Shown here: piece after piece, positions 1 to 26,059 of the stretch
How the letters are laid out: the number at the start of each line of letters is the position of its first letter
Numbering within the stretch: the first letter of the stretch is position 1
IMG/VR virus record: IMGVR_UViG_3300013233_000251
Location: 1 to 26,059 of that record
From: a virus
Strand: one strand, 5' to 3'
DNA: 26,059 bases
Made by a program: the position numbers and the translations under genes
Notes under the pieces: model-generated
Database searches by the model: none
Told to the model about the DNA's origin: nothing
What the model saw: only the letters and a program-made list of their open reading frames with translations

Positions 1-302
1 CAATGCTGATCCAGCCAGCGCAGGCGCGAATGATCGTCGCGCAATGATTTTTTGTGGCTGTGTTCGGCTAGCCATTTGACGACCGCCTCTTCCCAGACAC
101 GCCGTGGCCGCTCACCAATCTTGGCCTGTCGCCAGATATCGCGTTGCCGCTTGTCGTGGTATTCGCGGGCGCGCTGCTTGGCTCCTGGTTGGTCTGACGT
201 AACCCCAGTGCTTTCTCGTAATCGCTCGCAACCCGAGATGGTGATGTCGAGATAAGCCGTTTTCGTGATACCGTCCGCGTTGGTACGCCATCTGATTGAC
301 AT
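1..302 (-). CDS. int: Phage tyrosine integrase, N-terminal part (runs off the left edge)
   Basis: About 100 N-terminal residues of a tyrosine-recombinase integrase, the enzyme that would integrate and excise the phage genome. The frame opens with ATG at 302, preceded by a strong GGAGGTG ribosome site (307-313), and stays open to base 1, so the catalytic domain lies outside. The start reads MSIRWRTNADGITKTAYLDI, then EYHDKRQRDIWRQ, then a helical stretch (VWEEAVVKWLAEHSHKKSL) that looks like the SAM-like core-binding domain. This layout is typical of phage integrases as I remember them. It is the last gene of the early operon, directly after an excisionase-like gene whose frame overlaps it, so attP should lie just left of the window. 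The int call rests on the N-terminus and context only, since no catalytic residue is visible. Confidence 0.8.
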   Translation of the reverse strand, partial: MSIRWRTNADGITKTAYLDITISGCERLRESTGVTSDQPGAKQRAREYHDKRQRDIWRQAKIGERPRRVWEEAVVKWLAEHSHKKSLRDDHSRLRWLDQH

Positions 303-514
303 GCTTCACCTCCAGTAACCATCCGCGCCCGCATCTGCTCTCTCAACCATGAGCGCAGCTCGGACGCATAGAAATACCACCGCCCACGCCCGCCGATTTG
401 CAAAGAAGGAATCTTGCCGGCCTTCGCCAACACGCGCACATGCGCCGGATGGTTGCCCAGAATAGCGGCAGCATCCTGCAATCCGATAGGGTTCTCTTCC
501 AGTGCAGCGTTCAT
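68..514 (-). CDS. Excisionase-type helix-turn-helix protein with an overlapping C-terminal extension
   Basis: Residues 8-62 form a MerR/excisionase-type winged HTH (HTH_17-like): IGLQDAAAILGNHPAHVRVL, then KIPSLQIGGRGRWYFYASEL with the usual basic wing and terminal helix. Such proteins direct phage excision or repress the early promoter. The start at 514 overlaps the preceding stop (ATGA). The HTH is complete by about residue 62, but the frame has no stop until 68. The last 80 or so residues are therefore encoded out of frame over the start of the integrase and are Ser/Arg/Thr-rich without an evident fold. Either the genes truly overlap by 235 bases or a frameshift has removed the original stop; an alternative frame ends at 306, just before the integrase ribosome site. 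The HTH assignment is firm; the C-terminus is doubtful. Confidence 0.7.
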   Translation of the reverse strand: MNAALEENPIGLQDAAAILGNHPAHVRVLAKAGKIPSLQIGGRGRWYFYASELRSWLREQMRARMVTGGEACQSDGVPTRTVSRKRLISTSPSRVASDYEKALGLRQTNQEPSSAPANTTTSGNAISGDRPRLVSGHGVSGKRRSSNG

Positions 515-765
515 ATTGCATACCTCGTCAGTCCGGGAATTTGGGTCAGCAGATCATCGGCTTCGGTTTCGTTGAGATTCAGGACTGGCGTGGCATTCAT
601 CATGCCGCGCATCATTTGACACTGCTCGCCCTGCATCCATTCACAGACCGCCGGGCGGTGCTTCAGCATCCATTTCCAGACCGGTTTACGCAGTTTGATG
701 GGTAGCAATGCCAGATTGATGTTTAAAGCCGCCTCCGGCTGTTGGGTGAGGGTTCCGGGTAGCAT
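511..765 (-). CDS. Hypothetical early phage protein, 84 residues
   Basis: An 84-residue protein coupled at both ends: its ATG overlaps the preceding stop (TAATG at 765) and its stop overlaps the next start (ATGA at 511). The middle is basic and aromatic (RKPVWKWMLKHRPAVCEWM) and the C-terminus is acidic (ETEADDLLTQIPGL). No signal peptide or membrane segment is visible. I do not recognise a family. Its place next to the excisionase-like gene suggests an early function, perhaps nucleic-acid binding given the Trp/Lys/Arg cluster, but that is only inference. Confidence 0.65.
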   Translation of the reverse strand: MLPGTLTQQPEAALNINLALLPIKLRKPVWKWMLKHRPAVCEWMQGEQCQMMRGMMNATPVLNLNETEADDLLTQIPGLTRYAI

Positions 766-983
766 TAGATACTACCTTTCATTGTTGGTTTGTTTTTCAT
801 AATGTGCCATTTATGCTCGCCGCAGTCACATGGCCCCAAGTATCCAGCCTCGCAGGAACAACTAATCTCACCACATGGAGCCAGATCACCACAGCGGCAT
901 GCGCATTCGGCATCAGGGTTGAACAATCCATCGAAGGAGTGATGAAACAACGCCACATCAATGATTTCTATAATATTCGGCAT
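765..983 (-). CDS. Small cysteine-rich, probably zinc-binding early protein
   Basis: 72 residues. Eight cysteines lie between residues 27 and 54 (C27, C29, C31, C37, C42, C44, C52, C54), followed by H57 and H60 in CGEHKWH. Closely spaced CxC pairs separated by DLAPCGEI and EAGYLGPCDC look like a compact zinc-binding knuckle rather than an exported disulphide protein, since there is no signal peptide. Similar short Cys-rich proteins with a LAPCGE motif occur in many phage early regions as far as I remember; none that I know of has an assigned function. Start and stop are both coupled to neighbours by TAATG overlaps. Confidence 0.7.
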   Translation of the reverse strand: MPNIIEIIDVALFHHSFDGLFNPDAECACRCGDLAPCGEISCSCEAGYLGPCDCGEHKWHIMKNKPTMKGSI

Positions 984-1150
984 TATTTAGTCACCTTAAA
1001 GCCACGCACGCGCCAGTAGTCGCCTTTTAGTACGATTGTGCGGAGTAGGGCGTTGCGGGTGTCGCGCATGGCTTCTGCGGCTTGTTGTGTTGTGTATGCG
1101 GGCATTAGCCGAGATGGCTTGCCTTTCGGGTCGATGAGTAGATATATCAT
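983..1150 (-). CDS. Hypothetical early protein, 55 residues
   Basis: The ATG at 1150 (MIYLLIDPKGKPSRLMPAYT) was chosen over the longer in-frame start at 1207 because the upstream part overlaps the preceding membrane-protein gene and an AGGAG sits upstream within that gene's end. The protein has a short hydrophobic start, then a basic Ala-rich helix (TTQQAAEAMRDTRNALLRT), and ends in a beta-like YWRVRGFKVTK. It looks small, soluble and basic. I do not recognise the family. Its stop overlaps the next ATG (TAATG at 983), so it belongs to the same translationally coupled early operon. Confidence 0.6.
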   Translation of the reverse strand: MIYLLIDPKGKPSRLMPAYTTQQAAEAMRDTRNALLRTIVLKGDYWRVRGFKVTK

Positions 1151-1152
1151 GT

Positions 1153-1275
1153 TCAAAGCACTCTCCTGATCTGCATATATAGCCATGCGCCGGAGGCGAA
1201 CAGACACCAGATGGAGATCAGCGCAGCGGCAGCCAGTAGGGCGGCGAAATAGGATATGCTGTTATGGCAGGTCAT
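1153..1275 (-). CDS. Tiny single-span membrane protein, 40 residues
   Basis: The ATG at 1275 overlaps the stop of the preceding 44-residue gene (ATGA). The protein has a short polar start (MTCHNS), one long hydrophobic segment (about residues 7-33, FAALLAAAALISIWCLFASG) and a basic tail (QIRRVL), giving an expected N-out/C-in orientation. It is the third consecutive small membrane protein in this stretch. I know of no family match. The coupling and clean transmembrane profile argue that it is real despite its size. Confidence 0.6.
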   Translation of the reverse strand: MTCHNSISYFAALLAAAALISIWCLFASGAWLYMQIRRVL

Positions 1276-1406
1276 CGGTCGTAGTTCCAATCGTCCGGCC
1301 AGTCATCATCGCTATCAAACAAATAATGGCGCAGCCGATCCGCCGTCAGGATGATATACAGCAGGGCGGAAAGCATCGAAGCCCGCAGCAGTTCACGTAT
1401 CGTCAT
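1272..1406 (-). CDS. Small amphipathic membrane-associated protein with acidic tail, 44 residues
   Basis: Read from ATG at 1406, overlapping the stop of the SemiSWEET-like gene (ATGA), to TGA at 1272, which overlaps the next ATG. A hydrophobic helix (about residues 5-22, ELLRASMLSALLYIILTAD) is followed by a highly acidic, Trp-rich C-terminus (FDSDDDWPDDWNYDR). The tail would probably be exposed on one membrane face. Family unknown. Tight coupling to two other membrane proteins suggests they are made together. Confidence 0.6.
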   Translation of the reverse strand: MTIRELLRASMLSALLYIILTADRLRHYLFDSDDDWPDDWNYDR

Positions 1407-1669
1407 GCTTCAGCCCTCCCATACGAATATTTCCAGATCAGATATAAATAGACCGTGTTGGTGGTGGCCAGCAGCAGGGCTGCGCAGGCTGACCATGTTT
1501 GATGCAGTGTTGTGTAGTAAGGAAGGTTCCAAAATCCCCATGTGGCAAAGAAAACAGGCGTTAGAATGGATACTCCAGCAACCCGTTTATCTCTAATGAT
1601 CGCCAGAATAGAGGGGAACAATGCAAGCATCCCACCAAATTCAAATATAGAATTGGTTAAATCCATCAT
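1403..1669 (-). CDS. Three-span membrane protein resembling SemiSWEET / PQ-loop proteins
   Basis: 88 residues with three predicted membrane spans: about 9-25 (FGGMLALFPSILAII), 33-52 (VSILTPVFFATWGFWNLPYY) and 60-80 (SACAALLLATTNTVYLYLIW). The size, a Pro near the end of span 1 (LFPSILAIIRDK), the following VAGVS and the aromatic span 2 recall the half-SWEET (SemiSWEET) fold, a homodimeric sugar-transport unit. The canonical PQ motif reads PS, and Asn63-type substrate residues cannot be confirmed. Similar short proteins with WGFWNLxYY occur in phages as I remember them, without known function. It is coupled to the 67-residue gene before it and the 44-residue gene after it. The membrane topology is sure; the transporter analogy is weak. 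Confidence 0.65.
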   Translation of the reverse strand: MMDLTNSIFEFGGMLALFPSILAIIRDKRVAGVSILTPVFFATWGFWNLPYYTTLHQTWSACAALLLATTNTVYLYLIWKYSYGRAEA

Positions 1670-1869
1670 AAAATCACCTGCATCATCATCAAGGCAGGAT
1701 GCATGCCGTGTTGATGGGCTTCGCGGCGGGCTTTGCAGACTGCGTTGGCGATGGATCGGCGGTGTAGTTTATATTCCCGTTCGGCCTCGTCTTTGGTCAT
1801 TCGTCCGGCCAATACATCAGCCACGGCCATGCGCATCCGCTCTGTTTTCTCAGGATTCGCGATGGCCAT
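1666..1869 (-). CDS. Small HTH-like DNA-binding protein, 67 residues
   Basis: A basic, all-helical protein: MAIANPEKTERMRMAVADVL, then MTKDEAEREYKLHRRSIANA and a basic helix (VCKARREAHQHG). The phrase ADVLAGRMTKDEAEREYKLHRRSIANAV reads as a helix-turn-helix of the kind found in small transposase- or Trp-repressor-like N-terminal domains. A role as a small regulator is inferred. The start at 1869 lies at the edge of a dispersed repeat (1870-1903), so the leader consists of repeat DNA with only a weak purine-rich ribosome site. Its stop overlaps the start of the membrane protein (ATGA at 1666). Confidence 0.6.
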   Translation of the reverse strand: MAIANPEKTERMRMAVADVLAGRMTKDEAEREYKLHRRSIANAVCKARREAHQHGMHPALMMMQVIL

Positions 1870-1903
1870 TCTTAATTCCCCATTCCTAATTCACTATTCA
1901 ACA
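1870..1903. repeat. Dispersed GTGAATTA-type repeat, copy 1
   Basis: Minus strand: TGAATAGTGAATTAGGAATG followed by GGGAATTAAG. It supplies the last codons and stop of the exonuclease gene (tail NSELGMGN) and the leader of the 67-residue gene. Related tracts occur at 2511-2571, 5885-5985 and 15065-15145. Confidence 0.6.
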
Positions 1904-2489
1904 GCCTGCTCACATCAATTTCGAGCAAATCCGCGCCGTGCATGTTCGGGTTCAGGATACCCCCCTCTTCAATGGCGATATCGAGCAGGGCTTTGGTGAG
2001 GCGTATATCGTTGAGGCAATAATCGATCACATCGCCGATCTGGCCGCGCTGCCAGAGCACCGGAGCCATCGCGCCGTTGCCTGATTTGCTGATGCCGAAA
2101 TTGACCAGGGCGCAGGCATCCAGCCCGTAGCCTGTGTGGCTTGGGTAATGAAATTCCCGTTCCAGACCTGCCGCATCCCAGATTTCCACCAATAGATCAT
2201 AGGATTTTTCTGCCGGGATATGGATGTCGTTGGCCGCGCAAAGCGGATTATCAAAGGCCAGCGAGTTAAAGCCGATGACAAAATCGGTGGCGTTGATCAG
2301 TTCCTGAAACGCCGCGAAATTATCCTTGCAGAATACCCGGTGGCGTTCCTCATCATAATCATAGGCACAGATCACCGAGATGCCCATGTTGTCAAAATCT
2401 TTCCAACCGTCGCAATATTCAATGCCGGGGATGCGATCTTCATCGTGCTTGGCAATGCCTTTTACTATTTCGCAATCGAATACAATCAT
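1872..2489 (-). CDS. DEDDy-type 3'-5' exonuclease (RNase H-like fold)
   Basis: A 205-residue putative nuclease of the DnaQ/RNase_H-like superfamily. The three exonuclease motifs are present: motif I IVFDCEIV (D5, E7), motif II VIGFNSLAFD (D80) and motif III YCLNDIRLT (Y157 and D161, spacing Yx3D, the DEDDy type). The invariant acids would bind two metal ions for removing nucleotides from a 3' end. No polymerase domain follows, so it acts alone or with host enzymes in phage DNA replication or recombination. A good ribosome site (GGAGTGAAAAG) precedes the ATG at 2489. The last eight or so residues (NSELGMGN) are encoded by a dispersed repeat, so the natural C-terminus may have been replaced. 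The fold call is strong; the substrate is unknown. Confidence 0.8.
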   Translation of the reverse strand: MIVFDCEIVKGIAKHDEDRIPGIEYCDGWKDFDNMGISVICAYDYDEERHRVFCKDNFAAFQELINATDFVIGFNSLAFDNPLCAANDIHIPAEKSYDLLVEIWDAAGLEREFHYPSHTGYGLDACALVNFGISKSGNGAMAPVLWQRGQIGDVIDYCLNDIRLTKALLDIAIEEGGILNPNMHGADLLEIDVSRLLNSELGMGN

Positions 2490-2510
2490 AATCTTTTCAC
2501 TCCATAATCT

Positions 2511-2571
2511 TTATCCACGAATTTCACGAATGAACACGAATTTTTTACCATTCTTAATTCACTATTCACGA
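2511..2571. repeat. Dispersed fold-back repeat, copy 2 (GTGAATA arm and ATTCGTG arm)
   Basis: The only sizeable gap in the distal early operon is filled by repeat DNA. On the minus strand one arm reads GTGAATAGTGAATTAAGAAT, then a short A-rich spacer, then a second arm ATTCGTGTTCATTCGTGAAA with a further ATTCGTGG. The arms are imperfect inverted copies (GAAT against ATTC). The second arm is a motif I recall from intergenic regions of many bacterial chromosomes. Confidence 0.65.
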
Positions 2572-2811
2572 TCACGCCTCTATCTCCATAATGATATTCA
2601 GCATCAGTTGGCGGGCGCGAATCCAATCTTCGGAGGATTGGAACAATGCTTGCCACAGCAATACTTCGGCATGGCCTAGGGCGCGGGCGTTGCGTTCGCG
2701 GAGGTCAGTGCATTTGCCAGCCAGATGATCCAGTGCCGCTGCTACCTGCTCAAAGGTGATTGCCTTCGCTTCCTCTGTGTTCTTCGTGGTGGCATGGGTT
2801 TGATTGTTCAT
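2572..2811 (-). CDS. Hypothetical early protein, 79 residues, mostly helical
   Basis: The start at 2811 (MNNQTHATTKNTEEAKAITF) was chosen because its ATG overlaps the recombinase stop by one base (TGATG); the longer in-frame ORF upstream only shadows the recombinase. The protein is helical and amphipathic (FEQVAAALDHLAGKCTDLRE, then AEVLLWQALFQSSEDW). No membrane segment, zinc cluster or recognised motif is seen. Translational coupling to the recombinase might mean a shared task, but I do not recognise a family. The gene ends at the border of the repeat at 2511-2571. Confidence 0.6.
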   Translation of the reverse strand: MNNQTHATTKNTEEAKAITFEQVAAALDHLAGKCTDLRERNARALGHAEVLLWQALFQSSEDWIRARQLMLNIIMEIEA

Positions 2812-3410
2812 CAGCACACCTCCCGCATGACTTGTTCGATGTCTTCTTTGTCCGGACGTGTGTAGATCTCGGTGCTGCGACCGCTGATGTGGCCTAAAAT
2901 GCCCTGGGCGATGCCGCGTGGATCCTGTGCCGTGCTGTTTTTCATGATGCGTTTGCCAACCGTGTGGCGAAACCAGTGCGGTGATGCCTTGATGCCCATA
3001 TCGGCCATGGCGCACCAGTAATTCATGCGTGATTGATAGCTGCGGATGCTCATTGGCTTGTGATTGCGGCTCATAATCAGTCCGCCATCGTTGGTTGCGG
3101 CATATCCCATTTCACGGCGGATCCGCAACAGATCGCGCAATGCCTTCTGGCATGCCTTGGTGGCAAAAATCCGATGCTCGATGCCTTTTTTCTGAATTTC
3201 CGATTGCAGATCCAGATAGCCACCGCGCAATGCCGCCCGTGCATGGCCAACGGTGAGCTGCGAAACAGCTCCAACCCGCATGCCCGTGGCACGGAACAAC
3301 CGCATCCAGGCATAATCCCGCTCAGGCAATAGCCCTGACCGGCCTTTGACCGTGGTAAACAGCTGCTTTTCTTCAGCCTCGGTGAAATAACGATCAAACA
3401 TGCCTGCCAT
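2811..3410 (-). CDS. Stand-alone catalytic-domain tyrosine recombinase
   Basis: A 199-residue protein that is almost entirely the catalytic domain of a tyrosine recombinase. All six active-site positions can be placed: R45 (ATGMRVGAVSQLT), a beta-hairpin lysine at K74/K75 (IQKKGIEHRIF), H145 and R148 (PHWFRHTVGKR), H174 (ILGHISG) and the nucleophile Y183 (STEIYTRPD). It should cut and rejoin DNA through a 3'-phosphotyrosine. The usual N-terminal core-binding domain is absent: residues 1-30 (MAGMFDRYFTEAEEKQLFTT) lead straight into the catalytic fold. A separate, more typical integrase is at 1-302, so this one may act as a resolvase, DNA inverter or accessory recombinase. It is coupled by TAATG to the 79-residue gene before it and by TGATG to the one after it. 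Confidence 0.85.
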   Translation of the reverse strand: MAGMFDRYFTEAEEKQLFTTVKGRSGLLPERDYAWMRLFRATGMRVGAVSQLTVGHARAALRGGYLDLQSEIQKKGIEHRIFATKACQKALRDLLRIRREMGYAATNDGGLIMSRNHKPMSIRSYQSRMNYWCAMADMGIKASPHWFRHTVGKRIMKNSTAQDPRGIAQGILGHISGRSTEIYTRPDKEDIEQVMREVC

Positions 3411-3649
3411 TATTGATCACCCGCAGGCATCAGTGCGCAGGGATTGGCCGGATAAAGGCTATCGCGCATGGATTCGGCGCGTTGGCGGATGTCTGAGGCC
3501 ATATTGCTGATGGTGTGGCGCATTGATGCGCTATCATGCATGCAGGCAATCATCAGCAGTGAGGCGATCACTTCAATATCGTGGGCTTGTTTGGCCATTT
3601 GGCCATTGGTGGATTTGGGGATTGGGGACTGGGGGACGGCCTGATTCAT
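3410..3649 (-). CDS. Hypothetical small early protein after the antirepressor
   Basis: 79 residues; the ATG at 3649 overlaps the antirepressor stop (ATGA) and its own stop overlaps the recombinase start (TAATG). The first 20 or so residues (MNQAVPQSPIPKSTNGQMAK) come from a low-complexity tract of repeated CCCCAATCCCC and GGCCAAATGG type, so the N-terminus may have grown by repeat expansion. The rest (HDIEVIASLLMIACMHDSAS, then SNMASDIRQRAESM) is a Met-rich helical segment with no clear membrane span. The family is unknown. Confidence 0.55.
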   Translation of the reverse strand: MNQAVPQSPIPKSTNGQMAKQAHDIEVIASLLMIACMHDSASMRHTISNMASDIRQRAESMRDSLYPANPCALMPAGDQ

Positions 3650-4395
3650 GCGATCACCTCCAGTTCAAAGATTTCGGCCAGCTTGGTTAAGCCTTTCGGG
3701 GTGACCAATACCTGCTCGCGAATCTTTTGCATGCCGTCGGTATAGATTGTGACCACCTTATGCTCCAGCACGCCCTGTTCAATGCGCGTTTGATATGCCA
3801 GCCAGCTGGTGCCCATGCGGCGAAAAATCCAATTGTGCTCGTTTAACCATGCAAACATCTTTTTGGGCGGGATATGCAACACCTTGGCAACATCCGTGAT
3901 ACAGATATTGCCCGTGGTATCGGCAATACGATCATAAGCCGCCGCTTTCGGCTTGATCTGCTCGACCTGAGTTTCCAGATTTTTCGTTTCTTCTTGCAGG
4001 GCGTGAATTTTGGCACTGCTCATGATCAGTGCCTTTTGTATCAGCTCGTCATAGGTGAGTTCAGCCGGATGGTTGACCTGCTGCATGGCGATTGCTTCAC
4101 ACTTTCTGTACCAGCGGCGCACCTCTTTGCCTTTTTCTGAATTGCTCATCATGGCAATATCTTTGCCAGCGGCGATGGTGAGGTGGTATTCGATGGATGT
4201 TTGGCCTGTTGCTGAAAGCTCCCCTTTTTGGGTGAGCTTAATAAAATCCTTATTTTCGATCAGATCGGCGCGTTTGATTTGAGCCTTGACCCAGCTTGAA
4301 AAGTCGCGTCTGATTTCCAGAAAAACATGCAACTCTCTGGCATCGGTGGTTTGGTGAAGGATGGGGTGGTTATGTATTGTGGGTAAATCGCTCAT
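3646..4395 (-). CDS. ant: Phage antirepressor (AntA N-terminal domain and KilA-C/ANT C-terminal domain)
   Basis: A 249-residue P1-type antirepressor, which would inactivate the phage repressor and push the prophage to lytic growth. Residues about 12-85 match the AntA domain (TDARELHVFLEIRRDFSSWV, then LIENKDFIKLTQKGE and SIEYHLTIAAGKDIAMMSN); 115-150 are a coiled-coil linker; 150-245 match the KilA-C/ANT DNA-binding domain (AAYDRIADTTGNICITDVAK, then KMFAWLNEHNWIFRR and LVTPKGLTKLAEIF). The ATG at 4395 was chosen over an in-frame start at 4527 because GGAGG lies six bases upstream and the longer version would translate the C4 RNA. The leader holds a perfect 12-bp hairpin and sits just downstream of a C4-type antisense RNA. 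In P1, C4 RNA blocks ant translation by pairing with its leader. Family call strong; function by analogy. Confidence 0.9.
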   Translation of the reverse strand: MSDLPTIHNHPILHQTTDARELHVFLEIRRDFSSWVKAQIKRADLIENKDFIKLTQKGELSATGQTSIEYHLTIAAGKDIAMMSNSEKGKEVRRWYRKCEAIAMQQVNHPAELTYDELIQKALIMSSAKIHALQEETKNLETQVEQIKPKAAAYDRIADTTGNICITDVAKVLHIPPKKMFAWLNEHNWIFRRMGTSWLAYQTRIEQGVLEHKVVTIYTDGMQKIREQVLVTPKGLTKLAEIFELEVIA

Positions 4396-4688
4396 AGTGA
4401 GCCTCCAGTAGTCAGATGTGCGCCTTTTTTCGCTTCCAAACGAAAAAAGGCGGGTTGAACACGGGTTGGAAGACCGGGACCACTGGAAACCGGCGAGCGC
4501 GAAGGCTCCCCATGTCCAACCCACCAACTGCGGAGGCTGAACACGGACACAAAAAAACCACCTATCTTGCGATGGCGGTGGTGTCCGCCAGTAATCATCG
4601 AGCTTCCAAACCCGGTCGCCACTATCGCGGCAACGGGGCGAGACTGCGCCTTTATGTTGCGTTTTGTCAAGGGTGTGTGTTGCATCAT
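4392..4688 (-). CDS. Icd/Ash-like small protein overlapping the C4 RNA region
   Basis: A 98-residue frame that starts by overlapping the stop of the 114-residue gene (ATGATG at 4688) and stops by overlapping the antirepressor ATG (ATGA at 4392). This double coupling argues that it is translated. In P1 the small gene icd is coupled to ant in the same way, and many prophages have Ash or Icd-like ORFs here. The sequence is basic and low in complexity (SMITGGHHRHRKIGGFFVSV, then SPVSSGPGLPTRVQPAFFRL), which is expected because the same DNA must fold as RNA. It covers a terminator-like hairpin, the C4 RNA and the ant leader hairpin. It may be a division inhibitor, or simply a frame that couples ribosome passage to RNA folding. 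Confidence 0.5.
   Translation of the reverse strand: MMQHTPLTKRNIKAQSRPVAAIVATGFGSSMITGGHHRHRKIGGFFVSVFSLRSWWVGHGEPSRSPVSSGPGLPTRVQPAFFRLEAKKGAHLTTGGSL
4396..4452 (-). promoter_or_regulatory. Antirepressor leader: 12-bp hairpin and ribosome site targeted by C4-type RNA
   Basis: A perfect inverted repeat, CGCCTTTTTTCG (4421-4432) against CGAAAAAAGGCG (4441-4452), leaves an eight-base loop. On the minus strand the loop carries TTGGAAG, complementary to CTTCCAA in the C4 RNA (4466-4472). Downstream, the ribosome site GGAGGCT (4400-4406) is complementary to AGCCTCC (4532-4538) at the 5' side of the C4 core. These look like the paired antisense elements known from P1 C4 control. Confidence 0.7.
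4453..4545 (-). ncRNA. c4: C4-type antisense RNA
   Basis: A structured segment directly upstream of a P1-type antirepressor, matching the position and cloverleaf-like layout of the phage P1/P7 C4 antisense RNA. The closing stem is GGGTTGGA (4515-4522) with TCCAACCC (4463-4470). Inside are a GAGC/GCTC hairpin with a CTTCGC loop and a CCGG-flanked arm. Two stretches could pair with the ant leader: AGCCTCC (4532-4538) with the ant ribosome site, and CTTCCAA (4466-4472) with the loop of the leader hairpin. In P1, C4 is processed from the ant transcript and silences ant. Exact RNA ends cannot be seen and are approximate. Confidence 0.75.
4551..4582 (-). terminator. Terminator-like hairpin upstream of the C4 RNA (possible attenuator)
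   Basis: On the minus strand ACCACC pairs with GGTGGT across a 14-base loop and is followed by seven T residues. Flanking GGACAC and GTGTCC could extend the stem. It lies inside the 98-residue frame and before the C4 core, so it could limit read-through from the early operon into C4/ant, or be overridden by translating ribosomes. Confidence 0.55.
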
Positions 4689-5029
4689 GCCATCACCTGT
4701 CCGAATTCGAGCAGGACGGCGGGGGGCAGATCATCGTGGGCTGATCGGATGGTGCGGGGGATCAGCACGCAGGGGTAGCCGGTGAGGCTTGTCAGATCAA
4801 GAGGAATGCCCATCTCTGCCACGAATTCATGCTGCGCACCGGCATAGGTATAGGCCAGCCGCATCACATTGGCTTCATTGATTTTGTCGATCGTGAGGCG
4901 GAAACGAATCGCGCCAGGCAGTTCGATTTCCGAACCGGCACGCATATCAACCCAGTATCGCTTGGTATTCCAACCATCCGGCATGGGCGGATTCCATGCA
5001 TCCGCAAATCCCCGCCCCGTGGCGACCAT
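4685..5029 (-). CDS. Hypothetical early protein, 114 residues
   Basis: A soluble, mixed alpha/beta protein starting right after the preceding stop (ATG at 5029). It begins MVATGRGFADAWNPPMPDGW, continues through beta-like segments (AIRFRLTIDK, then MRLAYTYAGAQHEFVAEMGI) and ends in ILLEF-like hydrophobic sequence (DDLPPAVLLEFGQVMA). No catalytic motif, zinc cluster or membrane span is seen. I do not recognise the family. It lies between the CII-like regulator and the C4/ant locus, and its stop overlaps the start of the Icd-like frame. Confidence 0.6.
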   Translation of the reverse strand: MVATGRGFADAWNPPMPDGWNTKRYWVDMRAGSEIELPGAIRFRLTIDKINEANVMRLAYTYAGAQHEFVAEMGIPLDLTSLTGYPCVLIPRTIRSAHDDLPPAVLLEFGQVMA

Positions 5030-5302
5030 CTAAACGGCCTCAGTCTCATGTTCATCCACACCTGCCACCTCACCCCTAACGTATGTTTTTCCCTTTATAA
5101 TCATCCAGGCTAAATTGATGCGGTCGGCCAGGCTATCAGCCGCGAACAGATCCACAGCGAAAGCCTGACGGCTGGGCAATGGCGATGCTTTCAATAGCGT
5201 CACGACTCTGATCGTAGTTTCACCGAGCTGTTCACGCTGGTTTTTAATGCGTTTTATATCGGCCATTTGCCGCCGTCGGTCAATCTTTCGCGTTAACGAC
5301 AT
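5030..5302 (-). CDS. Hypothetical early protein, 90 residues
   Basis: The ATG at 5302 overlaps the last ten bases of the CII-like gene. The N-terminus is strongly basic (MSLTRKIDRRRQMADIKRIK), followed by a helical region (LGETTIRVVTLLKASPLPSR), a hydrophobic patch (LADRINLAWMIIKGKTYVRG) and an acidic tail (DEHETEAV). The basic start could contact nucleic acid, but no recognised domain is visible. Coupling to the CII-like gene suggests an early regulatory or replication-linked role, which is inference only. Confidence 0.6.
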   Translation of the reverse strand: MSLTRKIDRRRQMADIKRIKNQREQLGETTIRVVTLLKASPLPSRQAFAVDLFAADSLADRINLAWMIIKGKTYVRGEVAGVDEHETEAV

Positions 5303-5853
5303 GCATCCTCCAAATCTTCCAGCACCACAATCAAGGCCGCACCGGCCTCCATGATTTCGGCCTTGATGCGGGCTTTTTCACGGGGTGAAATCTTGCTGCC
5401 TCTGGGGCTGTCCGGCTGCATCGCGGCCTGAAATTCTGCGGCCACATCGCCCACCTCTTTGGTGACCGATAGCATGTGATCGGATATTTTTGATGCCATA
5501 CCCGCTGCATCGCCCTCCGGCATCGCAATCGCCGCCATCCGGCGCGGATTCAGCAGAGCCTGAAGCACCGATTCATCCAGCCCATTCCAGACCAGGCGGA
5601 AAAACTCTTTCAGTCCGGCCGGATTGGTTTCATTGAACGGATTGAGCGTATTGCGCATATAATTGCTACTGCGTCCGCATATTTCAGCGGCGAAATCGGT
5701 GCCAAAGGGTTGAATGGCATGGTCGCGCGTGGCATAGCGGTTATCTTCCGCATCATCCTCAACGGCGGCCTGATAGATCAACAAAAAACGCATCAGATCA
5801 CGTTCGCAGCCTTTGGTGGTTTTGGGGGTTACTGGTTTAGCGCGTGGGTTCAC
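5293..5853 (-). CDS. CII-like phage regulatory protein (Phage_CP76 type)
   Basis: 186 residues resembling the CII/CP76 regulators of P2-like phage 186, which activate establishment of lysogeny. After a basic leader (MNPRAKPVTPKTTKGCERD) come DHAIQPFGTDFAAEICGRSS and YMRNTLNPFNETNPAGLKEF, the helix-turn-helix arrangement with the characteristic YxRNxLNP phrase. The C-terminus (SDHMLSVTKEVGDVAAEFQA, then SPREKARIKAEIMEAGAALI) is helical and may mediate multimerisation, as in 186 CII. The GTG start at 5853 has a good AGGAG ribosome site. It lies in the early operon headed by a Cro/YdaS-like gene, as expected for a CII-type activator. Family assignment is by motif recall, not a search. Confidence 0.75.
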   Translation of the reverse strand: MNPRAKPVTPKTTKGCERDLMRFLLIYQAAVEDDAEDNRYATRDHAIQPFGTDFAAEICGRSSNYMRNTLNPFNETNPAGLKEFFRLVWNGLDESVLQALLNPRRMAAIAMPEGDAAGMASKISDHMLSVTKEVGDVAAEFQAAMQPDSPRGSKISPREKARIKAEIMEAGAALIVVLEDLEDACR

Positions 5854-5884
5854 GGTGGTTACTCCTGTTTAAAATGGTGGATCA

Positions 5885-5985
5885 GTTGAATGGTGAATTT
5901 AGAATGGCGAATATAGAAAAATGAAACCGGAGGCCATTCACCATCCACTATTCATCATTCACAATTCTCAATTCACGCTTGGGGG
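5885..5985. repeat. Dispersed fold-back repeat, copy 3, between CII-like gene and upstream small ORFs
   Basis: The interval consists largely of repeats in opposite orientation: plus-strand GTGAATTTAGAATGGCGAAT, then a spacer, then CCATTCACCATCCACTATTC and further ATTCAC units. GAATGGC (5902-5908) and GCCATTC (5933-5939) form the core of a fold-back stem. The stop codon of the 54-residue gene (5973-5975) lies inside the repeat. No clear promoter is visible. Confidence 0.6.
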
Positions 5986-6137
5986 TTAATGATCACCGCC
6001 TTGAGCAGTGCAATCGCGCCGTTAATCAAACGCCGTGTATCGTGCAATGATGGAGCCACCTGCGCTTCACGCAGCACCATGATGATCTCGTGGTTAATAT
6101 CTGTCGGGGTGATGGGGTTGGTTGCTTGATGATTCAT
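5973..6137 (-). CDS. Small early hypothetical protein, 54 residues
   Basis: Read from ATG at 6137, overlapping the stop of the 58-residue gene (ATGA). Sequence elements: MNHQATNPITPTDINHEIIM, then VAPSLHDTRRLINGAIALLK, ending NPQA. It is soluble and helical; the stop falls in a dispersed repeat, so the original end may be altered. No family recognised. It is the third gene after the early promoter. Confidence 0.6.
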   Translation of the reverse strand: MNHQATNPITPTDINHEIIMVLREAQVAPSLHDTRRLINGAIALLKAVIINPQA

Positions 6138-6310
6138 ACTGTCTCCGGGGGAGTGAAATCGTCACCGAGCACGGCTACAGGCCAGTGCATATCTTCGGCG
6201 TATGCTTGCAGGCGGTCTTTGGCATGATAAAAAATATCGCGGTAGAACATTTCGTCATGCATGCCTTCGCGCATCGCAATGGATACCACGGTATCTTTCC
6301 AGACACTCAT
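6134..6310 (-). CDS. Small early hypothetical protein, 58 residues
   Basis: The ATG at 6310 overlaps the stop of the Cro-like gene (ATGA), and its stop overlaps the next ATG. The sequence starts MSVWKDTVVSIAMREGMHDE, continues FYRDIFYHAKDRLQAYAEDM and ends LGDDFTPPETV. It is acidic, aromatic-rich and soluble. Small proteins at this position in other prophages are mostly uncharacterised. Family not recognised; the coupling supports expression. Confidence 0.6.
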   Translation of the reverse strand: MSVWKDTVVSIAMREGMHDEMFYRDIFYHAKDRLQAYAEDMHWPVAVLGDDFTPPETV

Positions 6311-6576
6311 GCGGCCTTCGCGTCCTGTTGCTGCATGTATTGGCCTGCACCGGGGCAGAGGTCGAGCGGGTGGGTTTCCTCACGTCCGAGTGCTTTGATC
6401 AGATCACAGATGACAGCTGCATATTGTGTTGTGCCTAGCCAATCTGATGGTGGAAGCCGATTTTGCTTTCCCCACTTCTGAACGTACGTCACAGAAACGG
6501 GCATCCCCTTATTGGTGCATGCCCGCGCCACTTGGGTGAGTCCACCCGCCATATCTATCTTCTCTCTTATATTCAT
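6307..6576 (-). CDS. Cro/YdaS-family early regulator
   Basis: An 89-residue helix-turn-helix protein from ATG at 6576. Residues 1-35 (MNIREKIDMAGGLTQVARAC) and VSVTYVQKWGKQNRLPPSDW fit the YdaS/Cro fold, including the AGG-x-x-x-ARA entry helix and the xVxKWxxxxRLP recognition region; an LDLCP motif follows, like the RPD segment of YdaS proteins. It would repress the plus-strand repressor operon and tune the early operon. There is no ribosome site before the ATG. The predicted -10 (TATACT) ends six bases upstream of it, so the message may be leaderless. A longer in-frame start at 6648 would read through the operator and is rejected. Confidence 0.8.
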   Translation of the reverse strand: MNIREKIDMAGGLTQVARACTNKGMPVSVTYVQKWGKQNRLPPSDWLGTTQYAAVICDLIKALGREETHPLDLCPGAGQYMQQQDAKAA

Positions 6577-6647
6577 GTGCCAAGTATAACCCAGTAGTTT
6601 AGAAAGTAAACACTGAAAGATAAGTTGTAATTTTGGAGAATGCACCA
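6577..6647. promoter_or_regulatory. Divergent promoter/operator of the lysis-lysogeny switch
   Basis: 71 bases between two divergent HTH regulators. They contain an inverted repeat, CAGT-A-GTTTA (6592-6601) and TAAAC-ACTG (6607-6615), around a GAAAG centre, a likely operator. On the minus strand a -10 TATACT (6583-6588) and a -35 GTTTAC (6606-6611, spacer 17) place transcription start at about 6576, the A of the Cro-like ATG. The operator overlaps this -35. The plus-strand repressor promoter is not clear. Its ribosome site is GGAG at 6635-6638. Confidence 0.65.
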
Positions 6648-7286
6648 ATGGTTAATAGTAGAGATAATCAACGCAGGGATTTTGCCAATCGGCTACATGA
6701 GTGCCTGTCTGATCTTAATATTAAGAGATATGGACGGATCACAAAACTTGCAAAAATGTTTGGTGTCTCTCTGACAAGCGCAAAAAAATGGCTAGATGGC
6801 GATGCATTTCCCGATACATTCAGAATCGAGGGAATGTCCAAGAAATTTAATGTGCGGCCTGACTGGCTATGGACTGGAGCTGGTCACAAGCGGCTGCCGC
6901 AGGGTTTTTTTGATGCGGAAGCCAAGCTGGAAGATCAGGGCTTCCTGGCTGATGATGACCTGCTCGATTTTATTATTCCCAATACAACAACCCTGATCGA
7001 GGGGTCTGATATTGAATGGCAACGGCTGTTGCAGGCATGGGAGTCCGCCACGGCAGAGCAGAAGCCCCGGATCAGCGCGGAGATGCTGGCGTTGATCCGG
7101 TTGCTGCGAGATTCAATAGCAGATACCGCTGCTATCCTGGGCATGCAGCCTGCCGCAGGCACCACGCCGCGCAACCAGCGCATCATGGATCTGTTTGCTA
7201 AACTCAATCCCGATGATGCTGAAAAACTGCTGGCACTCGGGGATTCGCTGGCTCAATTGCCAGACAGGAAAAAAGGCGATGCGTAA
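6648..7286 (+). CDS. CI-like phage repressor without peptidase domain
   Basis: 212 residues, taking ATG at 6648 with GGAG nine bases upstream (a TTG at 6633 is in frame but less likely). Residues about 29-55 are an XRE-type helix-turn-helix (RYGRITKLAKMFGVSLTSAK, KKWLDGDAFPD), followed by MSKKFNVRPDWLWTG, the usual Cro/CI helix 5 region. The C-terminal half (LLQAWESATAEQKPRISAEM, then MDLFAKLNPDDAEKLLALGD) is helical and lacks the LexA/CI S24 peptidase features, that is the Ala-Gly cleavage site and Ser-Lys dyad. RecA-mediated self-cleavage is therefore unlikely, and release may depend on the antirepressor at 3646-4395. It is the first gene of a short plus-strand operon, divergent from the Cro-like gene. 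Confidence 0.85.
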   Translation: MVNSRDNQRRDFANRLHECLSDLNIKRYGRITKLAKMFGVSLTSAKKWLDGDAFPDTFRIEGMSKKFNVRPDWLWTGAGHKRLPQGFFDAEAKLEDQGFLADDDLLDFIIPNTTTLIEGSDIEWQRLLQAWESATAEQKPRISAEMLALIRLLRDSIADTAAILGMQPAAGTTPRNQRIMDLFAKLNPDDAEKLLALGDSLAQLPDRKKGDA

Positions 7287-7407
7287 AGGTACGATTGAAC
7301 GCGAATACAACGGCGCGGTTTTATATCAGTTGTTTGGCAGAAAAGATGGATGCGCAATCAAAAAAAGGCCGCTCTTGCGGTTGATTTGGAATAAGGGGGA
7401 GGGGTGA
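7279..7407 (+). CDS. Small basic ORF coupled to the repressor, 42 residues
   Basis: The ATG at 7279 overlaps the repressor end (ATGCGTAA) in another frame, downstream of a purine-rich AGGAAAAAAGG. The product MRKGTIEREYNGAVLYQLFG with KKRPLLRLIWNKGEG is basic, with no membrane span. The frame ends two bases before the next start, whose ribosome site lies in its last codons. The tight spacing makes it probably translated with the repressor. No family recognised. Confidence 0.5.
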   Translation: MRKGTIEREYNGAVLYQLFGRKDGCAIKKRPLLRLIWNKGEG

Positions 7408-7408
7408 G

Positions 7409-7627
7409 ATGAAAACAATACGCACGCCGGTCAGTGTCACCGTTTCGGGGGTGGAATATTCTGGGGAATATGAATTGAAAGATGACGGGTGCCTGTATGT
7501 TTATTTCGGGGATAAATACAAGCGCATGGATATGTGTGATAAAAAACCCGGCACAGAATATGCATCCGCTCACCAGCTGCTTTTCGAAATGGTGAGGGGG
7601 AGAAGCATCGGTTCACGCGGGCTGTGA
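7409..7627 (+). CDS. Small beta-rich protein in the lysogenic operon, 72 residues
   Basis: The ATG at 7409 follows a strong purine ribosome site (GGGGGAGGGG). The sequence looks like a compact beta-barrel or SH3-like fold: MKTIRTPVSVTVSGVEYSGE, YELKDDGCLYVYFGDKYKRM, then a helical end (EYASAHQLLFEMVRGRSIG). It is the third gene of the repressor operon and should be expressed in the lysogen, a position where phages often carry genes that alter or protect the host. Its last 58 bases overlap the convergent 77-residue late gene. Function unknown. Confidence 0.6.
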   Translation: MKTIRTPVSVTVSGVEYSGEYELKDDGCLYVYFGDKYKRMDMCDKKPGTEYASAHQLLFEMVRGRSIGSRGL

Positions 7628-7803
7628 TGGCTCTGCCAGCGTAGCACCTTGCTTAATTGCTCCAGTGCCTTGCGCGCTGGTGGCAGCAGCGGCGCGACAT
7701 CGCCGCTTTCAGCCTCCACATCATCCCAATATTCAACCCAGCGCATTAGCGCGTATCTGGTGACGAACAGATCAAGATCTGTCAGTTCTGGTGGCGTATT
7801 CAT
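7570..7803 (-). CDS. Last gene of the late operon, hypothetical, 77 residues
   Basis: The ATG at 7803 has a good CAGGAGT ribosome site. The protein starts MNTPPELTDLDLFVTRYALM, continues RWVEYWDDVEAESGDVAPLL and ends in a Pro/Ser-rich tail (SHHSPREPMLLPLTISKSSW). It is acidic, helical and soluble. Small proteins with this kind of start commonly follow tail-fibre genes in phages as I remember them, without assigned roles. It terminates inside the convergent 72-residue plus-strand gene, and no clear bidirectional terminator is visible between them. Confidence 0.55.
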   Translation of the reverse strand: MNTPPELTDLDLFVTRYALMRWVEYWDDVEAESGDVAPLLPPARKALEQLSKVLRWQSHHSPREPMLLPLTISKSSW

Positions 7804-7868
7804 GGGGACTCCTGTGGCGTTGGTTGGGGCGTTTCAATGGCATCGATGTAGTCGGCGCACTGAATCAA
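7800..7868 (-). CDS. Possible 22-residue coupled mini-ORF
   Basis: A TTG at 7868 overlaps the stop of the 101-residue gene (TTGA), and the frame (LIQCADYIDAIETPQPTPQE) ends by overlapping the next ATG (ATGA at 7800-7803). It exactly fills the gap between two genes and contains the next gene's ribosome site. Such linking mini-ORFs can be real or can just reflect coupling. There is only a weak AGGT upstream. Confidence 0.3.
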   Translation of the reverse strand: MIQCADYIDAIETPQPTPQESP

Positions 7869-8170
7869 AGATTACCTGCAACGGTGAAGCTTTGAATATC
7901 TGATCGCCATTCGCCGCCGGGCATGGTGATGTGCGCCTGCATTTTCCATGTGCCTGCGACATCGAAAAACAGGCTGTCAGAAACATACTGGATCTGGCCG
8001 TCGGTGCCATCGGTGGTGAGTGTTGCCGGCTTGGTTGCTGTGTTGCCATCGGGCTTGCTGAATTTCAGTTCTTTTGTGGTTGCGGTGGACACATTAACAA
8101 TGGCTGTGCCGTCCATAATCGTGCCGATGATGGCGGTGTTTACATCATGTAGGTGGATTTCCTGTTTCAT
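7865..8170 (-). CDS. Small beta-sandwich protein, baseplate/fibre-associated (BppU N-terminal-like)
   Basis: 101 residues with the pattern of the short Ig-like or BppU_N-like phage proteins: HLHDVNTAIIGTIMDGTAIV, TKELKFSKPDG, LTTDGTDGQIQYVSDSLFFD, then AGTWKMQAHITMPGGEWRSD and FTVAGNL. The KFxKPDG, TDGxDGxIxYV and GTWxxQ phrases are characteristic. In lactococcal phages BppU links the baseplate to receptor-binding proteins; here the domain stands alone at the distal end of the late operon after a long fibre, so a fibre-attachment or decoration role is inferred. The ATG overlaps the preceding stop region (8167-8170). Confidence 0.7.
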   Translation of the reverse strand: MKQEIHLHDVNTAIIGTIMDGTAIVNVSTATTKELKFSKPDGNTATKPATLTTDGTDGQIQYVSDSLFFDVAGTWKMQAHITMPGGEWRSDIQSFTVAGNL

Positions 8171-8313
8171 AATTTTAGCTCCATGATTTTGCTTTGTGTG
8201 ATCGTTGCGGTAATTTCATGCGCACGCTTGATGCTCATTCCCATTGCCTGGCGTTGTTGAATCTGCATGACGGATGCCTGCCGTTGTTTAATCTGCATCT
8301 GAAACTTAATCAC
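8167..8313 (-). CDS. Small Gln/Met-rich ORF, 48 residues
   Basis: Most likely begins at GTG 8313, one base after the preceding stop, giving MIKFQMQIKQRQASVMQIQQ and so on to QSKIMELKL. It contains two near-identical eight-residue units (MQIKQRQA and MQIQQRQA), suggesting a small internal duplication, and looks helical. Later Met codons are alternative starts. It is coupled to the BppU-like gene by ATGA. Family unknown. Confidence 0.45.
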   Translation of the reverse strand: MIKFQMQIKQRQASVMQIQQRQAMGMSIKRAHEITATITQSKIMELKL

Positions 8314-8314
8314 A

Positions 8315-8470
8315 TCAACGCTCAAATTGCACCACCATTTTGCGCACGATCGATAACGTAAATCGTCGCGCAATCAGAATTGCTGTCGCTACAACCCCGC
8401 CTAACCCCTGAAAAGCCATGGCTCTGTGTCCTGAGCCGATGCCGCCGAGTGCTATCGTTCTGCTACTCAT
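8315..8470 (-). CDS. Small Gly-rich, probably membrane-associated phage protein, 51 residues
   Basis: The ATG at 8470 overlaps the stop of the 951-residue fibre gene (ATGA), and the frame ends at 8315. The sequence starts MSSRTIALGGIGSGHRAMAF, then a hydrophobic stretch (QGLGGVVATAILIARRF), then a basic end (LSIVRKMVVQFER). One short membrane span around residues 19-35 is possible. Small proteins of this shape follow fibre genes in several phages in my recollection. Function unknown. Confidence 0.55.
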   Translation of the reverse strand: MSSRTIALGGIGSGHRAMAFQGLGGVVATAILIARRFTLSIVRKMVVQFER

Positions 8471-11322
8471 TGCCGTGACACCACTGTTTTATTGCCTGTC
8501 GTCACCACGGTTTGATCTATTACCGGGGTGACTGCATTGCCGACATAGCGACGGTTGACACCATCATCAACGGTTAGCGGGTTGGTCGGGTCAAGACCAT
8601 TCAATTTATGTAGTTCAGAAACTTGGGTAGCTGTTAAAGAGCTGTCGGGTGAAGTGTAATCCGCGGCGGCTAGCCTTGTATTCACCGTAGCTTCTTTCGC
8701 AAGCACCGTGCTTGCTTCGATCTGTGGTAGAGTGATTCCACTGCTACCTACTGTTGATATAGCGGCATCAAGATTGTTCAACCTTGCATCTGTAGTTAGC
8801 AAGGGGTTTGTCGGTATTGACGATAGCGTGTTACTCTCTGCTGTAGTCAGTCCACTAATGCCTGTTTGAGGCCCTTGATATACACGGGCATCAGGTACCC
8901 ACCAGACAGTTCCAGATGTGGAGGCTATAACATCAAGACCATCCGCCCGCTGCCATATTCCGGCTGTTATTTTTACAGGTGATGCGCTGACATTCTCAAG
9001 CTGCAATGAACCGTTAATAAGGATATTTCTAATGTCCGGTTTATACACTAGCGCAGATGGGTCATACACGGCAATGCCTTGCTGCGTCTGTGTGATATAA
9101 CGCCACCACGAAACGCCTTTGCGGGAGTCAAACAAGCCGTTCGGGTCGCCTACATCTATTTGTATATTGGCGAAATCTGCTTGTATTTCACCTGATGCAG
9201 GCGAAGCAATCTTATCCACTGTCATGCCATCCACGCCATACAAATTATACTCGACATCATCCACCTGAGAATCAAGGAAAGTAGCACCTGCTGATGTGAG
9301 CAAACCACTCAACACAAGAGGCATCTTAGCTATGGCTCCAGCTTGGTAACATGCCCTGACGCGTAGCGTTTTGTCTGCGCTATAGTTCAACGTGAATGCG
9401 TACCCATTGCCACCGGCCACAATGCTATTATCAATTTCCACCGAGTCTGTAACATTCCAAATCTGTACTCTTGTTCCATCAATCAGGTTGGGTGCTGTGA
9501 TATGAGCGGCGGTGTCAGTGATGTCGATGACGTTCGATATTTCCGTTCCACCAGCGAACAAATCCTGCCCAATATCGTGTAGTGCGCCGTTGATTGTTAG
9601 ATCATCAAACCACGCCTGCCCCGGGGCTCCAACGAGGTGCCCGTTGGCTGTCAGTGTTATCGTGGCCGTATGGTCGGCTACTGCGGCGGGCATCGTAATC
9701 GCCAACGTATCTACCACGCCAACGGCTGTAGTCATAAGCACGTTGTGCGTTGATTCACCAACCACGGTCAGTCCGGGCATGGGGCTGGGGTTGATGGCGT
9801 GGATATATGCTGCGTCTATATCAACCAACACGGACGCAGTGAGAATTTGCCCTGCCAAGACGGTCAGGCTGGTCGAATAGGTCAGTGGAATTAAAGCCGT
9901 GCCGCCCTTGCCGTCGATATTCAAATCCTGTGACTTTGGCTCGAACCGAATAGACGCTACTGGTGTGGACGCGCTTATAACGTGCGTCACATCCCGATAT
10001 ATCCTACCACCAGAAACCGCAACCATCTGATCTTTCGGGTCGCCAGATCGGTTGTTTATAATGATGGACTGTTCGCTTGTATTTGCCACCCAGAATGGAC
10101 TGCCAGACTGGTCGGGAATGCTGCACGAGTGCATTTGAACATCACCGTAGGAGCCGAAGAGGTTAAGCCAAGGATTGCCATCGAAGACCACATTATATAT
10201 GTCTAAATGACCACCAGATGTGTTAGCACTCAACCAGTTTAATGTTTTGCGAACGCGGCCACTGCGTATGGCGCATTTCCGTGGTCTTAACTGATCCAGC
10301 CACCGGCTTTGATGAATGCTAATGATATTACTAATGTCACCAATACCTACATCACCACGTAGGGCACCAAATGTATTCATTGAAAATAGCCCGTTGATTG
10401 TTGCCCACAACCAATTATTAGCGTACACTGCGTTCGCTGTTATCACTGCTGTTGATACAACACTTACGCGAAGAAAATCATAGCTGGAAGATTGTGTCCT
10501 AACTCCATTAAAACAATCAACAAATGTAACATCTATAATGTGCGTGCCCCTGTTCGCGGTTATATTCCATTCTTCGTTTAGTACAATCCCACCATCTCGG
10601 CGCCAACCACCATACCCTGCTTTCTCAACACATAATGTCTGCGCCCGCGTGACGTTTGTTTTTGTGGAATTAGTTCGGTTGACATAAATCCGTGTATTGG
10701 CTGCGCCGCTTGAGCCAATCCAGATAGGTTGCTCCATGTTGGCAATATAAAATGGAAGCGTCGTGCCATCCAGATCATAAGTAACTGCCGCAGCAAGCGT
10801 CACCTGTAACCCGGCAATGGCTGTGATTGTAGTAGTAAACATGGATGCCTGCTGACCATCTGCAAGTGCCTCAAACATAAGCCTGTCGCCAACCTGCCAT
10901 CCCGACACGCTGGCAACATGGATGATATTGCTACCCGTTAGCGTATCAGCGGTAAGGGTTGTATATTGCAATCTAACGTCAGTTGCTTTTGTGTAGAATT
11001 CGGCATCTTTAGTTAGTAATATTTCAGCCTGCCCGTTGGTGGCACAGACTAAATCTATTTTGGAGGAGACTCCTGCCAGAAGGGGTGATGCATCAGTACC
11101 GAAGTCGAAGATGCCGGTATCGTTTATATTTATATTGCCCGTGAGTGTGACTGCTGTTGATGCTGTACGAGATGCATATAGAATGCCGTTAATAGTGATG
11201 CTCTTGACCGCACCCATACCATCAAGCGTAAGAGTTACACCGGCGTTAATCGTCACATCATCCGCAGCAGTGATGCCGGATGCGCTCCAGTTTGCGTTCG
11301 CGGCGATAGTGATTGCTGCCAT
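8467..11322 (-). CDS. Large tail-fibre / beta-helix protein with G8-like N-terminus, 951 residues
   Basis: A long, Thr/Ser/Gly/Asn-rich, beta-dominated protein without membrane segments. The N-terminus (ANANWSASGITAADDVTINA, GVTLTLDGMGAVKSITINGI, then LYASRTASTAVTLTGNININ) resembles the G8-type beta module with paired strands and regular glycines. The middle (THIIDVTFVDCFNGVRTQSS, SIIINNRSGDPKDQMVAVSG) is consistent with a right-handed parallel beta-helix. The C-terminus (TQVSELHKLNGLDPTNPLTV) carries the ELHKLNGLD phrase common at the ends of phage structural proteins. It is probably a receptor-binding or surface-degrading fibre. No catalytic site is assignable. It lies after the lysis genes and is coupled to the 94-residue membrane protein by TAATG. 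Confidence 0.7.
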   Translation of the reverse strand: MAAITIAANANWSASGITAADDVTINAGVTLTLDGMGAVKSITINGILYASRTASTAVTLTGNININDTGIFDFGTDASPLLAGVSSKIDLVCATNGQAEILLTKDAEFYTKATDVRLQYTTLTADTLTGSNIIHVASVSGWQVGDRLMFEALADGQQASMFTTTITAIAGLQVTLAAAVTYDLDGTTLPFYIANMEQPIWIGSSGAANTRIYVNRTNSTKTNVTRAQTLCVEKAGYGGWRRDGGIVLNEEWNITANRGTHIIDVTFVDCFNGVRTQSSSYDFLRVSVVSTAVITANAVYANNWLWATINGLFSMNTFGALRGDVGIGDISNIISIHQSRWLDQLRPRKCAIRSGRVRKTLNWLSANTSGGHLDIYNVVFDGNPWLNLFGSYGDVQMHSCSIPDQSGSPFWVANTSEQSIIINNRSGDPKDQMVAVSGGRIYRDVTHVISASTPVASIRFEPKSQDLNIDGKGGTALIPLTYSTSLTVLAGQILTASVLVDIDAAYIHAINPSPMPGLTVVGESTHNVLMTTAVGVVDTLAITMPAAVADHTATITLTANGHLVGAPGQAWFDDLTINGALHDIGQDLFAGGTEISNVIDITDTAAHITAPNLIDGTRVQIWNVTDSVEIDNSIVAGGNGYAFTLNYSADKTLRVRACYQAGAIAKMPLVLSGLLTSAGATFLDSQVDDVEYNLYGVDGMTVDKIASPASGEIQADFANIQIDVGDPNGLFDSRKGVSWWRYITQTQQGIAVYDPSALVYKPDIRNILINGSLQLENVSASPVKITAGIWQRADGLDVIASTSGTVWWVPDARVYQGPQTGISGLTTAESNTLSSIPTNPLLTTDARLNNLDAAISTVGSSGITLPQIEASTVLAKEATVNTRLAAADYTSPDSSLTATQVSELHKLNGLDPTNPLTVDDGVNRRYVGNAVTPVIDQTVVTTGNKTVVSRQ

Positions 11323-11606
11323 TACTTACCCCTCGCGGCTTTAATTTCATCGCGTTTCAATTTCATTTCATGTTCAAGCTCACCCAGCCGTCGAATATCG
11401 GCATCTGATTTGCTACGGATGCGGCGTGTTTCCTGATAATCGCGCCACATTTGACGCTCATCGTACATCATCCACCTAACGGACTGCTCTGATTGATAGC
11501 GGTGATAGTCAGCCGCAAGCACAACATTCGTCGCAGCCCACCAGACACCAGATACGACTGGGATTATTACAGCAAGGATTGCGCCATAGCGTTGCCAGAC
11601 GGTCAC
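11322..11606 (-). CDS. Membrane-anchored coiled-coil protein, 94 residues
   Basis: One N-terminal membrane segment (about residues 8-28, GAILAVIIPVVSGVWWAATN) is followed by a charged helical domain (YHRYQSEQSVRWMMYDERQM, then RLGELEHEMKLKRDEIKAAR). The N-in/C-out topology with a coiled-coil tail resembles an inner-membrane spanin or the small membrane proteins that often follow phage holins. No overlapping lipoprotein partner (Rz1 type) was found, so the spanin idea is tentative. It is coupled by ATGA to the holin. Confidence 0.6.
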   Translation of the reverse strand: MTVWQRYGAILAVIIPVVSGVWWAATNVVLAADYHRYQSEQSVRWMMYDERQMWRDYQETRRIRSKSDADIRRLGELEHEMKLKRDEIKAARGK

Positions 11607-12037
11607 TTCTTACCCACCCACTTTGTAACTAATCCTGTTATTGCATCGGCTGCGACGGGGCCACCAAAATAGAACAGCAGAACAACGCCCATGATTGAGT
11701 TGTCATTGTTAGCCTGCTCAGTCATAAGCTTTCCTGCCGCTAATAGTTGCTCGGTTGGTATCCATATATATGCAAGTTTAAAACCCATTGCCGCAATATG
11801 CTCAACGCTCCAGATCGAGAATGTTCCAAGCGATAATAGTCTGCGAGCCAACCTGCTGCCCGAAGTAGAGCGTAGCCACTCCATGTAAACAGTCATACCC
11901 TCTGATCGTGCTTTAGCCCCGTCATCCGCCTTTTCCTCATCGGTATAGAACATCTTATCTATGCCATTGCTGACACCATCAATGATCTTCTCTCCTGCTT
12001 TAACCCCGCCGAACAAGTTTCCTAATAAACCCCACAT
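11603..12037 (-). CDS. Phage holin, 3TM / GTA-type
   Basis: 144 residues from ATG at 12037, one base after the preceding stop (TGATATG); the in-frame start at 12064 would overlap the previous gene. MWGLLGNLFGGVKAGEKIID, then an acidic stretch (MFYTDEEKADDGAKARSEGM) and GSRLARRLLSLGTFSIW resemble the 3TM holin family known from gene-transfer-agent release. Hydrophobic segments lie around residues 77-92 and 119-137 (SIMGVVLLFYFGGPVAADAI). It should form membrane lesions that let the signal-less lysozyme (13026-13436) reach peptidoglycan. Family by recall of the motif layout. Confidence 0.75.
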   Translation of the reverse strand: MWGLLGNLFGGVKAGEKIIDGVSNGIDKMFYTDEEKADDGAKARSEGMTVYMEWLRSTSGSRLARRLLSLGTFSIWSVEHIAAMGFKLAYIWIPTEQLLAAGKLMTEQANNDNSIMGVVLLFYFGGPVAADAITGLVTKWVGKK

Positions 12038-12038
12038 A

Positions 12039-12260
12039 TCAAGGTTTGTGTGGCGGAGCTGCATTCGAGTCCGTCCAAAATCTTATAGCTGCAATCACGG
12101 CAAGCACTATGCTGCCATAATACGCTAACTGCCACTGTGTTAGTGATGTTATGTGGCTGTTCACAAATTGGTAAGCATCCCAACCCCAGTACATCATAAA
12201 CAGCAACAGAGCCACGGTGATAACTCTAAATGCTCGCATGATATGCAGTAGTTGAAGCAT
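12039..12260 (-). CDS. Two-span membrane protein in the lysis cassette, 73 residues
   Basis: The ATG at 12260 overlaps the preceding stop (TAATG). Two hydrophobic segments are evident: residues about 11-27 (FRVITVALLLFMMYWGWDAY) and 43-61 (WQLAYYGSIVLAVIAAIRFW), with a short loop and a Pro-rich polar end (TDSNAAPPHKP). This is the size and topology of class II holins or of antiholins. Because a 3TM holin follows directly, it may modulate lysis timing. No family assignment. Confidence 0.6.
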   Translation of the reverse strand: MLQLLHIMRAFRVITVALLLFMMYWGWDAYQFVNSHITSLTQWQLAYYGSIVLAVIAAIRFWTDSNAAPPHKP

Positions 12261-12826
12261 TAGGTTATCTCACTGCGAATAGCTACGCTCATGGCGTAAC
12301 CTTCACTGATCCTATCGCCGGGCTTCCAGTAGTTTCTGTACTTGTCACCCGCCGCCAGTACATCTCCCGAGCCGATATGCACGGCTGGGTTAAGTGCCCA
12401 AATCTTAGGCCCGAATGCATAGCGGATATACTTGGGGCCTACTTTAATGTGCCCATATCTGAATACGCGCTTGGTGCTGTCGCCTTGAAGTATTACCCAT
12501 GACTTATAATTACCAGCAGTATGTTCGTCATCTTTATTGCGCCACACTTCTTTAATTATACCGTGTGCTCCATAAGAGAGCCCTAGATTATGGGCGGGGT
12601 TACGGATAGCCAGCCAGTAATAGCGAGGGAACGCCTTGGTTAGAAAGTTATCCGGCATGGTGATCATGGGATTCGTGCCAAAGTCACCCCCTAACCCATC
12701 TACGCTGTTGCCATACACTGAGTCGAGTAGATTCAGCCTGATGGCATCTTTCTTGGTGATAAGCAGCAAAATAGGCAGCAGCAAGATTCCACCAAAGTAT
12801 GCTACTAATAATGTAATTGCTTTCAT
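12260..12826 (-). CDS. Phage protein with N-terminal membrane segment, 188 residues (DUF7338-like?)
   Basis: An N-terminal hydrophobic segment (MKAITLLVAYFGGILLLPIL) acts as anchor or signal. The rest is soluble and aromatic: FLTKAFPRYYWLAIRNPAHN, SYGAHGIIKEVWRNKDDEHT, then YGHIKVGPKYIRYAFGPKIW. The IRNPAHNL phrase recalls a widespread uncharacterised phage family, DUF7338 in my recollection, found near lysis and tail genes. The ribosome site TAGGAGAG overlaps the stop of the 29-residue gene. No catalytic residues identified, and its job is unknown. Confidence 0.6.
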   Translation of the reverse strand: MKAITLLVAYFGGILLLPILLLITKKDAIRLNLLDSVYGNSVDGLGGDFGTNPMITMPDNFLTKAFPRYYWLAIRNPAHNLGLSYGAHGIIKEVWRNKDDEHTAGNYKSWVILQGDSTKRVFRYGHIKVGPKYIRYAFGPKIWALNPAVHIGSGDVLAAGDKYRNYWKPGDRISEGYAMSVAIRSEIT

Positions 12827-12835
12827 ATTACTCTC

Positions 12836-12925
12836 CTAGTTGATGTGCAGATTAGCTAATACGAGCCACACAAATGCAATCCCGAAAACGGCAATGATTC
12901 CTAATAACCAATATAATGTTGTCAT
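12836..12925 (-). CDS. Tiny single-span membrane protein, 29 residues
   Basis: ATG at 12925 with a perfect GGAGGTAAGAA ribosome site. The product starts MTTLYWLLGIIAVFGIAFVW and ends LVLANLHIN, essentially one membrane helix with minimal ends. Its stop (TAG) is part of the next gene's ribosome site (TAGGAGAG). Position and ribosome site make it very probably real despite the size. It follows a similar 31-residue protein and may be a small lysis or membrane factor. Confidence 0.7.
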   Translation of the reverse strand: MTTLYWLLGIIAVFGIAFVWLVLANLHIN

Positions 12926-12928
12926 TTC

Positions 12929-13024
12929 TTACCTCCATCCACCAGCGTTATTCATTACATACCAGAATATTCCGAGTGCAGTTACTATCACTACAACGCC
13001 GATAATCATTAATACATTGTCCAT
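12929..13024 (-). CDS. Tiny single-span membrane protein, 31 residues
   Basis: The ATG at 13024 lies one base after the lysozyme stop, preceded by GGGAGGTTTAAC. The product (MDNVLMIIGVVVIVTALGIF, ending WYVMNNAGGWR) has a single hydrophobic helix, about residues 4-23, a negatively charged start and a positive end. Its last codons contain the next gene's ribosome site. Located between endolysin and holin, it is a candidate lysis-timing protein. No family known to me. Confidence 0.7.
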   Translation of the reverse strand: MDNVLMIIGVVVIVTALGIFWYVMNNAGGWR

Positions 13025-13025
13025 G

Positions 13026-13436
13026 TTAAACCTCCCACTTGCCAGTAGTCATCATCTTGCTCAACTCTACCGCGCGCTTACCAACCTGATATGCCCAGCG
13101 ACTATCAAGCATCTCTGCTGCTGCATGCTGGTACATGCCCATTGCAATATGCTCTATTGTTTTCTTGAAGTGCTTAAAGCCTGCAATACCCATGTTGAAT
13201 ACCATATCAATTACTACTGCCTGCCTAACTTCATCCAGCCCTTCAAACCAGTAAAGTCCCTTGCAGTCCTCAATGGCATCTGCAATATCGTCATTGAGTA
13301 TCTGTTGCACGGCGGCGGGGGATAAAGGCTTAGCTTGCAAATTGTGGCCTACCCCAACAGTCCAAATACCTAAGCTGTCTCTATAGGCTTTACTTCGTAT
13401 CCCTTCATGCATAATCAGCAGTTCTTCAATAGTCAT
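13026..13436 (-). CDS. T4-type lysozyme (endolysin, glycoside hydrolase 24)
   Basis: 136 residues cleaving the peptidoglycan MurNAc-GlcNAc bond for host lysis. The catalytic triad matches T4 lysozyme in motif and numbering: E11 (IMHEGIRSKAYRD), D20 and T26 (DSLGIWTVGVGHNL). The C-terminal domain includes VVIDMVFNMGIAGFKHFKKT. There is no signal peptide, so it needs the holin (11603-12037). It is coupled by ATGA to the preceding Cys-rich gene, and its stop is followed one base later by the 31-residue membrane protein. It lies soon after gpD, where R-pyocins and related phages also carry lysozyme. Confidence 0.95.
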   Translation of the reverse strand: MTIEELLIMHEGIRSKAYRDSLGIWTVGVGHNLQAKPLSPAAVQQILNDDIADAIEDCKGLYWFEGLDEVRQAVVIDMVFNMGIAGFKHFKKTIEHIAMGMYQHAAAEMLDSRWAYQVGKRAVELSKMMTTGKWEV

Positions 13437-13681
13437 TTAGTATCTCCAGTCTTATAGTGTATGCAATAAGGGCTACCACAACCGTTAAAGCCGGCCGGCA
13501 TATTGTCACAACGCTTACCACAAGGGTTCATATCCCGGTGCCCGGTCGCTTCACGTAGTAATGCAACAAGACAGTAGTCACCAGCAGAGCATAGGCGTGA
13601 ATCATTACAACCATGATTGCACCGCTCCCCATGTCCTGCATAATGGCAGCTATCTGGCTTTAGCTGGTCAGCGTGGGCCAT
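13433..13681 (-). CDS. Cysteine-rich small protein, 82 residues
   Basis: Nine cysteines (residues 12, 21, 25, 31, 37, 54, 58, 68 and 73) and many His (HADQLKPDSCHYAGHGERCN, then GHRDMNPCGKRCDNMPAGFN). There is no signal peptide, so metal binding is more likely than disulphides. The ATG at 13681 follows ACAGG at a short distance. It stops by overlapping the lysozyme ATG (ATGA). Phage late regions sometimes carry such Cys-rich proteins without known role. Confidence 0.6.
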   Translation of the reverse strand: MAHADQLKPDSCHYAGHGERCNHGCNDSRLCSAGDYCLVALLREATGHRDMNPCGKRCDNMPAGFNGCGSPYCIHYKTGDTK

Positions 13682-13708
13682 TAAAGCCTGTTCCCATAAG
13701 TGCTATTT

Positions 13709-14053
13709 TCATGGATTGACTCCTTTCAACCGCGAGATGATGTTGTCTTTCTGTTCGAGCTCGTGCTCCAACTCCCACTGCATGTGTGCGACAAGTCCAT
13801 GCTTGTTATCTTCTATATCCCCCCGCATTGCTTTGTGCGCGGCCTCATTCTGGCGCATCATTTCATGAAGCGATGCTGTGTTGCCAATCACCTGATACCA
13901 CAACGCCCCGCTCATAAAAATAATGCCAGCGAGAAATGTATAGACCTGCCAATCGGGTCGTTTTTGCGGCAAATGTTCCGGCAATCTCGAATCCAGCATC
14001 TCGTTGATCTGAACCAATATCCCCGCCAATCTGCGTTCCGTCGCGTCTGTCAT
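13709..14053 (-). CDS. Membrane protein with cytoplasmic and coiled-coil domains, 114 residues
   Basis: An N-terminal helical region (MTDATERRLAGILVQINEML), one membrane segment at about residues 37-55 (VYTFLAGIIFMSGALWYQVI) and a long charged helix (MMRQNEAAHKAMRGDIEDNK, then WELEHELEQKDNIISRLKGV). The topology fits a spanin-like or Mu-Gp25-like phage membrane protein. No signal-anchor lipoprotein partner was recognised. It is coupled to gpD by ATGA and lies directly before the lysozyme group, so a lysis-associated role is likely but unproven. Confidence 0.6.
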   Translation of the reverse strand: MTDATERRLAGILVQINEMLDSRLPEHLPQKRPDWQVYTFLAGIIFMSGALWYQVIGNTASLHEMMRQNEAAHKAMRGDIEDNKHGLVAHMQWELEHELEQKDNIISRLKGVNP

Positions 14054-15069
14054 TTGATTTCACCTTGTATTGTAGTTTTATAGCCGCTGGCATCCAGCGT
14101 ATGATTAACCGAAGTGGCGTGATATGTGCCGTTTGCGCCGTCGCGGAAATCGGAGAGCAACAGCGGCGAGCCGGATGCAATCAGGGCATTGCCGGGCATG
14201 GCCAGATGCAGCGTGGTTGCGCCGCGATTGAGCGATGCCAGGCGTGCTTCTGCTGCGGCGCGGGCGGCTTGTTCATCAGCGAAGGTACCCGGCACGCTGG
14301 TGACAGGTACACCGGACGATTTACCGGCACGGACGGGGGTTCGTGTGGCCGTGGCGTGGTCATGGTAGTGCGCGATAGCCGCCACATATTTGCCACGATC
14401 TGCCAGCGTAGCGCGCCAGTTCGTGACCTGTTTCGGGGTGATGGCGATGCTATCGAGCACGCGGCCAGTGACGCTGACTGGTGTTCCTTTTTCGACAAAG
14501 ATCAGGTAATCACGCACTGGTTTGCATACCGCACCGTAATCCTTGGCGAGGCGGGTCAGGAAATTCAGATCGGATTCTTCGCGCTGATCCAGATGCGTGA
14601 CAGGTGCGCCGATAGATGGCGGATTCCCTGTGGCGTATTTGTCGGCAATGCGCGGCTGATAACCGTGCTCGGTGGCGATGGTTTTGCATATATCGGCAAT
14701 GGCGATGTTGTCCCAGGCTCGGGTCTTGTTGCTGCGCAGCGTGTCTGCCTTGCCGCTTTTGGTGGTTCGGGTGGATGTGTTGGCTGCCTTGGCACTGATG
14801 GTGATGGTATCGGGCGCGCCGGATAGCTCAGTCTCATCCACCGTCCATTTGCCCATATCAATCAGTCCGGTTTCTGTGTAGCCGAGGCTGATCGATAGCT
14901 CCGCGCCGGTACGCGGCAGGGTGATGGCATGATCGCGATCATCCAGCGTGATTTTAACGCTGTCGGATGTGTTGCCGGACTGATCGGAAATAGCGAGGCG
15001 AATCAGGCGATCGCGAATCAGCGCGGTCAGATCGTTGCCATCGGCGGATATGAAAAAGTCGGGGGTCAT
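14050..15069 (-). CDS. gpD-family baseplate hub protein (P2 late control D-like)
   Basis: 339 residues similar to P2 gpD (387 residues), the central baseplate hub (gp27-like) at the end of the tail tube. Typical elements: MTPDFFISADGNDLTALIRD, SDSVKITLDDRDHAITLPRT, GAELSISLGYTETGLIDMGK, then SDLNFLTRLAKDYGAVCKPV (the conserved ESDxxFLxRLA-YGA motif) and LIFVEKG. The end (YHATSVNHTLDASGYKTTIQ) is the second beta-barrel hub domain. In P2 the gene is also called late control D. It follows gpX, and the leader between them is repeat DNA. Strong family match. Confidence 0.93.
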   Translation of the reverse strand: MTPDFFISADGNDLTALIRDRLIRLAISDQSGNTSDSVKITLDDRDHAITLPRTGAELSISLGYTETGLIDMGKWTVDETELSGAPDTITISAKAANTSTRTTKSGKADTLRSNKTRAWDNIAIADICKTIATEHGYQPRIADKYATGNPPSIGAPVTHLDQREESDLNFLTRLAKDYGAVCKPVRDYLIFVEKGTPVSVTGRVLDSIAITPKQVTNWRATLADRGKYVAAIAHYHDHATATRTPVRAGKSSGVPVTSVPGTFADEQAARAAAEARLASLNRGATTLHLAMPGNALIASGSPLLLSDFRDGANGTYHATSVNHTLDASGYKTTIQGEIK

Positions 15070-15154
15070 TTGAATTTTGAATTGAGAATTGAGAATTGAG
15101 AAAAAAGGCGTGGCTTTTCACTATTCACTATTCGTAATTCACTATTGATTTTCA
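15070..15154. repeat. Dispersed fold-back repeat, copy 4, between gpX and gpD
   Basis: Plus strand: GAATTGAGAATTGAGAATTG, then AAAAAAGGCGTGGCTTTT, then CACTATTCACTATTCGTAAT and a further ATTCACTATT. The two arms carry opposite-orientation GAAT/ATTC units around a central A/T-flanked core. It interrupts the otherwise coupled tail operon and leaves gpD with no obvious purine-rich ribosome site. Confidence 0.65.
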
Positions 15155-15361
15155 TCAGTCCCACAGCCTCACTGCATTGGACTGGGTGGCCTGCGTGGAT
15201 AGCAGCGGCAGGTTGATGATGATACCCGCTGGCAATACTGCACCCTTGTCCGCAAGGCCGGGGTTGGCCTTGAGCACATCCACGGATGCCGATTCGCGGC
15301 CATAGAATTTATAGCAGATGGCATCAACCATATCGCCTTGTTTGGTGCGGTACCGGGTCAT
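15155..15361 (-). CDS. Tail protein X (LysM-like)
   Basis: 68 residues of the GpX family, a short LysM-like protein needed for tail assembly. MTRYRTKQGDMVDAICYKFY, YGRESASVDVLKANPGLADK and LPAGIIINLP give the standard pattern: the QGDMxD start, the NPGLAD motif and the PAGxxIxLP end. It is thought to sit at the tail tip or around the baseplate. The ATG overlaps the preceding stop (ATGA at 15358). Confidence 0.93.
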   Translation of the reverse strand: MTRYRTKQGDMVDAICYKFYGRESASVDVLKANPGLADKGAVLPAGIIINLPLLSTQATQSNAVRLWD

Positions 15362-15777
15362 TTCAAAATGCCGATGCCTGCGCTGATAGCGGCCTTAGCG
15401 GCCTCTTTGGCCACATCAACCGAGCCGCTGCGGATCAGACATACAATCTTTTCGCCAATGCTCTCCTTGCGCTGGATGCTGTCTGGGACGGATTTCAGCA
15501 CCTCCAGCCCTCGCGCTGTCAGCACGCAACCGCCAAAGCAGTAGCCATTGTCTCCCTGGTGGTCGATATATCCGGCATCAATCAACCATTGAGTGGTGGC
15601 AAAGCAAACCTCAAACGATTTAGAACGCTTGCCAAGGGCTCCAAGTGGCACGCCAAAGTCGTCAATTTCTGCGCCGGACATTTCCACCGCATCCAGCGCA
15701 ATGCGGATCGGAAACGCCTCATACAACATGGCCAGGATGCGTGCTGTGTATTCGTCAAACAGTTCGATATTACTCAT
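15358..15777 (-). CDS. Extra protein between gpU and gpX, winged-helix-like, 139 residues
   Basis: Not part of the standard U-X-D gene order. N-terminus MSNIELFDEYTARILAMLYE, then AFPIRIALDAVEMSG, EVCFATTQWLIDAGYI, CVLTARGLEVLKSVP and a helical end with ESIGEKIVCLIRSGSVDVAK. The ATTQWLIDAGYI and LTARGLEVL phrases look like a winged-helix domain of the kind in small DNA-binding or regulatory proteins. It is coupled to both neighbours (ATGA at 15774 and 15358), so it is translated with the tail genes. It could be a moron or a tail-assembly partner. Confidence 0.6.
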   Translation of the reverse strand: MSNIELFDEYTARILAMLYEAFPIRIALDAVEMSGAEIDDFGVPLGALGKRSKSFEVCFATTQWLIDAGYIDHQGDNGYCFGGCVLTARGLEVLKSVPDSIQRKESIGEKIVCLIRSGSVDVAKEAAKAAISAGIGILK

Positions 15778-16187
15778 TGATCACCTCCGTAAAATTGCAG
15801 TGACATGCTAAACTCAATCTTGCGCGGACTGCCACCGGCGGCGAATATGGTGCCGGTCGCTTCGATGCGTTTAATTATCCAGTCGCCGTGAATTTCACCC
15901 ACGCTGCCCTTTGCTGATACCAACGTCAGCGGCTTGCCATCGGCTGCCACCTTGCGCATTTCATCCACCTGATCCACACCGGTGTTAAATTCAGCCGGGT
16001 AGATTACACCGGATAGTTCAATCGTTTCGCGCCCCTTGCCTGTATATTGCATCGCCGGATCCCGGGCGATTCGTTGTTGCTCACTCCAGCGATATTCGGA
16101 GACGCGGCGCAGCTCCTGATAGGCCGCCGTATTGGCCGCGAACTTAAACCGCCCAATAGCCATCATCACTTCATTGCTAATCGCCAT
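15774..16187 (-). CDS. Tail protein U (P2 gpU family)
   Basis: 137 residues matching P2 gpU, a minor tail protein that terminates the tail tube. MAISNEVMMAIGRFKFAANT, AAYQELRRVSEYRW, GKGRETIELSGVIYPAEFNT, KPLTLVSAKGSVGEIHGDWI and IEFSMSLQFYGGD are the family's conserved blocks. It sits immediately after the tape measure as in P2 and R-pyocin clusters. The order T-U-X-D and the length fit. Confidence 0.93.
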   Translation of the reverse strand: MAISNEVMMAIGRFKFAANTAAYQELRRVSEYRWSEQQRIARDPAMQYTGKGRETIELSGVIYPAEFNTGVDQVDEMRKVAADGKPLTLVSAKGSVGEIHGDWIIKRIEATGTIFAAGGSPRKIEFSMSLQFYGGDQ

Positions 16188-16189
16188 CG

Positions 16190-18523
16190 TCAGCCGCCTT
16201 GATAATCGAACAGCGCGCCACGCGTGCGGGCGGCGTGTTCACGTTCTTTTTCGGCCATTGCATCAGATACTGCCGCCTTCACAGCTTGCGGATCACCACC
16301 ATCCACATTGACATGCACCACATAGCTGGCACGATTATCCTGATGTACCACGGTGCTTTTAGATGCAGGCGCGGCAGATGCCGCCCTGATGTTTTGCAGC
16401 AAGGCAGGGGTAGGCGACTGCGTTACTGGCTGGATCAGAGGCTTGGGTTGGGCTGCTTGCGCTTGTGCAAGACGCTGCGTTACCGGCTGGATCAGAGGCT
16501 TGGGTTGGGCGAATGCGGGAGAAGCAACCGCCATTGTTGCCGCCAGTGCTGCAGGGACGGCTTTGGTAATGATTGGCTTTGATGCGCCGAACAAAGAATC
16601 CCATGTGCTGCCCAGTGTGTTTTTCAGTGTGTCGATCGGATGGGTGATCGTTTTGCCAATCCATGTTGATACGCTGCTGAATATCGACTTGATGCCGCTC
16701 CATAGCGACTTAAAAAAGCCGGTGATAGGTGTCCAATATTGATAAATTAAACCAGCAGCCAGTGCGATCCCTGCAATAGTCGCACCGATGGGACTGGCCG
16801 CCATCGCTACACCAACGGCACGAAGGCCTGTTGCGACCAACGGCAGAACCCGGCTGCCCAGGGTCATCAATCCGCCAGTCCATCTCCCCAGCATACTGAC
16901 TGACCCGGCCACCACCGAGGTATTCAAAGCCCACTGTGCGGCTATAGTAAGTCCAATGGCTGTTGTCAGAGCAGTAAAGCCTATGGCAAGACCGCCGATT
17001 ACCTGACCCACCGCTGGATATTTTGTTACCATATCAGATGCCCATTCAGCTGCACCAGCTAGCTTGCCTACTGTGAAATCAACGGCAGGCTTCAGTGATC
17101 TGGAGAAGGCATCACCGAGATTTATGGCAGCGATTTTAAGGTGCGTTGTTTTCTCCGTGGTATCTTGCATGTTTTTAGCAAAGTCGCGCTGATTCACACC
17201 CTGTGCATGCAATGCCTTGCTGTAGATTTTGTTGAAATCATCGATATTGGCCAGCATGGGGTTCAGAAAGTTCTTCACCTGGATATCGCCAAATATCTTA
17301 TTGAGCGCAAAAGAATCACCGCCGGTAACTTCTTTGATCGTTTTGATAATTGCTATGAGTGGATTCTTTCCGTTCGCTTTGGCCTGATCGAATACATCAC
17401 GGACACTCACACCCATCTTCTGAAGATTGGTTACAGTCTCCTTCGATGTGATCTTGGCCAGAAAGTTTTGAAGGTTATTGGCCGCTTCACTATCTGTTCC
17501 GGCTCCATTCCGGGCAATCTGCAATGCAGCACCGAGCGTTGCTATTCCCTCCGCACCCTTCAACCCGAGTACCTGAGCTTGTGCCGTAACGGTGGGAAAA
17601 AACTGTGCCATTGCCCGTAGTTCAAAGCCGCCCTGTTTACCGGCGGAGGCCAGAATATCCAGCCCCTGCGCCAGCTGCGATTCAGATAGTTTCATGTTTT
17701 GCATGGCGGCGAAGGAGAGATTGGATAGTTCCAGCACGCTTGCTCCGGATGCCGTTGCCGCCATGCCTATCGCGCCAATAGCACTGACTGCCGCTCCGGT
17801 CTTTAGTCCCTTGCCAACAAGCAGGTCAACGCCACCCAGCAGCGATCCTTTATCCTGATTAACGCGCAAGGATTCCGCTCTGATTTGCGCACGAATCTTC
17901 GCTGTCTGCTCTTTGGATAATCCACCTGTGTTTGAGAGCATGGTCAAGGCATGCTCAAATTCTGCATTGTGTGCTACCAGTCTGCCGACGCTGTATGCTG
18001 ACCCTACTGCCCCCAGCGCACGGCCTTTAAGCGCACCGAGCCTGCCCTTTGCCTTTGCCTTTCTATCTTGCCTGGACAGGGCTCTGTTTGTTTTCTCGAT
18101 ACTCCTCCCTAGCCGTGTCTCTTCATCGCCAAGTTTACGGGTATCAATACCAGCGGCGCGCATTTCCGATCTCAAGTCGGAGAGCGTGCGTTTTTGCTGC
18201 CTATGTGCCTGTTTGAGGTCATCCGACCGTTTTCTGGCGCGATTGAAATCCACCATCATTTTCTTTGTCGGCTTATCGGTAGCCGCGATAGCACGCCCAA
18301 GCGAAGCGGTCTCTAGCTGAGCCGCCTTGATATGCGAGGCTGTTTTCCCCAGTTGCTTCTCAAGTGCTTTGAACTGTGTAATAGAATTTTTCTGACCCTT
18401 TGTTTTGTTTAGAGCCGCACCAAGCTTGAGTGTTTCCCCTTCTGTGGTTTTCAAGGCTTTGTGGAAGGATGCAGCAACAGCACCGCCTATAACAATTCCC
18501 AGCGTTAGCGATTTTCCTATCAT
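16190..18523 (-). CDS. Tail tape measure protein (P2 gpT-like)
   Basis: 777 residues, setting tail length and threading the tail tube. After an N-terminal hydrophobic start (MIGKSLTLGIVIGGAVAASF), residues about 40-150 are coiled coil (LKQAHRQQKRTLSDLRSEMR). Residues about 180-390 are the PhageMin_Tail core (EFEHALTMLSNTGGLSKEQT, AGKQGGFELRAMAQFFPTVT). Hydrophobic segments lie around 490-590 (VGQVIGGLAIGFTALTTAIG, AGLIYQYWTPITGF). The C-terminal region carries a QPKPLIQPVTQ unit twice. The ATG at 18523 has AGGAGG eleven bases upstream. P2 gpT is 815 residues, so the length is typical. It lies after gpE/E' and before gpU. Confidence 0.95.
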   Translation of the reverse strand: MIGKSLTLGIVIGGAVAASFHKALKTTEGETLKLGAALNKTKGQKNSITQFKALEKQLGKTASHIKAAQLETASLGRAIAATDKPTKKMMVDFNRARKRSDDLKQAHRQQKRTLSDLRSEMRAAGIDTRKLGDEETRLGRSIEKTNRALSRQDRKAKAKGRLGALKGRALGAVGSAYSVGRLVAHNAEFEHALTMLSNTGGLSKEQTAKIRAQIRAESLRVNQDKGSLLGGVDLLVGKGLKTGAAVSAIGAIGMAATASGASVLELSNLSFAAMQNMKLSESQLAQGLDILASAGKQGGFELRAMAQFFPTVTAQAQVLGLKGAEGIATLGAALQIARNGAGTDSEAANNLQNFLAKITSKETVTNLQKMGVSVRDVFDQAKANGKNPLIAIIKTIKEVTGGDSFALNKIFGDIQVKNFLNPMLANIDDFNKIYSKALHAQGVNQRDFAKNMQDTTEKTTHLKIAAINLGDAFSRSLKPAVDFTVGKLAGAAEWASDMVTKYPAVGQVIGGLAIGFTALTTAIGLTIAAQWALNTSVVAGSVSMLGRWTGGLMTLGSRVLPLVATGLRAVGVAMAASPIGATIAGIALAAGLIYQYWTPITGFFKSLWSGIKSIFSSVSTWIGKTITHPIDTLKNTLGSTWDSLFGASKPIITKAVPAALAATMAVASPAFAQPKPLIQPVTQRLAQAQAAQPKPLIQPVTQSPTPALLQNIRAASAAPASKSTVVHQDNRASYVVHVNVDGGDPQAVKAAVSDAMAEKEREHAARTRGALFDYQGG
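16418..16510 (-). repeat. 36-bp direct repeat in the tape-measure gene
   Basis: Two copies at 16418-16453 and 16475-16510 (period 57 bases, 19 codons) differ by one base (GTTACTGG against GTTACCGG). They encode QPKPLIQPVTQ. Recombination between them would delete 19 codons in frame. Confidence 0.85.
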
Positions 18524-18540
18524 TGTGCTATCATCCTCCT

Positions 18541-18822
18541 ATGCATGAAGAGATTTATACATCGATCACCGAGTGGGAGCATCACCCGAAGGTTATTATT
18601 GCACTCGCGCATCTGATCCCCCTATGGTTTGTCCTGCCAGCTGATAATCTATTTGGTGCAATCATTGCAACCATATTGCTTGCTATCCCGACAGCACTGC
18701 TGCTTTTTATTCCGTATCTCATCACGATGGTGGTCGCGGCTCTGTCTCTTTCGCTGCTTCAAGCCATTGCATCATCTCTTCATCGTTCAAATCCAGCAGG
18801 AAATTCATTCCCCATCCGGTAA
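18541..18822 (+). CDS. Plus-strand hydrophobic ORF inside the tail operon, 93 residues
   Basis: Opposite to every neighbour, from ATG at 18541. Sequence: MHEEIYTSITEWEHHPKVII, AHLIPLWFVLPADNLFGAII, then ATILLAIPTALLLFIPYLIT and MVVAALSLSLLQAIA. Three or so membrane spans with short loops (HH, PADN) and mixed third codon positions look like a genuine membrane protein rather than a chance shadow. The first 181 bases face the 198-bp non-coding gap between E' and the tape measure; the rest is antisense to E'. A weak promoter (TTAGCG at 18505-18510, TATCAT at 18529-18534) would start RNA near the ATG. No ribosome site is visible. It may be a small moron or an artefact. Confidence 0.4.
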   Translation: MHEEIYTSITEWEHHPKVIIALAHLIPLWFVLPADNLFGAIIATILLAIPTALLLFIPYLITMVVAALSLSLLQAIASSLHRSNPAGNSFPIR

Positions 18823-19107
18823 CGCGGGCAAGCGCAACACACGCCGCCCGCGCATCAGATGGATTCAGGACAAAAAACCGGAGTATGCCTTCTGTAGCTG
18901 GCCATAATCAGCACCATCCAGATCAAGAATCGCATCACGGCTGACTTCGCAGAGGTTGGCAAACATCGCCACTTCCTTCTCCCCTTCGCTACCACCTGTC
19001 TTGTCCGCTGCCAGCATATCGCGCACTTTCGGTCGGCGCAGATTAAGGCTGGTGATCTGCTCACCAGCCACATCAATGGGGTATTTCAGTTTGATGGATT
19101 CGCTCAT
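18722..19107 (-). CDS. gpE/E' frameshift product (tail assembly chaperone)
   Basis: The extended P2-type E+E' protein made by a -1 ribosomal frameshift. The frame-0 gpE gene reads to ...AYSGFLS and stops at 18865. A slippery TTTTTTG at 18871-18877 (codons TTT and TTG) allows a -1 shift, after which reading continues as VLNPSDARAACVALARVTGW, GMNFLLDLNDEEMMQWLEAA, KETEPRPPS to a TGA at 18722-18724. The product is 128 residues: 79 shared and 49 new. P2 E/E' uses the same heptamer. These proteins chaperone the tape measure during tail assembly. The MNFLLDLNDEEMMQWLEAA segment is the GpE family motif. Confidence 0.9.
18865..19107 (-). CDS. Tail protein E (P2 gpE)
   Basis: The unshifted 80-residue product: MSESIKLKYPIDVAGEQITS, SLNLRRPKVRDMLAADKTGG, CEVSRDAILDLDGADYGQLQ and AYSGFLS. 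The KLxYPIxVxGxxI start and LNLRRPKVRDM are typical of P2 gpE and Mu gp41-like tail assembly proteins. It shares its start with the E/E' product. The ATG at 19107 overlaps the tube-gene stop (TGATGA). Confidence 0.92.
   Translation of the reverse strand: MSESIKLKYPIDVAGEQITSLNLRRPKVRDMLAADKTGGSEGEKEVAMFANLCEVSRDAILDLDGADYGQLQKAYSGFLS
18871..18877 (-). promoter_or_regulatory. Programmed -1 ribosomal frameshift site (TTTTTTG)
   Basis: Heptamer T TTT TTG in frame 0 of gpE, six bases before its stop (18865-18867). It is the same slippery sequence as in phage P2 E/E'. The new frame stays open for 49 codons and encodes the GpE motif. Confidence 0.9.
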
Positions 19108-19619
19108 CAGCCGATACCCAGATTAGTGCGGGTCTGGGCGAGCTGATCCACGCCGTTGATGATGCGCTTCATGCCTGCTGGGTCGATTTCATAGATCACC
19201 ACACCGTTATGGGTGAGCTTGTAGTAGGCCAGTGCCACAGCCACTTTCAGGGTGGCATCTTCGCCAGGCTTCCATGTGCCCATATCCACTTCGCGCAGCA
19301 TGCCGCGCAGATTGACCAACACCGGCTGCTCAGTGCCATCTTCCTGATTGAGCATCGTGCCACGCATGGTCAGCGATTTGCTGTTGCCCGGAGCCAGGCC
19401 GAATAATTTCAGCACTTCAGGATCGTAACCGTTCAGGGTGAAGGTGGTTTCCAGTTTTTCCATGCCCATTTCGACTTCAACAGGGGCATCCATGCCACCG
19501 GCACGGTATTCGCTGGTTTTCATGGTGAGCTTGGGCAGTTCGATTTCTGTCACCTTGCCCGCGAAACCGCGCCCGTCCACAAATAGGTTCAGGTTTTTTA
19601 ATATATTTTCAATGGCCAT
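19107..19619 (-). CDS. Major tail tube protein (P2 FII)
   Basis: 170 residues of the Phage_tube family; they polymerise to form the inner tube of the contractile tail. MAIENILKNLNLFVDGRGFA, GKVTEIELPKLTMKTSEYRA, GGMDAPVEVEMGMEKLETTF and TLNGYDPEVLKLFGL match P2 FII (172 residues), with a beta-rich end (ALAYYKLTHNGVVIYEIDPA). The ATG overlaps the preceding stop (TAATG). Confidence 0.95.
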   Translation of the reverse strand: MAIENILKNLNLFVDGRGFAGKVTEIELPKLTMKTSEYRAGGMDAPVEVEMGMEKLETTFTLNGYDPEVLKLFGLAPGNSKSLTMRGTMLNQEDGTEQPVLVNLRGMLREVDMGTWKPGEDATLKVAVALAYYKLTHNGVVIYEIDPAGMKRIINGVDQLAQTRTNLGIG

Positions 19620-19780
19620 TATTTCACTCCTTTATTAGCGGTCTTTTTCACTTTGGCTTCTTCCAGCGTACCGTCCGCCAACAGAAACTGGGCGGCGCGC
19701 TCATGCAGTGCGATGGTGTCGCCCACATTAAGAGGTCTGTTATTCAAGTGCGCCGGGCGCAATGCTTTATAGATTTTCAT
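19619..19780 (-). CDS. Small protein between sheath and tube, 53 residues
   Basis: The ATG at 19780 opens MKIYKALRPAHLNNRPLNVG, then DTIALHERAAQFLLADGTLE and EAKVKKTANKGVK, and the stop overlaps the tube ATG (TAATG). The phrase 'LNxRPLxVGDTIxL...AAQFLLADGTL' is shared by short phage proteins of the DUF7210-like type, which carry a GDxIxL core. A structural joining or completion role is only a guess. No purine-rich ribosome site is evident before the ATG. Confidence 0.65.
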   Translation of the reverse strand: MKIYKALRPAHLNNRPLNVGDTIALHERAAQFLLADGTLEEAKVKKTANKGVK

Positions 19781-19799
19781 TTATCGGCTCCTGTTTTTT

Positions 19800-19837
19800 A
19801 TAGGACATATAAGTCTTATAAGACCTATATGTCCTAT
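19800..19837. repeat. 38-bp near-perfect inverted repeat
   Basis: ATAGGACATATA (19800-19811) pairs with TATATGTCCTAT (19826-19837) and the inner GTCTTA with TAAGAC, with one A-C mismatch. It lies between the sheath stop and the 53-residue gene. On the plus strand GCTTTTTG follows, on the minus strand AAAAAACAG, so on the minus (coding) strand it is not a typical terminator. The GTCTTATAAGAC core resembles small mobile palindromes seen in many bacterial chromosomes. Confidence 0.85.
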
Positions 19838-19846
19838 GCTTTTTGT

Positions 19847-21364
19847 TTATCCCTTCGGTAATAATTCAACAAGATACTTGTTGGTGATGGTGGCCTGGAA
19901 TCCGAGCTGCTCCAGTGGTGGCATCGGCGTGTAGTCGTAATCAATCCACAACTGGCCTGCGCTGAGTGTCGCTGTGGTGTTCAGTTCCGGATCAAGCCAG
20001 GCATTAGCATCAACAATATAACCCAGTGCCTTGAGTTCGCGGAACTTGGCGTTGACTCCATCCACAATCTCATCAAACAGCACACGGCTCATTGGTTTAT
20101 CCATCGCCCAGAGATGCGCTTCAGCAATCGAATCAGCCAGCACATCGCCAGTGCGGACTGCCGATTCAAAAGCAAACACCGGATCAGCGGATGGCGTGCG
20201 GCTGCCCCAGAAGCGATAACCGTCCTGCTCGATAATGGTGGTGATCTCATTCTCGTTGAGCAGGTTGGCTTGTGAGTTGGCATTTTGCAGACCCCAGCTC
20301 ACCGGCTTGGTCATGCCCGACACGCCGTTTACGGGGATATTCGAGATCGTCTTATGCCAGCCAACATCGTTATCCAGCTTGGCGCGCATGCCCAGAGCAC
20401 GGGCAGAGGCAGGCTGGGTGATCAGGCTGTTGGTGACGATATCCCAGACTTCAAATCCCGGCCATAAGAGCATGGAGCGTTTGTTGCCGTAAGCAATGCG
20501 GTCAGTCAGTGCTGTGGGCACATCTGCCGAGGCCAGATCATAATATGCAAATGCCCGCAGATCAGCGGTCAGCGAATCCATTGCAGCGGCCACCGGCTGG
20601 AATGATGTCCAACCCGGTGCGCCGAGGATGCGAGGCTGCACTCCGAGTTTGGCCTTGGCAGTAAGCAGTGCCTGCATACCTGTGGAGATACCGGCACCGG
20701 TGACCGTGCCGATGATGTTCGATTGCGTTGCTGCTGCATCTACGCCTTCAGCGACACGCACAACTACCATGATCGGCGCGACCTGATCAAAGATCGCATC
20801 CATGCTCATGGGCAAGGTGCCCAGTCCATTGCCTGTGGCATCGAGCTTCGCAGCCTGCGCCCGGTCGCCCACCACCAGTACTGGTGTATCGAGTGGAAAT
20901 GCCTCATTTGCACCGCCTGCGAGTGCAAGCTGTTTTGTGGTAGCTGTCGCCACGCCCGCACCGGTAGATGCGCCGGTATTGGCTGCGGTGAGTAGTGCTG
21001 CTGCCTGCGTACTGGCAGCAATGGCTGTGATGATATTGGCCGCAGTCGATGTGATCACGCCGCCTGCATCGGTTGCCAGGCTGACAGTGATCACGCTGTT
21101 TTTCACACTCACCGCAATCGCTGCGCTGTTGGCTTTCGGATCGGCCAGCATGATTGTCACATTGTTACCCGCTGCACCTGCGGGAGCTGTATAGGTGATG
21201 CCGTTATTGGCTGCCACCGTTCCGGTTGTGGCTGTTGCCGCCGCTGCAGGTGCGGAATCAGGGGCGGTACCGACAATGCCGATAATTCCTGTATTGATGG
21301 TGCGAATCGCACGCACCGCGTTGGTTTTTTCTACGACGCGAACGCCGTGTAAGTATGCTGGCAT
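19847..21364 (-). CDS. Major tail sheath protein (P2 FI) with an inserted domain
   Basis: 505 residues; the sheath contracts to drive the tube through the host envelope. The N-terminus (MPAYLHGVRVVEKTNAVRAI, RTINTGIIGIVGTAPDS) and C-terminal half (GWHKTISNIPVNGVSGMTKP, then DGYRFWGSRTPSADPVFAFE and LWIDYDYTPMPPLEQLGFQA) follow P2 FI closely. P2 FI has 396 residues. The excess is a roughly 115-residue insertion at about 38-152 (NNGITYTAPAGAAGNNVTIM, VKNSVITVSLATDAGGVITS, TKQLALAGG), a Thr/Ala-rich beta domain of a kind I recall from other phage structural proteins. It is probably exposed on the tail surface. The ATG at 21364 has AGGAGG. Confidence 0.95.
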   Translation of the reverse strand: MPAYLHGVRVVEKTNAVRAIRTINTGIIGIVGTAPDSAPAAAATATTGTVAANNGITYTAPAGAAGNNVTIMLADPKANSAAIAVSVKNSVITVSLATDAGGVITSTAANIITAIAASTQAAALLTAANTGASTGAGVATATTKQLALAGGANEAFPLDTPVLVVGDRAQAAKLDATGNGLGTLPMSMDAIFDQVAPIMVVVRVAEGVDAAATQSNIIGTVTGAGISTGMQALLTAKAKLGVQPRILGAPGWTSFQPVAAAMDSLTADLRAFAYYDLASADVPTALTDRIAYGNKRSMLLWPGFEVWDIVTNSLITQPASARALGMRAKLDNDVGWHKTISNIPVNGVSGMTKPVSWGLQNANSQANLLNENEITTIIEQDGYRFWGSRTPSADPVFAFESAVRTGDVLADSIAEAHLWAMDKPMSRVLFDEIVDGVNAKFRELKALGYIVDANAWLDPELNTTATLSAGQLWIDYDYTPMPPLEQLGFQATITNKYLVELLPKG

Positions 21365-21396
21365 ATTAAGCCTCCTTTGATTTATTCATTCTATAT

Positions 21397-21846
21397 TTAT
21401 TGCAAAATCACAGCCGCGCGGCCTGTTGCAATTAATGTTGCTGTTTCCAGTGCGTTCACTCCGGCCACTACAGCGGGGTTATCAAGATGCACCTGCGTTG
21501 CCGCTTTGAGTTTCTCAACCCATACTTCCATTGCTACATTAGCCTTAGCCGCCGTGAAAATTGCAGCCAGTTCCGCATCTGTGAACAGGCTCATAAACTC
21601 CAGCTTGCTTATCGGCGGCTTAGGAGGTGGCGGTAACTTGCCACCCGGCCCAGCATTGCGTGCCTTAGTCTCGGCAGCGGTTAATGCTTTTATCCCTACA
21701 GTGACATTGTCCGTATTGAGGTATGCCGTTTCCTGTACTTTTGGCATGGGTGCTGCGATAGCGATAACGTCACTAGGCAATCCCTTGGTAGAGCCTTCAA
21801 TAGTTCCTTCCATGCGGCGTGTGGTTTTATTAAATAATAGTTTCAT
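21397..21846 (-). CDS. Tail-fibre-associated protein, 149 residues
   Basis: The ATG at 21846 has AAGGAGCC. Layout: MKLLFNKTTRRMEGTIEGST with beta-like start, a Pro-rich linker (GPGGKLPPPPKPPIS) and a helical C-terminus (KLEFMSLFTDAELAAIFTAA, KANVAMEVWVEKLKAATQVH, then VNALETATLIATGR). The C-terminal 'KLxFMxxFTDAELxAIxxAA ... LExAxLIATGRAAxIL' is a recurrent end of phage fibre-region proteins in my recollection. A fibre assembly or attachment role is inferred. Confidence 0.65.
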   Translation of the reverse strand: MKLLFNKTTRRMEGTIEGSTKGLPSDVIAIAAPMPKVQETAYLNTDNVTVGIKALTAAETKARNAGPGGKLPPPPKPPISKLEFMSLFTDAELAAIFTAAKANVAMEVWVEKLKAATQVHLDNPAVVAGVNALETATLIATGRAAVILQ

Positions 21847-21855
21847 GTTGGCTCC

Positions 21856-22653
21856 TTATAGGGGGATGTAGGCAATTTCAACGGGATCATATCCAGCGTG
21901 TTGAATCCCTGTGGGTGCATGGGCTGGAGGGACGCGCGGACTTGCCGTTAGACTTGAATGGTTGTACGGGTTGGCTGCCCGTGCTGACATAAGCAATTCA
22001 ATTCCACCAATAATAATTTTATCTTGATTTGTGCTGCTGGTGCCTTCACCCCACCCACCTGGGCGTCCTTGCGTTGTTACCCTGACCAATAACGCATTAA
22101 CAGATGTGACCGTTACAGTAGATCCCCAATGCGCCCCGGTAGCGTAGTTTACTTTTGTAATGGATGGGGCTGCGTATAAAGCATTCATCGCTGTCGTGCT
22201 GGCAATTACAGCATTCATCGCTGTCGTGCTGGCTGCAACCGCATTCATTGCTGTCGCGCTGGCAGCAACCGCATTCATCGCTGTCGTGCTGGCAATTACA
22301 GCATTCATCGCTGTCGTGCTGGCTGCAACCGCATTCATCGCTGTCGTGCTGGCTGCAACCGCATTCATCGCTGTCGTGCTGGCTGCAACCGCATTCATCG
22401 CTGTCGTGCTGGCTGCAACCACATTCATCGCTGTCGTGCTGGCAATTACAGCATTCACCGCTGTCGTGCTGGCAACTACCATTGTCATGCCTACAGCCGA
22501 ACCAAACAGGATATTAAGCTGGTCTAGGTCGGTTGTGCTAGTAGATGCCGATGTGCCTGCATCAATAGCAGGCAGCTTGGCAAGCAGATCATCAATTGTC
22601 TGACTACCACCGCTTTGATTAAGTTTTGCCAATATGGCTGCTTCGAGACTCAT
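21856..22653 (-). CDS. Repeat-containing tail-fibre protein, 265 residues
   Basis: N-terminal helix (MSLEAAILAKLNQSGGSQTI, DDLLAKLPAID), a central array of ten decapeptides (VAASTTAMNA with small variants, about residues 58-157) and a beta-rich C-terminal domain (ATGAHWGSTVTVTSVNALLV, GWGEGTSSTNQDKIIIGGIE, SPRVPPAHAPTGIQHAGYDP) that may bind a receptor. The decapeptides could form a trimeric coiled or beta-roll shaft. The gene follows the YD-repeat protein (stop/start overlap near 22653) and precedes the 149-residue protein. Confidence 0.7.
   Translation of the reverse strand: MSLEAAILAKLNQSGGSQTIDDLLAKLPAIDAGTSASTSTTDLDQLNILFGSAVGMTMVVASTTAVNAVIASTTAMNVVAASTTAMNAVAASTTAMNAVAASTTAMNAVAASTTAMNAVIASTTAMNAVAASATAMNAVAASTTAMNAVIASTTAMNALYAAPSITKVNYATGAHWGSTVTVTSVNALLVRVTTQGRPGGWGEGTSSTNQDKIIIGGIELLMSARAANPYNHSSLTASPRVPPAHAPTGIQHAGYDPVEIAYIPL
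22181..22480 (-). repeat. Ten tandem 30-bp repeats in the fibre gene
   Basis: Ten contiguous units from 22181 to 22480, each GCATTCATCGCTGTCGTGCT plus ten bases that alternate between GGCTGCAACC and GGCAATTACA (one GGCAGCAACC and one GGCAACTACC). The first 20 bases are identical in seven of the ten units. The period is a multiple of three, so copy-number change would keep the reading frame. There is no spacer, so it is not a CRISPR. Confidence 0.97.
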
Positions 22654-23159
22654 TATACCTCCGTAGCTGTCATGCCTGTAAGCAGGCCGTTAGCATTATA
22701 TGTGTATGTTTCTGTTCTTGTGATTGTGCCGTTTGCAATGACCACCGTGGCGATATTCCCGTTGGCATCGTAGGTGTAATCCGTGGTGCGTGTGACTGCG
22801 CCAATCGTTTCAACCTGCTGTGTGATGTTGCCGTTGGCATCGTAGGTGTAGGCAACGGAGGATGGCTTTGCCAGTTTGGCATCCACACCTGCATTGGTCG
22901 CTACATCGGGCAGTCCGGACAATATCAATTGTGCATCGGCTACAGCCTGATTGACTGTGTCCACTGATGGCTGCAATACAGCATCGATGCGCAATAACCC
23001 CTGCGCAGTGACCAGGGAAACGGCATCCAGCCATGAGATTTTCAATGCCTCAATGGCTGCAATGCGGTTATCCACATCGCGAAATATAGGATTGAACGTG
23101 CGCTCGGAGAGCGGCGTTATGCCATCGCGAAAGCGGTATTTATTAAACTGCGACGGCAT
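22653..23159 (-). CDS. Tail-fibre protein with three YD (RHS-type) repeats, 168 residues
   Basis: An N-terminal fibre-like part (MPSQFNKYRFRDGITPLSER, TFNPIFRDVDNRIAAIEALK) resembles short phage fibre or trimer-start sequences with a coiled-coil segment. The C-terminus holds three YD-type repeats, YTYDANG at 104-110 and 128-134 and YTYNANG at 152-158, with a period of 24 residues. The underlying DNA shares an exact 18-base unit 72 bases apart. YD repeats are typical of RHS and teneurin proteins and of glycan-binding surfaces. The ATG at 23159 overlaps the end of the preceding 52-residue gene by 17 bases. Confidence 0.7.
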   Translation of the reverse strand: MPSQFNKYRFRDGITPLSERTFNPIFRDVDNRIAAIEALKISWLDAVSLVTAQGLLRIDAVLQPSVDTVNQAVADAQLILSGLPDVATNAGVDAKLAKPSSVAYTYDANGNITQQVETIGAVTRTTDYTYDANGNIATVVIANGTITRTETYTYNANGLLTGMTATEV

Positions 23160-23301
23160 CGCTAACGCTGGCCTTGATGGCTTTCAGTGCATCGCCTCGA
23201 ATTACATAATCGCGACCGGGGTGGAGGGTGACCCCCCCCACCTCGGCGCGCTCTTTCAATGTGATGCGGTAGTGCGTGTTGTCTTTAATGTTTTTAATCA
23301 T
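23143..23301 (-). CDS. Small tail-module protein, 52 residues, with a G8 tract
   Basis: ATG at 23301 with an excellent GGGAGGCG ribosome site. Sequence: MIKNIKDNTHYRITLKERAE, VGGVTLHPGRDYVIRGDALK, AIKASVSDAVAV. It is a compact beta/alpha protein, similar in build to the 53-residue protein at 19619-19780. A run of eight G (on the coding strand, 23232-23239) makes it a possible slippage site. It is coupled to the following YD-repeat gene by overlap. Confidence 0.65.
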   Translation of the reverse strand: MIKNIKDNTHYRITLKERAEVGGVTLHPGRDYVIRGDALKAIKASVSDAVAV

Positions 23302-23313
23302 ATTTCGCCTCCC

Positions 23314-25524
23314 TTACAGTGCCACATCAACACGGCTGCCGATGGCGAACGGAATGCTTGCTGCGCCGCGTGAGGTGATGGTTTTGATTTGGTAGGTGGA
23401 AATCGCCGCTGTGGTAAAGTGGTGACGCAAGCGAATCGATCCATCGGCCTGCGGTAGCGTTTCAACCAGCGTGGCGGCATTGCTGGTGCCTCCCGATTCA
23501 ATCGAGGCCACACAGGTATCGGTGGCAGCGTCATAATTGTGATCGACAATCAAATCGACCTGCAGGCTGGTGGTTGGTGCTGCCAGATTGCGCGCCACAC
23601 TCCAGTGTTCGCCTGCCACGGTCGGGCGACTGGCTGTCAGCAGATTTACGCCGGTCTTCAATGCGGGAGCCAGATCATTGGTGCCAAGAAAAACAGCACG
23701 CATTGGCACGATGGCCGGTGAACCGGTCAGATGATTGATACCATCATCCAAGCGATACCAGATGCCGCCGATCTGTACTTCGTAACTCAATTCTGTGCCA
23801 TCGGGCACCACGCTCTGCACATTGAGATCAAGATCCTCAATGCCGCCCGCCAGGCTGACCGATTGCAGTGCGACTTCAGTACGCGGCGAATCAAACTGCG
23901 CAGCGTAGATGGTGAACATCAAATCCTTGGTCAGATCGCCGGTGAAATAATCACCGTCGGTACCATTGAATAGCGTGCCCGCAGTCAGCTTATTGCCCGA
24001 AACAATGGCTACGCGGTGCGCGCCCTGGGTGACCAGTACAATCGCATAACGCTTGCCTGCCTCAAGCAGTGCAGGTGGCACGGCTATCGCCGTTTCGGTC
24101 GGGTGCTGCTTCAGATCAGCAACTGGAATGGTCACATCCGTCACCACCTGATCCACATCAGGCTTGCCTCCCACCGTTTCGCATACCAGCAGATGCACAT
24201 CGCCCGCTGTACCGATGCCTGTGAACTGCAAGCCGATTTTGGTCAGCCACGAGGCATTGGATGCCAGGAATGTTTGAGCAACAAGCGCACCGTTAATCGT
24301 GGTTGTGGTGGTTTCCGGGAGATATTTCACCACGCTGGATGAATTGTAATAGGCATGGCGCACAAGCCGTTTGCGATAACCCATGAATGGGTGATACCCG
24401 TAGTAAAGCGTATGATCTTTCGTACCGACCTGATTCTTCCTAATGCTCCAATACTTGATATATTGCCATGAATAGCCGTAATGCAACTCGCTTGTGGTGA
24501 TGGTTCGGCGGCGCATGGTGATGGCTTGTGATTGATATTGACTAATGCTGATATCACCCGCATAGCCAGCCACGGCTAACGCAACGGCATCGGTATATTT
24601 TGGCAGAATCATGCCGCCTGCTGTGCGTGTGATTGCCGGATCAGTCGGATTGAATGAGTCCACCGGAGCAATCGTTTCGGTGGTGTGTGGAAACAAAATG
24701 CCGCCGCCTGCAATCAGCGCAGCGAAACCCGCATGCGCGGTATCTGATTTTGACGCATCTGAGAAATCATCTGCATCGGATGCTGCAAAGGCGGTTGGCA
24801 GGTTGAGTTGTTCTTTTAGCCGGGCGATCTCGGACTCGGCATCCACCAGCGATTGCGCCTTGGCCATTGATTCAGCCTTGCTAGCCAGCGCAGAAAGATC
24901 GGTTGCGATCGAGGATATGCGCGGCTCAGCCTGCCCTTTCCATATTTCCTGTGCCTTGAGACGATGCTCATGATCGTTGGCGTTGGGTAATTGGTTGCCA
25001 GTCTGCATGGTGATGTTGGTGATGCCGGTCGGATCAAGCGTTACCAGTGCAACGGCGAGCGTGCCAGACTGGATGGTGGGCGGCTGCGGTGAGGCGGACT
25101 CAACGCCTGGCACGATGTTAATCACTGCTTGATTCAATCGCTGCATGGCCACGGCCTGTGGCTGAGTGGTGCCTGCGGCCAGATCAATCAGAAAATCGCG
25201 TGGCTGGATATCTGTATCAACCGTTTGCCCCCATGCCACTACGGCCACAATCTTCTGCGTAGTCAGCGGCAGCTCTGCGAACAGATCCAGTATGGTGGCT
25301 TGATCGAGTGTGTAAATCTGCCCGGCGTTGTAGATGCGGCCAATGGCAATATCCAGCGCGGTGTTGCTGCCCTGTGGCGTAACACCAAGGCCTGTGTAGT
25401 GCAGTGCCGATGACACGGCATCATTCAGCGCATGCTTAATCGTGTCTGCTGTAAACGTCTGCAAGTTGTTGGGATCGGCGGCTTGAAATTCCTGCTGATC
25501 GCGAAAAATAACCTGTTTTTCCAT
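23314..25524 (-). CDS. Tail-fibre / baseplate protein with DUF4815-like N-terminus, 736 residues
   Basis: The ATG at 25524 has a good AAGGAG. The N-terminus (MEKQVIFRDQQEFQAADPNN, LQTFTADTIKHALNDAVSS, LGVTPQGSNTALDIAIGRIY) fits the DUF4815 domain of phage tail proteins. Residues about 190-260 are helical (LARLKEQLNLPT region), and the rest is beta-rich with jelly-roll-like segments (GIGTAGDVHLLVCETVGGKP, GNKLTAGTLFNGTDGDYFTG). It occupies the position of P2 gpH after gpI, so it is likely the proximal fibre or fibre-attachment protein. It is by far the largest protein of this end of the operon. Confidence 0.75.
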   Translation of the reverse strand: MEKQVIFRDQQEFQAADPNNLQTFTADTIKHALNDAVSSALHYTGLGVTPQGSNTALDIAIGRIYNAGQIYTLDQATILDLFAELPLTTQKIVAVVAWGQTVDTDIQPRDFLIDLAAGTTQPQAVAMQRLNQAVINIVPGVESASPQPPTIQSGTLAVALVTLDPTGITNITMQTGNQLPNANDHEHRLKAQEIWKGQAEPRISSIATDLSALASKAESMAKAQSLVDAESEIARLKEQLNLPTAFAASDADDFSDASKSDTAHAGFAALIAGGGILFPHTTETIAPVDSFNPTDPAITRTAGGMILPKYTDAVALAVAGYAGDISISQYQSQAITMRRRTITTSELHYGYSWQYIKYWSIRKNQVGTKDHTLYYGYHPFMGYRKRLVRHAYYNSSSVVKYLPETTTTTINGALVAQTFLASNASWLTKIGLQFTGIGTAGDVHLLVCETVGGKPDVDQVVTDVTIPVADLKQHPTETAIAVPPALLEAGKRYAIVLVTQGAHRVAIVSGNKLTAGTLFNGTDGDYFTGDLTKDLMFTIYAAQFDSPRTEVALQSVSLAGGIEDLDLNVQSVVPDGTELSYEVQIGGIWYRLDDGINHLTGSPAIVPMRAVFLGTNDLAPALKTGVNLLTASRPTVAGEHWSVARNLAAPTTSLQVDLIVDHNYDAATDTCVASIESGGTSNAATLVETLPQADGSIRLRHHFTTAAISTYQIKTITSRGAASIPFAIGSRVDVAL

Positions 25525-25533
25525 ATTAGCTCC

Positions 25534-26059
25534 TTATATCCATTGGCCTGCGACCATGTCGCCAGCACGTTTTGTGAATCCGGCCATTGCGGGGTGCAAC
25601 GGCGATGTATCGATCAGCACATGGTCAGATAGCCGCTGCGCAAATTTCAGAGCATCCACCGCATTGTTGTAGCGGATGCTGTTGCGTGGCTGAAAATAGC
25701 CAGCCACGAAACGCCCGACAGTGCGAAGGGCGCGTAAGCCATTGATACGCACCACCAACTCGGCATTGTGCGGACGCATGGATAGCCGCGTGCCGCCCAG
25801 GTGTGTGCTCATGCCGCGTGGTTCCAATGTTTTGGTTTTGTCAAAAAGATAAACGCGTTTATAGAGTCTATCTCCGGCATGGGCCTGTTGAAAAAACTGA
25901 CGCACGAATGAGCCGCCGATGAATAGCCCAGTGCGGGATCCGGCCTCTGCAACCGCATCATAATGCACATCCACAGGCTGCATCGATGGCGCGATAGTGG
26001 TTTTGTGCAGGGTTTCGATGCGATCAATATAGGGTGTGGCCAGGCGCACGGTGTAAAAC
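25534..26059 (-). CDS. C-terminal part of a tail protein (possible gpI-like), right-edge partial
   Basis: The frame is open to the right edge, so the start lies outside (the GTG at 26049 is only the first in-window candidate). The visible sequence reads VRLATPYIDRIETLHKTTIA, then AGSRTGLFIGGSFVRQFFQQ, STHLGGTRLSMRPHNAELVV and VRINGLRALRTVGRFVAGYF. The TRLSMxPHxAxLxVRIxGxRxxxxVGRF pattern reminds me of the C-terminal extension of long P2 gpI-type tail proteins. Position upstream of a gpH-like fibre supports gpI, but the diagnostic N-terminal domain is not in the window. Confidence 0.45.
   Translation of the reverse strand, partial: FYTVRLATPYIDRIETLHKTTIAPSMQPVDVHYDAVAEAGSRTGLFIGGSFVRQFFQQAHAGDRLYKRVYLFDKTKTLEPRGMSTHLGGTRLSMRPHNAELVVRINGLRALRTVGRFVAGYFQPRNSIRYNNAVDALKFAQRLSDHVLIDTSPLHPAMAGFTKRAGDMVAGQWI

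Follow-up and report, generated by a model that had tools for sequence, protein, structure and literature searches.

Two credible genes for 31- and 29-residue membrane proteins in the lysis cassette of an uncultured virus

Organization of the lysis cassette

The sequence studied is a 26,059-base virus record (IMG/VR virus record IMGVR_UViG_3300013233_000251; at its full length, the window), with the region of interest on the minus strand. Along that strand the gene order is tail gene D, g114, g82, lysozyme, m31, m29, g188, g73, hol153, g94 and a 951-aa fibre-like gene. These genes share one strand and are tightly packed, and no terminator-like site was found on the minus strand of the region. 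The gene order, lengths and coordinates proposed in an initial annotation of this DNA were all reproduced. The features of the cassette are:

g114, 13709..14053, minus strand: one span, C-terminal part charged; between tail gene D and the lysozyme
Endolysin (lysozyme), 13026..13436, minus strand: T4-lysozyme type (PF00959, E 6e-14)
m31, 12929..13024, minus strand: predicted 31-aa single-span membrane protein, ATG start, SD GGAGGT
m29, 12836..12925, minus strand: predicted 29-aa single-span membrane protein, ATG start, SD GGAGGT
g188, 12260..12826, minus strand: DUF7338 protein with an N-terminal membrane anchor (PF24027, E 2e-8)
g73, 12039..12260, minus strand: 73-aa two-span protein with relatives in three other lysis cassettes
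hol153, 11603..12064, minus strand: holin-like (phrog_9646, E 7e-20); start probably at 12037
g94, 11322..11606, minus strand: N-terminal membrane span and charged tail; 75% identical relative in cassette L084

The tail sheath is 81–95% identical to sheaths on several IMG/VR contigs, and 87% identical to the sheath on a contig binned as a Mariprofundaceae bacterium. The same bin contains a copy of g73 with 86% identity. These two matches suggest that the host is probably a zetaproteobacterial iron oxidiser and place the cassette in viruses of the Mariprofundaceae. Viruses closely related to this one by their tail genes have exchanged their lysis genes.

The lysozyme has no SAR or signal segment (the maximum 17-residue hydropathy is 0.45 for segments starting in the first 40 residues), and because it lacks a membrane segment it needs a hole-forming holin. 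The protein encoded by hol153, initially annotated as a 3TM holin, is indeed holin-like, but has about two hydrophobic spans and an amphipathic start rather than three spans. It has no Pfam match at E 1, including to GTA_holin_3TM (PF11351), and matches only the unnamed phrog_9646. Its probable start lies immediately past g73, and it has relatives in Vibrio phages, one of them directly 3' of a lysin. The relative of g94 in L084 is downstream of a different holin; g94 has the shape of an inner-membrane spanin and is a possible candidate for one. No Pfam match above the cut-off was found for g114.

Several further features were seen in and around these genes. An 82-aa ORF upstream of the lysozyme (13433-13681, minus strand) is Cys-rich and has a codon score of -0.30, with another frame scoring better; out-of-frame short hydrophobic ORFs at 13641-13528 and 13521-13426 overlap this region. 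A fibre-like protein encoded at 21856-22653 (minus strand) contains about 10 near-identical repeats of the type (A/I)ASTTAMNAV. In a related lysozyme cassette (L002:3399-4585), a 61-aa ORF with the start of a GTA-type holin is followed by an HNH-like 217-aa ORF and then by a complete GTA-type holin. This holin gene looks as though it was interrupted, apparently through either homing endonuclease insertion or duplication.

m31 and m29 are very likely genes

The predicted m31 protein is MDNVLMIIGVVVIVTALGIFWYVMNNAGGWR and the predicted m29 protein is MTTLYWLLGIIAVFGIAFVWLVLANLHIN, which contains no Asp, Glu, Lys or Arg. Each comprises one hydrophobic span and almost no soluble part. The ATG of both genes sits 5 nt past GGAGGT. 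The SD of m31, GGGAGGTTTAACATG, is embedded in the final codons of the lysozyme gene, the SD of m29, GGAGGTAAGAAATG, includes the TAA stop of m31, and the TAG stop of m29 doubles as the first part of the g188 SD (TAGGAG). The SD sequences and meshed stops are thus as quoted in the initial annotation.

m31 and m29 are the sole ATG ORFs of 20–45 aa with an SD of at least 6 nt on either strand of the window, and in tandem they exactly fill a 199-nt gap in a packed operon. Markov simulation gives an expectation of 0.00022 single-span ORFs with such an SD per 220 bp, or 0.0058 when the membrane requirement is dropped. The codon-usage score is positive for both genes. The m29 frame is clearly favoured, being the only one on its strand with a positive score, and m31 shows a marginal preference, with other frames scoring nearly as high. 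We saw no support for m31 and m29 being paralogues (shuffle fractions 0.14–0.19).

Could the two be chance ORFs? The failure to find relatives of m29, and a codon score that does not single out the m31 frame, would be in keeping with this, but two strong tandem signals fill the 199-nt gap, against a simulated expectation of about 2e-4, and m31 has a probable relative (below). We therefore regard a chance origin as very improbable. From the SDs, the simulation and the tandem arrangement, m31 and m29 are very likely real, translated genes, in agreement with the original proposal of two mini-genes within the lysis cassette.

A probable distant relative of m31

Cassette L084, which was reached through g94, runs from a peptidase through a 97-aa ORF, a 66-aa ORF (one span) and a 31-aa ORF to a GTA-type holin and g94. 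The 31-aa ORF (L084:3144-3239; MNTGLLILGVTTASGVFGVVWYVIERSDERR) is immediately upstream of the holin. It aligns with m31 end to end without gaps, with 10/31 residues identical, including a common GV, G and WYV. Its start overlaps the preceding stop and its own stop falls inside the next SD, GGAGGTAA, as with m31. Among 2709 mini membrane ORFs from the fetched loci it ranks first against m31 (score 52, next 42), and shuffles that preserve hydrophilic positions attain this score with a frequency of 4e-4. The shared place, length and residues make homology between the two probable, although not certain, as the match involves a single distant pair of hydrophobic peptides.

Wider searches were largely empty. 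tblastn of m31, m29 and g73 against 50,697 phages gave zero matches, and none of the three rises above noise in Pfam or PHROG; their families seem to be undescribed. Against 78 zetaproteobacterial genomes m31 and m29 gave weak matches only, mostly to pieces of larger membrane proteins. With a two-row profile of m31 and its L084 relative, the best hit in the same genomes (E 0.0015) fell at the N-terminus of a protein that is open-ended (53 aa or more) and has no phage context, and it was rejected. A candidate upstream of a holin in genome G078 was likewise discarded: it is the final part of a longer protein that probably has two spans and runs off its contig. Among the 118 matches listed for the DNA pattern WYV...GGAGGTAA in viral contigs, such a peptide is encoded only by the known L084 case. 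For m29, no relative was found in the 50,697 phages, the 78 zetaproteobacterial genomes or the related loci, and hence there is no sign of selection on its protein. The initial annotation had named lack of conservation as grounds for rejecting either mini-gene; m31 has a probable distant syntenic relative, and m29 has none that we found.

Of 28 endolysin loci, only that of Pseudoalteromonas phage AL had a free-standing mini-span ORF preceded by an SD of 5 nt or more. The arrangement is thus uncommon under this filter, which is strict and also misses coupled ORFs that lack an SD.

g73 is conserved beside a variable slot

Relatives of g73 with 62–88% identity occur in three other lysis cassettes (C304, L039 and L034). 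The endolysins that precede g73 in the four cassettes are unrelated to one another: GH108 in C304, DUF5675 in L039, Amidase_3 in L034 and the T4-type lysozyme in the window. Between the window and its relatives pS is 0.77–0.90 and pN is 0.08, indicating purifying selection. Downstream of g73 lie, in C304 and L039, genes for an Rz-like protein and a lipoprotein, a spanin pair by shape, and in L034 one for a 187-aa holin-like protein. From these comparisons g73 is the conserved core of the cassettes. It is a small two-span protein in a lysis cassette, as class II holins are, and because its spans and neighbours fit we infer that it is likely to be a class II holin or an antiholin. On the same sequence comparisons it is a better candidate holin than hol153, and we name it the likely core holin of these viruses.

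In C304 and L034 nothing lies between the endolysin and g73. In the window this slot contains m31, m29 and g188, and in L039 a two-span ORF of 54 aa and a single-span ORF of 40 aa, the latter coupled by TGATG directly upstream of g73. Different viruses thus place different small membrane genes in the slot beside a conserved two-span protein, and the comparison identifies m31 and m29 as optional parts of that slot in Mariprofundaceae viruses. A copy of a palindromic repeat, ATTCCCGCGAAAGCGGGAAT, lies within the L039 lysis cassette (L039:3940-3990), where it encodes the C-terminus of the 40-aa mini-ORF.

g188 belongs to DUF7338

The 188-residue membrane-anchored protein of the initial annotation has its anchor at the N-terminus and belongs to DUF7338, scoring 34.5 bits against PF24027 (cut-off 27). 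A tblastn search of g188 against the 50,697 phages found nothing, and an AlphaFold prediction of g188 alone gave no usable model (pLDDT 38). In the zetaproteobacterial genome G013, a relative with 40% identity has a lysozyme gene and a holin-like gene as neighbours and no mini-gene beside it, and a distant relative in G241 stands immediately before Rz/Rz1-like genes. Tail regions also harbour DUF7338 members, and a T4-like phage has one at a distance from its lysis genes. By genomic position, DUF7338 genes are often, but not always, near lysis genes. On the reverse strand of L073 (about 3635-4970 of the reverse complement) a DUF7338 gene is found just 5' of an Rz/Rz1-like pair, which hints at a lysis link.

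Possible roles of m31 and m29

Our leading interpretation, to which we assign a probability of roughly 0.4, is that m31 and m29 encode optional single-helix membrane partners that most likely modulate a holin (g73 and/or hol153). Among the roles proposed in the initial annotation, a lysis-timing factor is thus the likeliest guess. Judging from their sequence signals, both would be expressed late, with translation passed on from the lysozyme gene, and each product is predicted to be one inner-membrane helix. Membrane-only peptides could not by themselves release the lysozyme unless they changed the bilayer or the holin. The helix may instead pack against another phage membrane protein, likeliest the holin-like g73 and/or hol153, and this packing would shift the timing or mode of holin triggering, in the manner of an antiholin or co-holin. 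The unusually strong tandem signals and the placement within the lysis cassette are consistent with such a role. The holin-like proteins are the likeliest partners because in L084 the mini-gene is directly before a holin, with no DUF7338 gene, and in L039 a mini-ORF precedes g73. m31 and m29 lie on the same strand as the holin-like genes, with which they may be co-expressed, and g73 behaves as expected of a core holin in lying behind four unrelated endolysins under purifying selection. Against modulation count the half of the g73 cassettes (2/4) that have no such mini-gene, the failure to find a relative of m29, the reliance of m31 on one distant match, and the position of g188 between the mini-genes and g73 in the window.

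This last point means that the mini-genes could belong with g188. m31, m29 and g188 may form one moron-like accessory membrane module, in which the mini-proteins serve the DUF7338 protein as small subunits or partners and have the host envelope as their target (superinfection exclusion, for instance) rather than lysis. The endolysin runs directly into g73 in C304 and L034, so that m31-m29-g188 looks like a single insertion, the m29 stop forms part of the g188 SD, and the DUF7338 members of tail regions and the T4-like phage fit a role outside lysis. Conversely, the 31-aa L084 relative manages without a DUF7338 gene, the G013 DUF7338 gene manages without an adjoining mini-gene, and DUF7338 adjoins lysis genes in two further genomes (G013 and G241). 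We regard such a module as the main and a serious rival, if somewhat unlikely. A translational relay, in which ribosomes passed from each stop to the following SD determine how much g188 and g73 is made while the peptides themselves are inert, would explain why every stop lies in or beside the next SD. We consider it quite improbable: RNA structure at the gene starts was nothing beyond chance and does not hide the downstream SDs, both peptides are full hydrophobic spans that a relay does not need, and m31 and its L084 counterpart have residues in common and not just an SD.

The remaining possibilities concern direct roles in lysis. Single hydrophobic helices beside an endolysin, one of them without formal charge (m29), might themselves permeabilise the membrane as minimal single-span holins or pinholin-like peptides. 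This is improbable, since a large periplasmic domain marks the known single-span holin class, pinholins are partners of SAR endolysins (PMC9636201), and the same operon holds better candidates in g73 and hol153. Membership of holin class III does not agree with 31 or 29 residues and no soluble domain, nor does membership of the pinholins agree with one span each, against two in the S21-68 type; the pinholin-like role suggested in the initial annotation is thus unlikely beside a lysozyme with no N-terminal hydrophobic segment. A releasin assignment also fails, as m31, m29 and g94 have no DUF2730 match and the endolysin is not SAR. The initial annotation had further suggested spanin partners, and the window cassette has no recognisable spanin pair for which an o-spanin, i-spanin or part of a u-spanin might be sought. 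This is contradicted by the peptides themselves, which have neither a lipobox nor a coiled coil nor room for a periplasmic domain; moreover, there is no plausible lipoprotein on the minus strand between 10.8 and 14.3 kb, and the relatives have ordinary Rz-like and lipoprotein genes after g73. We give a spanin role almost no weight. With pinholin, releasin and spanin roles not fitting, helix packing in the inner membrane is what is left.

As holin regulators, the two helices would be lysis-timing factors of very small size that are easily tested. A bolder and rather doubtful extension is that viruses of Zetaproteobacteria have a family of single-helix holin regulators of ~31 residues, with m31 and the L084 peptide as its first members and m29 as a second regulator; few known proteins devoted to lysis timing would be as small.

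Comparison with known systems

Described holin classes have 1–3 spans, and pinholins work with SAR endolysins (PMC9636201). The pair of pinholin S21-68 and its SAR endolysin likewise places a small hydrophobic protein by an endolysin, but with two spans and a SAR partner in place of one span and a soluble lysozyme. The Mu gp25 releasin (DUF2730) is also a single-span protein encoded a few genes downstream of an endolysin; however, it has 99 aa and a cytoplasmic domain and releases SAR endolysins (PMC9239132), and m31 and m29 have no such domain. For g188, the profile match to DUF7338 is above the cut-off, and members of that family are also found outside lysis cassettes.

In F1 mycobacteriophages, the single-TMD LysF1b and the two-TMD LysF1a of one cassette jointly set lysis timing (PMC13056207). 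The window similarly combines single-TMD and two-TMD proteins in the same lysis cassette, for which the F1 pair is a precedent, but LysF1b is described as having a distinct size and topology, and its host is Gram-positive (PMC13056207). Closest in size and span to m31 and m29 are the 30–32-aa single-span proteins beside holins in Pseudoalteromonas phage AL (QIG62426.1) and phage C72C1 (WJE88137.1), whose cassettes combine a related lysozyme (43% identity) with a holin, as here. They differ in lying downstream of the holin, show no convincing similarity to m31 or m29 (shuffle fractions 0.05–0.77) and are annotated without an assigned function. The initial view that the mini-proteins are of a type not described thus holds in part: the specific families appear undescribed, but the kind is already annotated in AL and C72C1.

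Many small proteins of phages are known (reviewed in PMC11323111), and small membrane proteins in lysis cassettes are already known as a kind. To these, the present finding is a credible, modest addition: two genes about as small as gene finding can reach, from a lysis cassette of uncultured viruses of probable iron oxidisers.
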